Shown: in pieces, positions 1-53,822 of the stretch
Layout of the letters: every line of letters starts with the position of its first letter
Numbering within the stretch: position 1 is the first letter of the stretch
From: Ideonella aquatica
GTDB lineage: Bacteria > Pseudomonadota > Gammaproteobacteria > Burkholderiales > Burkholderiaceae_C
Length of the DNA stretch: 53,822 nt
Assembly: GCF_018069755.1 (NCBI RefSeq)
Contig: NZ_JAGQDE010000027.1
Coordinates: forward strand, 1 to 53,822
Reading direction: 5' to 3'
The notes under the pieces: model-generated
Databases searched by the model: none
The model's input: the letters and a program-made list of their open reading frames with translations, nothing else
What the model was told of the DNA's origin: nothing
Position numbers and translations under genes: made by a program

Positions 1-533
1 AGCAGCACAAGATGCTCAAGAGCGCCCAGGCCGCCGCCGACACCTTCTGGAAGGCCGGCTCGATCCGCAAGGGCGCTGAAACCCTGGCCGAAGGCACCGC
101 CTTCCGCTACATCGCCGAGCAGGGCCTGAAGGCCAGTGAACACCACGAGGGCACGCTGGTCGAGAACATCGACCTGAACACCTGGATCGGCATGAGCGTG
201 CAGCGCGCCAGCGACAACATCAACAGCCGCCTGCAGGATGGCCTGGCCTTCCTGGCCACGGTGGGCTCCACCGCCCCGTTCGTGGGTCTGTTCGGTACTG
301 TCTGGGGCATCTACCACGCGCTGACCGCCATCGGCATCGCCGGCCAGGCCTCGATCGACAAGGTCGCCGGCCCGGTGGGCGAGGCGCTGATCATGACCGC
401 CTTCGGCCTGGCCGTGGCGGTGCCCGCGGTGATGGGCTACAACTGGCTGATCCGCCGCAACAAGAGCGTCATGGAGAAGGTCCGCGCCTTCTCGGGCGAC
501 CTGCACAACGTGCTGCTGGCCGGCAAGAAGTAA
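1..533 (+). CDS. exbB: MotA/TolQ/ExbB-family proton channel protein (5' partial)
   Basis: The frame is open from the window edge, so the true start lies upstream; the Met at position 12 is internal. ExbB-family proteins form the inner-membrane proton channel that, with ExbD, energises TonB-dependent outer-membrane transport. The visible part holds the family's second and third membrane segments. The second follows the conserved stretch around FVGLFGTVWGIYHAL and the third runs through ALIMTAFGLAVAVPAV, with a basic cytoplasmic tail after it. The first membrane segment is missing upstream. Two exbD genes follow on the same strand, supporting ExbB over MotA or TolQ; a second, complete TolQ is encoded at 35644. 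A gap of about 120 bp holding a hairpin repeat separates it from the first exbD. Confidence 0.88.
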   Translation, partial: QHKMLKSAQAAADTFWKAGSIRKGAETLAEGTAFRYIAEQGLKASEHHEGTLVENIDLNTWIGMSVQRASDNINSRLQDGLAFLATVGSTAPFVGLFGTVWGIYHALTAIGIAGQASIDKVAGPVGEALIMTAFGLAVAVPAVMGYNWLIRRNKSVMEKVRAFSGDLHNVLLAGKK

Positions 534-542
534 GGGCCCCAA

Positions 543-607
543 GACCTCGCCCTGAGGGCGAGGTCGCCCCCCGAGGGGAGCGATTTCCCTTGGGGCGGCC
601 CGGCGGG
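543..607. repeat. REP-like palindromic element between exbB and exbD
   Basis: A perfect 10-bp inverted repeat (543-552 with 556-565, loop TGA) is followed by GCCCCCCGAGGGG (566-578) and CTTGGGGCGGCCCGGCG (589-605). The second part aligns well with the unit of the tandem array at 36781-37009, which has the same GCCCCCCGAGGGG core and a closely similar GGGCGGCC block at similar spacing. It therefore looks like one member of a dispersed intergenic repeat family. The first hairpin could also attenuate transcription between exbB and exbD, but no T run follows it. Confidence 0.6.
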
Positions 608-654
608 AAATCCTTCCCGTCGCCACCCTGAACTGCTGTGCAAAGGATCTTGCC

Positions 655-1083
655 ATGGCCATGAGCGTAGGCTCCGCCGAAGACGGCGAAGAGCAGATGA
701 ACTCCAGCATCAACACCACGCCGCTGGTGGACGTGATGCTGGTGCTGCTGATCATTTTCCTGATCACGATTCCGGCGATCACCCAGTCGATCCAGTTGTC
801 GCTGCCCAAGGAGCGCAACGTGGTGACGGTGACCAAGCCGGAGAACATCCTGCTGGGCGTGTCCAAGGACGGCGACGTCTACTGGAACACCAAGCTGATG
901 CCCGACAACGAGGCGCTGGTCGAGGCGCTGAAAAAGGAGTCGGTCAAGGATCCGCAGCCCGAGGTCCACATCCGCGGCGACGAGAACGTGCGCTACGAAT
1001 CCGTGGGCAAAGTGATCGTGGCCTGCCAGCGCGCCGGCATCGCCAAGGTGGCCTTCGTCACCGAGCCGCCGCCCAACCAATAA
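655..1083 (+). CDS. exbD: ExbD/TolR-family biopolymer transport protein (first copy)
   Basis: This 142-residue protein has the ExbD/TolR plan: a short cytoplasmic N-terminus, one membrane segment (about residues 24-43) beginning TTPLVDVMLVLLIIF and carrying the conserved membrane Asp that takes part in proton use, then a periplasmic domain. With ExbB it couples the proton gradient to TonB. The start is supported by AAAGGA seven bases upstream. A second exbD lies 12 bp downstream, and the two share the N-terminal MAMSVGS and the same membrane segment, so they arose by duplication. The periplasmic halves have diverged, so the copies may form a mixed ExbD dimer or serve different TonB proteins; that is inference. 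Confidence 0.92.
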   Translation: MAMSVGSAEDGEEQMNSSINTTPLVDVMLVLLIIFLITIPAITQSIQLSLPKERNVVTVTKPENILLGVSKDGDVYWNTKLMPDNEALVEALKKESVKDPQPEVHIRGDENVRYESVGKVIVACQRAGIAKVAFVTEPPPNQ

Positions 1084-1095
1084 GGAGAACTGGCC

Positions 1096-1518
1096 ATGGC
1101 CATGAGCGTTGGGTCGTCCGATGACGACATGATGGTGGAGATGAACACCACGCCGCTGATTGACGTGATGCTGGTGCTGCTGATCATGTTCATCATCACC
1201 ATCCCGGTGCAGACGCACGCGGTGAAGATGAACATGCCGGTCAACAACCAGAGCGCGCCGCCGCCCACGCCGCCGGAGATCATCCGCATCGACGTGGACT
1301 TTGACGGCACGATCACCTGGAACGGCGAGACGGTGCCGGGTCGCGGCGAGCTGCAGGCCAAGCTCTACCGCATCGCCCAGCTGCCCGACCAGCCCGAGGT
1401 GCACCTGCGCCCCAACAAGCTGGTGACCTACAAGCATGTCGCGATGGTGATGGCCGAGGCGCAGCGCCTGGGCGTCACCAAGATCGGCATCGTCGGCAAC
1501 GAGCAATTCATGAACTGA
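1096..1518 (+). CDS. exbD: ExbD/TolR-family biopolymer transport protein (second copy)
   Basis: A 140-residue paralogue of the preceding protein. The N-terminus is slightly shorter, the membrane segment (about residues 18-37) again contains TTPLIDVMLVLLIMF with its Asp, and a periplasmic domain follows. A strong Shine-Dalgarno sequence, AAGGAGA, sits seven bases before the ATG and only just after the first exbD stop, so the two genes are almost certainly translated from one message. The periplasmic domain has a proline-rich stretch (PPPTPPE, about residues 55-61) not present in its neighbour. Tandem exbD pairs behind exbB are common in Gram-negative TonB loci. The role is as for the first copy; which TonB they serve cannot be told because the upstream part of the locus is outside the window. 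Confidence 0.92.
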   Translation: MAMSVGSSDDDMMVEMNTTPLIDVMLVLLIMFIITIPVQTHAVKMNMPVNNQSAPPPTPPEIIRIDVDFDGTITWNGETVPGRGELQAKLYRIAQLPDQPEVHLRPNKLVTYKHVAMVMAEAQRLGVTKIGIVGNEQFMN

Positions 1519-1608
1519 GGCCTCGGCCTCGCCTGTGCAGGGGATCGGCCGGACAACGGACCGGTCCCTTGTCACGTTGGAACCCCACTGCCACCTTTTC
1601 GACACGCT

Positions 1609-2817
1609 ATGACCTCCCTGCGCGCTCTCACCCTTGCCCTGTTGACTGCCGGCTGCCTGTCTGCCGTCCAGGCCCAAAGCCTGCGTCCCGAGGTGGGCAA
1701 GCCGCTGCAGGCGGCCAGTGAACTGCTGCGTGCCGGCAAGGCCAAGGAGGCCCTGGCCAAGGTCCGCGAGGCCGACGCCGTGGGCGGCAAGAGCGCCCAG
1801 GAACAGCTGATGATTGACCGCATGCGCGGCGCAGCGGCCCAGCGTGCGGGTGACAACGCCACGGCGGCGCAGGCCTTTGAGTCGGCCTTCAATTCGGGCA
1901 AGCTGTCGGGCGGCGAGCAGATCCAGATGGCCGAGTCCCTGGCCTTTGCGTACTCGCAGCTCAAGGACAACGCGCGCGCCTCGCAGTGGGTGCAGAAGGC
2001 CTTGTCGCTGGGCAGCCAGAGCCAGCAGCTCAAGCAGCTGCAAGCCTATCTGCAAGGGGCCAGCGGCGACTACAACGCGATCGCCAAGGATGCCCAGGGC
2101 GCGATCTCGGCCGCCGAACAGGCTGGCCGCCGTCCGGAAGAAGGCGATCTGCTGCGCCTGGCCGACGCCCAGCAGCGCACCAACAATGCGTCGGGCCAGT
2201 TTGCCACGCTGGAAAAGCTGGTCGCCTACTACCCGAAGAAGGACTACTGGGCCGCCACGCTGGGCCGCCTGCCGCGCAAGTCGGGCTTCTCCGACCGTTT
2301 CTCGCTCGACCTGATGCGCCTGCGCCTGGCCACCGGCAACCTCACCAAGACCGAGGAATACATGGAGATGGCCCAGCTGGCCCTGCAGGCCGGCTACGCC
2401 ACCGAGGCCAAGCAGATCGTCGAGAAGGGTTTTGCGGCCGGCGCCTTGGGCACCGGCGCCGAGGCCGAGCGCCACAAGCGCCTGCGCGACCTGGCGGTCA
2501 AGCAAGAGGCCGAAACCGCGGCCAGCCGTGACAAGGACATCGCTGAAGCCACCGCCGCCAAGGATGGCAACGCACTGGTGCAGCTGGGCAGCGTGCTGGC
2601 CGCTGCCGGGCAGCCCGACAAGGGCATCAGCCTGATTGAGCAGGGCATGGCCAAGGGCAGCCTGAAGCGGCCTGAAGACGCCAAGCTGCGCCTGGGCCGC
2701 GCCATGATGCTGAGCAAGAACAAGAGCAAGGCCCAGCAGACGCTGCGCAGCGTCCAGGGCACCGACGGTGTGGCCGACATCGCCCGCCTCTACGCCATCC
2801 TGGCCGGCCAGTCCTGA
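1609..2817 (+). CDS. secreted tetratricopeptide-like repeat protein
   Basis: A 402-residue protein with a clear signal peptide (basic start, hydrophobic LALLTAGCLSAV, likely cut after VQA near residue 23). The mature part is almost wholly helical with degenerate TPR-like helix pairs: alternating Ala/Leu-rich helices such as AASELLRAGKAKEALAKV near the N-terminus, and AGQPDKGISLIEQGMAKGS near the C-terminus. It is probably a periplasmic scaffold. TPR proteins of this size often follow ExbB/ExbD pairs in Burkholderiales, so it may belong to the same energy-transduction operon (90-bp gap, same strand). TAGC in the signal region resembles a lipobox but has Thr at -3, so I prefer signal peptidase I. 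The exact function is unknown. Confidence 0.8.
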   Translation: MTSLRALTLALLTAGCLSAVQAQSLRPEVGKPLQAASELLRAGKAKEALAKVREADAVGGKSAQEQLMIDRMRGAAAQRAGDNATAAQAFESAFNSGKLSGGEQIQMAESLAFAYSQLKDNARASQWVQKALSLGSQSQQLKQLQAYLQGASGDYNAIAKDAQGAISAAEQAGRRPEEGDLLRLADAQQRTNNASGQFATLEKLVAYYPKKDYWAATLGRLPRKSGFSDRFSLDLMRLRLATGNLTKTEEYMEMAQLALQAGYATEAKQIVEKGFAAGALGTGAEAERHKRLRDLAVKQEAETAASRDKDIAEATAAKDGNALVQLGSVLAAAGQPDKGISLIEQGMAKGSLKRPEDAKLRLGRAMMLSKNKSKAQQTLRSVQGTDGVADIARLYAILAGQS

Positions 2818-2825
2818 GCGACGCC

Positions 2826-3791
2826 GTGACGCTGCCGCCCTGGCTGGTGCCGCTGGGCAGCGGCGTCCACCTGATCGACACCGCCTTTCAGCGCGACCAT
2901 TTCGACGCTGCCTATCTGGTGGTTGACCAGGGCCGCGCGGCCTTCATCGACACCGGCACCGGCCGCGCCCTGCCCCGCCTGCTGGGTGCGCTGGATGCCT
3001 TGGGCCTGGCGCCTGACGCGGTGGACTGGGTGATTCCCACCCATGTCCATCTGGACCACGCCGGCGGCGTGGGACCGCTGATGCAGCACCTGCCCCAGGC
3101 CCGCGTGCTGGTGCACCCGCGCGGTGCGCGCCATCTGATCGATCCCGGTGCGCTGTACCAGGGTGCGCTGGCGGTCTATGGCCAGGCCGAGATGGACCGC
3201 TCCTATGGCCAGTTGGTGGCCGTGCCCGCCGAGCGCGTGGACAGCAGCCACGATGGCCTGCAGGTCCGGCTGGGCGGCCGGCAGTTGGAGCTGGTCGACA
3301 CCCCGGGCCATGCCCGCCACCACCACGCGATCTGGGACCCGGTGAGCCGCGGCTGGTTCACAGGCGATACCTTCGGCCTGTCGTACCGCGAGTTTGACGT
3401 CGACGGTCGCGCCTGGATCCTGCCCACCAGCACGCCGGTGCAGTTCGAACCCGAGCCGCTGGCCGCCACCATCCAGCGCCTGCGGGCGCGCCAGCCAGAC
3501 TGCGTCTACCTGACCCACTACGGACGCCTGGGCGATGTCCAGCGGCTGGCCGACAGCCTGCTGGCGCAGCTGACCGACATGGTGGCGCTGGGCCGGTCGG
3601 TGGCGCCCGGCCCGGAGCGGCACGGGCAGTTGCGCGCCGGGCTGTTGCGGCTGTATGTCGACGCTCTGGCGCGACACGGCTGCCAGTTGGACCCGGCCCA
3701 GGTGGCCGAGGCGCTGGCCATCGACATCGAGCTCAACGCCCAGGGCCTGGCCATCTGGCTGGACCGCAGCGCCAGTCAGACCGCGAATTGA
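2826..3791 (+). CDS. MBL-fold metallo-hydrolase
   Basis: This 321-residue protein has the metallo-beta-lactamase fold. The zinc motif HVHLDH lies at residues 73-78, a further metal His sits in TPGH (about 162), and a bridging Asp in FTGD (about 181). The second half ends with THYG, as in glyoxalase II-like hydrolases. It lacks a signal peptide and is presumably cytoplasmic. The start is a GTG nine bases after the stop of the upstream repeat protein; an ATG start giving the full fold is not available. The substrate cannot be read from the sequence. Members of this group hydrolyse thioesters, lactones or phosphodiesters. No neighbouring gene points to a pathway. Confidence 0.82.
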   Translation: MTLPPWLVPLGSGVHLIDTAFQRDHFDAAYLVVDQGRAAFIDTGTGRALPRLLGALDALGLAPDAVDWVIPTHVHLDHAGGVGPLMQHLPQARVLVHPRGARHLIDPGALYQGALAVYGQAEMDRSYGQLVAVPAERVDSSHDGLQVRLGGRQLELVDTPGHARHHHAIWDPVSRGWFTGDTFGLSYREFDVDGRAWILPTSTPVQFEPEPLAATIQRLRARQPDCVYLTHYGRLGDVQRLADSLLAQLTDMVALGRSVAPGPERHGQLRAGLLRLYVDALARHGCQLDPAQVAEALAIDIELNAQGLAIWLDRSASQTAN

Positions 3792-3800
3792 CGGCTCTCA

Positions 3801-3820
3801 GGCCCGTTGTTCGACGGGCC
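3801..3820 (+). terminator. hairpin after the MBL hydrolase gene
   Basis: GGCCCGT (3801-3807) pairs perfectly with ACGGGCC (3814-3820) around the loop TGTTCG, ten bases past the stop codon at 3791. No T run follows, so it is a weak intrinsic terminator or a 3'-end stabilising hairpin. Confidence 0.4.
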
Positions 3821-3903
3821 GGGCACCCGGCACAGGCCTAAGCTTCCGGGCAAGACCACCCCCTGCCTGCCCAGGGCCCGCCCATGCTGTCCACGAGCCC
3901 GCC

Positions 3904-5535
3904 ATGCGTCTGAACCTGCCGGTGATCCCGGAGGAATACCTGCTGCCGCCCGGCGCCAGCCTGGTGTCCACCACCGACCTCAAGGGGCGCATCACCTACT
4001 GCAACGCCGCCTTCATCGAGGTCAGCGGCTACACCCGCGATGAGTTGATGGGCCAGCCCCACAACCTGATCCGCCACCCGGACATGCCCGCCGAGGGCTT
4101 TCGCGACCTGTGGGCGACGATCGCCGCTGGCCGTCCCTGGACCGGCGTGGTCAAGAACCGCCGCAAGGACGGCCGCCATTACTGGGTCCAGGCGAATGTG
4201 ACGCCGATCGTCGAGGACGGCCAACCAGTGGGCTACTTGTCAGTGCGCGGCGTGCCCACGCGTGAGCAGGTGGCCGCCTGCGAGGCGCTGTACGCCACGA
4301 TGCGTGCGGAAGCCCAGGCGGGACGGTTGCTGCATGTGCTGAAGGCCGGCCGCGTGCTGCGCGCCGACTGGCGAGGCCGGCTGGCGCAAGCCCTGCAGCT
4401 GGGCCTGGGACAGCGCGTGAGCCTGAGCGTTGGCGCCATCGGTCTGGCCGGCGTGCTCGCCGGCACGGGACTCGCCCGCGCACTGGATGGACAAGCGCTG
4501 GCCGCGGCCGTCGTCGCCGTCGGCGCCCTGGCCACCTTTGGTGGGGGCTGGTGGCTCAACCGACTGACCACGCGGCCGATGCTGTCCCTGCTGCGCACCG
4601 CCAACCGCATGGCCGCCGGTGACATGACTCAGGTGCTGGCCAGTGACCGCGATGACCTGGTGGGCCAATTCATCCGGGCGTTGAACCAGCTGAATGTGAA
4701 TCTGCGCTCGATCGTGGCCGATGCCCGCGCCGAGGTCGACCGCATGCGCGCCGCGGCACGCGAGATCGCCGTGGGCAACCAGGACCTGTCGCAGCGCACC
4801 GAAAGCCAGGCGGCGAACCTGCAGCGCACGGCATCGTCGATGGAAGCCATCACCGGCACCGTGCGCCACAACGCCGACACGGCCCGCCAGGCCGCGCAAT
4901 GCGCCCAGCAGGCCAACGCCGTGACGCTGGAAGGCGCCGACGCGGTGCAACAGGTGACCGCCACGATGCATGGCATCCGCGATTCGTCGGGCCGCATCGA
5001 CGAGATCATCGGCGTCATCGAAGGCATCGCCTTCCAGACCAACCTGCTGGCCCTGAACGCCGCGGTCGAGGCCGCACGCGCCGGCGCCCAGGGCCGCGGG
5101 TTTGCGGTCGTGGCGGGCGAGGTGCGCGCACTGGCACAGCGCAGCTCGGCAGCGGCGCGCGAGGTCAAGCACATCATCGACGACTCCAGCCACCGCGTGG
5201 CCACCGGCAACCAGCTCACCGAGGCGGCCGGCGGCACGATGGGCCATGCGATGAACTCGGTGCGCCAGGTCAGCCAGCTGATCGACGAGATCAGCCAGGG
5301 CGCCGACCGCCAGCTGCAGGACATCTCCGAAGTGACCGCCGCGGTCTCCAGCCTGGACGAGATCACCCAGAAGAACGCCGCGCTGGTGGAACAGGTGGCG
5401 GCAGCGGCCATGCAGCTGGAGTCACAGGCCCTGGCCGTGGCCGATGCCGTGTCGGTGTTCCGCCTGCATCAAGGCGATCACCACGCCGCACCCGACGCCG
5501 TGGCGCTGCGCCAGGCCGCCAAGGCGAACGCCTGA
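3904..5535 (+). CDS. PAS-containing methyl-accepting chemotaxis protein (Aer-like)
   Basis: A 543-residue chemoreceptor. It starts with a PAS domain (residues about 15-115) of the Aer type: the segment NAAFIEVSGYTRDELMG followed by HNLIRHPDMP matches the FAD-binding PAS of aerotaxis receptors. A membrane hairpin (about 172-218) comes next with no periplasmic domain, then HAMP (about 220-275) and a long signalling domain with the conserved tip around FQTNLLALNAAVEAARAG. It ends in QAAKANA and has no CheR-tethering pentapeptide. It should relay redox or oxygen state to CheA/CheW. The ATG at 3904 is chosen because upstream codons of the open frame read as the tail of the preceding gene in another frame and as a proline/arginine-rich stretch without domain character. 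Confidence 0.9.
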   Translation: MRLNLPVIPEEYLLPPGASLVSTTDLKGRITYCNAAFIEVSGYTRDELMGQPHNLIRHPDMPAEGFRDLWATIAAGRPWTGVVKNRRKDGRHYWVQANVTPIVEDGQPVGYLSVRGVPTREQVAACEALYATMRAEAQAGRLLHVLKAGRVLRADWRGRLAQALQLGLGQRVSLSVGAIGLAGVLAGTGLARALDGQALAAAVVAVGALATFGGGWWLNRLTTRPMLSLLRTANRMAAGDMTQVLASDRDDLVGQFIRALNQLNVNLRSIVADARAEVDRMRAAAREIAVGNQDLSQRTESQAANLQRTASSMEAITGTVRHNADTARQAAQCAQQANAVTLEGADAVQQVTATMHGIRDSSGRIDEIIGVIEGIAFQTNLLALNAAVEAARAGAQGRGFAVVAGEVRALAQRSSAAAREVKHIIDDSSHRVATGNQLTEAAGGTMGHAMNSVRQVSQLIDEISQGADRQLQDISEVTAAVSSLDEITQKNAALVEQVAAAAMQLESQALAVADAVSVFRLHQGDHHAAPDAVALRQAAKANA

Positions 5536-5547
5536 GCGCGCAGCGGC

Positions 5548-6168
5548 TCAGCGCGCCAGCGCCGAGGCCTCGCGCGCCAGCTGCGTGATGCGGGCCCAGT
5601 CCCCATTGCGCACCGCGTCGGCCGGGGTCAGCCACGAGCCGCCACAGACCTTGACGTTGGGCAGCGCCAGAAAATCAGGCGCGGTGGCCAGGCTGATGCC
5701 GCCGGTGGGGCAGAACACCACATCGGCGAATGGGCCAGCCAGCGCCTTGAGCATCGGGATGCCCCCCGCCGCCGTGGCCGGAAAGAACTTCAGGAAAGAC
5801 AGGCCATCGGCCTGTGCCGCCATCACCTCGCTGGCGGTGGCCACGCCGGGCAGCAGCGGCAGGCCGATCTCGCGGCAGGCCGCGCCCAGTTCGGCGGTGT
5901 AGCCCGGGCTGACGCCGAAGACCGCACCGGCCTCGTGCGCCGCCCGGGCGTCGGCTGCCTGGCGCAGCGTGCCGGCGCCGACGATCGCGCCGGGCACGGC
6001 GCTCATCGCGCGGATCGCTTGCAGCGCCACCGGCGTGCGCAGCGTCACCTCCAGCACCCGCACGCCGCCGGCCACCAGGGCCTCGGCCAGGGGCACGGCA
6101 TCGGCCAGGCGGTCAATGACGATGACGGGGATGACGGGGCCGTGGTCGACCAGTTCAAGGGTGTTCAT
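5548..6168 (-). CDS. eda: 2-dehydro-3-deoxy-phosphogluconate aldolase
   Basis: KDPG aldolase cleaves 2-keto-3-deoxy-6-phosphogluconate to pyruvate and glyceraldehyde-3-phosphate, the last step of the Entner-Doudoroff pathway. The 206-residue protein has the class I aldolase barrel: the catalytic Glu in LEVTLRT (about residue 40), GAGTL, the Schiff-base Lys in FLKFFPA (about residue 127), and the phosphate-binding CPTGG. The ATG at 6168 is preferred over a TTG five codons upstream. It lies 27 bp behind edd on the same strand, so the two form an operon under the promoter at 8075-8103. The chemoreceptor gene converges on it with only 12 bp between the stops. Confidence 0.95.
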   Translation of the reverse strand: MNTLELVDHGPVIPVIVIDRLADAVPLAEALVAGGVRVLEVTLRTPVALQAIRAMSAVPGAIVGAGTLRQAADARAAHEAGAVFGVSPGYTAELGAACREIGLPLLPGVATASEVMAAQADGLSFLKFFPATAAGGIPMLKALAGPFADVVFCPTGGISLATAPDFLALPNVKVCGGSWLTPADAVRNGDWARITQLAREASALAR

Positions 6169-6195
6169 GGCGGATCGAGACAAGGGGTTCGGGGT

Positions 6196-8028
<1,833 letters not shown>

Positions 8029-8074
8029 CCGGGGGCCCTTGGAAGCGTCTGACGAGTCTGTAACCATGCCTTCA

Positions 8075-8103
8075 ATTATCAGGTAACTTGGTTACATGGT
8101 CAA
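8075..8103 (-). promoter_or_regulatory. sigma-70 promoter of edd-eda
   Basis: On the minus strand the -35 TTGACC (8098-8103) and the -10 GATAAT (8075-8080) are separated by exactly 17 bp, giving near-consensus housekeeping spacing. Transcription should start near 8068, about 40 bases before the chosen edd ATG. The spacer is filled by the palindrome described in the next entry. Confidence 0.8.
8082..8096 (-). promoter_or_regulatory. palindromic operator in the edd promoter (HexR-like)
   Basis: Minus-strand TGTAACCAAGTTACC contains the perfect inverted repeat GTAAC-N3-GTTAC and lies entirely between the -35 and -10 boxes. The layout resembles the HexR box (TGTARTNNNAYTACA), differing at the inner position of each half. 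A further TGTAACC half site, in the opposite orientation, lies at 8059-8065 near the transcription start. HexR, an RpiR-family regulator that senses KDPG, controls edd/eda in many proteobacteria; no hexR gene is in the window, so the assignment is inference. chaC, on the other strand, may share the site. Confidence 0.65.
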
Positions 8104-8132
8104 ACCCCCGCCAACACACCCACAATGGGCGC

Positions 8133-8732
8133 ATGCACCCGGCCCTGCCCGATTCCCGCGACCCCGCGCCGCTGCTGGCCCGCACGCTGCACGAGTGGGG
8201 CGGCCAGGGACCGCTGTGGCTGTTCGCCTATGGCTCGCTGATCTGGAAGCCCGACTTCGACGCCGTTGAGCAGCATCCCGCGCAGGTGATGGGTTGGCAT
8301 CGCTGCCTGCGCATGCGCTCGCGCATCAACCGCGGCACACCGGAACAGCCCGGCCTGGTGCTGGCCCTGGTGCGCGGCGGCAGTTGCCGCGGCCTGGCGC
8401 TGCGGCTGCCGGACGAGTCCGCCGAGGCCACGCTGCGCCAACTGTGGCTGCGCGAGATGCCCACCGGCACCTACACGCCACGCTGGCTGCGCTGCCACAC
8501 ACCGCAGGGGCCGCTGCGCGCGCTGGCCTTCACCTTGGACCGGCACAGCCCGGCCCATGTGGGTGCGCTGGCCGATCAGGAGCTGCTGCACATCCTGCGC
8601 CACGCCCAGGGCCGCTATGGGCGCACGCTGGACTACCTGGTGCAGACCGAGGAGGCACTGCGCCGCTGCGGGATCACCGACCGGCACCTGGCCTCACAGG
8701 TCCGCCTGGCCCGCCAGCACGGCTTACTCTGA
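8133..8732 (+). CDS. chaC: gamma-glutamylcyclotransferase, ChaC family
   Basis: ChaC-type enzymes degrade cytosolic glutathione to 5-oxoproline and Cys-Gly. The 199-residue protein has the substrate-binding FAYGSLIW (about residues 31-38) and the downstream REMPTGTY carrying the probable catalytic Glu (about residue 109), followed by the usual helical C-terminus. The ATG at 8133 is chosen because the conserved HEWG/FAYGSL region begins shortly after it; an in-frame ATG 45 bases earlier overlaps the edd operator region. It is transcribed away from edd and overlaps the tail of the next gene by nine bases, stop against stop. Confidence 0.88.
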   Translation: MHPALPDSRDPAPLLARTLHEWGGQGPLWLFAYGSLIWKPDFDAVEQHPAQVMGWHRCLRMRSRINRGTPEQPGLVLALVRGGSCRGLALRLPDESAEATLRQLWLREMPTGTYTPRWLRCHTPQGPLRALAFTLDRHSPAHVGALADQELLHILRHAQGRYGRTLDYLVQTEEALRRCGITDRHLASQVRLARQHGLL

Positions 8733-9350
8733 CGACGCCAGCGCGTCCTCGCCGCGGCCCGACAGCTGGGCGCGCAGCGCGGCCAGGTCGGACTCGGTGT
8801 CCAAGTCGACCAGCACGCCCGGGTCGTCGACCTCGATGCCCTGGGTGGGGTAGCGCACCAGCAAACGACGAGCCCCCTCATCGCCCTGCAGGCGCACCAG
8901 TTCAGAGTACAGCTCGCCGCCAAAACCCACCGGGTGACCACGGCGCCCACGGTGCTGCGCATAGGCGATCGGCTGGCTCACCAGCGCGGCGGCCACCTTC
9001 TGCAAGGTGCGCGGCTGCACCAGCGGCATGTCGCCCGGCAGCACCAGCCAGCCCGGTGCCGAGGCCCTGGCCCCGACGCCCGCAGCGATGGAATCACCCA
9101 TGCCGCCGCGCGCCTGGCCGCCCGGCCCGCCCAGCACCACCAGGTCACGGCGTGCGACCAGCGGGGCCACGTCCTCGGCCAGCGCCGGCGTGGTGACCAC
9201 CACCACCGGCAAGCCGCTGGCGATCGCGTGGCGCACGGTCATGGCCAGCACGCTGCCGTCGCCCAGGGGCTCAGCCAGCTTGTGGCGCGGTCCGTGGTAG
9301 CGCGAGCCCAGGCCAGCCGCCAGTACCAGGATGACAGGAAGCTTGGTCAT
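8724..9350 (-). CDS. MobA/MocA-like nucleotidyltransferase
   Basis: A 208-residue protein of the NTP-transferase fold. The N-terminal VLAAGLGSRYHG with HKL soon after is the nucleotide-binding loop and Lys of the MobA/MocA group, and LPGDMPLV (about residues 105-112) holds the metal-binding Asp. RRGHPVGF follows, as in MocA (molybdopterin cytidylyltransferase) and related proteins found beside xanthine dehydrogenase or CO dehydrogenase genes. No molybdoenzyme gene is nearby, so cytidylyl versus guanylyl transfer, and even molybdenum cofactor as substrate, remain inference. It is transcribed divergently from pdxH across an 86-bp gap. Confidence 0.78.
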   Translation of the reverse strand: MTKLPVILVLAAGLGSRYHGPRHKLAEPLGDGSVLAMTVRHAIASGLPVVVVTTPALAEDVAPLVARRDLVVLGGPGGQARGGMGDSIAAGVGARASAPGWLVLPGDMPLVQPRTLQKVAAALVSQPIAYAQHRGRRGHPVGFGGELYSELVRLQGDEGARRLLVRYPTQGIEVDDPGVLVDLDTESDLAALRAQLSGRGEDALASSE

Positions 9351-9400
9351 GACGGGCTGAGCATCGCGCCAGCGACCGGGTGCGCAAAGCTGGGACGATC

Positions 9401-9430
9401 ACCTAAGGCCTTGCACCTAGGTACTACACT
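9401..9430. promoter_or_regulatory. twin short palindromes and possible pdxH -10 box
   Basis: Two adjacent 8-bp perfect palindromes, AAGGCCTT (9405-9412) and ACCTAGGT (9415-9422), stand just upstream of TACACT (9425-9430), a plausible -10 for pdxH. A start point 6-7 bases past that box would fall on the pdxH ATG at 9437. The matching -35 region (about 9402-9407) is poor. The pair lies in the divergent gap between the nucleotidyltransferase gene and pdxH and could be an operator. Confidence 0.3.
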
Positions 9431-9436
9431 GATCCT

Positions 9437-10072
9437 ATGAAAGACATTGCCGATCTGCGCAAGAGCTATGAACGCGCCGAGCTGGAAGAAGCCCTGGCCG
9501 CCGACGACCCGCTGCCGCAGTTCGAGACCTGGCTGCAGGAGGCCATCGACGCCGGCGTGCCCGAGCCCAACGCCATGACGCTGGCCACCGTGGGTGCCGA
9601 CGGCCGACCATCCACCCGCATCGTGCTGATCAAGGGTGTGGATGCGCGCGGCCTGGTCTGGTACACCAACTACGACAGCCGCAAGGGTCAGGAACTGGCC
9701 GCGCACCCGGTGGCTGCGTTGCAGTTCCACTGGGTGGCGATGGAGCGCGTGGTGCGCGTCGAGGGCACGGTCGAGAAGGTCTCGGACGAGGAATCCGACG
9801 CCTACTTCCAGTCGCGACCGCTGGACTCGCGCCTGGGGGCCTGGGCATCGCCCCAAAGCCAGGTGATCGCCTCGCGCGCGGTGTTGGTGGCCAATGCCGC
9901 CAAGGCCGCGGCGCGCCATGGCCTGCATCCGCCACGGCCGCCGCATTGGGGCGGCTACCGCCTGAAGCCCGAGCGCTGGGAGTTCTGGCAGGGGCGGGTG
10001 TCGCGCCTGCATGACCGCCTGCGCTATCGGCTGGTCGACGGCCGCTGGCTGCGCGAACGCCTGGCGCCCTGA
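9437..10072 (+). CDS. pdxH: pyridoxamine 5'-phosphate oxidase
   Basis: PdxH uses FMN and oxygen to convert pyridoxine or pyridoxamine 5'-phosphate to pyridoxal 5'-phosphate, the last step of vitamin B6 cofactor formation. The 211-residue protein is full length. It starts [12 protein letters not shown] as in the family, has AMTLATV with RIVLIKGVD (FMN-binding strand), [18 protein letters not shown], and the C-terminal [12 protein letters not shown] with WEFWQGR, and ends in RLAP. The ATG has no recognisable Shine-Dalgarno sequence. The downstream hybrid kinase gene converges on it with one base between the stops. GlyA, encoded at 20663, is one of the PLP enzymes it would supply. Confidence 0.96.
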
Positions 10073-10073
10073 T

Positions 10074-13000
10074 TCAAGGCGCCAGCTGCGCCGCCTGGGC
10101 ATCCATGTCGTCCAGGAAGCGCATCACGTCCAGGGGCTTGGTCCAGTAGTGGTGAAAGCCGGCCTCCAGCGCGGCCCGCATGTCATCGGGCATGGCGTTG
10201 GCCGAGAGCGCAACAAAGCGCGATCCCGTCAGCGCCGGCAGCTGGCGCAGGCGCTGCAGCAGCTCCAGGCCATGGCAGTCCGGCAGTTGCATGTCCAGCA
10301 GCACGATGCGCGGCGCATGCTGTGCGGCCAGCGCCAGGCCCTGGGCCCCATCGCCTGCCGTGCGCAGCCGAAAGCGCGGCCGCAGGCTGAGCGCCTGACT
10401 GACGAGCATCTCGTTGACGGCGTTGTCCTCCACATAGAGCACCTCGATCGGTGCCTCGGCTGAGGCCGGCAACGGGCCCTGCGGGGCGGCACTGCCCTGG
10501 CGGGACGGCGCGACGGCCTGCCGCTCCGGGGCCACCGCCGCCAGCAGATCGACACGGAACACCGAGCCCTGCCCCGCCCGGCTGCTGACCTCCAGGCGTC
10601 CCCCCATGTCGGTGATCAGCTGCCGCACGATGGACAGCCCGATGCCGCTGCCGGGAATACCCTCCCGCTCGGCCCCCAGGCGGTTGAAGGGCTCGAACAG
10701 ATGCACCTGCTGCTCGGGGCTGAGGCCGCGGCCGTTGTCGCGCACCGCCAGGGACCAGGCCGGCTTGCCGTCCAGGTCGGTGCCGCTCAGCTCGATCCAG
10801 ACCTGCCCCCCCGACCGGTTGTACTTGATCGCATTGGTCAGCAGGTTGGTCAGCACCTGGCCCAGGCGCCGCCGGTCGGCCATGACCCAGGCCGGGGTGT
10901 TCATGGCCTGGCGCGCCTCGACCTGCACGCCATGGGCCAGGGCCAGCGCATCAACCCATTGGCAGACATCGGCCAGCACCTCGCTGACAGGAACGGGCTG
11001 GGTGGCCCGGCTGGCCACAGCGGCGTCGGCGCGCGACAGCGACAGCAGATCGTCGATCAGCTCCATCAGGTGGCCGCCTGCGGCCCGGATACAGCGCAGG
11101 CGCTCCTGCTGGGTGGCGCTGAGTTCATCCAGCGCCATCAGCTCGGCAAAGCCCAGCACCGCGTTCATCGGTGTGCGCAGTTCGTGGCTGACGCGCGCCA
11201 TCAGCGCCGACTTGGCCAGGCTGGCCTGCTCGGCGCGGTCGCGCTCGCGCGCGAGCTCCTCGGTGCGGCGGCGTCCAGTGATGTCGATCGCCACGCCCGT
11301 CACCGCCATCGCTTGGCCAGCGCTGTCACACTGCAGGCGGCCAAAGGACAAGAGCCAGCGCTGGCTGCCATCGGGCCATTGCACCGCATGCTCGACCCGG
11401 AAGTCCCGGCCATGCAGGCGGCAGCGCCGCAGGGCATCGCGCGTTTCGGCCAGGGCACCGCGGTCCAGCGCCTCGGCCATCACACGCAGCGGTGACAGGG
11501 TTTCGGTGGCCGGGCGTCCGAAGAGCGCGTACATCGACGGGCTCCAGCGCGCCTGGCGGCCGTCGAGCGGCACCTCCCAGACCCCGATGCCGGCCGCCTC
11601 GATCGCAAAGCGGTCTCGCTCGCGCTCGCGCTCGGCCTGCCACTGCGCCTCGCGCTGCGCGGTGACGTCGATGTGCAGCCCGAAGGACAGGCGGTGGCCG
11701 TCGCGCCAGTGGCGCTGGGTCCAGGACTGGATCCAGCGCGTCTGCCCCTCGGGCGTGAGGATGCGGAAGGTGACTTCCGAGGTGGCCGGCCATTCATCGA
11801 TGTGGCGCTGCTGGCGAGCCACCAGCATCGGCCGGTCGATCGGGTGCACATGGCGCTCAAGGAATTCGTCCAGCGAGGGGCTGCCCTCCGATGGATCGCG
11901 GTGGTGCAGGCGGTACATGCGCTCGTCCCACTCCAGCAGGCCGGCATCCAGGTCGCGCCACCAGAAGCCCACGCCAATCGCATCGGTCACCAGGCGCATG
12001 CGGTCCATCAGGGCCAGCGCACGGTCGCGTTCCTGGCTGAGCTCGCTCAGGTCCAGCGACACGCCCAGCAACGTGCGCACCACGCCATCGGCATCGCGGC
12101 GCGCCACCCGGCGCGTCAGCAGGCGCCGCCAGCCGCCCTGGCCGTCGCGGTAGCGGGCCATGACGTCGACCACCGCATCGCTGCGGCTGGCCTCGGCCGC
12201 GGCCTCCACCACGCGCGGCAGGTCCTCCGGATGCACCAGGGCCCGCACCTCGGCCAGCGGCATCGGCTCCTCGCGCGGTACCAGGCCCATCATCCGGTAG
12301 CCGGAGTCGTTGAAGGTCACGGTCTGGCTGGCCACGTCGACGCGCCAGACCGAGACACCGGCCATGGCCAGCACCGAGGACAGGTCGTCGCTGGCCTCGC
12401 GCTCGGCCTGGTGGCGCACCACGCTGTCGGTCTCGTCAAAGAGCAGGCTGACCAGCCGCGGGCCATGCCCGCCGCGCGCTGCCAGCACCTCGGTCAGCGA
12501 CAGCAGATGGCGGATCTGGCCATCAGGGCGGCGGATGCGAAAGTGCAGGCTGTAGCGGCCAGGTTCGGCCGACAGGACCTCGTGGCGTTGGAGGAAGGCG
12601 GCGCGGTCAGCCTCGTGCACCATGGCCAGCGCCTGCGAAAAATGTGGGGTGCCCTGCGACGGCGGCACGCCCAGCATCTCGAAGACCTCGCCATCCCACT
12701 GGCCGATGCCGCTGTCCAGATCGCGCACCAGGCTGCCCACCGGACCGTGGCCGCGCAGCAGTTCGAGCAACTCCGTCACGCTGACCAGGTCGCCCGAGCC
12801 CAGCTCGGTGCGCTGCAGCCACCAGCAGCTGTGCGCACCCAGGGACTGCGGCATGAAATGCAAGGCCATCGACGGGTGCCGCAGACCCAGCACACAGGGC
12901 TGCTGCGGCGGTGCTGCGCTCAAGGCCTCCAGGACATGCGCCCAATCGTCCTCGGGAGGGGCCTGTTCGCTGAGCCAGCGCTGCGCGGCGCGGTTGGGCA

Positions 13001-13106
13001 GCCAGCCCGTCGGGCCCAGGCGCCAACAGGGCATGGGCACCTCGTACCACCACAGCGCCACGGCGTCATCGCCCGGAGCCGCTGGCGCTGGCGGGGTGGC
13101 GGACAT
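10074..13106 (-). CDS. multi-PAS hybrid sensor histidine kinase/response regulator
   Basis: A 1010-residue cytoplasmic hybrid kinase with no membrane segment. Order: unassigned N-terminus (1-120), four PAS_3-type domains with PAC motifs (about 125-235, 245-360, 375-495, 505-620), HisKA with phosphoacceptor His641 in VSHELRTPMN, HATPase (N box LLTNAIKYN, then DNGRGLS and GSGIGLSIV), and a receiver (about 885-1005) with acidic IEVLYVEDN, phosphorylated Asp938 in LLDMQLPD and the switch Lys in YWTKPLD. No output regulator is encoded next to it. It starts 28 bp behind msrA on the same strand, so it may share that transcript. The ATG at 13106 (MSATPPAPA) is preferred over a longer frame that runs into msrA. 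Confidence 0.9.
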   Translation of the reverse strand: MSATPPAPAAPGDDAVALWWYEVPMPCWRLGPTGWLPNRAAQRWLSEQAPPEDDWAHVLEALSAAPPQQPCVLGLRHPSMALHFMPQSLGAHSCWWLQRTELGSGDLVSVTELLELLRGHGPVGSLVRDLDSGIGQWDGEVFEMLGVPPSQGTPHFSQALAMVHEADRAAFLQRHEVLSAEPGRYSLHFRIRRPDGQIRHLLSLTEVLAARGGHGPRLVSLLFDETDSVVRHQAEREASDDLSSVLAMAGVSVWRVDVASQTVTFNDSGYRMMGLVPREEPMPLAEVRALVHPEDLPRVVEAAAEASRSDAVVDVMARYRDGQGGWRRLLTRRVARRDADGVVRTLLGVSLDLSELSQERDRALALMDRMRLVTDAIGVGFWWRDLDAGLLEWDERMYRLHHRDPSEGSPSLDEFLERHVHPIDRPMLVARQQRHIDEWPATSEVTFRILTPEGQTRWIQSWTQRHWRDGHRLSFGLHIDVTAQREAQWQAERERERDRFAIEAAGIGVWEVPLDGRQARWSPSMYALFGRPATETLSPLRVMAEALDRGALAETRDALRRCRLHGRDFRVEHAVQWPDGSQRWLLSFGRLQCDSAGQAMAVTGVAIDITGRRRTEELARERDRAEQASLAKSALMARVSHELRTPMNAVLGFAELMALDELSATQQERLRCIRAAGGHLMELIDDLLSLSRADAAVASRATQPVPVSEVLADVCQWVDALALAHGVQVEARQAMNTPAWVMADRRRLGQVLTNLLTNAIKYNRSGGQVWIELSGTDLDGKPAWSLAVRDNGRGLSPEQQVHLFEPFNRLGAEREGIPGSGIGLSIVRQLITDMGGRLEVSSRAGQGSVFRVDLLAAVAPERQAVAPSRQGSAAPQGPLPASAEAPIEVLYVEDNAVNEMLVSQALSLRPRFRLRTAGDGAQGLALAAQHAPRIVLLDMQLPDCHGLELLQRLRQLPALTGSRFVALSANAMPDDMRAALEAGFHHYWTKPLDVMRFLDDMDAQAAQLAP

Positions 13107-13134
13107 CGCGGCCTCGGGCGGAATCAGCCGCGTT

Positions 13135-13665
13135 TCAGCGTCGCACCAGCGAGGCGAAGCGCTGCTGGAACTTGGCCACTTTCGGCCCCACGACATAGGC
13201 ACAGTAGCCCTGCCAGGGGTGGCGCTCAAAGTAGCGGTCGTGCTCGGGCTCGGCCGGCCAGAAGCGGCTCAGCGGCGCCAGCTCGGTGACCACGCCGCCG
13301 CCCAGCTGTGCATCGGCTTCGGCGGTGACGGCGCGCACCACGGGCTCGTCGGCCGGATCGCTCCAGTAGATGCCGGAGCGGTACTGCGGGCCGACGTCGT
13401 TGCCCTGCCGGTCTAGCGTGGTGGGGTCGTGAATGACGAAGAACACTTCCAGCAGCGCGCGCAAATCGACCTGCGCAGGGTCGTACTGCAGCTGCACCAC
13501 CTCGGCATGGCCGGTGTCACCGCGGCAGACCAGCTCGTAGCTGGGCTGCATGACGTGGCCGTTGGCATAGCCCGACTGAACCGCCGTGACGCCGGCCACG
13601 CGCAGGTAGACCGCCTCCAGGCACCAGAAGCACCCCCCGGCGAGCGTGATCGTGCACGTCCGCAT
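13135..13665 (-). CDS. msrA: peptide methionine-S-sulfoxide reductase
   Basis: MsrA repairs methionine-S-sulfoxide in oxidised proteins. The catalytic motif GGCFWCLEAVY lies about ten residues from the start, with the nucleophilic Cys in GCFW; the residue after FW is Cys where Gly is more usual. VQSGYANG, GHAEVVQLQYDP and FFVIHDPTTLDRQGNDVG with QYRSGIYW follow in the family order. There are 176 residues from the ATG at 13665, which has AAGGCGA just upstream; an alternative ATG at 13689 would add eight residues. Extra Cys residues near the C-terminus used for thioredoxin recycling are limited to GYCAY. It lies between the DUF748 gene and the hybrid kinase on the same strand. Confidence 0.95.
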   Translation of the reverse strand: MRTCTITLAGGCFWCLEAVYLRVAGVTAVQSGYANGHVMQPSYELVCRGDTGHAEVVQLQYDPAQVDLRALLEVFFVIHDPTTLDRQGNDVGPQYRSGIYWSDPADEPVVRAVTAEADAQLGGGVVTELAPLSRFWPAEPEHDRYFERHPWQGYCAYVVGPKVAKFQQRFASLVRR

Positions 13666-13753
13666 GCTGTTTTCGCCTTGGCCCGACATGGCCCGATTAT
13701 GCGTGCGTGCCCCGCCGCGCGCAGGGCGCGGATGACACCACCCCGGGCAGGCG

Positions 13754-16700
13754 TCAGCGCATGTCGATCTGCAGGCTGGCCCCCGCGGGCGGGCCGTCCT
13801 GGCCCGACAGCCGCGGTGCCGCCAGGAACAGGCGCTCGTTGGGCAGGCCGCGGGCACGCAGGGCGTCGCGCGCGGCCTCAGCGCGCCGGGTGGCCAGCGC
13901 GCGCGCTGCGGCCTCGTCGGCCGGCATGGCACTCAGCAGCAGCGACTCCATCTGCGCCGGCTCCGGTGTGGTGGCCAGACCCAACAGGTTGCGCGGCTTG
14001 TTGGGCAGCGGGGTGTCGGCGTAGAGGCGGCGCAGCGCGGCTTCGCGGCGGGCGGCGTCCCAGGGCTGGGTCTCACTGTCGTCGCTGCGCGCCACGCTGC
14101 GCAGGCGCTGCTCCAGCGCGGCGGCCTGCAGCGCAGTGCGCTCGCGCAGCGGATCAGCCACGCCGGTGATGGTGAGCTGCAGCGCCGGCCGTTCAGCCAG
14201 CGAGCGGGCCACCTTGGCCAGTGCCTCGTCGGCCGGCGGCGCCAGGCGGGCGGTGCCGGGCTCGAAGGCCACCTGACCCAGGTCCTCTGCGCCACCGCCG
14301 CCCGACAGCAGCGCGAACGGCGCGGTCAGCGCCTTGGTCAGCAGGTTCAGGATCAGCTTGAGCACCAGACCGCCCACGCTGAACTCGGGGTCGTTGATCG
14401 AGCCGCCGATCGGCAGGTCCAGGTCGATCACGCCATTGCGGTCTTTCAGCAGGGCCACGGCCAGCAGCACTGGCAGACGCGTGGCATCGGGGCTGTCGAC
14501 CTTGTCGCCAAAGGTCAGCTGGTTGAGCACGATCTGGTTGCGCGCCTCCAGCCGTCCGTCGGGCTGGATCTGGTAGCGCAAGTCCATCGACAGCTTGCCG
14601 CGCTCGATCGCGTAGCCGGCGTACTTGGCAGCGTAGGGCGACAAGGGGGTCAGCTCCAGGTCGGTGGCACGGGCGCGGATGTCCAGCACCAGCGGTTGCG
14701 CGGTGGGCTTGAGCTTGCCGCGGATATCGAGCTGCCCAGTGCCGGCCACGCGGCCGGCCAGCTCGACGCTGGCCAGATCCTCGGCGTCCCAACGGTAGGC
14801 GCCGATGGTGCCGCCCAGTTCGCTGATCGCAGCGCTGTAGTTGGGGCGGATGTAGCGGTCGGCGAAATCCACCCGGCCGTTGCGCAGCTCGACGCCGCCC
14901 AGCACCAGCTGCAGCGCAGGCGCGCTGGCCGACGCCGCGGGGGCTGCCGCGCTGGCAGCTGCGACCGACGCCGCCGCGGACGGTGGCGCCCTGCCCGCCT
15001 CGGTGGCCTCGGTCGGGGCCTGCAGGTCGTTGAGGTTCAGGTGGCCCTGCTCGGTCACCACCAGCGAGGCATAGAAGTCGCTCAGGCCGACCTTCGTGAG
15101 CACCAGCCGCGGGGCCTGGCCGGGTGCCGAGCGCCACTCCAGACCGTCGAGCGACAGCTCTCGCCAGCTGAGCAGCTCGTCGCCGGCCGAGGGCTTGCCC
15201 CGGGCGCCGAGCAGGCGCAGGTCGGCCACGCGCGCCTGGCCGGCCGCCGACACCGCCATCCCGGCGGGCTGCACCTGCGCGTCGACGCTGCCCTGCCAAT
15301 CGATCGCGGCGCGCGCCAGCGTCACCGGCAGCGCATCCCCGGCATAGGGGGCCAGCAGGTGGGCCGGCCACTGCTGTGCCTGGACCTTGCCCTGCCAGGC
15401 CAGCGACGGTACCAGCGCGAGCCGACCGTCCCAGCGCAACTGGCCGGCGCGCGCCGCGCCGCGCTGGGGCCGTTCGTTGGCCGCCGCCAGGCGCAGCTCG
15501 CCCGTCACCGATGTGGGTGCACCGGCCACCGCGGGCCAGCGCAGCGGGCCCAGCTGCAGCGCCACGCCATCGACCAGCAGGGCAACGGGGTCGCCGCCCG
15601 TGGCGGCGTCCTGCCACTGCAACTGGCCGCCGCGCACCTGGAGCCGCTCCAGCGCCAGCGTCCACGGCGCCGACTCACCCGAGGCGGCGGCCGGCTGCGG
15701 CACCAGCCAGTCCTGCGCGCTGAGCCGCCCGGCTGCGTCGCGGGACAACACCGCCTGCGGCGACTGCCAGGTCACCCGATCGATGCGCACGGCGCGGCGC
15801 GCCGGATCCACCTGCACCGGGCCCAGCTCCAGCGCGGTCCAGGCCAGCGGGCGCTGCGTGCCGTCGGTCAGGCGCAGATCGTCCAGGCGCGCGCGCTGCA
15901 GGCCCAGGGCCGTCGGCAGGCCTTCGGGCAGGCCGGTCCAGTCGGCCTGCGCCTCGGCGCTGAGCCGGCCGTCCAGGCGCGCTTGCAGCAGCGCGGCCAG
16001 GTAGGGCCGCCAGGCCGCCAGTCCCAGGTCGCTGGCCTGCAGCCGGATGCTGCTGCGCGCGGCGCTCAGCGTGGCCTGGGCACGCAACTGGCCTGCCGCC
16101 GAGGCCGCCGGGGCCGCCGCCGTCGGCAGTCCCATCGTGGCCTCGGCCTGGATCGTGGCGTCGCCCACGGGCCAGCGCAGCTGCTGCACGCTCAGTCCGA
16201 TGTCCTGCACCGCGAGCTGCGCAGCGGGCTGGGTGGTGGCGTCCTGCCAGCTCAGCGCGTGGTCGGTCAACTGCAGCTCGTCCAGCTGCACAGTCCAGCC
16301 GACCGATGCCGGCGATGCCGGCGACGACGCGGACGACGACGGCGGCACCGCCGTTGCCGCGGCAGCGCGCCCGGGCGTGGGCGCGGTCATCCAGCCCGCG
16401 AGCCGGCCCGAGGCCTCGCGGCGCAGCTGCCAGCGCGCACCGCTCCAGGCCAGACGCGCCAGGTGGACCTGGCGCTGCAGCGGCTTGACATCGGCCAGAC
16501 TCAGGTTCAGCTGCTGCCAGGCGAGCAGCGGCTCACCGCGCGCGGACACCAGCTGCGCCTCACTGATGCCCAGCTGGCCTTGCAGGCTCACGGTGGGCGC
16601 GGCACCGACCGGCGCGCTGAAGCGCAGGCGCAGTGCCGTGTGCAGGCGGCCCGCCTGCAGGTGCACCGGGACCGCCTCAGGCCAGTAGGCGTGCCAGTCG

Positions 16701-17440
16701 GCCAGGTTCAGGCCGTTCAGGTCCAGGCGCAACTCGCCGGCGCGCTCCTTGGCGAAGGGGCGTGCCTGGGCGCCGGTGTCGACCTCGGTGCCGTTCAGGC
16801 GCAGTCGCAGCCGCGGCTCGACCAGGATGGCCACGTCATGCTCATCGAGGTTCGACACCACCGGCAGGCCCAGCTCGATCGCGGTGAGCCGGTGCACCCG
16901 CTTCGCAGGCCGGTCATCCAGCGTGATGTCGCCATCGGCCACGCGCAGGTTGTACAGCGCCACCCGCAGCGGCGCAGCCCCGGGCTCGGACGGCTGCGCA
17001 AAGCGCGTGAGCAGGTCATCGATGCTGTAGCGGTTGGCGTCCAGGCGCGCCAGGCTCAGGCGGGGTCGCTCGATCTGCAGCGCGTCCAGCACCGGTGCAC
17101 GCTGCCACAGGCTGGCCAGCGACAGGTTGGCGGACACGCGATCCACCTGCAGCAGCGGCGGCGCGTCCGCGGCCTCCCCGGCGACGGCGAGGCCCTCGAC
17201 CTGGGCATTGAGGGTGAGCGGATTGAAGGAAAGGCGCTCGATGCGCACCGCGCGACCCAGGGCCTGGCTGGCTTCGCGCTCCACCATGCCGCGCAGCAGG
17301 CTGGGCAGCATCAGCGCCAGCACCACCAGCACCAGCCAGACGATGGCGATGCCGGCGGCGATCCGGGCCAGCCGGCGCACGGCTGGCTGCTGCCAGCGTT
17401 CAGGACGGTCCGGGGTGGTTGGTGGCGGGTTCAGGGACAT
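13754..17440 (-). CDS. large DUF748/AsmA-like envelope protein
   Basis: A 1228-residue protein with one N-terminal membrane anchor (about residues 23-47, IAAGIAIVWLVLVVLALML) and a very long periplasmic part rich in beta-strand repeats of the DUF748/AsmA type: leucine- and alanine-rich segments such as LNAQVEGLAV and repeated VELAGRV-like strands. The region around FDFADRYIRPNYSAAISELGG-type sequence (read VDFADRYIRP, about residue 880) is the most conserved DUF748 core. The C-terminus (FEPGTARLAPPADE) resembles an OmpA-like tail, with TITGVADP. Relatives form bridges for phospholipid transport or outer-membrane assembly; here the role is inference. An Ala/Pro-rich linker stands at about residues 830-860. 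ubiD lies upstream on the same strand after about 300 bp. Confidence 0.83.
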   Translation of the reverse strand: MSLNPPPTTPDRPERWQQPAVRRLARIAAGIAIVWLVLVVLALMLPSLLRGMVEREASQALGRAVRIERLSFNPLTLNAQVEGLAVAGEAADAPPLLQVDRVSANLSLASLWQRAPVLDALQIERPRLSLARLDANRYSIDDLLTRFAQPSEPGAAPLRVALYNLRVADGDITLDDRPAKRVHRLTAIELGLPVVSNLDEHDVAILVEPRLRLRLNGTEVDTGAQARPFAKERAGELRLDLNGLNLADWHAYWPEAVPVHLQAGRLHTALRLRFSAPVGAAPTVSLQGQLGISEAQLVSARGEPLLAWQQLNLSLADVKPLQRQVHLARLAWSGARWQLRREASGRLAGWMTAPTPGRAAAATAVPPSSSASSPASPASVGWTVQLDELQLTDHALSWQDATTQPAAQLAVQDIGLSVQQLRWPVGDATIQAEATMGLPTAAAPAASAAGQLRAQATLSAARSSIRLQASDLGLAAWRPYLAALLQARLDGRLSAEAQADWTGLPEGLPTALGLQRARLDDLRLTDGTQRPLAWTALELGPVQVDPARRAVRIDRVTWQSPQAVLSRDAAGRLSAQDWLVPQPAAASGESAPWTLALERLQVRGGQLQWQDAATGGDPVALLVDGVALQLGPLRWPAVAGAPTSVTGELRLAAANERPQRGAARAGQLRWDGRLALVPSLAWQGKVQAQQWPAHLLAPYAGDALPVTLARAAIDWQGSVDAQVQPAGMAVSAAGQARVADLRLLGARGKPSAGDELLSWRELSLDGLEWRSAPGQAPRLVLTKVGLSDFYASLVVTEQGHLNLNDLQAPTEATEAGRAPPSAAASVAAASAAAPAASASAPALQLVLGGVELRNGRVDFADRYIRPNYSAAISELGGTIGAYRWDAEDLASVELAGRVAGTGQLDIRGKLKPTAQPLVLDIRARATDLELTPLSPYAAKYAGYAIERGKLSMDLRYQIQPDGRLEARNQIVLNQLTFGDKVDSPDATRLPVLLAVALLKDRNGVIDLDLPIGGSINDPEFSVGGLVLKLILNLLTKALTAPFALLSGGGGAEDLGQVAFEPGTARLAPPADEALAKVARSLAERPALQLTITGVADPLRERTALQAAALEQRLRSVARSDDSETQPWDAARREAALRRLYADTPLPNKPRNLLGLATTPEPAQMESLLLSAMPADEAAARALATRRAEAARDALRARGLPNERLFLAAPRLSGQDGPPAGASLQIDMR

Positions 17441-17533
17441 GGGCGACAGCGCAGGTGAAAGGAGGATTCTGCGCGAGTCGTGGCGCAGGCCGTGCCCGCC
17501 GCCACACGCTGCAGATACCCCAGAAACGACGAA

Positions 17534-17563
17534 GCCCCCCAAGCCGATGACGACCGGGGGGGC
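17534..17563 (-). terminator. G/C hairpin, possible ubiD terminator
   Basis: GCCCCCC (17534-17540) can pair with GGGGGGC (17557-17563), leaving a 16-base loop. Read on the minus strand it lies about 175 bases past the ubiD stop and is followed by TTCGTCGTTTC, which is only partly T-rich. It is a candidate intrinsic terminator with a weak tail. Confidence 0.35.
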
Positions 17564-17567
17564 CTGT

Positions 17568-17584
17568 GGGCAGTTTCACTGCCC
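17568..17584. other. short perfect hairpin in the ubiD-DUF748 gap
   Basis: GGGCAG (17568-17573) and CTGCCC (17579-17584) form a perfect 6-bp stem around TTTCA. It directly abuts the G/C hairpin above and could extend the terminator structure or be an operator. Confidence 0.35.
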
Positions 17585-17737
17585 AGTGGAGATCCGGCGG
17601 TAATCGGGCCGGGGCTCCATGGGACGCCGGAATGGCGCCCGGTGGGATGCCATCGCAGTGGACGGCGATGCAAGATTACGCCCGGCGCGCGGCGGATGCA
17701 AGCGGTATTCGCGTCATTGACGCGGACTTGATCAGGC

Positions 17738-19288
17738 TCAGGAAAACAGCCGCTGGTAGAGCGCGTCCATCCGCGCTTGCACCGCGCCGTCCATGGTGAT
17801 CGCCCGGCCCCATTCGCGCTGGGTTTCACCCGGCCATTTGTGGGTCGCGTCCAGCCCCATCTTGCCGCCCAGGCCGCTGACCGGCGAGGCGAAGTCCAGG
17901 TAGTCGATCGGCGTGCCGTCGACCAGCGTGGTGTCGCGCACCGGGTCCATGCGGGTGGTGATGGCCCAGACCACCTCCTTCCAGTCGCGCACGTCGATGT
18001 CGTCGTCGACCACGACGATGAACTTGGTGTACATGAACTGGCGCAGGAAGCTCCACAGTCCGAACATCACGCGCTTGGCGTGGCCGGCGTAGGCCTTGCG
18101 GATCGAGACCACCGCCATGCGGTAGCTGCAGGCCTCGGGCGGCAGGTAGAAGTCGACGATCTCCGGAAACTGCTTCTGCAGGATCGGCACGAAGACCTCG
18201 TTGAGCGCCACGCCCAGCACCGCCGGCTCATCGGGGGGCTTGCCGGTGTAGGTGCTGTGGTAGACCGGATCGCGGCGGTGGGTCAGGCGGTCGATGCGCA
18301 GCACCGGGAACCAGTCCTGCTCGTTGTAGTAGCCGGTATGGTCGCCGTAGGGGCCTTCCAGCGCATGCAGGTAGCCGTTGATCGACTTCAGTGGCACGCC
18401 GTGCTCGCTGACGCCTTCAAAGCCATCCTCGGCGGTGGGGATGTGGCCCTCGAAGACCACCTCGGCGCGCGCCGGCACCTGCAGCCACAGGCCGCCCTCG
18501 CCCACCTGGGTGTCCACCAGTTCGGTGCGACCGCCGCGCAGCAGGCCGGCGAACTGGTACTCACCCAGGCTGTCGGGCACCGGCGTCACCGCGCCCAGCG
18601 TGGTGGCCGGATCGGCGCCCAGCACCACGGCGATCGGGAAGGGCTGGCCAGGGTTGGCGGCGGCGAACTCGCGAAAATCCAGCGCCCCGCCGCGGTGGGC
18701 CAGCCAGCGCATGATGACCTCGCGCCGCCCGATCACCTGTTGCCGGTAGATGCCCAGGTTCTGGCGGCTGCGCGGCCGCGCCACCGACTGCGGGCCTCGG
18801 GTGACCACCAGACCCCAGGTGATCAGCGGCGCGGCGTCGCCGGGCCAGCAGGTCTGCACCGGCCATCGGGTCAGGTCCACGTCGGTGGCCTCCAGCACCA
18901 CCTCCTGGCAGACGCCCTTGCTCACCCGGGCCGGCTTCATGTCCCACAGCGCCTTGGCCATGTCGAACAGGCGCCCGGCCTCGCGCAGCGAGCGCGGCGG
19001 ATCGGGCTCCTTCAGCGCGGCCAGCAGGCGGCCCACATCGCGCAGCGCCCCCACCTCGTCCACACCCAGGCCCCAGGCCACCCGGCGCGGGGTGCCAAAC
19101 AGGTTCAGCAGCACCGGAATGTTGTAACCAGGCGTGTTCTCGATCAACAGCGCCGGTCCGCCAGCGCGCAGCACGCGGTCGGCGAGCGCTGTCATTTCAA
19201 GCCGCGCCAGCACTGGCTCTGCGACCCGACGCAGTTCGCCGCGCTGCTCGAGCTGGGCCATGAAATCGCGAAGGTCCTTGTATTTCAT
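17738..19288 (-). CDS. ubiD: UbiD-family 3-polyprenyl-4-hydroxybenzoate decarboxylase
   Basis: UbiD removes the carboxyl group of polyprenyl-4-hydroxybenzoate in ubiquinone synthesis, using prenylated FMN made by UbiX. The 516-residue protein starts with the classic MKYKDLRDF and keeps the family blocks: [14 protein letters not shown], the prFMN-binding [12 protein letters not shown] region, [13 protein letters not shown] and [10 protein letters not shown], and [14 protein letters not shown] with HKWPGE near the C-terminus. These point to the quinone enzyme and not to the aromatic acid decarboxylases of the same family. The ATG at 19288 is preferred over a TTG two codons earlier. It is transcribed divergently from the lytic transglycosylase gene. 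ubiX is not in the window. Confidence 0.94.
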
Positions 19289-19321
19289 TTCCAATAGTTA
19301 TTGAATTGATTGACCTTATGC

Positions 19322-19351
19322 TTGACCAGTTATTTTGACGCTTCCTACAAT
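19322..19351 (+). promoter_or_regulatory. sigma-70 promoter of the lytic transglycosylase gene
   Basis: TTGACC (19322-19327), an 18-bp spacer and TACAAT (19346-19351) make a good housekeeping promoter. Its local A+T content stands out from the surrounding sequence. Transcription would start near 19358, giving a leader of about 190 bases before the chosen ATG at 19548. Confidence 0.65.
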
Positions 19352-19370
19352 CCGCCCCGACGTACGAATA

Positions 19371-19414
19371 CGGGTTTCCCCTGCTGAATGTAACAACAGC
19401 CTAGAGGGAACCCG
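19371..19414 (+). promoter_or_regulatory. structured 5' leader hairpin of the transglycosylase mRNA
   Basis: CGGGTTTCCC (19371-19380) pairs with GGGAACCCG (19406-19414) with one bulge, and inside it GCTG (19383-19386) pairs with CAGC (19397-19400). The apical loop AATGTAACAA contains ATG directly followed by TAA. The hairpin begins about 13 bases after the predicted start point and nearly 135 bases before the gene. No T run follows, so it is not an ordinary terminator. I do not recognise a known riboswitch class. Confidence 0.5.
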
Positions 19415-19547
19415 ACGCCTGGTCTGCGAACACACGGCCCACGATGGCCTGCCGCTGCGGCGCGCGACCACTGATTATCACCACCGGCCACCCCGACACA
19501 GGGGCGTGGGCGCACTGGCCACCGGGGGTACAGACGAAAGGATGGAC

Positions 19548-20426
19548 ATGCGCTTTTCACACTGGTGGAAGGACGTGACCGAGGCTGGCCGACACAGCGC
19601 GGGCGTGTTCCTGCGCGACGTGGGCGGTGGTCTGCTCGAGGTCAGCCACAACATGCTGGCGTTGCTGGGCCTGCTGGTGCTGGCCGCCGTGGCCTTTGTG
19701 GCCGGTCGCGCCGACCTGCGCACCAGCTTCGAGCAGCAAGCCCTGGGCTGGCTGCAGGAGCGGCACGCCGAACGGCAAGGTCCCGAGCTGCTGGACACGC
19801 CGGCCGATCCGGCCCTGGTCCGCACGCTGGCCACCGAGCTGCACACACTCAGCCGGCCGCAAGCGGCCGTCACGCAATGGATCTCGCGCCGCTACCGTGT
19901 GGCGCCGGAGCCGGTGGCCCGCCTGGTCCAGGAAGCCTGGAGCGTGGGCCAACGCGCCGGCCTGGAGCCCACACTGCTGCTGGCCATCATGGCCATCGAA
20001 TCGGGCTTCAACCCGTTCGCCCAGAGCCCGGTGGGGGCCCAGGGCCTGATGCAGGTGATGACCCGCATCCACAATGACAAATACGAGTCCATGGGTGGGC
20101 GCCTGGCCGCCTTCGACCCGGTGAGCAACCTGCGCGTGGGTGTGGCCGTGCTGCGCGAATGCATCGCCCGTGCCGGCTCGCTGGAAGGCGGCCTGCGCTA
20201 TTACGTGGGCGCCGCCAACCTGGATGACGACGGCGGCTACGCCGGCAAGGTGCTGTCGGAGCACCGCCACCTGATCGCGGTGGCGGCCGGACAGAACGTG
20301 CCAGTGACGGCGCCGAACACCGTGATCGCGGTGCCCAGCACGGCCAGCGCGCCGGCTGCTGCCGAGTCCGCCAGCAGCCCGATGCCTGCCGAGCCAGTGC
20401 GCGAACAGGTGGCGCTGGCCGGCTGA
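19548..20426 (+). CDS. membrane-anchored lytic transglycosylase (SLT domain)
   Basis: A 292-residue protein. One membrane segment (about residues 36-53) is followed by a coiled or linker region and a Slt-type lysozyme-like domain (about 125-260). The catalytic Glu151 lies in IMAIESGFNP, then SPVGAQGLMQVM and the late AANLDDDGGYAGKV. Such enzymes cleave peptidoglycan glycan strands to anhydro ends during wall growth or secretion-system insertion. The last 40 residues are Ala/Ser/Pro-rich and probably disordered. The ATG at 19548 is chosen because AAGGA stands five bases before it; the ATG two codons earlier overlaps that site. The gene has its own promoter and long leader, and the glyA riboswitch begins about 40 bp after its stop. 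Confidence 0.88.
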   Translation: MRFSHWWKDVTEAGRHSAGVFLRDVGGGLLEVSHNMLALLGLLVLAAVAFVAGRADLRTSFEQQALGWLQERHAERQGPELLDTPADPALVRTLATELHTLSRPQAAVTQWISRRYRVAPEPVARLVQEAWSVGQRAGLEPTLLLAIMAIESGFNPFAQSPVGAQGLMQVMTRIHNDKYESMGGRLAAFDPVSNLRVGVAVLRECIARAGSLEGGLRYYVGAANLDDDGGYAGKVLSEHRHLIAVAAGQNVPVTAPNTVIAVPSTASAPAAAESASSPMPAEPVREQVALAG

Positions 20427-20464
20427 GCGGCTGAGCCGTTACACTGCAGGCTGACCGTCCAATA

Positions 20465-20597
20465 CTCACGCGCGACTGGCGACAGGGCGTGACGGCCACC
20501 CCCCCGCGGGTGGCGTCCGCTGCGAGGTGGATCACCACCGGGGAGCGCGGGGGCCGGCATGCGATGCCGCCCTGAACTGCCGTTCGCCTGGGCAACC
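20465..20597 (+). promoter_or_regulatory. ZTP (pfl motif) riboswitch upstream of glyA
   Basis: Three blocks match the ZTP/pfl aptamer in order: CGCGACTGGCG (20471-20481), GGTGGATCACCACC followed by GGGGAGCG (20526-20547), and CGCCTGGGCA (20585-20594). P1 can form between CGCGC (20469-20473) and GCGCG (20545-20549). P2 carries an added hairpin, GCCACCC (20495-20501) with GGGTGGC. The linker between the two subdomains also folds, GGCCGGCAT with ATGCCGCC (about 20552-20572). The class senses the purine intermediate ZTP/ZMP, which builds up when 10-formyl-THF is short, and raises one-carbon genes; glyA is a known target. A possible -10, TACACT at 20440-20445, would start the RNA just before the aptamer. 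Confidence 0.88.
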
Positions 20598-20600
20598 CGC

Positions 20601-20626
20601 CGATGGCCGCTGTGCAGCGTCCATCG
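20601..20626 (+). promoter_or_regulatory. hairpin after the ZTP aptamer (expression platform candidate)
   Basis: CGATGG-C-CGCTG pairs with CAGCG-T-CCATCG around a TG turn, an 11-bp stem with one mismatch. It directly follows the ligand-binding 3' domain and precedes the glyA ribosome site by about 25 bases. No T run follows, so control of translation or Rho access is more likely than intrinsic termination; this is inference. Confidence 0.45.
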
Positions 20627-20662
20627 CGCCGGGCCGCACCACGCCACACAAGGATGACATCC

Positions 20663-21913
20663 ATGTTCGACCGCACCCAATCGACGATCGACCGTGTCGA
20701 CCCGGAGCTGTTCGCCGCCATCGAGGCCGAGAACCGCCGCCAGGAAGAGCACATCGAGCTGATCGCCTCCGAGAACTACACCTCGCCGGCCGTGATGGCT
20801 GCGCAAGGCTCGCAGCTGACCAACAAGTACGCCGAAGGCTACCCTGGCAAGCGCTATTACGGCGGCTGCGAGAACGTCGACGTGGTGGAGCAACTGGCCA
20901 TCGACCGCGCCAAGCAGCTCTTCGGGGCCGAGTACGCCAACGTGCAGCCCAACAGCGGCTCGCAGGCCAACCAGGCGGTGTTCTTCGGCCTGCTGCAGCC
21001 CGGCGACACCATCATGGGCATGAGCCTGGCCGAAGGCGGCCACCTGACCCACGGCATGCCGCTGAACATGTCAGGCAAGTGGTTCAAGGTGGTGTCCTAT
21101 GGCCTGAACGCCCAGGAAGACATCGACTACGACGCGATGGAGCGCCTGGCCCAGGAGCACAAGCCCAAGCTGATCATCGCCGGCGCCTCGGCCTTCGCGC
21201 TGCGCATCGATTTCGAGCGATTCGCCCAGGTGGCCAAGGCTGTCGGCGCCTACTTCATGGTGGACATGGCGCACTACGCCGGCCTGGTGGCCGCGGGCGT
21301 CTACCCCAATCCGGTGCCGCACGCCGATGTGGTGACGTCCACCACCCACAAGAGCCTGCGCGGCCCGCGCGGCGGCATCATCCTGATGCGCGGTGAGGAG
21401 GTGGCCAAGAAGATCAACTCGGCGATCTTCCCGGGCATCCAGGGCGGCCCGCTGATGCACGTGATCGCCGGCAAGGCGGTGGCCTTCAAGGAGGCACTGA
21501 GCCCCGAGTTCAAGGCCTACCAGCAGCAGGTGGTGAAGAACGCCGCCGTGCTGGCCGAGACGCTGAAGGCGCGCGGCCTGCGCATCGTCAGCGGCCGCAC
21601 CGAGAGCCACGTGATGCTGGTGGACCTGCGTCCCAAGGGCCTGACCGGCAAGGAGGCCGAGGCCATCCTGGGCAGCGCCCACATGACCTGCAACAAGAAC
21701 GGCATCCCGAACGATCCGCAAAAGCCCATGGTCACCAGCGGCATCCGACTGGGCACCCCGGCGATGACCACGCGCGGCTTTGGCGAGGACGAAGCGCGTC
21801 AGACCGCCCACCTGATCGCCGACGTGCTGGACAACCCGCACGACGAGGCCACGATCGCCCGCGTGCGCGAGCAGGTGTCGGCACTGACCCGCCGCTTCCC
21901 GGTCTACCGCTGA
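20663..21913 (+). CDS. glyA: serine hydroxymethyltransferase
   Basis: GlyA interconverts serine and glycine with tetrahydrofolate and 5,10-methylene-THF, the main one-carbon source. The 416-residue PLP enzyme is full length: [43 protein letters not shown], and the Schiff-base Lys230 in [12 protein letters not shown] are all present, and the tail contains [12 protein letters not shown]. The ATG at 20663 gives the canonical MFDRTQ start, with AAGGA eight bases before it; an ATG three codons earlier overlaps the ribosome site. It is controlled by the ZTP riboswitch upstream. nrdR follows after 25 bp on the same strand, a pairing seen widely in proteobacteria. Confidence 0.98.
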
Positions 21914-21938
21914 CCAGCCGGCACAGGCGGAGCCAGCC

Positions 21939-22382
21939 ATGCGCTGCCCCTACTGCGGACATGACGAAACCCAGGTCGTCGAGACCCGGGAGTCCGACGA
22001 GGGCGACGTGGTGCGCCGGCGGCGCAAGTGCCACCGCTGCGAGAAGCGCTTCACCACCTACGAGCGGGCCGAAATCTCGCTGCCGGCGGTGGTCAAGCGC
22101 GGAGGCGCCCGCGTGGAGTTCGACCCCGAGAAACTGCGCGCCTCCATGACCCTGGCGCTGCGCAAGCGCCAGGTGAGCATTGAGCAGGTGGATGCTGCGC
22201 TGGAGCGCATCCAGGAAAAGCTGCTGGCCAGCGGCCTGCGCGAGGTGCCGTCCACTCGCGTGGGCGAGCTCGTCATGCGCGAGCTCAAGCGCCTGGACAA
22301 GGTGGCCTATGTGCGATTTGCGTCGGTCTACCGCAGCTTCGAAGACGTGGACGAGTTCAGCCGGCTGATCAAGGAAATCTGA
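21939..22382 (+). CDS. nrdR: transcriptional repressor NrdR
   Basis: NrdR represses ribonucleotide reductase genes in response to ATP/dATP. The 147-residue protein is complete. It has an N-terminal zinc ribbon with CPYCG at residues 3-7 and CHRCEKRF around residue 31, the DNA-binding segment VVRRRRKC between them, then the ATP-cone domain (about 48-138, starting [12 protein letters not shown]) which senses nucleotide balance. It follows glyA with a 25-bp gap, so it is probably in the same transcript and therefore partly under the ZTP riboswitch. A strong hairpin follows the stop at once. Confidence 0.97.
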
Positions 22383-22405
22383 GGCCGGGCGCCATGCGCC
22401 CGGCC
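22383..22405. terminator. bidirectional hairpin between nrdR and pilE
   Basis: GGCCGGGCGC (22383-22392) and GCGCCCGGCC (22396-22405) form a perfect 10-bp stem with a CAT loop. It fills the gap between the convergent stops of nrdR and pilE. T runs are weak on both sides, but the position and strength support termination or 3'-end protection for both genes. Confidence 0.65.
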
Positions 22406-22409
22406 GGTC

Positions 22410-22868
22410 TCATCGCCAGCAGGTGGGCACATCGCTGTACTGGCTGCCCTTTTGGCCAAGGTCGTTGAGTGTCAGATTGCCGCACTTGGCATCGGCCGAC
22501 ACCGGCTTGGCGGTCAAGGTGTAGCTGCGCTCATCGGCACCCACCACCACCTCGACCGAGTAGGTCTTGGCCCCACCGTCCCTGGGCAGGGTCTTGTAGG
22601 AGTCGGGCAGCTTCTTGTCGGCATCCTTGTAGGTGTTGAGCGCTGCGTAGTAGCGCTGCATCCACTGGGCTGCTTCCATCAGTCCGGCCTGCGCCCCAGC
22701 GCGGCGTCCGCGGGCCACCTGCTCGGTGTAGGCCGGGTAGGCGAAGGCCGCCAGGATGCCGAGAATGGCCACGACGATCATCACCTCGATCAGGGTGAAA
22801 CCCCTGACCGATTGGCGGGCTCGCCAGGCGGGACGGCCGCCAGGGCCGGACGAAGATTCGAGGGTCAT
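22410..22868 (-). CDS. pilE: type IV pilin PilE-like minor pilin
   Basis: A 152-residue type IV prepilin. The leader is long (23 residues) and ends in G; the mature protein begins [22 protein letters not shown] with Glu at +5, the signature for PilD cleavage and N-methylation. An N-terminal helix is followed by a globular part with two cysteines, C in AKCGNL and in the last three residues CWR, which would form the usual D-loop disulfide. It is the last gene of the minor pilin operon, 11 bp behind pilY1, as pilE is in Pseudomonas aeruginosa. It may cap or prime the pilus rather than be the major subunit; this rests on position. The ATG at 22868 is the one just before the leader. Confidence 0.9.
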
Positions 22869-22879
22869 GCTGCCGGTCC

Positions 22880-25800
22880 TTACTTGGGCTGGGGCGGGTT
22901 GACGATCTCGCGCCAGACGCGGTCGAGGACCTGCGGCGCCGTGGCGCCACAGGCCAGGCGGATCGCCTTGCCGCGCGGATCGGTGCTGAAGTCCCAGACG
23001 ATCTTGAAGCCGTCGATGCACTCGCTGTCCGGCGGCACAACCAGACCGTCAGTGCCGTCTGCCGACACATCGTAAGCACCAAAGTTGACGTCGTTCTCGT
23101 CGTACTTGCCGTCGCGGTTGGTGTCCACGATGGGATCCTTGGGCGGCAGGCCTTCGTGGGCACGGAAGATGAAGTTCATGCCCGAGCCACTCGTGATCTC
23201 GCATTCGGCCGCCTTGGGTGCCGGCACCATGCTCTGCACGAAGATGTAGTCATCAAAGATCGGCTGCACCGGGTAAATGACGCGCTGACCAGTCTGGGTC
23301 AGTTCGAGGTACCAGCCCTTCTTGACGTCCCAGTCCATCTCTTCACCTTCGATCGGGTAGACGGTGTAGGTCACATCACCCACCGTGATCTGCTTCGACG
23401 CACCCAGGGTGCGCTTGGACAGCACGCCTCGAATGTCGCCCGACCCGAAATAGGGGCTGGGGAGGCTGTCGGTCGCTGACTTGGCCGGCGTGGGATCCCA
23501 CACACCATAGATGGTTTGCTGACGGGACGAATCGGCATCCAACTCGTTCAGAAGGCGACCGGTACCGAAGACCACCAGCTGACCATTGCCAAACTTGAAT
23601 GGCATGTTCAGCGGCGCACTGGTGATGGCCTGAGGGGTCACGCCGTCAACTTCCACGGCCTGGAGCAGCGGCTTGTTCCCATAGCCCACCGTCCAGGTGG
23701 CGCTGTCGGTGGCTGAGCCGAACTCGACACGCCAGAGTTGCCCCTTCATGTCGCCCACATAAGCGGCGACCACGGCGCCCAGCTCGTCCTTGACCAGTGA
23801 CACACCCATGGCGCCATTGCCGCCAGTGCTGTCGAGCACCACCTTGTCCACGGCACCCGTGGACAGGTCGATGACCATCAACACCGCCTTGCCATCGGTA
23901 CTGTCAACGCCGTTGCCGACAAAGACCTTCCAGCCGTCAGAGGCCGAGCCCCCTGTGCCGCTCTGGATCTTGCCCACGGCCACGTCGCCCATCATGTAGC
24001 CAAAGTCGGTGTCGTCGGCGCTGGAGCGCTGCCACAGCACGGTGTCGGCATCGAGCGCGGTCGGGTTGGTCGTGGGCACATGCAGCGCGTAGATGGCTCG
24101 GCCACCCGCTCCCATGGTGCCCACCACCACATTGGCCCATTTGGCTGTGGCGTCGCGGCGGGTCTTGATGTAGGCATCCGCTTCGATGTGTGGCCCATCG
24201 ACCACGAACTGGTGGAAGTTCGATTCGGTGCCGTAGTCCTTGGCTGCGATCTTGGCCAGCTTGGGCAGACCCACCGAGGGCAGGAAGCCCATCAGTTCGT
24301 CACCGGTGTCGCTGTCAAAGGCGTGCAGCATGCCGCCGTTGCCCCCCAGGAACACCACGCCCTTGCTGCGGTTGCTCTTGGAAGCCAGGTAACTGGTGTA
24401 GCCGGCTTCGATGCCCGAGTAATCGAACTTGGCCAGATCCTTGACGTAAAGCGGCGGCGAATTGACGAAGTCCGGGTAGCGGTTGCCGCTGCGCGTGCGG
24501 TAGGGCTTGTCGGCCGCTTCATTGCTGGTATCGCCTCGCACCCAATCGGTCAGCGTGGCGACATCCACACTGGCATCGATCTTCATCGCGCTGATGTTCA
24601 AGGCGCCCATGCTGGCGTAGGTGAACGCGCTTGCCTTGCCCACATTGGGATTCCAGACCAGCAGGTTGCGCGCCGCCCAGTCGATCGGCTTGCCGGTGGC
24701 CGTTTTTGGCTGCGAGGCTTTCCAGACCGGAATCCCGATCTCGGCACCCACATCAGTCAGTTGATAGGCCTCGAGGTCACCGTACCAGGAGACGGCCTGG
24801 TACTTCGGCACGAACTTGTAGCTGCCCTGCACCTTCGTGGAGGAGTTCAGCGACACGCCGGCCTCCTTGGCGGTCTTGGAGATCGCCTTGCCGATCGCGT
24901 CCCGCATCGCCTTGGACAGGTCCTCGTAGCTCTTGGCCGAGTAGAAGTCACCGCCGGTGTTGACCGCGGCATGCCAGAGATCGTCCACTTTCTGGGCCGA
25001 ACCCGCCGCCGGATCGGGCCAGTTCAACTGGCCCGCCTTGATCTTGGCCAGCGTCGCCGCCTTGTTGGCCGATGTCGAGTCCAGGGTGCCCACCACGCCA
25101 AGACCCACCGTGTACTGCGTCAGATGCTGCCAGAAGGCAATGTCGCCCTGCACCGGAGGCACACGGTTGTCGATGCTGGTCTGCAGATCCTTCTTGAAGT
25201 ACGTCATCGCGACGTCGGCCAGCGTGTTGGAATACGCCGACGAACCGTCCTTGTACGGCGACGCGGCGGTGTACTGCGTGGGGGCGTACTTGTCAGGGTT
25301 GAAGCTGCCGTAGTCCGGGCCATCCGTACCGTCGGCGTCGCCGGCGGTGCCCGTGTAGGCATCGTTGTAGTAGCCGTCCGTCAGCAGGAAGTTCGCCGAG
25401 CGGCGGCAGGTCAGCAAGCCGGATCCAGCCACGCCAGGACGGGTCAGCCAGGGGCTGTTCTCGTTGTCCATCTGGAAATACGCGCCGATGTCGTCCAGCA
25501 CAAATCGCGTCGGTGTGCCTTCGAAGGACGAGATCTGGTGGATGCCCGACAGCACGGTCTTGAGCTGGTCGGCCGTCATGGGCTGGATACCCTGCTGCAC
25601 CCGGGTCTTGGTCGTGCTGTTGTTGGCGGCGTTGAACTGCGCCCAGCCCACGCGGATCTTGTCCTGGTAGTCAACCAGCGAGCGGCTGATGGCCGCCTTG
25701 CTCATGGTCTCGCGCAGGCGGTAGTAGGTGAACCAGTTGGCGAAATTTTGCTGTTCCTCGTCCTGCATGCAGCGTGAACCCGCGCAGTCCTTGCGGTTCG

Positions 25801-26557
25801 GGTGCTTGACGGCCGGTGCATAAGGCTCGACGGAATCGTTGGTGGTGTTGAGGTTGTAGAAGGTGTAAGAGGTCTTCAGGTTGGGGTCAACCGACGTGTT
25901 CTTCAGCCGGTAATAAATGGCCGGATTGAAGCTGCGTGAAGTGGGATCGGCGTCACAGACCTTGTAGCCGGTGCACCAGTTCTGCTTGCTTGAGATCGTC
26001 TTGCTCAGGTTCAGAACACTGGACGAATCAAAGACGGGATCGAGGCGGGCGTTGTTGTAGGTCGCCTTCGCCATGTCGTTGGGCAGCGAGTCGACGTTCT
26101 TCCAGGGCCTGTACCAAATATCGGGGTTGTAGTAGAGCGCGTTGATGTCCGGCGAGCGGAACTGCATCTCGAACACCGAGCCCTTGCTCGGCCCCAGCGC
26201 CGTGACAACGCCGCCCACGATGTAGGAGAAGGTGTACCACTTTCCGTCGGTCCACTGACGGTAGGGCGAGCGCCGCTTGTCGTTCGGGTAGCCCACCGGC
26301 CAGAAACGCTGGTTCACGTCGCTGGGCGAGGTGGCAATGATGACGCTCTTGCCATTGATCGTGAAGCTCTCCTCGGGGATGAAGTCGAACAGCATCGACC
26401 CCGAATCATCGATCGTGAGCATCAGGTTGGGCAGCGGCGGTGCAGCGCTGCGGGCCGTCAGCGGCGACTGCGCAGGCTCTGCCCAGGCGTGCGTGGCGGC
26501 GGCCAACAGCGTGGCACCGGCCAGGGTCCAGGCCTGAAGGGGATGGGATCGGTTCAT
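22880..26557 (-). CDS. pilY1: type IV pilus tip adhesin/assembly protein PilY1
   Basis: A 1225-residue secreted protein with signal peptide (hydrophobic segment ending AWA near residue 26). The N-terminal part has a von Willebrand A-like start with the metal-site motif LTIDDSGSM, a long variable middle, and a C-terminal PilC-type beta-propeller (about 750-1150; segments [20 protein letters not shown] and [12 protein letters not shown]-like, read [16 protein letters not shown]). A calcium-binding EF-hand-like loop, [12 protein letters not shown], lies near the C-terminus. PilY1 sits at the pilus tip and promotes extension and adhesion. The ATG at 26557 (MNRSHPLQ) precedes the signal peptide. 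It is in the minor pilin operon between pilX and pilE, and its G+C looks slightly lower than its neighbours. Confidence 0.93.
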
Positions 26558-26589
26558 GCGGGCCTCTCTGGATGCGGGCATGCTGCGCC

Positions 26590-27150
26590 TCACTTGATGC
26601 GCAGGGTGGACTGCAGCCAGACCACGGAGCCGGCGGTCTGACGGCCGGTGTCGGTCTGGTCGTAATCGGGGCTGAAGCCTCGTGCAGTGACGATGATGGA
26701 CTTGGTGCCCGGAACCGCGGTGCTCCACTCGGCCAGGCATTGCGGCGTGGTTGTCGGTGTGAAGCTGCTGTCGGCCGAGGCCAGCACGCTGCCAGGGACC
26801 TTGACGGCCTCGACCGCCGCACCGCCCTGCCACGTGGCAAAGGTCTGCCAGTAGGGATCGCCCGGCGATGCTGCGTGGATGGTGAATCCGCCCAGCCAGT
26901 CCTTGGAGTCGCGCTCGACCTGGGTTTCGCAGAAACGCAGCGCCAGTTGGGCCGCTTGCTGGGCCAGCGTATGCAGGCGAGCGTTGTTCGAGACCACGTC
27001 GGAGGTGAGCGAGCTGCGCATCACGGCGGCCGACGCCAGGCCGATGACGACCAGCATCACCAGGGCAATGATCAGCGTCACGCCGCGCTGGCGGGATGCA
27101 AGGTGCAAGGAAGAGGCGCCGCGGCGGCGCGCAAACTGGGTGGGCTTCAC
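26590..27150 (-). CDS. pilX: minor pilin PilX
   Basis: A 186-residue PilX-like minor pilin. The leader ends RQRG (residue 23) and the mature start is VTLIIALVMLVVIGLASA. The residue at +5 is Ile, not Glu, which is typical of PilX/GspK-type tip pilins. Two Cys (FCETQ, QCLAEW) could bond in the globular part. Its stop is 32 bp before pilY1, and its start overlaps the pilW stop by four bases (ATGA), showing translational coupling. The set PilV-PilW-PilX with PilY1 primes type IV pilus assembly. Confidence 0.87.
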   Translation of the reverse strand: MKPTQFARRRGASSLHLASRQRGVTLIIALVMLVVIGLASAAVMRSSLTSDVVSNNARLHTLAQQAAQLALRFCETQVERDSKDWLGGFTIHAASPGDPYWQTFATWQGGAAVEAVKVPGSVLASADSSFTPTTTPQCLAEWSTAVPGTKSIIVTARGFSPDYDQTDTGRQTAGSVVWLQSTLRIK

Positions 27151-28010
27151 AGGTTGGCCTTCAGGCGGTTGTGCAGCAGCACGGTCGATCGGAAGGCCCG
27201 GTACATGCGCTTGTCGGCGGGCGTGACCTGCGTATCGCTGCAGTCGTAGTAGGGCGTCTTGTCGTCCATGACCTCGTCACTGCTCATCACGACCACGCAC
27301 AGCCGGACGGCAACCACGTTGGCCATGTTCACGTTCGATGCCTTGCCGTAGTAAGCCACCGTCACCGGGTTGGCCGTGAGGCTGGTGCTGATGCCGTACA
27401 GCACCTGCAGGTCGGCGATGTTCTCGACCAGGGTCTGGGGCGTGCCACCGCCACTGCCGCGGCAAAACAGCGCACCGCGCCCATCGACGCCGTTGCTGAT
27501 GTAGAAGGTGCTGGTGTTCAGGTAGTAGGCATTGGTCCCGGTACCGATGATGGTCAGGGCGTTGCCCAGGCAGTCCAGCGGCACGCCGGCGGAAGCGATC
27601 GAGTTGGCCACGTCTGCCTCGTAGGCCACCGACACTGCGTCCTTCAGCGCATCGTTGCCGGTCACGTCGGCGCAGGCGAGCGCGCCAATGGCGGCGGTCA
27701 CGTCCTTGAAGCTGCTGTCGCAACCCATCACCGCGGCGCCCGCGTAGACGCGCTGGAAGCCGTCCGTGGTCACGCCCACGGGGCGGCTGTAGCCGGCCTG
27801 GGCCACGTGGGTGCGCAACACCCCGAGCGCGGCGCTGGCGTCTTCGGTCATCTGGGTCAGGGCGCGCGTGTGGCGGCTGCTGACCGAGATCGCGAAGTAG
27901 CCCGCCAGCAGCGCAGCCACGACCATCATCCCGACCATCAAGGACACCATCAGCTCCACCAGCGTGAAGCCGCCCTGGCCCGAGCTGCGGCGCATGTCCG
28001 TGGTCCTCAT
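27147..28010 (-). CDS. pilW: minor pilin PilW
   Basis: A 287-residue prepilin-like protein. The leader ends in SSGQGG (residue 14) and the mature protein starts FTLVELMVSLMVGMMVVAA, with Glu at +5. After the helix comes a large globular domain with several cysteines (MGCDSSF, ACADVTG, LDCLGNA, FCRGSG, RLCVVV, YDCSDT), as expected for PilW. The ATG at 28010 shares a base with the pilV stop (TGATG), so the two are coupled; an ATG five codons in (MRRSSG) is a less likely start. It is part of the fimT-to-pilE operon. Confidence 0.9.
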   Translation of the reverse strand: MRTTDMRRSSGQGGFTLVELMVSLMVGMMVVAALLAGYFAISVSSRHTRALTQMTEDASAALGVLRTHVAQAGYSRPVGVTTDGFQRVYAGAAVMGCDSSFKDVTAAIGALACADVTGNDALKDAVSVAYEADVANSIASAGVPLDCLGNALTIIGTGTNAYYLNTSTFYISNGVDGRGALFCRGSGGGTPQTLVENIADLQVLYGISTSLTANPVTVAYYGKASNVNMANVVAVRLCVVVMSSDEVMDDKTPYYDCSDTQVTPADKRMYRAFRSTVLLHNRLKANL

Positions 28011-28582
28011 CACAATGCCACCCGGAAGTACATGCAGCGGGGCTGCGGATTGATATCCCTGAACCCTGGCGGACAGTTCTTGGCGTTCAAGCTGTCGATA
28101 TCCTGGAAGGCGCCCACCGACAGGGCTGACGGATCCAGCCAGGCCACCCAGACATCCACCGCCCCGCCAGCCGCGTCCTGGGCTCCGGCGTCGTAGCGCA
28201 CGTAGCCGGTACCGGAGGGCAGCGCGTGCAACAGCGCCCGTCGCCACTGCGCCATGTCCTGATTGGCCAGCTCCTGGGGCTGGCAATTCAGCGGCAAAGC
28301 ACAGTTCACCAGCGCCGGCTCCGGCGGCGGGCTGACGAAGGCGTCGGTGTGGTCGTACATGCTGGCTCGGGCGGCTCCGACGTTGGCCTTCATGCGGTCG
28401 GCGATGTCCGAGGCCATCAGGCTGGCCACGGCGCGGATCTCGCTGGCCTTGCCCAGCCGGGTGGCGGACGCCAGCAGGCCGCCCATGGCCACGACGCCCA
28501 GCGAAACCACCAGGATGGACACCAGCACCTCGATCAATGAAGCGCCCCGCTGGCGATGGGCTGTCGACGCAATCAGGCGCAT
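28010..28582 (-). CDS. pilV: minor pilin PilV
   Basis: A 190-residue prepilin. The leader is 13 residues (ending RQRG) and the mature N-terminus is ASLIEVLVSILVVSLGVVAMG, with Glu at +5. The helix leads into a small globular domain with Cys in NCALPLNC, KNCPPG and RCMYF. It overlaps the end of fimU by ten bases and the start of pilW by one, giving a tightly packed operon. PilV binds the PilW/PilX/PilE/PilY1 priming complex in characterised systems; here this follows from gene order. Confidence 0.9.
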   Translation of the reverse strand: MRLIASTAHRQRGASLIEVLVSILVVSLGVVAMGGLLASATRLGKASEIRAVASLMASDIADRMKANVGAARASMYDHTDAFVSPPPEPALVNCALPLNCQPQELANQDMAQWRRALLHALPSGTGYVRYDAGAQDAAGGAVDVWVAWLDPSALSVGAFQDIDSLNAKNCPPGFRDINPQPRCMYFRVAL

Positions 28583-29163
28583 GCCACCGCTCCCTTGAAA
28601 AGTGCCACCCGGCCCTGCCGGTTCACGCAGATCGTGCGCGCCGAGCGATCGGATCCGCTGTTCGGGGCGAAACGCACCCAGGATTGGGCGTCGCTGGGCA
28701 GCGCGGCGCCGTCGGTGCGCAGCAGGATGCCGGTGCGCGCCACGGTCAGCGACTGGGCACTGCCCTCGGCCGACTTGAGACCGGCCGGCCCGGAAAACAC
28801 CCGCAGGACGGGCTCGTCGGTCTCGCGGACACCGTTGTTGTTGTAGTCGATGAAGCTGATCCAGCCCTGGCTCCAGGTCTTGCTTCCTGAGCACTGGGCG
28901 TCGGCCGTGTCGAGGTTCTTGCCGGCACAGACTGAGACCTCGACCAAGCGCTTCATCGCCTCGCTGCGCGCCTGGCGCAACGACGAGACCAGCTCCTCGG
29001 CCTGTGACTCGGCGATTCGGCCACCCACGAAATCCCGCATGAAGGGCACGGCGGACACCACCAGGATGGCCAGCACGACCAGCGTGACGGCCAGCTCGAT
29101 GACAGTGAATCCCCGGCCCGTGTGGGGAGCCGGTGACCCTGGACGGATTGCGACGCATCTCAT
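28573..29163 (-). CDS. fimU: GspH/FimT-family minor pilin FimU
   Basis: A 196-residue pseudopilin-like protein of the GspH/FimT family. The leader ends TGRG (residue 18), and the mature start is FTVIELAVTLVVLAILVVSA with Glu at +5. The helix is followed by the family's globular part: RQARSEAMKR, a Cys in VCAGKN, WSQGWISFIDYNNNG, and the C-terminal ICVNRQGR. The last is a hallmark of FimU/FimT. It is the second gene of the operon, 75 bp behind a second FimT-like gene. By order (before pilV) it is the FimU equivalent. Confidence 0.88.
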   Translation of the reverse strand: MRCVAIRPGSPAPHTGRGFTVIELAVTLVVLAILVVSAVPFMRDFVGGRIAESQAEELVSSLRQARSEAMKRLVEVSVCAGKNLDTADAQCSGSKTWSQGWISFIDYNNNGVRETDEPVLRVFSGPAGLKSAEGSAQSLTVARTGILLRTDGAALPSDAQSWVRFAPNSGSDRSARTICVNRQGRVALFKGAVACA

Positions 29164-29238
29164 ACCGCCATTGTCGGTCGGGTGCCGCGGGCCTTGACGC
29201 GAGCGCCGGACAAAAGGCCCCCGGACGGCGACGAACGG

Positions 29239-29829
29239 TCATACCGAACCCGCACAGGGCAGCACCCGGGACAGCAGGCGCAGCCGGCCCGGCTTGTTGA
29301 CGCAGGCCCGGCGGGCACCGACCACGTCCGGCGCCGCCGGATCGCTGCCCTCGGGGACGAAGTCGATGTGGGAGGCGGCATTCAGCGAAATCCCGGTGGG
29401 CATGAAGCTGATGCGCCGCAGCGTGGCCAGCACCCGCGGTGGATGGGGCGGGGGCTGGATGGCCTGCAGCAGCAGGTCGTTCGGCTCCAGCCGCCCGCGC
29501 TGCGCCCGGTCGACGAACACCAGCCAGCCGGCGCTCCATTCCAGGCTGTTGGCGCACACCGCGGCGGCGTCGCCGGCCTGGGGATCGCGCGGGCAGACGG
29601 TCACCACCTCGGCGCGGGCCATGGCTTCGGCGCGCGCGCGGGCCAGCGCCGACACCATGCCCTCGACCGCGTGGTCAACGCTGCGAGCGCGCAGCATCTG
29701 TTGCGCCGGCTGCACGGCCGCCGAGGCCAGGATGGTCAGTACCGCCAGGCTGATCAGCAGCTCCAGCAGGCCGAAACCCGCACCCACGCGAGCGCGCCGA
29801 CGCTGGTGCAGACCACGTGAACACCTCAT
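29239..29829 (-). CDS. fimT: GspH/FimT-family minor pilin FimT
   Basis: A 196-residue relative of the next gene. The basic leader ends VGAG (residue 18), and the mature start is FGLLELLISLAVLTILASA with Glu at +5. The body has ARARAEAMAR, VCPRDP, WSAGWLVFVD and the C-terminal ACVNKPGR shared with FimU. The ATG at 29829 has AGGGAGA five bases before it; a longer reading with an upstream ATG is possible but lacks a ribosome site. It appears to be the first gene of the operon, next to the divergent ribD. Two FimT-type genes in a row occur in several beta- and gammaproteobacteria; FimT proteins have been linked to DNA uptake. Confidence 0.84.
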   Translation of the reverse strand: MRCSRGLHQRRRARVGAGFGLLELLISLAVLTILASAAVQPAQQMLRARSVDHAVEGMVSALARARAEAMARAEVVTVCPRDPQAGDAAAVCANSLEWSAGWLVFVDRAQRGRLEPNDLLLQAIQPPPHPPRVLATLRRISFMPTGISLNAASHIDFVPEGSDPAAPDVVGARRACVNKPGRLRLLSRVLPCAGSV

Positions 29830-29976
29830 GGACGTCTCCCTGGATCGCGCCATCGACTGCAGCGCTGGCACCCGGTGCCGAGGTCGGCGTTGGGGGTGCA
29901 CCGCGATCCTGCACCGAGCGCGGCCGCGCGTCCCTCCCTCTGAAGGGGGGACAATCGCCGCGCAACCCCGTTACCG

Positions 29977-31086
29977 ATGCACGCTGCAGACCTCGACGCC
30001 CTCCACCTTGGCCAGGCCCTGGCGCTGGCCCGGCACGCCATTGGCCTGAGCGAGCCCAATCCGCGTGTGGGCTGCGTGCTGGTGGCGCCGGATGGCCGCC
30101 AGGTCATTGGCGAAGGTTTCACCCAGCAAGCCGGCGGTCCGCATGCCGAGGTGATGGCCTTGCGCGACGCCCAGACCCGCGCTCAGTCCACCCGCGGCGC
30201 CACCGCCTATGTCACGTTGGAGCCCTGCGCCCACCACGGCCGCACCCCCCCCTGCTGCGATGCCTTGGTGGCGGCTGGCGTGGCCCGCGTGGTGGCAGCC
30301 GTGGGCGATCCCAACCCGCTGGTCAATGGCCAGGGCATGGCCCGGCTGGCTGCCGCCGGGATCCGCGCCGAGTGGGGCCCGGCCGAGCTGGCCGAGCAGG
30401 CGCGGGAGTTGAACATCGGCTTCTTCTCGCGGATGCAGCGCGGCCGACCCTGGGTGCGGATGAAGATGGCCAGCTCGCTGGACGGCCGCACCGCCCTGGC
30501 CGATGGCCGCAGCCAGTGGATCACCGGGGCGGCTGCGCGTGCCGACGGCCACGCCTGGCGCGCCCGCGCCGGCGTGGTGCTGTGCGGCGTGGGCACCGTG
30601 CTGGCCGACGATCCGCGGCTGGATGTGCGCGAGGTGGCGATCGCCCGCCAGCCCCTGCGGGCGATCGTCGACACCCGGCTGCAGACGCCCCCCCAGGCGC
30701 GGCTGTTCGCCGCGGGCGGCTCGCCGGTGCGCCTCTACACCGCCAGCGCCGACAGCGCCGCCGCCCAGGCCCTGCGCGAGCGCGGCGCCACGCTGGTGCC
30801 CTGCCCGCTGGTGGACGGCCGCATTGATCTGGCCGCGGTGCTGGCCGACCTGCACGCGCTGGCCTGCAATGAGCTGCACCTGGAGTGCGGCCCCACGCTG
30901 GCCGGCGCCTGGCTGCAAGGCGGCTGGGTCGACGAGTTGCTGCTGTACCAGGCGCCGGTGCTGCTCGGGCCAGGCCGGCCACTGGCGCAACTGGCGGCGC
31001 TGCCCGGCCTGGACACCGCCATGCGCTGGCGGTTTCATGAGCTCACCAGGGTCGGAGACGACCTGCGCCTGCGCCTGCGCCGCTGA
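29977..31086 (+). CDS. ribD: bifunctional riboflavin deaminase/reductase RibD
   Basis: RibD carries out the deaminase and reductase steps of riboflavin synthesis, giving 5-amino-6-ribitylamino-uracil phosphate. The 369-residue protein has the N-terminal zinc deaminase domain (about 1-145): HAEVMAL (zinc His and catalytic Glu), then [13 protein letters not shown] with the zinc cysteines. The C-terminal reductase domain (about 150-369) has [11 protein letters not shown] and the [10 protein letters not shown] loop. It is transcribed away from the minor pilin operon and is 17 bp before ribB. Riboflavin synthase (ribE), usually second in this cluster, is absent here. No FMN riboswitch is seen in the 147 bp upstream. 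Confidence 0.96.
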
Positions 31087-31103
31087 CGCCTACAATCCGG
31101 GCG

Positions 31104-32201
31104 ATGCCGATTTCCCCTGTTCCCGAGCTGGTCGCCGAACTGGCGGCCGGTCGCATGGTGGTCCTCGTTGACGAGGAAGACCGCGAAAACGAAGGCGACC
31201 TGGTCATGGCCGCCGACCATGTCACGCCTGAGGCGATCAACTTCATGGCCCGCTTCGGGCGTGGACTGATCTGCCTGACGCTCACCCGCGAACGCTGCGA
31301 ACGCCTGCGCCTGCCGCCGATGACGGCGCGCAACGGCACCTCGCACGGCACCGCCTTCACGGTGTCGATCGAGGCCGCCGAGGGCGTCACCACCGGCATC
31401 AGCGCCGCCGACCGCGCCCGCACCGTGCAGGCCGCGGTGGCCCGCGATGCGCGCGCCTCCGACCTGGTGCAGCCGGGCCACATCTTCCCGCTGCAGGCCC
31501 AGGACGGCGGCGTGCTGATGCGCGCCGGTCACACCGAGGCCGGCTGCGACCTGGCCGCGATGGCCGGCCTGAGCCCCGCCGCCGTGATCTGCGAGATCAT
31601 GAACGACGACGGCAGCATGGCCCGTCTGCCCGACCTGGAAATCTTTGCCAAGACCCATGGCCTGAAGATCGGCACCATCGCCGACCTGATCACCCACCGC
31701 AGCCGCCACGAGACCCTGGTCACCCACGCCGGCCAGCGCCGCCTGACCACCGCCCAGGGCGAGTTCGATGCGCACATCTTCCGCGACCACTCCGGCGGCG
31801 TGCACCTGGCCCTGTCAGTGGGCCGCTGGGCGCCCGGCGACGAGGTGCTGGTGCGCGTGCACGAGCCCTTCACCGTGGTCGACCTGCTCGACCACGCCGG
31901 CAGCAACCGCCATTCCTGGGGCCTGCCGCAGGCCCTGGCGCGGCTGCAGCAGGCCGGCCAGGGCGTGGCGGTGCTGCTGAACTGCGGCCGCGAATCGGCC
32001 GACGGCCTGCTGGCACAGCTGCTGCCGCAGGACGCCGGCGCCGCACCGCGCCCCAGCGTGGACCTGCGCACCTATGGGGTGGGCGCGCAGATCCTGCGCG
32101 AGCTGGGCATCACCCGCATGAAGCTGCTCGGCAGCCCGCGCCGCATGCCCAGCATGACCGGCTTCGGGCTCGAAGTGAGCGGCTTTGTCGCTGCCGACTG
32201 A
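31104..32201 (+). CDS. ribBA: DHBP synthase fused to a degenerate GTP cyclohydrolase II domain
   Basis: The N-terminal domain (about 1-200) is a complete 3,4-dihydroxy-2-butanone-4-phosphate synthase: [11 protein letters not shown] (23-33), [33 protein letters not shown] and ICEIMNDDG. It makes the four-carbon donor for lumazine synthase. The C-terminal domain (about 205-365) has the GTP cyclohydrolase II fold but lacks its active site: at 251-260 it reads [10 protein letters not shown] where active enzymes have a Cys, the two further zinc Cys are also gone, and only Cys294 remains. It is therefore probably of the RibBX type, with the second activity provided by a separate ribA elsewhere. It is co-transcribed with ribD, ribH and nusB. 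Confidence 0.92.
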
Positions 32202-32214
32202 ACACGAGGATTTC

Positions 32215-32679
32215 ATGCAAGGCGCCAACCAGGGCCAAGCCGGATCGCTCGACGGCCACGAGCTGTCGATCGCCATCGTCCGTGCCCGATTCAACGACGA
32301 CATCACCCGCAAGCTGGCGGAAGCCTGCCTGGCCGAGCTGGCCACGCTGGGCGTGGCCGAGCGCCACATCGAATTGGTCACCGTCCCCGGTGCGCTGGAG
32401 GTGCCGGTGGCCCTGAAGGCCCTGGCCGACAGCGAGGACTTCGACGCGTTGATCGCGCTGGGATGCATCATCCGCGGCGAGACCTACCACTTCGAACTCG
32501 TGGCCAACGAGAGCGGTGCCGGTGTCACCCGGGTGTCGCTGGACCACCAGATCCCGATCGCCAACGCCATCCTCACCGTCGAGAACGAGGCCCAGGCCTG
32601 GGCTCGCGCCGAGGACAAGGGCCGCGATGCCGCCCGCGTGGCCGTCGAGATGGCCAACCTGCTGGACGCGCTGCCATGA
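32215..32679 (+). CDS. ribH: 6,7-dimethyl-8-ribityllumazine synthase
   Basis: RibH condenses the RibD product with the RibB product to lumazine, the penultimate step of riboflavin synthesis. The 154-residue protein has [13 protein letters not shown] (about 18-30), the [11 protein letters not shown] substrate loop, [14 protein letters not shown] with the catalytic His, and [12 protein letters not shown]. It starts at the ATG at 32215, with ACGAGGA five bases before it, 13 bp behind ribB. Its stop overlaps the nusB start (ATGA), a conserved coupling in proteobacteria. Confidence 0.96.
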
Positions 32680-33275
32680 GCGGCAAGAAAACCGGCGCCC
32701 GCGCGCCGCGCGACCCCGGTCACCAGCAGCACATTGCCGCGCGCCGCCAGGCCCGCGCCTATGCGCTGCAGGGGCTCTACCGCTGGCTGCTCAATGGCCA
32801 GGACCCGTCCACGCTGCTGCCCGAGGTGCGCGAGTTCGCGCTGCAGTCCATCATCGAGCGCCTGTCCACCCAGGGCAGCACCGAGCTGTCCACCGCGGAC
32901 GAACCCAGTGTCGAGGACGTGCAGGCCCAGATCCGTCGCCAGGCCGAGGTCGAGTTCGAGACCTGCGATGCGGTTCACCTTGATGCCCTGCTGTCGGGCT
33001 GCATCGAGACCGCGCCGCAGCTCGACGAAACCCTGCGCCGCTATGTCGACCGGCCAACCGAGCAGCTCTCGCCGGTGGAACACGCCGCGCTGCTGATCGG
33101 TGCCTACGAGCTGGCCCACTGCGTGGACGTGCCCTACCGCGTGGCCATCAACGAGGCCGTCAACCTGGCCAAGGCCTTCGGCGGCACCGACGGCCACAAG
33201 TACGTCAACGGCGTGCTGGACAAGGCCGCCGCGCAGCTGCGTCCCGCCGAAGTGGCGGCCGCCCGCGGGGGCTGA
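32676..33275 (+). CDS. nusB: transcription antitermination factor NusB
   Basis: NusB with NusE (S10) binds boxA RNA and supports antitermination in rRNA operons. This protein is 199 residues, longer than the about 140 of E. coli. The start has a basic extension ([12 protein letters not shown]), then the helical NusB core: [33 protein letters not shown] and [18 protein letters not shown] with [13 protein letters not shown]. The middle (about 60-95) is a longer linker with [14 protein letters not shown]. It overlaps the ribH stop by four bases. The downstream kinase starts 13 bp after its stop, so it may be co-transcribed. Confidence 0.96.
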
Positions 33276-33288
33276 ACCCGTCTGACCG

Positions 33289-34839
33289 ATGCGCTGGACC
33301 CTGCCTTTCCTGCGCAAACGGCCGACGCCGGCTGATGCGGTGGACTCGGGCTTCGAGTCCACCGTGGTCGAAGACCTGCCCGCGGCCTTGCGATCGGCCA
33401 GTGCCACGGCAGCCTTGGCCGCGGTCGATCCGGCCAGCAACCAGGCCTCGATCGGCCATGTCGGCCGCTACACGCTGCGCTCGGTGCTGGGCGAAGGCGG
33501 CCTGGGCACCGTCTATGCCGCCTGGGATCCGCTGCTGTCGCGTGCGGTCGCGGTCAAGACCCTGCACCTGCCGGCCTCGGCCGCGGGCGATTACGGCAGC
33601 TCGCTCGACGACCTGATCCTCAACGAGGCCCGCGCCGCTGCGCGCCTGTCGCACCCGCACATCGTCACCGTCTTCGATGCCGGCCCGTCCGAGCAGGGCG
33701 TCTACATCGCGATGGAGCCGCTGCGCGGACGGGACCTGCGCCACCTGCTGCGCGAACAGTGGCAGCCCAGCCTGCTGGAGATCGCCCACCTGGTGCGCCG
33801 CGTGGCCGACGCCCTGGCCTACGCGCATGGCAAGGGCGTGATCCACTGCGACATCAAGCCCGCCAACATCTTCATGGTCGGCCGCAAGCTGCCCAAGGTG
33901 CTCGACTTCGGCATTGCGCGGGTGGCCCACCGCGACGTGCCGGCGGTCGAGGGCCCGCTCGCCGGCTCGCCCTACTACCTGGCGCCTGAACAACTGGCGG
34001 GCGCCGCGGTGGATCGCCGCTGTGACGTCTACTCACTGGGCGTGGTGATGTTCGAGCTGCTCACCGGGCAGCGGCCCTACACCGGCGCAACGATCGAGGA
34101 AATCCACCGCGCCGTGCGCGAAGCCCCGCTGCCGCTGGCGCGCCGGCTCAATGCCAAGGTGCCGGCAGCGCTGTCGGCGATCGCCGCGCGCGCCATGGCC
34201 CGCCGCCCCGAAGACCGCTACCCATCGGCCCGCCACATGGCCATGGACCTGCGCCACTGGCTGGAGTCGCCCGAGGCTGCCGCACTGGGCGAAACCCAGG
34301 ACCAGCAGCGCCGTCGTCTGCTGGTGCTGGCCGGCCTGTCACTCGGCGCCGCGGGTGTGGCGGCCGGCCTGCAAGCCTGGTGGACCTCGCAGCGCCCGGC
34401 CCCCACCATCGGCCCGGGCCGGCTGACCACCGAGGCCGCCCAGGCCAGCCCGCCGCCAGGCATCGTGGTGCCGCCTGCACCCGCACCCGCGTCGGCCACC
34501 GTCGCGTCCAGCCCGTCGGCCGACGCCGAGGCACTGGCCAAGGCAGCCGAGCCCACGCCACGCAAACCACCGTGGGTCAAGCCCAAGGCCGTCGAGACCA
34601 CCGCATCGGCACCGCCGCCACCCGCCCCACCCGCCAAGGGCCGGGTGCAGCTGGCCATCACCCCCTGGGGCGAGGTCGAGGTCGATGGCCGTCCGGTGGG
34701 CGTGGCGCCACCGCTGCGCCACCTGGACCTGCCGGCCGGCCCGCACACCATCACCGTGCGCAATGGCGAGGCACCGCCGCAGGTGCGTCAAGTCGAGGTC
34801 GACCCGGCCCAGCCTTCCACCCTGAAGTTCCGTTTCTGA
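33289..34839 (+). CDS. membrane-anchored Ser/Thr protein kinase with HCD catalytic loop
   Basis: A 516-residue Hanks-type kinase. The kinase domain spans about 60-325: glycine loop LGEGGLGTVY, Lys90 in VAVK, Glu113, catalytic HCDIKPAN with Asp188, DFG at 206-208 and APEQ. The usual HRD Arg is replaced by Cys187, a non-RD kinase. A membrane segment follows (about 343-365), then a Pro/Ala-rich linker and a C-terminal PEGA-like domain (about 448-516, GRVQLAITPWGEVEVDG then PLRHLDLPAGPHTITV). The kinase is thus cytoplasmic with a small periplasmic sensor or wall-contact domain. The gene overlaps the next lipoprotein gene by one base. Such kinases sit near type VI secretion genes in some Burkholderiales, but none is visible here. 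Confidence 0.9.
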   Translation: MRWTLPFLRKRPTPADAVDSGFESTVVEDLPAALRSASATAALAAVDPASNQASIGHVGRYTLRSVLGEGGLGTVYAAWDPLLSRAVAVKTLHLPASAAGDYGSSLDDLILNEARAAARLSHPHIVTVFDAGPSEQGVYIAMEPLRGRDLRHLLREQWQPSLLEIAHLVRRVADALAYAHGKGVIHCDIKPANIFMVGRKLPKVLDFGIARVAHRDVPAVEGPLAGSPYYLAPEQLAGAAVDRRCDVYSLGVVMFELLTGQRPYTGATIEEIHRAVREAPLPLARRLNAKVPAALSAIAARAMARRPEDRYPSARHMAMDLRHWLESPEAAALGETQDQQRRRLLVLAGLSLGAAGVAAGLQAWWTSQRPAPTIGPGRLTTEAAQASPPPGIVVPPAPAPASATVASSPSADAEALAKAAEPTPRKPPWVKPKAVETTASAPPPPAPPAKGRVQLAITPWGEVEVDGRPVGVAPPLRHLDLPAGPHTITVRNGEAPPQVRQVEVDPAQPSTLKFRF

Positions 34840-35228
34840 TGACTCCTCTTGCCCCGTTGCGCACCGTCCTGGCCGCCCTGCTGTGCGTCTGGCTGGCCGC
34901 CTGCAGCACGCCACCCACCGGGGTGGCCGAGGTGCTCGACCGTCCGGCCGAACGCCAACTGATCGCCGGCCTGCGCCTCTATGACGACGCCCAGTATCCC
35001 GAGGCCGAAGCCGCGCTGCAGGAGGCCCTGCGCCTGAGCCTGGCCAGCCCGCGCGACCGGGCCTCGGCGCACAAGACGCTGGCCTTCATCTTGTGCACCA
35101 GCCAGCGTGAAGCCGAGTGCGAGGCCGCCTTCCGTGCCGCCCGCGCCGCCGATCCGCAGTTCCAACTGGGCAAGTCCGAGGCCGGCCACCCGCTGTGGGG
35201 CCCGGTGTACCAGCGCAGCCTGCGCTGA
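34839..35228 (+). CDS. TssQ-like TPR lipoprotein
   Basis: A 129-residue lipoprotein. The signal peptide ends in the lipobox LAAC (Cys at residue 22), followed by a short helical repeat domain: LIAGLRLYDDAQYPEAEAAL, a TPR-like pair, then ASAHKTLAFILC and the conserved-looking end AGHPLWGPVYQR. It looks like the group described as TssQ, a type VI secretion-associated lipoprotein. The gene shares one base with the kinase stop, so the two are coupled and probably work together. Family assignment is from memory of the pattern and has moderate certainty. Confidence 0.68.
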   Translation: MTPLAPLRTVLAALLCVWLAACSTPPTGVAEVLDRPAERQLIAGLRLYDDAQYPEAEAALQEALRLSLASPRDRASAHKTLAFILCTSQREAECEAAFRAARAADPQFQLGKSEAGHPLWGPVYQRSLR

Positions 35229-35236
35229 GAACGTCC

Positions 35237-35647
35237 ATGTTCGAGTGGCCCGTGCGCGTCTACTGGGAGGACACCGATGCCGGTGGCATCGTGTTCTACG
35301 CCAACTACCTGAAGTTCATGGAGCGCGCCCGCACCGAATGGCTGCGCCAGCTGAACATCCATCAGCAGGCCCTGGCCGAGCAGCAGGGCCTGATCTTTGT
35401 GGTGACGGATGCCCAGTTGCGCTACCTCGCCTCGGCCCGGCTGGACGACGCGCTGCAGGTCAGCGTCGAGCCCGTCGAGATCGGCCGCTCCCGGCTGCGC
35501 CTGCGCCAGCGCTGCCGACTCGGCGACCAGTGGCTGTGCGACGGCACGATCAGCGTGGCCTGCATCGACCGCGCCCAGCACCGGCCGCGCCGCATTCCCA
35601 CCGACATCCTTGCCCGCCTGCAGCCGCAGGCCGACCTCACCGAATGA
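35237..35647 (+). CDS. ybgC: YbgC-type acyl-CoA thioesterase
   Basis: A 136-residue hotdog-fold thioesterase, the usual first gene of tol-pal operons. VYWEDTDAGGIVFYANYLKF at the start carries the 4-hydroxybenzoyl-CoA thioesterase motif with its catalytic Asp, followed by MERARTEWLR. The substrate is short-chain or phospholipid-related acyl-CoA/ACP; the cell role in tol operons is not firmly known. It starts at the ATG at 35237, nine bases after the lipoprotein stop, and its stop overlaps tolQ by four bases (ATGA). Confidence 0.93.
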   Translation: MFEWPVRVYWEDTDAGGIVFYANYLKFMERARTEWLRQLNIHQQALAEQQGLIFVVTDAQLRYLASARLDDALQVSVEPVEIGRSRLRLRQRCRLGDQWLCDGTISVACIDRAQHRPRRIPTDILARLQPQADLTE

Positions 35648-36333
35648 ACCAGGACCTGTCCATCGTTTCCCTCGTGCTCCACGCCAGCTGGGTCGTCCAG
35701 CTGGTGGTGGCCGGCCTGCTGCTGATCTCGCTGGCCAGCTGGACCGTGATCTTCGCCAAGCTGGTGGGCCTGGGGCGCGTGCGCCGCGGCAACGACCAGT
35801 TCGAGCAGGAGTTCTGGTCCGGCAAGAACCTCACCGACCTGTACCAGGCGGCCGGCACACGGCCGGACACCTCGCCGATGGAGCGCCTGTTCGCCAGCGG
35901 CATGCGCGAGTTCATGAAGCTGCGCGAGCGCCGCCTGGACACCGCCGCCCAACTCGACGGCGCCCGCCGCGCGATGAAGGCCAGCCTGCAGCGCGAGCTC
36001 GACGCGATTGAAGGTAACCTGGGCTTCCTGGCCTCGGTGGGCTCGGTCAGCCCCTACGTGGGCCTGTTCGGCACGGTGTGGGGAATCATGCATGCCTTCG
36101 TCGGCCTGTCGAACCTGCAGCAGGTGACGCTGGCCACGGTGGCGCCAGGCATCGCCGAGGCGCTGGTGGCCACCGCGATCGGCCTGTTCGCGGCGATCCC
36201 GGCCGTGATCGGCTACAACCGCTTCGCCCGCGAGATCGACCGCATCGCCATCCAGCTCGAGAGCTTCACCGAGGAGTTCTCCAACATCCTGCAGCGCAAC
36301 GTGTCCGCCCCGCCGGCGGGCGCCACGCGCTGA
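35644..36333 (+). CDS. tolQ: Tol-Pal system protein TolQ
   Basis: TolQ and TolR form the proton channel that energises TolA during outer-membrane constriction. The 229-residue protein has an N-terminal membrane segment (about 15-38, VVQLVVAGLLLISLASW), a cytoplasmic loop with MERLFASGMREF, and two C-terminal membrane segments, one with SVSPYVGLFGTVWGIMHAF and one with EALVATAIGLFAAIPAVIGYN. It is preceded by ybgC and followed by tolR seven bases later, which fixes the identity as TolQ, not ExbB. Confidence 0.96.
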   Translation: MNQDLSIVSLVLHASWVVQLVVAGLLLISLASWTVIFAKLVGLGRVRRGNDQFEQEFWSGKNLTDLYQAAGTRPDTSPMERLFASGMREFMKLRERRLDTAAQLDGARRAMKASLQRELDAIEGNLGFLASVGSVSPYVGLFGTVWGIMHAFVGLSNLQQVTLATVAPGIAEALVATAIGLFAAIPAVIGYNRFAREIDRIAIQLESFTEEFSNILQRNVSAPPAGATR

Positions 36334-36340
36334 GCCCGCC

Positions 36341-36769
<429 letters not shown>

Positions 36770-36780
36770 CATGGTGCCCC

Positions 36781-37009
36781 CACGCTCACTGTCGTTCGCT
36801 GCCCCCCGAGGGGGCGCTCAGTGGCTTCGGGCGGCCGGGCGCCACTGGCCTATGACACCCCCACGCTCACTGTCGTTCGCTGCCCCCCAAGGGGGCGCTC
36901 AGTGGCTTCGGGCGGCCGGGCGCCACTGGCCTATGACACCCCTACGCTCACTGCCGTTCGCTGCCCCCCAAGGGGGCGCTCAGTGGCTTCGGGCGGCCGG
37001 GCGCCACTG
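36781..37009. repeat. 81-bp tandem repeat, 2.8 copies, between tolR and tolA
   Basis: Units at 36781-36861, 36862-36942 and 36943-37009 (truncated) differ by only a few bases. Each holds two hairpins: GCCCCC-CGA-GGGGGC (36801-36815 in unit 1; CAA in the other units) and CAGTGGC with GCCACTG (36819-36825 with 36841-36847) around a G-rich loop. The array fills the gap between tolR and tolA. 81 is a multiple of three, so it stays open in one frame, but the product is not protein-like. The core matches the element at 566-607. It may dampen transcription into tolA or stabilise the tolQR message. Confidence 0.85.
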
Positions 37010-37011
37010 AG

Positions 37012-37884
37012 ATGGCCTCCCTGGGTCTGCCCCCGCCGCTGATGGTGCCGCGCGAGTCGCTGCGCCCGCCCAGCGCCGACAGCCCGCGCGCCGGGCTGGC
37101 GATGTCGGCGCTGGCGCATGCCGGGCTGCTGGCGGCCCTGGCCCTGGGTGTGCAGTGGCGCACCGAGGAGCCCACCGCCGTCAGCGCCGAGTTGTGGGCC
37201 GCGGTGCCGCAGATCGCCGCCCCCGCCCGGCCCGAGCCGGCCGAAGCGCCCGAGCCCACGCCGCCACCGCGCCCGGTGGTCACGCCCCCGGCGCCGCCCC
37301 CGGCGGCAGAGCGCGAAGCCGACATCGCGATCGAGAAGGCCCGCCGGCTGCGCGAGGAGAAGGCCCGCCAGGAGGCCGAGGACCAGCGCCGCAAGGAGCG
37401 CGAGCAGAAAGCCCAGCAGGACAAGGCGCAGCAGGAGAAAGCCGAGCGCGACAAGGCCGACAGGCTCGAAGCCCAGCGCAAGGAAAAGGCCGCCGAGGCC
37501 CAGCGCGAGAAACTGCGCCAGGAGCAGATGCGGCGCATGGCCGAGCAGTTGGGCGGTGGCCCCTCCGGCACGGGTGCGCCCGGCAGCACCGGCACCGCCG
37601 CGCGCGACGCCGGGCCATCGGCCAACTATGCCGGGCGCATCGTGGCCCGGATCAAGCCCAATATCGTGCTCACCGACGAGGTGATGGGCAACCCCCGCGC
37701 CGAGGTCGAGTTGCGCGTGGGCCCCGATGGCAGCATCATCGGGCGGCGCATCAGCCAGAGCAGCGGATCCAAGGTCTGGGACGAGGCGGTGCTGCGCGCG
37801 GTCGACCGCACCGGCATACTGCCCCGCGACACCGATGGCCGCGTGCCCTCCACCATCGTGGTCGGATTCCGGCCCCGCGACTGA
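37012..37884 (+). CDS. tolA: cell envelope integrity protein TolA
   Basis: A 290-residue TolA. A short cytoplasmic start, one membrane segment (about 29-46, GLAMSALAHAGLLAALALGV), a Pro-rich stretch, and a long charged coiled coil (about 105-180, rich in EKAR, KEREQKAQQ and DKAQQEKAERD) span the periplasm. A C-terminal TonB/TolA-like domain (about 205-290) has RIVARIKPN, VELRVGPDGSI, VWDEAVLRAVDRTG and the ending STIVVGFRPRD. TolA links TolQR to Pal at the outer membrane. The ATG at 37012 immediately follows the repeat. tolB and pal do not follow; an ECF sigma factor gene begins five bases after the stop. Confidence 0.93.
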   Translation: MASLGLPPPLMVPRESLRPPSADSPRAGLAMSALAHAGLLAALALGVQWRTEEPTAVSAELWAAVPQIAAPARPEPAEAPEPTPPPRPVVTPPAPPPAAEREADIAIEKARRLREEKARQEAEDQRRKEREQKAQQDKAQQEKAERDKADRLEAQRKEKAAEAQREKLRQEQMRRMAEQLGGGPSGTGAPGSTGTAARDAGPSANYAGRIVARIKPNIVLTDEVMGNPRAEVELRVGPDGSIIGRRISQSSGSKVWDEAVLRAVDRTGILPRDTDGRVPSTIVVGFRPRD

Positions 37885-37889
37885 CACCC

Positions 37890-38465
37890 ATGGACGACTT
37901 TGCCACCCGCGTTGAAGCCCTGCGTCCGCAGCTGATGCGCTACGCCCGCAGCCAGCTGCGCCATGAAGCCTGGGCCGAGGACGCAGTGCAGGACACGCTG
38001 CTGGCGGCGCTGGAGAAACCCCAATCCTTCACCGGCCAGTCGCAGCTGCGCACCTGGCTGGTGGGCATCCTCAAGCACAAGCTGGTCGACCAGCTGCGCC
38101 GCCAGCACCGCGAGGCCGCCCTGCCTGGTGACGACGACGAGACCGACCTGGACGAGCTGCTCTTCGACGCCTCCGGACATTGGCTCGAAGCGCCGGCCGA
38201 CTGGCCCTGCGTGCCCGAATCGGCGCTGGGTCAGCGCCAGTTCCTGACCGTGCTCGATGCCTGCGTCGAGAAGCTGCCCGCGGTGCAGGGCCGGGTGTTC
38301 CTGATGCGCGAATGGCTGGAGCTCGACAGCGACGAGGTCTGCCAGACGCTGGAGATCACCCCATCGAACCTGTGGGTGCTGCTGCACCGGGCGCGTCTGC
38401 GCCTGCGTGAGTGCCTGCAACAGCAATGGTTCGGCCAGGAGCTGGCCGTGAAGGGCGCCCGATGA
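37890..38465 (+). CDS. ECF-type sigma-70 family factor
   Basis: A 191-residue extracytoplasmic-function sigma factor. Region 2 (about 8-75) has RYARSQLRHEAWAEDAVQDT and TWLVGILKHKLVDQLRRQ, then a divergent linker, and region 4 (about 125-185) has LPAVQGRVFLMREW, the helix-turn-helix around SDEVCQTLEITPSN, and VLLHRARLRLRECL. It starts five bases after tolA and overlaps the next small gene by four bases. That gene has the form of a partner anti-sigma. Placing an ECF factor in the tolA transcript suggests an envelope-stress circuit; this is inference. Confidence 0.9.
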   Translation: MDDFATRVEALRPQLMRYARSQLRHEAWAEDAVQDTLLAALEKPQSFTGQSQLRTWLVGILKHKLVDQLRRQHREAALPGDDDETDLDELLFDASGHWLEAPADWPCVPESALGQRQFLTVLDACVEKLPAVQGRVFLMREWLELDSDEVCQTLEITPSNLWVLLHRARLRLRECLQQQWFGQELAVKGAR

Positions 38466-38683
38466 AACCCTGGCTGACCTGCCGGCAGGCCACCAGCCTG
38501 ACCCTGCTGAGCCAGGACCGCTCGCTGTCCTGGCTGCAGCGCCTGCAGTGGCGAGCCCACCTGGCGATGTGCGACGCCTGCGCGCGCTTCTCGAAGCAGC
38601 AGGACCTGATCCGGGGCGCGATGGGCCCCTGGCGCGCTTACCGCGACAACGAACGGCCCGGCGAGGACGAGCGGGCCGACTGA
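38462..38683 (+). CDS. small zinc-finger anti-sigma-like protein
   Basis: A 73-residue protein. The pattern C (residue 8) ... H-x3-C-x2-C (HLAMCDAC, about 31-38) resembles the zinc-binding core of ZAS/zf-HC2 anti-sigma factors. No membrane segment is present, so it would be a cytosolic partner. It is coupled to the sigma gene by an ATGA overlap. Its last 46 bases lie antisense to the end of the gene on the minus strand at 38638-39903. A redox- or zinc-sensitive anti-sigma is the likely role, by analogy. Confidence 0.78.
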   Translation: MKPWLTCRQATSLTLLSQDRSLSWLQRLQWRAHLAMCDACARFSKQQDLIRGAMGPWRAYRDNERPGEDERAD

Positions 38684-39903
38684 GCCGCCGCGCGCCGGAC
38701 CTGCGCCGCGGCCGGCTTTACCGCCTTGCCCTCGTCAATGTAGGCGTTGACCCGCTGCGGGATCACGTTGATGCTGCTGCCGTCGGCGAAGTAGTAGGTC
38801 TCGGCCTCGAGCACGCCGATGGCCTTGCCGTTGATGGCGATCGGCTGCCACACGCGGCGGCGCAGCTGGCTGCCCGCCGTGCGCTCGGTGACCAGGTTGT
38901 CGCCGTCGAGATACCACGCGCTCAGCGGACTGCGCTGCTCCGTGCCGTCCGACAGGAAGCGCTGCACCCGCTCGCCCGTGCCATCTCGGTAGAGGTGGAA
39001 GTAGAACGGGTTCATCGACTTCTCGAAGATCGCCGACTCCCAGATCCGGGCATTGGCACTGCCTGTGCCCCAGGCCGCGCCACCCACCGGCTTGATCACC
39101 GCTTGGGACCAGACCGCCTGAGGCACGCCGCCGGACATGTCGGCCGACATCCACTGCTCCATGCCCCGGCTGTCCGCCGTGGTCAGGCGCAGATAGCCCC
39201 GTTGCCCTCCAGCAGGCAGGGCAAACGACAACCAGCCATCCGCGCTGATGGCGTAAGGAAGGGTCACCCCCGTCGTGGCAAAGCTGAGCTGGCCACTTCC
39301 AAAGCTCACCACCTCCACCGGCAGCACCATGCCGACCTGATTGCCAGGCACCACCGAACCTGGCGCCGCCGACAGACCCGCCAGGGACACGCCGGGCACC
39401 AGGTCGCTGAGCGAGGCCGTCGAGGCTAAGGACCGATGAACCATGGGAATACCCTGGTCCGCCACGAAACCGCCCCAGCTGACCACCTTGCCAGCGTCGC
39501 AGCCATCGAGGATGGTGTCGGTGCCGGCGTAGGACATCTCCGACAAGCCCTTGCCGGGCTTTCCGCTGCGCACCCGGGTGCCGATCTGCTGCGTCTCGCG
39601 CCGGATGCGTGCTGGCAAGCCGTCGCAGTCGCCCACACCGTCGTATTCAGTCTGGACGGGCACATCGAGTGTGATCACCTGGAAGCCGCCGATCGAGCTC
39701 ACGCCCCCCTGCCCACGCCCCAAGTCGCTCACCACCGAGGCCCGGGTGCCGCCGGACCGGAGTTCGACCAGCAAGGCCTCGGATCGGCCATGACCGCGCT
39801 CGGCCACGTAGGCCACCGGCGTGGCGGCGAGCGCACCGCCTGCGGCCAGCACCGCCACAAGTCCCACGGCCGGCCAGGCGAAGCAGCGAAACATTGTCAA
39901 CAT
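38638..39903 (-). CDS. unrecognised secreted protein
   Basis: A 421-residue protein I do not recognise. The signal peptide covers about residues 1-26 (hydrophobic WPAVGLVAVLAAGGALA), cut before ATP. The body is beta-rich, with short repeats of Gly/Ser/Thr strands (VELRSGGTRASVV, GVSSIGGFQVITLD) and two Cys in GDCDGLP and DGCDAG that could bond. The C-terminal third has AIFEKSMNPFYFHLYRDGTG, WYLDGDNLVTERTAG and AYIDEGKAVKPAAAQVRRAA, ending with an Arg/Ser-rich tail. The start is the ATG at 39903, with AAAGGA eight bases before it. It is probably periplasmic or released, with no known domain visible. Its end overlaps the anti-sigma gene antisense. Confidence 0.7.
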   Translation of the reverse strand: MLTMFRCFAWPAVGLVAVLAAGGALAATPVAYVAERGHGRSEALLVELRSGGTRASVVSDLGRGQGGVSSIGGFQVITLDVPVQTEYDGVGDCDGLPARIRRETQQIGTRVRSGKPGKGLSEMSYAGTDTILDGCDAGKVVSWGGFVADQGIPMVHRSLASTASLSDLVPGVSLAGLSAAPGSVVPGNQVGMVLPVEVVSFGSGQLSFATTGVTLPYAISADGWLSFALPAGGQRGYLRLTTADSRGMEQWMSADMSGGVPQAVWSQAVIKPVGGAAWGTGSANARIWESAIFEKSMNPFYFHLYRDGTGERVQRFLSDGTEQRSPLSAWYLDGDNLVTERTAGSQLRRRVWQPIAINGKAIGVLEAETYYFADGSSINVIPQRVNAYIDEGKAVKPAAAQVRRAAAQSARSSSPGRSLSR

Positions 39904-40007
39904 CAGGGCATTCCTTTAGAGAGGGCCGCGGCCCCCAGGGCCGCACAAGGTGGCCGGCAGTCTAAGCACAAGCCGACAGGCTGTGCATCCCAATGTCCAC
40001 GGATGGC

Positions 40008-40655
40008 TCAGCTGATCGTGCCACCGATGTCACGGCGATCGGGCCCACCCGCAACGACACAGGCCAGCATGGCGCGCAGCCCGCGCAGTTGATCATCCAG
40101 GGGTATCGCCGATGCCGCGCCAGGGTCCGCTCCCATGCCGCTCGCCCATGGCACATGCACAAAACCGGCGGGCACCCGAGGGCGTCGCCGCAGCGCATGC
40201 AGCAGGCTGTAGAACACCTGATTGCAGACGAAGCTGCCTGCACTCAGCGACAGCTCGGCCGGCACCCCCACCTGCTGGGCAGCATGCACCATGGCCTTCA
40301 CCGGAAGGCGGCTGAAATAGGCCGCGGGCGCCCCGGTCACCACCGCTTGATCGGTCGGCTGGGCCCCGTCGTTGTCGGGGATGCGGGCATCGACCAGGTT
40401 CACCGCCACACGCTCCACCGACAGCGCCGCGCGCGCCCCTGCCAGGCCCAGGCAGACGACCGCCGACGGAGCATCCGCCAGCGCACGGCGCAGTGTCGAC
40501 GCCGCCGCATCGAAACTGCAGGGCAGGCAAGACGAGCGCAGGGTCCATGTTCCCAGCCGCTCGCCATCCAGCTGCCGGGCCAGCTCCCAGGACGGATTCA
40601 AGGCATCGCCCGCAAACGGCTCAAAGCCGGTCAACAGCAGCCAGGGCGCGGTCAT
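40008..40655 (-). CDS. pcp: pyroglutamyl-peptidase I
   Basis: Pcp removes N-terminal pyroglutamate from peptides in the cytosol. The 215-residue protein has the C15 peptidase pattern: TGFEPFAGDALNPSWE at the start, the catalytic Glu in SVERVAVNL (about 79), catalytic Cys144 in SAGSFVCNQVFY, and the catalytic His in GFVHVPWAS (about 165). The start ATG at 40655 begins MTAPWLLLTGFEPF, the usual position of the fold; a longer frame upstream has no such sequence. It is divergent from the GspE-like gene across about 145 bp. Confidence 0.95.
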   Translation of the reverse strand: MTAPWLLLTGFEPFAGDALNPSWELARQLDGERLGTWTLRSSCLPCSFDAAASTLRRALADAPSAVVCLGLAGARAALSVERVAVNLVDARIPDNDGAQPTDQAVVTGAPAAYFSRLPVKAMVHAAQQVGVPAELSLSAGSFVCNQVFYSLLHALRRRPRVPAGFVHVPWASGMGADPGAASAIPLDDQLRGLRAMLACVVAGGPDRRDIGGTIS

Positions 40656-40801
40656 CGGTACTCCGGGCAGGGGGTCGAGAGGGACAGGACCGGCGGTCCA
40701 CGGCGCCAGGATTGGGCGACCGGGACGGCCCTGTTCACTGCTTTGCCGCGCCCAGGTCACCACTAGGATCGACATCGCTCCGTCGTCCATTTTGCGACAC
40801 C

Positions 40802-43327
40802 ATGCCTGACAGCACGCCACCCGATCTCCCTCCCCTGGAGGGTCTGGACCTGATCGCCTCCGATCACCCGGGGACGTCGTCGCTCGCCTGGCCCGCCCCG
40901 CCCTATCCGGCCTATGCGCTGACCCAGCCCTTGCTCAAGGGCGAGGAGTGCCTGATCGAAGGCCTCAATGGCCGCACCATGCAGGCCGAGTTGATCGCCT
41001 TCGAGCCCGCCATGGGCCATGTGATGGTGCGGGTGCCGCCCTCGCGCAATGCCATGCCGCTGCGCCTGACGCAGTTCCGCCGCGTCGCGCTGCCGCGCAT
41101 CCTGCGCCCCGATCCGCCACCCGGCCAAGCCCACCCCGAGGCGCTGATCGACTTCCATCCGCAGGTGGACTACCGCGTGGTGCTGCGCGACGCACCAGCC
41201 CTGAGCGGCAAGACCATCGGCCACGTCGAGACGGCGCAAGGCCTGTACCTGTTCCCGCCGGTGGAGCCCGCCAGCGACGAAGTGACCCGGCTGTTCGTGC
41301 CGCGCGACGCCTTCGTGTCCTGGGACATGGGCCCCAGCCTGGGCCAGCAGCTGCTGGCCGACTCCTCCGCCACGCCTGACCAGATCCAGGCTGCCCTGGC
41401 CGAGCAGGCCCAGTTGCGCCAGCAGCGCGTGGGCGATGTGCTGCTGCAGCAGAAGATCGTCACGCCCGAGCAGCTCGCCACGGCACTGGACACCCAGTCG
41501 CGCATGCCGATGGTGCGCATCGGCGAGGCCCTGGTCGCGCTGGGCTACATCAGCCAGCCGCAGCTGGAGGCCGCCCTGGACCAGCAGCGCAGCAACAAGG
41601 GCCTGCCGCTGGGCGAGCTGTTGGTCACCCGCGGCGACATCAAGCGCCACGAGTTGCGCACCGCGCTGGCCCGCAAGATGGGCTATCCGGTGGTGGACGT
41701 CGAAGCCTATCCGATCGATCCGGCCGCGATCTCGCGCCTGCCGCTGGGCGCTGCGCGGCGATTGCTGGCAGTGCCGCTGTCGGAGATGAACGGCCGCCTG
41801 GTGCTGGCCATCGACGACCCGTCCAAGCGCCAGGCGATCGACGAGATCGAGTTCATCACCCAGTCCAAGGTGATGCCCGTGCTGCCGATCCAGGAGGACA
41901 TGGCGCTGCTGGTGCAGTCCATCTATGCGCGCCACGGCATCACCGAGGCCACCGCCACCGCGACGCTGGAAGGTTCGGGCCTGGCCGCGCTGGACGAGGG
42001 TGGCACCGGCAAGCTGCTGGCCGCGCTGGAAGAGGCGCCCCAGGAACGCGACCTGGTCGAGGACAAGCCGGTCGAGCAGTCCGACAACTCGCTGGTGCGG
42101 CTGATCAACACCATGATCTATGAGGCGCACCAGCAAAACGTCTCCGACATCCACATCGAGGCCCAGCCCGGGCGCGAGAAGGTGCGCATCCGCTTCCGCC
42201 GCGACGGCGTGCTCAAGCCCTACCTGGAGCTGCCCCACACCTACCGCCAGGCGCTGTTGGCGCGCATCAAGATCATGTGCGACCTCGACATCTCCGAGCG
42301 TCGTCGGCCGCAGGACGGCAAGATCAACTTCGCCCGCTTCGTGCCCAGCTGCCCGATCGAGCTGCGCGTGGCCACCATCCCCACCAACAACAACCTCGAG
42401 GATGCTGTGCTGCGGATCCTGGCGTCCGCCAAGCCGATCCCGCTGGCCAACCTGGGGCTGTCACCGGCCAACCGCAGCGCGCTGGTGCGTGCGATCGAGC
42501 GGCCTTATGGCATGGTGCTGTGCGTGGGCCCCACCGGCTCGGGCAAGACCACCACGCTGCACTCGGCGATGGCCGAGATCAACACCCCGGACCGCAAGAT
42601 CTGGACGGCCGAGGACCCGGTGGAAATCACCCAGGCCGGCCTGCGCCAGGTGCAAGTGAACCCGAAGATCGACTGGACCTTCGCCCGCGCGCTGCGCGCC
42701 TTCCTGCGCGCCGACCCGGACGTGATCATGGTGGGCGAAATCCGCGACGCCGAGACCGCGCAGATCGCGGTGGAGTCCTCGCTGACCGGCCACCTGGTGA
42801 TGTCCACGCTGCACACCAACAGCGCCGCCGAGACGGTCACCCGCCTGCTGGACATGGGCATGGACCCGTTCAACTTTGCTGACTCGCTGCTGGCCGTGCT
42901 GGCCCAGCGCCTGGTGCGCCGGATCTGCCCGAAATGCCGGCAGTCCACACCCATCGGCGCCGAGCCGCTGCAGGAGCTGGTCGACGACTACCTGCATGCC
43001 TGGGGCGAGGCCGAGAATCGCCCCAACCCCGACGCGCTGATCGCCGACTGGACCACCCGCTTCGGCCGCGACGGCAAGCTGCTGGCCTGGCGCAGCCCGG
43101 GCTGCGACCACTGCGAGGGCAGCGGCTTTCGCGGTCGCGCCGGCCTGCATGAGCTGCTCAGCGTCAGTCGCGGTGTGCGCCACCTGATCCAGACCGGCTC
43201 ACGCGCCGAGCTGATCCAGGCCCAGGCCATCGCCGAGGGCATGCGCACGCTGCGCCAGGATGGCATCGAGAAGGTGCTGCAGGGCATCACCACCATCGAG
43301 GAAGTGCGCGCCACCTCGAACACCTGA
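40802..43327 (+). CDS. GspE/PilB-family secretion ATPase
   Basis: An 841-residue ATPase. The N-terminal about 160 residues are a separate domain of unclear type (GRTMQAELIAFEPAMGHVMVRVP). A MshEN/GspE N-terminal domain, with helix-rich repeats such as IQAALAEQAQLRQQRVGDVLL, runs from about 185 to 385. The AAA-type motor (about 440-830) has GPTGSGKT at 576-583, the Walker B DPDVIMVGEIRD and the tetracysteine zinc site CPKC (709-712) and CDHC (768-771). It powers assembly of a type II secretion or type IV pilus machine, but no partner genes are next to it. The ATG at 40802 follows a gap shared with the divergent pcp. The long N-terminus is unlike plain PilB. Confidence 0.9.
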   Translation: MPDSTPPDLPPLEGLDLIASDHPGTSSLAWPAPPYPAYALTQPLLKGEECLIEGLNGRTMQAELIAFEPAMGHVMVRVPPSRNAMPLRLTQFRRVALPRILRPDPPPGQAHPEALIDFHPQVDYRVVLRDAPALSGKTIGHVETAQGLYLFPPVEPASDEVTRLFVPRDAFVSWDMGPSLGQQLLADSSATPDQIQAALAEQAQLRQQRVGDVLLQQKIVTPEQLATALDTQSRMPMVRIGEALVALGYISQPQLEAALDQQRSNKGLPLGELLVTRGDIKRHELRTALARKMGYPVVDVEAYPIDPAAISRLPLGAARRLLAVPLSEMNGRLVLAIDDPSKRQAIDEIEFITQSKVMPVLPIQEDMALLVQSIYARHGITEATATATLEGSGLAALDEGGTGKLLAALEEAPQERDLVEDKPVEQSDNSLVRLINTMIYEAHQQNVSDIHIEAQPGREKVRIRFRRDGVLKPYLELPHTYRQALLARIKIMCDLDISERRRPQDGKINFARFVPSCPIELRVATIPTNNNLEDAVLRILASAKPIPLANLGLSPANRSALVRAIERPYGMVLCVGPTGSGKTTTLHSAMAEINTPDRKIWTAEDPVEITQAGLRQVQVNPKIDWTFARALRAFLRADPDVIMVGEIRDAETAQIAVESSLTGHLVMSTLHTNSAAETVTRLLDMGMDPFNFADSLLAVLAQRLVRRICPKCRQSTPIGAEPLQELVDDYLHAWGEAENRPNPDALIADWTTRFGRDGKLLAWRSPGCDHCEGSGFRGRAGLHELLSVSRGVRHLIQTGSRAELIQAQAIAEGMRTLRQDGIEKVLQGITTIEEVRATSNT

Positions 43328-43331
43328 GCCC

Positions 43332-43352
43332 GCGGGAGGCCAGGCCTCCCGC
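43332..43352. terminator. bidirectional terminator between the ATPase and metalloprotease genes
   Basis: GCGGGAGG (43332-43339) and CCTCCCGC (43345-43352) form a perfect 8-bp stem around CCAGG. It lies between the convergent stops at 43327 and 43361 and can end transcription from both sides. Confidence 0.65.
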
Positions 43353-43360
43353 TGCCCGAC

Positions 43361-46108
43361 TCAGATGCCGCTGCGCTGCAGCGGCGCCTCCAGCGCCAGC
43401 TTCAGCGTGCGGCTCAGGTCGGCCAGGTGCGCCACCTTCATCGCCGACCCCTGACCCGCGGCCTGCGCCTTGTCCAGCTGGCGCAGCAGCCGCTGCGCCT
43501 GGGCGCGCCACAGCGCGCGCGCATCCGCCCGGCTGCCGGGCGCCGGCCGCAGCAGGCGCTCGGCCAGACGCGCCGCATGGTCGCGCTGCAGCTCACGCCG
43601 CGCCGCCGGAATCTCGCGGTTGCCCAGCGCGTCGGACCAGACCGCCTTGCCGATCGTGTCGATCAACTCCGACAGCGCCAGCGCCTGGCCCGGCCGGTCG
43701 ACCTTGGCTTCGTTGTCGAGCACACGCGCCACCACGCTGTCGCTCATCAGTTGGGCCAGCACGGCGCGCTGCAGGTCGAGCACCATGCCCTCGACCGAGA
43801 AATCGGTGGGCACCAGCTCGCCGCTGTCGAAACGGCCAAGGTAGTCGGTCGCCAGCTTGCGCGCCAGCGACGGCGAGATGGCCAGGCCATCGGCCGCCAG
43901 CACCTGGTTGGCCACCAGCTGCAGCGCCTCGCGCTGCACGGCCGGCGGCACCGGTTGCAACGGGTCACGCCCGCTGCCGGGGAAATCGCGCAGCGTGCGC
44001 AGGCCGCCGATCTGTCGCAGCAGGGTGCCCACGGAGCGGCCGGCGTCGCGCAGCGCAAAGCTGATCGAGCGGCGCAGCACGGTGTAGTCCTCGGTGGGCT
44101 TGAGCGGCCGGCTCTCCTGGCGCTGGATCAGATCGCGGGCAATGGCCAGACGCTTGCGGGCGAACCACACCGGGTCGGTGCCCAGGTCCATCTGCAACGA
44201 GTCAGGGTCGATGCCCAGCGAGTTGTCCTCGTCGGTGCCGTAGGCCAGCTCGGGCTCGGCGCTGCGGCCGGCGATGCGCATCAGCTCGGCCCCCTCCTGC
44301 GCCGGATCGACCGGCTTGTAGCCGTACTCGATGGCCCAGTAGTCATAGGGACCCAGCACCGTCTGGAACGGCATGCCGCCGCGCTGGCCCGGCGCCGGCA
44401 GGTTGATGGGCGCGTACTCCATCACTGATCCAGCCAGGCCGTTGCGACGGGTGAACTCGGGATCGTCGAGCTGGGCGTCGGTGTAGATGCGCGAGGAGCG
44501 AAAGTTGTGGCGCAGGCCCAGCGTGTGGCCCACCTCGTGCAGCGTGGTGTCTTCCAGGTAGGCCTGGACAAAGGCCTCCGCCTCTGGGCTGTCGGGGTCC
44601 AGCTCGCCTCGGGCCTCCAGCACATCCAGCGCGTAAGACAGCTGCTCGGCGGCCTCGTCGGCGTGGTCGCAGGCCGCTTCGCCGGGCCCGCCCAGCTGCG
44701 GTGCCTGCAGGATCGCCTCCCATTGGGTGTGGGCCCGCGGCGCCAGAATCTGCGCCCGCGCGTGGCGCTGGTTGCGGCTGGACAAGCTCTCGAAGCCGAT
44801 GTCGGCGTCCAGGATTTCGCCGCTGCGTGGATCCACCTGGCTGGGCCCGATGGCACCGAACTGCGGCCGGGCGTTGGTCATCCAGCGGATCGACGCCGCC
44901 CCCACATCGAGCGTGTCAAAGCTGTCCTCGGGCCCCTGTTGCTTGACGACCAGCGCGTCCTTGAAGCCGATGCGCTCGAAGGCCGCGTTCCAGCCCAGCA
45001 CGCCGCGGGCGATGGCGTCGCGGTACTTCAGCGGAATGTTGCGGTCCAGCCAGAAGGTGATGGGCTTGACCGGCTCGGACAGGGCCGCGGCCGGGTCCTT
45101 CTTTTCCAGGCGCCAGCGGTTGATGAAGCGTTGGCGCGGTTGCAGACGCTGGTCGTTGCCGAAATCGTCCACCGCGGTGGTGAAGTAGCCCACGCGGGGG
45201 TCGGCGCGGCGCGGCGCCATGGCCTCGGCCGGCAGGCGCACGAGCGAGTAATGCAGGGTCAGGAACAGGCTGCGCGCGTCGGGCAGCGTGGTCGGCAGCG
45301 TGGGCTGCGGCGTGGTGGGCGGCGCCCCCGGCTGGGGCTGGGCCAGCGTCGGGGCCAGGTAGTGCGCCTGCACGCGCAGCATCGTCTCGTCGGCGTTGCC
45401 GCGCAGATCCACCACGGCCGAGTTGGCCTTGTCGAAGTTGTACGCCTGCCGGTACTGGCGCTGCAGCGTCATGCCCATGCCCAGCAGGTCAGTCACGAAC
45501 AGCGCGTTGGCATCGATCAGGATGGCCTTGCTGTCCGGGTGCGGCTGGCTGGCCACGCTGGTGCTGCCCAGCAGACTGTCCGAGAACGCCGCCTTGACCG
45601 CCACGGCTTCGGGCGTGCCTGCGGCCGCGGTGTACTGGTCGTTACGCGCCACCATCTGCACCTGGTTGGCGATGCGACGGAACTCCACCACCTGGGCACG
45701 TCCCCAGGGCTGCCAGCGGCCCACCATCAGGCCGCCAAACAGGCCGTTCTCGCCCAGGCCCTGGGCCAGCTTGGGCGACAGGAAAAAGGGCTTGCCCAGG
45801 TCCTCGGGGCGCAGCTCCAGCCAGACCTTGTCGTCCTTCTGCCACAGCGGCAGCAGGCCGTCGATGCGCTTGGCGTCCTTGGTGACCGTGGCAAAGGCCG
45901 GCTGGCCACCGGCCGTCGCCGCACCCGCCGCGGCGGTGGGCGCTGCGCCAGGGCGGGCCGCATCGGGCTTGGCCGCGGCCGCCGCCTTCGCGGTATCGGC
46001 GGAAGCCGGGCTGCTGCCCAGGCCGGGCACGCTGGCGCATCCCCCCAGCAGGGCCAGGGCGGCCAGGCCGGCCGCGGTGCGAACGAAGGATCGGTGGGTC
46101 AGGCTCAT
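43361..46108 (-). CDS. secreted zinc-dependent metalloprotease lipoprotein
   Basis: A 915-residue protein with a lipoprotein signal peptide (LGGCAS, Cys near residue 24). A low-complexity Ala/Pro linker (about 30-65) precedes a DUF5117-type region. The metalloprotease site HEVGHTLGLRH (524-534) has the three zinc ligands of the metzincin class, and an RNGLAGSVMEY sequence downstream is consistent with a Met-turn. This matches the DUF5117/DUF4953 family of predicted envelope metallopeptidases. The substrate is unknown. The ATG at 46108 begins MSLTHRSF just before the signal peptide. The next gene upstream, 38 bp away on the same strand, is a TetR regulator, so they may be one transcript. Confidence 0.85.
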   Translation of the reverse strand: MSLTHRSFVRTAAGLAALALLGGCASVPGLGSSPASADTAKAAAAAKPDAARPGAAPTAAAGAATAGGQPAFATVTKDAKRIDGLLPLWQKDDKVWLELRPEDLGKPFFLSPKLAQGLGENGLFGGLMVGRWQPWGRAQVVEFRRIANQVQMVARNDQYTAAAGTPEAVAVKAAFSDSLLGSTSVASQPHPDSKAILIDANALFVTDLLGMGMTLQRQYRQAYNFDKANSAVVDLRGNADETMLRVQAHYLAPTLAQPQPGAPPTTPQPTLPTTLPDARSLFLTLHYSLVRLPAEAMAPRRADPRVGYFTTAVDDFGNDQRLQPRQRFINRWRLEKKDPAAALSEPVKPITFWLDRNIPLKYRDAIARGVLGWNAAFERIGFKDALVVKQQGPEDSFDTLDVGAASIRWMTNARPQFGAIGPSQVDPRSGEILDADIGFESLSSRNQRHARAQILAPRAHTQWEAILQAPQLGGPGEAACDHADEAAEQLSYALDVLEARGELDPDSPEAEAFVQAYLEDTTLHEVGHTLGLRHNFRSSRIYTDAQLDDPEFTRRNGLAGSVMEYAPINLPAPGQRGGMPFQTVLGPYDYWAIEYGYKPVDPAQEGAELMRIAGRSAEPELAYGTDEDNSLGIDPDSLQMDLGTDPVWFARKRLAIARDLIQRQESRPLKPTEDYTVLRRSISFALRDAGRSVGTLLRQIGGLRTLRDFPGSGRDPLQPVPPAVQREALQLVANQVLAADGLAISPSLARKLATDYLGRFDSGELVPTDFSVEGMVLDLQRAVLAQLMSDSVVARVLDNEAKVDRPGQALALSELIDTIGKAVWSDALGNREIPAARRELQRDHAARLAERLLRPAPGSRADARALWRAQAQRLLRQLDKAQAAGQGSAMKVAHLADLSRTLKLALEAPLQRSGI

Positions 46109-46146
46109 TGGACGGGGTCGGTACAACGGGGGAAAGATCCGGCGGC

Positions 46147-46782
46147 TCATGACCGCACGGGCGACGGCTCGGCGACGGTGGTCGCCAGGCCATGGAAACA
46201 GGTGCGCAACAGCCACTCGACCAGGGTCTCGTCGGCGTAGCGGCCGGTGGCGCGCATCACGCCCAGCACCGGATCGCAGGCGCGCGCGAACAGCGTGAAG
46301 AGCACCAGCTCGACCGGCAGGCCGGCGTCGATGTCACCACCGCGCTGGGCCTCGACGATCCAGGCACCCAGGTGCTCGCTGACCTCGTCCAGCCGCGTCA
46401 TGTAGCGGCGGTCGGCCACCAGCGCGCTGCGCAGTGCAGAGTTCTGTGCCGGCAGCGAGGGCATCTTGCCCGCCAGTTGGGTGTGCAGGGCCCAGCGCAC
46501 CACGCCCTGCAGCCGGTCGATGGCACGCACCCCTGCCTGCGCCTGCAGGCGCTGCAGTTCGGCATGGCAGCCATCGAGCAGTTGCACCATGGCAGCGGCC
46601 GCCAGCGCCTCTTTCGAGTCGAAGTGCTTGTACAGGCTGGCCTTGGCGATGCCGACCTCGGCGGCCACCTCGTCCAGCGTCATCAGCTCATAGCCCTTTT
46701 CGGCCAGCAGGTGCACCACGGCGTCGAGGATGGCCTGCTCCCTCACCTGGAGCACCTGGGTCTTGAACGACAGCTTCGCCAT
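46147..46782 (-). CDS. TetR-family transcriptional regulator
   Basis: A 211-residue regulator. The N-terminal helix-turn-helix domain (about 14-60) reads REQAILDAVVHLLAEKGYE then LDEVAAEVGIAKASLYKHF, the classic TetR pattern. The C-terminal part is helical and should bind a ligand and dimerise. It lies upstream of the metalloprotease gene on the same strand and is divergent from the fasciclin gene. The divergent gap holds two 16-bp palindromes that fit a TetR-type operator, so control of itself and of the fasciclin gene is likely. The ligand is unknown. Confidence 0.93.
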   Translation of the reverse strand: MAKLSFKTQVLQVREQAILDAVVHLLAEKGYELMTLDEVAAEVGIAKASLYKHFDSKEALAAAAMVQLLDGCHAELQRLQAQAGVRAIDRLQGVVRWALHTQLAGKMPSLPAQNSALRSALVADRRYMTRLDEVSEHLGAWIVEAQRGGDIDAGLPVELVLFTLFARACDPVLGVMRATGRYADETLVEWLLRTCFHGLATTVAEPSPVRS

Positions 46783-46833
46783 CGCCCGATTCTAGGCGGC
46801 GACGATTTCGGGCGCGATCATCGGGTGAATTTT

Positions 46834-46849
46834 GTGACTCATTGGTCAC
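46834..46849. promoter_or_regulatory. palindromic operator 1 in the tetR-fasciclin gap
   Basis: GTGACTCATTGGTCAC is a 16-bp dyad (GTGAC with GTCAC outer arms, near-symmetrical centre). It lies on the tetR side of the gap, about 52 bp before the tetR ATG, and is probably bound by that regulator. Confidence 0.6.
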
Positions 46850-46871
46850 GAAAAAGACTACTCAGTCATCA

Positions 46872-46900
46872 TGGAAATGACTGATCGGTCATGCTTATAC
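46872..46900 (+). promoter_or_regulatory. candidate promoter of the fasciclin gene
   Basis: TGGAAA (46872-46877) and TTATAC (46895-46900) with a 17-bp spacer form a fair -35/-10 pair. The second operator lies inside the spacer, so a bound repressor would block RNA polymerase. Transcription would start near 46907, about 40 bases before the gene. Confidence 0.4.
46877..46892. promoter_or_regulatory. palindromic operator 2 in the tetR-fasciclin gap
   Basis: ATGACTGATCGGTCAT is a 16-bp dyad with one mismatched pair (ATGAC with GTCAT arms). It shares the TGACT...GGTCA half sites with the operator at 46834, 43 bp away, so both are probably recognised by the same TetR protein. Confidence 0.65.
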
Positions 46901-46902
46901 CA

Positions 46903-46928
46903 ACCAGTCGCCGATTGAACCGACTGGT
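46903..46928 (+). promoter_or_regulatory. inverted repeat in the fasciclin leader
   Basis: ACCAGTCG (46903-46910) and CGACTGGT (46921-46928) are perfect inverted arms around ten bases. The arms include the sequence ACCAGTC, related to the half sites of the two operators nearby. It may be a third operator or an mRNA hairpin 20 bases before the ATG. Confidence 0.45.
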
Positions 46929-46947
46929 CTCAACCCTGGAGACTCCG

Positions 46948-47889
46948 ATGAACCGACTGACCCGACGCGCCGCCCTGGCCAGCTCCGTGGCCCTGCTGGC
47001 TGGCCTGACCGCCTGCGGTGGAAGCGACAGCGACCCTACCCTGCTGAGCCTGACCCAGATCGATCCCCAGCTGAGCATCCTGGCCGAGGCGATCGAGGCC
47101 GCCGGACTGCAGTCCGCGCTGACCGCGGCCGGCCCGTCAACCTTGCTGGCGCCAACCAACACCGCCTTCGCCAGCCTGCTGGCCGAGTTGGGGGTGGACA
47201 AGGCCACGCTGCTGTCGAACAAGGCCTTGCTCAACGCCGTGCTGACCTACCACGTCATCGGCGGCCGGGTCACCGCGGCGGATGTGCCGCTGGGCAGCCC
47301 GATCGAGCCGGTGGGCGGCGGCTTCTTCAAGGCCGAGGCCTCGGGCTCGACCCTGGTGTTCACCGACGGCCGCAACCGCCGCAGCACGGTGCTCCAGGCC
47401 GACCTGCATGCCAGCAATGGCGTCGTCCACGTGGTCGACAAGGTGCTGCTGCCAGCCAATCAGGACATCGTGGCCACCGCCGTGGCCGCTGGCGCCGGCA
47501 GCCCGCCCGAATTCACCATCCTGGTCGAGGCGGTGCAGGCCGCTGGCCTGGTGTCGGCGCTGCAGGCCGACGGGCCCTTCACCGTGTTCGCGCCCACCGA
47601 TGCGGCCTTTGCGGCACTGCTGACCGAGCTGGGCATCAGCAAAGCCGCACTGCTGGCCGATACCGCGCTGCTGACCCAGGTGCTGACCTACCACGTCGTG
47701 CCCTCGCTGGTGCTCAAGGCGCAGGTGCCGGTGGGCAGCGCGATCACCACGCTGCAGGGCGGCAGCTTCACGGTGGACAGCAGCCTGAAGATCACCGACG
47801 CGCGCGGCCGCCAGGCCGGCATCGTCGCCACCGACGTGCTCACCAGCAATGGCGTGATCCATGTGATCGACCGCGTGATCCTGCCCTGA
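46948..47889 (+). CDS. two-domain fasciclin (FAS1) lipoprotein
   Basis: A 313-residue surface or periplasmic lipoprotein. The signal peptide starts MNRLTRRAALASSVALLAGL and ends in the lipobox LTAC (Cys23). Two FAS1 domains follow: about 40-170 and about 185-313. Each has the family's H1 (TLLAPTNTAFASLL; TVFAPTDAAFAALL) and the conserved YHV motif (LTYHVIGG; LTYHVVPS) and ends in NGVVHVVDKVLLP or NGVIHVIDRVILP. Such proteins mediate adhesion, often to polysaccharide or other cells. The two domains are clearly internal copies. The ATG at 46948 has GGAGA five bases before it. It is likely regulated by the divergent TetR gene. Confidence 0.92.
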   Translation: MNRLTRRAALASSVALLAGLTACGGSDSDPTLLSLTQIDPQLSILAEAIEAAGLQSALTAAGPSTLLAPTNTAFASLLAELGVDKATLLSNKALLNAVLTYHVIGGRVTAADVPLGSPIEPVGGGFFKAEASGSTLVFTDGRNRRSTVLQADLHASNGVVHVVDKVLLPANQDIVATAVAAGAGSPPEFTILVEAVQAAGLVSALQADGPFTVFAPTDAAFAALLTELGISKAALLADTALLTQVLTYHVVPSLVLKAQVPVGSAITTLQGGSFTVDSSLKITDARGRQAGIVATDVLTSNGVIHVIDRVILP

Positions 47890-47910
47890 CCGAGGCGACC
47901 GCTGAAACGA

Positions 47911-47935
47911 CAAGGCCGCCCATCAGGCGGCCTTG
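47911..47935. terminator. bidirectional terminator after the fasciclin gene and ettA
   Basis: CAAGGCCGCC (47911-47920) pairs perfectly with GGCGGCCTTG (47926-47935) around CATCA, ten GC-rich base pairs. It lies between the convergent stops at 47889 and 47963, with short T-rich tails on each strand. Confidence 0.75.
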
Positions 47936-47962
47936 TTCAGGCAGGCATCATTGCGCAGGCGG

Positions 47963-49627
<1,665 letters not shown>

Positions 49628-49776
49628 GGCGATGGGGGGTTCTTCTGCGGGTACGGTGGGGTGGGGCCGGCTGCGGCAGGCCCGGGCGGCTGCACAGGCT
49701 GCAGCAACTGCCGCCTGTGGCTGTCGATCCTGGACCCCTTCAACGGGGTCGACTTGGGATTATCGCCTGAGCGGCG

Positions 49777-52242
49777 TCAACGCACGATGCGCGAGCTGTC
49801 CGGCATGGGCGTCAACATGTCCAGCGACACCGTCTGGGTCTCCGGCATGGCGCCGGGCTCGGGCCGGTTGTCCTCGTTCCAGTTGCTCATCAGGGCCAGC
49901 AGCCGCTCCAGCGGGAGCGGTCGGGCGGCCAGAAAGCCCTGGATCTCGCTGCAGCCGGCCTGTCGCAGCACCTCCAGCTGGGCTGGTTCCTCCACCCCCT
50001 CGGCCACGGTGCGCATGCCCAGGGTGTTGGCCAGCGCGACGATGGTGCGCACGATGGCGCGGGCATCGTGGTGGGTCAGCAACTCACGCACGAAAGCGCG
50101 GTCGATCTTCAACGTGTCAAACGGGAAACGGCGCAGGTACTGGAAGGCCGAATAGCCGGTGCCGAAGTCGTCCAGCGCAATCTGCACCCCCAGGCGCTTG
50201 AGCGCATGCAGGTTGCGCAGCGCGGTGGCCGCGTCGTCCATGAACACCGACTCGGTGATTTCCATCTCGATGCGACTGGGCGACAGACCGGTCTCGGCAA
50301 AGGCGGCCTCGACATCGGCCAGGAAGTCCTCGCGCATCAGCTGCAGCGGCGACACGTTGACCGAGACCAGCAGGTCGGGCAGTTGATCGCGCGCCACGCG
50401 GCAGGCCTCTTTCAGCACCCAAGCGCCCATGTCGCCGATCAGGCCGGACTTCTCGGCCACCGGCACGAACTCGCCAGGCGAGATCGCCCCCAGCTCGGGG
50501 TGGTTCCAGCGCAGCAGCGCCTCCACGCCGCGCATCTGCCAGGTGGCGATGTCCACCTTGGGCTGCCAGTGCAGGCTCAGCTCGCCACGGGCCAGGGCTT
50601 GGCGCAGTTCGGCCTCGATCGTGACCAGGCGCCGGCTGCGCTCACCCAGCCAGGTGGCGAAGGTCTCGAAGCGACCGCGGCCGGCTTCCTTGGCGGCGTA
50701 CAGCGCCAGGTCGGCGTTGCCCATGACGTCGTCGATCGACTGGCCGTGGTCGGGGATCAGCGCCACGCCCATGCTGGCGCCCACCATCACGCTGCGGCCC
50801 TGGATCTCGCCTGGCGCGTTCAGCACCTGCAGCAGGCGCCGGGCGAGCTGGTCGACCTCGTCGTCGCTGCGAACATCATCCAGCAGCACCGCAAACTCAT
50901 CGCCGCCCAGGCGCGCCACCAGATCGGCGCGGCGCATCACCGACTGCAGGCGCTGGGCCACCAGCTTGAGTACGCCGTCGCCCACCGAGTGGCCCAGGGA
51001 ATCGTTGATGGCCTTGAAGTTGTCCAGGTCCAGGCACAGCAGCGCGCAGCGGCGCGGCGTGTTGGCGCAGGCGTCTATCACCTGGACCAGGCGGTTGCGC
51101 AGTTGGTCGCGGTTGGCCAGGCCGGTGAGCGAATCGAAGTAGGCCTGGTAGGTCAGGCGCTGGTGCGCCAGGCGCTGCTGCGTGACATCCGAGATCACGC
51201 CGCGCCAGCCCACCGTGCGGCCGCTGTCCTCGACCAGCGGCTTCGCGGTGATCGACCACCAGCGCGGCACGCCACCGACCTCGACGGTCAGCAGCACGTC
51301 GCGGAAGGGCTTGTCGGCGTTCAGGGCCTGGCGCAGCTTGCGCAGGCCCTCGGCCTCGGCACCACCGGGGGAGCGGGCGGCCAGCACCTCGAACAGGCCC
51401 AGGGCGGACATGTCCAGGTTGTCGCCGAACAAGGCCGACAACTTGGCCGAGACGTGGGTGAAGCGGCCCTGACGGTCGACCTCCCAGAGAACATCGGCCG
51501 AGTGTTCCTCGAAGTCGCGCAGCAGCAGGCCCACCATCTGGCTCTGGCGCTCGGCCTCGCGCTCCGAGCGCAGGCGCAGCGCCGATTGCCGGGCCGCCGA
51601 GCGCACCGCCACCGCGATCACCAGCACGTAGCCCAGCAGCATGCCGGCCAGTACCCAGGCCACGGTGCCGCCCAGCCGGACCACGCCCAGCACGGCCCCG
51701 GTGCCCAGCGCCAGCGTCCAGGCCAGACCGGCCTGGGGCACCGACGAGAGCGCAAAGCCGCCTGCCGCCATCATGCCGGTGGTGGTGACCGCCACCATCA
51801 GCTGCTGGATCGGGGTCAGCGACCCCAGCCAGCCCACGACCGGCACGGTCCAGACGCAGGCCAGCAGCAGCGCGTGCAGCGTGGCATGGCGGATCGCGCG
51901 CGGTGAGGCGCGCAGCACGGGTTGACGGCGGTGCCTGAGCCAGCCGCGCAGCGCCAGGCCCACCATCAGCAGCAGCAGGCCCAGCCACAGCAGCCAGGCG
52001 GTGGCCGACACGCTGGCGCGCACCGCCACCAGCAGTCCCAGCGCATTGAACAGGTTGGCCACCATCAGCACCGGCGTCAGCCGGGTGATGCCGGCCAGAT
52101 GCCGCGCCCGCAATTCCGCGGACGCGCTGTCAGGATCGGAGAAGACACGGGTCTCCTCGCGCCAGGCGGCCCAATGACGATGGAAGAACGACAGCGACAA
52201 AACCAGGATCCTCGGATGGATCGATGCAGGCCCGGACGGCAC
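49777..52242 (-). CDS. membrane GGDEF-EAL diguanylate cyclase/phosphodiesterase
   Basis: An 821-residue c-di-GMP enzyme. About six membrane segments (about 55-225) are followed by a PAS domain (about 245-350). The GGDEF domain (about 385-540) has the intact GGDEF at 446-450, and the EAL domain (about 555-800) has EAL at 574-576 plus [16 protein letters not shown] and LKIDRAFV. Both active-site sets look complete, so it could make or degrade the messenger. No receiver is present. The start is a GTG, with no nearby ATG; a TTG further in (about residue 14) is a possible alternative. It is divergent from rhlE. Confidence 0.9.
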
Positions 52243-52334
52243 GACGAAGGATTGTGCGCCCGCAGCCCCCCGTCCCGACCGGGCGCGGGGTTCACGTTCC
52301 TGGCATATCGGCCGCTGCGCCTGACGCTGTAGGC

Positions 52335-52363
52335 TTGCGTGTGGCGCGGATCAGACTGATACA
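52335..52363 (+). promoter_or_regulatory. candidate promoter of rhlE
   Basis: TTGCGT (52335-52340) and GATACA (52358-52363), 17 bp apart, form a reasonable sigma-70 pair. They lie in the divergent gap of 272 bp, about 150 bases before the rhlE ATG, so the leader would be long. Confidence 0.45.
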
Positions 52364-52465
52364 CTGGCGCCAGGCGTCGACGGCTCCAGCCCGACGGCGC
52401 ATGTCGATTCCGACCCGGCCGGCAGCCCTGCCGTCCGTCCCTTTTTCGCGCGACCCAGGCTGGTT

Positions 52466-52484
52466 GCCGGCATCACCTGCCGGC
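52466..52484 (+). promoter_or_regulatory. GC hairpin in the rhlE leader
   Basis: GCCGGC (52466-52471) and GCCGGC (52479-52484) are self-complementary arms around ATCACCT, about 30 bases before the start codon. A further segment of the leader has GGCAG/CTGCC followed by CCCTTTTTC near 52420-52446, which resembles a weak attenuator. DEAD-box helicase genes are often autoregulated through leaders; here this is inference. Confidence 0.4.
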
Positions 52485-52514
52485 CGATGGGCGTGCCCGC
52501 TCGCGAAGAGCCCC

Positions 52515-53822
<1,308 letters not shown>

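Follow-up and report, generated by a model that had tools for sequence, protein, structure and literature searches.

The ligand and the ON logic of the ZTP riboswitch class are known, and so are members of the class that act on translation. The gene glyA is among those found most often behind pfl RNAs (Weinberg and colleagues, PMC2864571), and pfl RNAs upstream of glyA have already been published for Cupriavidus (PMC10882993) and for Herbaspirillum, where a ZMP/ZTP riboswitch before glyA of H. seropedicae was reported as an RF01750 hit (PMC7011215). Trimethoprim raised the expression of a pfl-glyA-lacZ operon fusion in Cupriavidus metallidurans; the reporters of that study in general carried a promoter-less lacZ 3′ of the target, inserted by means of a 300-400 bp fragment from the 3′ end of the gene, and the authors describe a control that concerns glyA solely, with 'nrdR' absent from the main text (PMC10882993). 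In terminator-type ZTP switches, strand exchange at P3 is the established mechanism (PMC10085676, PMC10907184), and a pseudoknot between J1/2 and L3 is an established feature of the class (PMC10907184).

The locus described here lies in a stretch of 53,822 nucleotides from Ideonella aquatica (contig NZ_JAGQDE010000027.1), the whole of which was analysed and is called the window. An initial annotation had placed a pfl/ZTP aptamer in front of glyA and had proposed that nrdR also falls under its control. In an Rfam scan of the whole window, it was found that RF01750 (ZMP-ZTP/pfl) was the sole family above its gathering score, matching over model positions 1-86 of 86 with 44.6 bits against a gathering score of 39 (E = 0.00041, whole window against all families), and the class assignment is thereby upheld. 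The organism's own genome (5.17 Mb scanned) contains one RF01750 match above the cut-off (E = 9.4e-6), the runner-up having 22.7 bits. Read from the sequence, the three conserved blocks stand where the annotation had put them (CGCGACTGGCG at 20471-20481, GGTGGATCACCACCGGGGAGCG at 20526-20547 and CGCCTGGGCA at 20585-20594), and the proposed P1 strands CGCGC (20469-20473) and GCGCG (20545-20549) pair perfectly. The P1-J1/2-P2 domain of RF01750 is represented by the conserved GACUGGCG and GGUGG..CCACCGGGGAGCG, P3 is represented by CGCCUGGGC, and the purine or one-carbon gene that belongs downstream is glyA. The complementary strands of the predicted L3-J1/2 pseudoknot, CGCC (20585-20588) and GGCG (20478-20481), are both present. 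The stem noted at 20601-20626 (CGATGG..CCATCG) also exists, and now appears as the apical part of a longer hairpin predicted for 20596-20633; the T run said to be lacking after it is indeed absent from the sequence, and a terminator scan of 20300-22600 gave no terminator. We regard it as practically certain that the aptamer is real, and the locus represents an unremarkable, well-preserved ZTP riboswitch of which the class and the target gene are both already known. The coordinates are collected in Table 1.

Table 1. Positions of the leader elements and genes in the window, with the basis of each assignment.
Feature	Position	Strand	Basis
TACACT, likely -10 element; transcription start inferred near 20450	20438..20443	+	position-specific conservation
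ZMP-ZTP (pfl) riboswitch aptamer	20462..20600	+	RF01750, 44.6 bits
P1 5′ strand, partner 20545-20549	20469..20473	+	sequence, Rfam structure line
Conserved block 1 (CGCGACTGGCG), including pseudoknot partner GGCG 20478-20481	20471..20481	+	sequence, Rfam
39-nt insert absent from the family model; can fold into a hairpin	20487..20525	+	Rfam alignment; fold of 20450-20690
Conserved block 2: P2 hairpin GGTGG..CCACC, then P1 3′ strand	20526..20549	+	sequence, Rfam
Variable linker, predicted hairpin	20550..20576	+	fold
P3 hairpin with L3 CGCC; UGCC 20578-20581 / GGCA 20591-20594	20578..20594	+	Rfam; constrained in fold
Post-aptamer hairpin, including stem 20601-20626	20596..20633	+	folds; genus base-pair conservation
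Strand predicted to compete for pairing with the P3 3′ strand; genus-conserved GCC at 20643-20645	20636..20645	+	predicted apo fold
Shine-Dalgarno AAGGA, beside/within small hairpin GGAU-GAC-AUCC	20650..20654	+	sequence, folds
glyA, serine hydroxymethyltransferase, 416 aa	20663..21913	+	Pfam SHMT; NCBIfam PRK00011.1
nrdR, 147 aa; by its family name, a repressor of the genes for ribonucleotide reductase	21939..22382	+	Pfam Zn_ribbon_NrdR + ATP-cone; TIGR00244

The occurrence of the aptamer was evaluated in 200 sampled genomes from the family, of which 158 matched RF01750 at E ≤ 0.001 and 131 had a match above the cut-off. The 158 do not include genome G044, which has a weak match of 26.4 bits before glyA (L272), where the aptamer looks full and has long loops; the Rfam cut-off may therefore miss some real aptamers. 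From the 158 matching genomes, 130 loci were taken (30 + 100), 129 of them with glyA, and in 130 of 131 loci, the window included, glyA is the next gene downstream, the exception (L068) stopping at a contig end; L152 and L153 are also without glyA. Genome G055 has two RF01750 matches above the cut-off (contigs C43 and C59), the first of them near a contig end (L068); this may be one site assembled twice. Within the genus, all 16 genomes matched at E ≤ 0.05, 14 of them above the cut-off, and the aptamer motif precedes glyA in 15 of the 16. One genus member (G211) has its aptamer at 35.0 bits, under the cut-off, and the exception (G212) has a 28.1-bit match away from glyA, with glyA elsewhere on the same contig and nrdR behind it. 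The glyA start of this exception (L271) comes almost directly after the upstream gene. Among the best 80 named GlyA loci, a set that may lack the records nearest to the window, the closest were 87-89% identical (an unclassified Burkholderiales MAG, Aquabacterium, Rubrivivax and Piscinibacter).

For the comparison of leaders, the 129 family-sample loci were combined with 15 genus loci and 61 named loci with the aptamer; since L019 and L060 are in both the family and the genus sets, the 205 entries represent 203 loci. Several named loci apparently duplicate family-sample loci (e.g., L159 and L079), and the sets are therefore not independent. A further 19 named GlyA loci form the group without an aptamer, as defined by a motif rule; this group includes the aptamer-like L213 and L223, which keep P3 remnants (CGCCGGGGCAGCC and GAGCGCCTGGGCAGCC) and by eye resemble diverged aptamers. 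The starts of GlyA and the gaps to nrdR were taken from alignment and not from annotation.

In many relatives, the leader listing showed AAGGACUGCC repeated before the glyA start. The CUGCC of this motif is complementary to GGCAG, the P3 3′ strand, and its AAGG is complementary to the CCUU that often follows the P3 strand; sequestration of the start site is predicted from this complementarity. In counts from which L142 was excluded as a repeat of L060, GGACTGCC stood within the 28 nt that precede glyA in 70 of the 129 leaders from the family sample and in 22 of the 61 named leaders with an aptamer; it was found there in none of the 19 named GlyA loci without an aptamer by the motif rule. We folded 173 of the 203 leaders (those longer than 130 nt, or with the P3 GCC/GGC not at the expected place, were skipped) with secondary-structure models that disregard the pseudoknot and the ligand, the ligand-free RNA being folded without the P3 5′ strand, and compared the predicted unpairing of the Shine-Dalgarno (SD)-to-AUG region when P3 forms. 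The mean gain was +0.143 for the 107 leaders with CUGCC (44 above 0.15) and -0.001 for 51 leaders without CUGCC outside the genus (2 above 0.15). When the segment that starts right behind the P3 GGC and ends 16 nt short of the AUG was shuffled, the mean of the CUGCC class was +0.022 with 1 of 107 loci above 0.15, these values being means of 8 shuffles per locus and hence not like for like with the real leaders. Per position (155 of the 203 leaders, those under 50 nt being skipped in addition), the CUGCC class opened at -10 to -1 by 0.07-0.41 when P3 formed, and P3 formation also closed the early coding bases +3 to +7 by 0.17-0.24.

At 188 loci, GGCAG and CUGCC occurred together in 111, GGCAG alone in 46, CUGCC alone in 3 and neither in 28 (Fisher p = 1.8e-10). 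With correction for the tree (198 of 203 rows), the association was not significant (median p = 0.375): the supported branches gave 11 independent pairs, of which about 4 went the same way, 1 went the opposite way and 6 had no difference. In our view, the P3 side varies little because of the aptamer's own needs. For the 128 loci in the duplex-energy comparison (L038 and L134 were excluded), all 200 shuffles that swapped the partners gave a poorer duplex than that of the P3 strand with its own ribosome site, which had a mean energy of -12.8 as against -12.5 for coding stretches of the same loci. With so small a margin over coding stretches of 28 nt, duplex energy is a poor discriminator, and we do not build the case on it. 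From the fold models, translational control in the relatives is likely, and we read it as a translational ON switch that would exploit the strand exchange at P3 by which terminator-type ZTP switches work. Among the literature matches listed, we found no recognisable treatment of the AAGGACUGCC ribosome-site motif.

The window and its genus present another picture. CUGCC is present in the final 28 nt before glyA in none of the 15 genus leaders, the window included, and the arrangement for sequestration of the ribosome site, with AAGGACUGCC and CUGCC beside the SD, was not found in the window or the genus. The genus ribosome site is GAAGGAA in 12 of 15 leaders and CAAGGAUGACAUCC in the window, L148 and L149. 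Between -30 and -12, GCC is present in 15/15 genus leaders as against 53/188 of the others, and GCCC in 12/15 as against 16/188, the window itself having GCC only. In the predicted apo fold of the window, GC (20636-20637) and CCA (20639-20641) pair with UGG-GC (20589-20593) and thereby enclose the post-aptamer hairpin. The base of this hairpin (20596-20599 with 20630-20633) was predicted by RNAalifold from the 15 genus sequences, with both sides changed at 2 of the 4 pairs and each pair broken in 0-2 of the 15 sequences. RNAalifold gave only P3 and the hairpin base from the genus alignment (A1) and did not find the competitor pairing of P3; in this alignment, the GCC strands of the window's subclade and of the rest are offset by a few columns.

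The predicted unpairing from the SD to the AUG did not change on P3 formation, either in the window (0.37 against 0.36 unpaired) or in the genus (mean -0.010 for 15 leaders, none above 0.15). The small hairpin at the window's SD (20652-20662) was present in 5 of 5 folds that contain the site and is independent of the aptamer. Per position, the genus leaders opened upstream of the SD, at -23 to -20 (0.25-0.40), where their predicted P3 competitor lies, when P3 formed, and P3 formation also closed coding bases +10 to +13 by 0.20-0.38. The predicted ensemble energies of the window leader were -34.5 kcal/mol ligand-free and -34.3 kcal/mol with P3 formed, the pseudoknot and the ligand being uncounted, and such near-equal values suit a switch that is tipped by the ligand. 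The models point to the strand 3′ of the post-aptamer hairpin as the more likely switching element, rather than the stem 20601-20626. In the terminator scan, no intrinsic terminator was found, as compared to 0.9 expected in shuffles, and a T-run hairpin overlapping P3, as in ZTP switches of the intrinsic-terminator type, was not found in the window. The signal must therefore be passed on by translation or through Rho, and we lean slightly toward an action mainly on translation in the window.

The sequence TAnANT occurs 10-14 nt before the conserved start of the aptamer in 155 of the 203 leaders with an aptamer; a control interval 26-34 nt upstream contains it in 4 of 203. The window, L148 and L149, which have it at 26-27 nt, are themselves among these 4 control hits. 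A generic scan found no consensus sigma-70 promoter, and so the assignment of a -10 element is based on position-specific conservation. In most relatives the RNA would start at about the first base of P1, and the -10-like element at 26-27 nt suggests that the leader of the window and the two nearest genus members is about 15 bases longer at the 5′ end. The region from TACACT to P1 in the window (20444-20468) has about 15 extra bases compared to most relatives, a trait common to the window, L148 and L149. Upstream of the aptamer, a frame with an SLT transglycosylase domain ends at 20426.

The Pfam and NCBIfam family models bear out the identities of glyA and nrdR given in the initial annotation, and the 25-bp gap between them. 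Just past nrdR, on the minus strand (22410-26833), there are frames that we take to resemble a type IV prepilin and a PilY1-like protein. The choice of glyA as target stands, with the class score above gathering, and it fits the pfl-glyA-lacZ result from C. metallidurans (PMC10882993); control of glyA by the aptamer is very likely. The two genes are probably co-transcribed, and riboswitch control of nrdR is plausible. The chances of a measurable effect on nrdR appear to be even, and because nrdR has its own start site, a purely translational switch would have only an indirect effect on it. In the C. metallidurans reporters, lacZ was 3′ of the target genes, so that the gene after glyA seems to receive the signal there; we regard this as indirect support for control of nrdR.

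Gene order was evaluated with gaps that may err by about a base. Of the 96 family-sample loci that extend far enough, 90 have nrdR within 130 nt of glyA (it is farther away in 3 and was not found in 3), and in five named Cupriavidus loci nrdR is about 71-166 nt past glyA. The same spacing (≤130 nt) was found in 15 of the 19 named GlyA loci without an aptamer by the motif rule, and the genus member that lacks an aptamer before glyA (G212) yet has nrdR adjacent. We considered and rejected the idea that the riboswitch is the cause of the glyA-nrdR pairing, because the 15 of 19 loci indicate that the gene pair is independent of the riboswitch. Among the literature matches listed, there was no recognisable treatment of nrdR under a ZTP riboswitch.

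Taken together, the best explanation, to which we give a probability of about 0.72, is a pfl riboswitch leader of a glyA-nrdR mRNA in which P3 strand exchange frees the glyA start region. In this model, a pfl-class ZMP/ZTP riboswitch would form the 5′ leader of the glyA-nrdR mRNA, and a shortage of 10-formyl-THF would lead to accumulation of ZMP/ZTP, binding to the aptamer and locking of P3 and the pseudoknot. Without ligand, a downstream strand would pair with the P3 3′ strand. The invading strand in many relatives would be the ribosome site itself (AAGGACUGCC), so that the ligand releases the glyA start; the invader in the window's genus would lie just upstream of the SD, and the ligand would free a landing zone for the ribosome and not the site itself. 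Release of the competitor strand would allow glyA translation to initiate more easily, and GlyA would refill the one-carbon folates. Expression of nrdR, if co-transcribed, would follow only partly, through polarity, message stability or a Rho route. The promoter, the mode of switching in the genus and the effect on nrdR are parts of the model that we infer. A more far-reaching version is speculative and on balance improbable: the ribosome site would invade P3 in the family, an invader about 15 nt upstream would gate the landing zone in the genus, and the folate alarm would raise NrdR through the shared mRNA, lowering ribonucleotide reductase at times when dTMP synthesis has too few one-carbon units.

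The repeated AAGGACUGCC of the relatives might be merely a favoured start context that has no partner in P3. In 100 family genomes, we counted AAGGACTGCCATG at 48 places, 32 of which are away from glyA (a reversed control gave 3), and this count, along with the loss of significance of the GGCAG-CUGCC association after tree correction, is what such a context would give. However, the other 16 of the 48 places fall at one gene (14 adjoin RF01750 places, and two, in G050 and G044, were assigned by a GlyA-like start, G044 having its 26.4-bit match there), GGACTGCC is missing from all 19 glyA starts without a detected aptamer, and the predicted coupling of the fold to the start site drops away on shuffling. 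We consider a context without a P3 partner to be unlikely, although it keeps some weight.

For the window, the aptamer could act by way of Rho, such that the ligand-free leader exposes the C-rich stretch 20634-20662 and transcription ends, whereas with ligand it is read into glyA and nrdR. No intrinsic terminator was found, the stretch has 13 C, 5 G, 9 A and 2 T, and the genus is without predicted coupling to the start site, all of which would suit Rho; moreover, a glyA-lacZ operon fusion responded in C. metallidurans, so that a signal can reach a downstream gene (PMC10882993), and loci of the ZMP-ZTP family are reported to undergo transcription termination (PMC12121620). The stretch is short, however, and polarity after a translational block would yield the same reporter result, and we hold a Rho route to be doubtful. 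An intrinsic terminator, as in Clostridium and Fusobacterium, is the best-studied mode of the class, and a stable hairpin does stand 3′ of the aptamer, but with no T run behind this hairpin and the empty scan (0 terminators, 0.9 expected in shuffles) that mode is exceedingly improbable here. It is also very improbable that the aptamer is a relic and that control of glyA has been lost in this genus. The modest score of the window, the 35.0-bit aptamer of G211 below the cut-off, the genus member with only a 28.1-bit match that is not before glyA, and the lack of the relatives' ribosome-site complement would fit a relic; against it, the P3 block (aligned from P3 on) and the GCC competitor are each present in 15 of 15 genus leaders, and the hairpin base has changes on both sides at 2 of its 4 pairs.

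Several loci have leaders of other kinds. In Massilia, Duganella and Collimonas (L174, L178, L183, L184 and L186), the distance from P3 to glyA is 100-114 nt with a second strand GGCUGCC, and in Paraburkholderia (L169, L176 and L177) it is 174-180 nt with a second strand GGCUGUCC; each of these strands has the potential to base-pair with the P3 3′ strand at some distance from the ribosome site, which looks like another mode of output. Cupriavidus loci L161, L163, L167, L168 and L172 share GUGCGCCCUG shortly after P3. A subset (L041, L052, L055, L065, L070, L074, L084, L089 and L090) has CAACCCUAGA or similar before glyA, with no clear SD by eye.

What is new in this work is the comparative view of the expression platform, the mode of which seems to differ between the genus and its relatives. 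Under our preferred reading of P3 strand exchange, the leaders offer a natural series in which one aptamer may keep this exchange while the output moves: to a terminator (known, in Clostridium), to the ribosome site (many family members) or to a strand upstream of it (the genus), with the longer leaders of Cupriavidus, Massilia-type and Paraburkholderia loci as further members. It also makes testable the question of whether NrdR is raised together with GlyA under folate stress.

Compared to the RF01750 class, the window shares the three conserved blocks, P1, P2, P3 and a one-carbon gene downstream, and differs in the 39-nt insert in the first domain and in having no terminator. The C. metallidurans pfl-glyA system (PMC10882993) is of the same class and precedes the same gene, whereas the distance from P3 to glyA is 178-205 nt in the five named Cupriavidus loci and about 76-78 nt in the window. 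H. seropedicae resembles the window in having RF01750 upstream of glyA (PMC7011215). The Pectobacterium ZTP switch, which was followed with a translational lacZ fusion, is from a Gram-negative bacterium, as is the window, and its reporter needs ligand (PMC10117056). In the Clostridium beijerinckii pfl switch (PMC10085676), the P3 3′ strand is invaded by a downstream strand and the ligand blocks the exchange, and the same is predicted for the window; the C. beijerinckii invader closes an intrinsic terminator, whereas the predicted invader here is, for the relatives, the ribosome site and, for the genus, a strand immediately 5′ of it.
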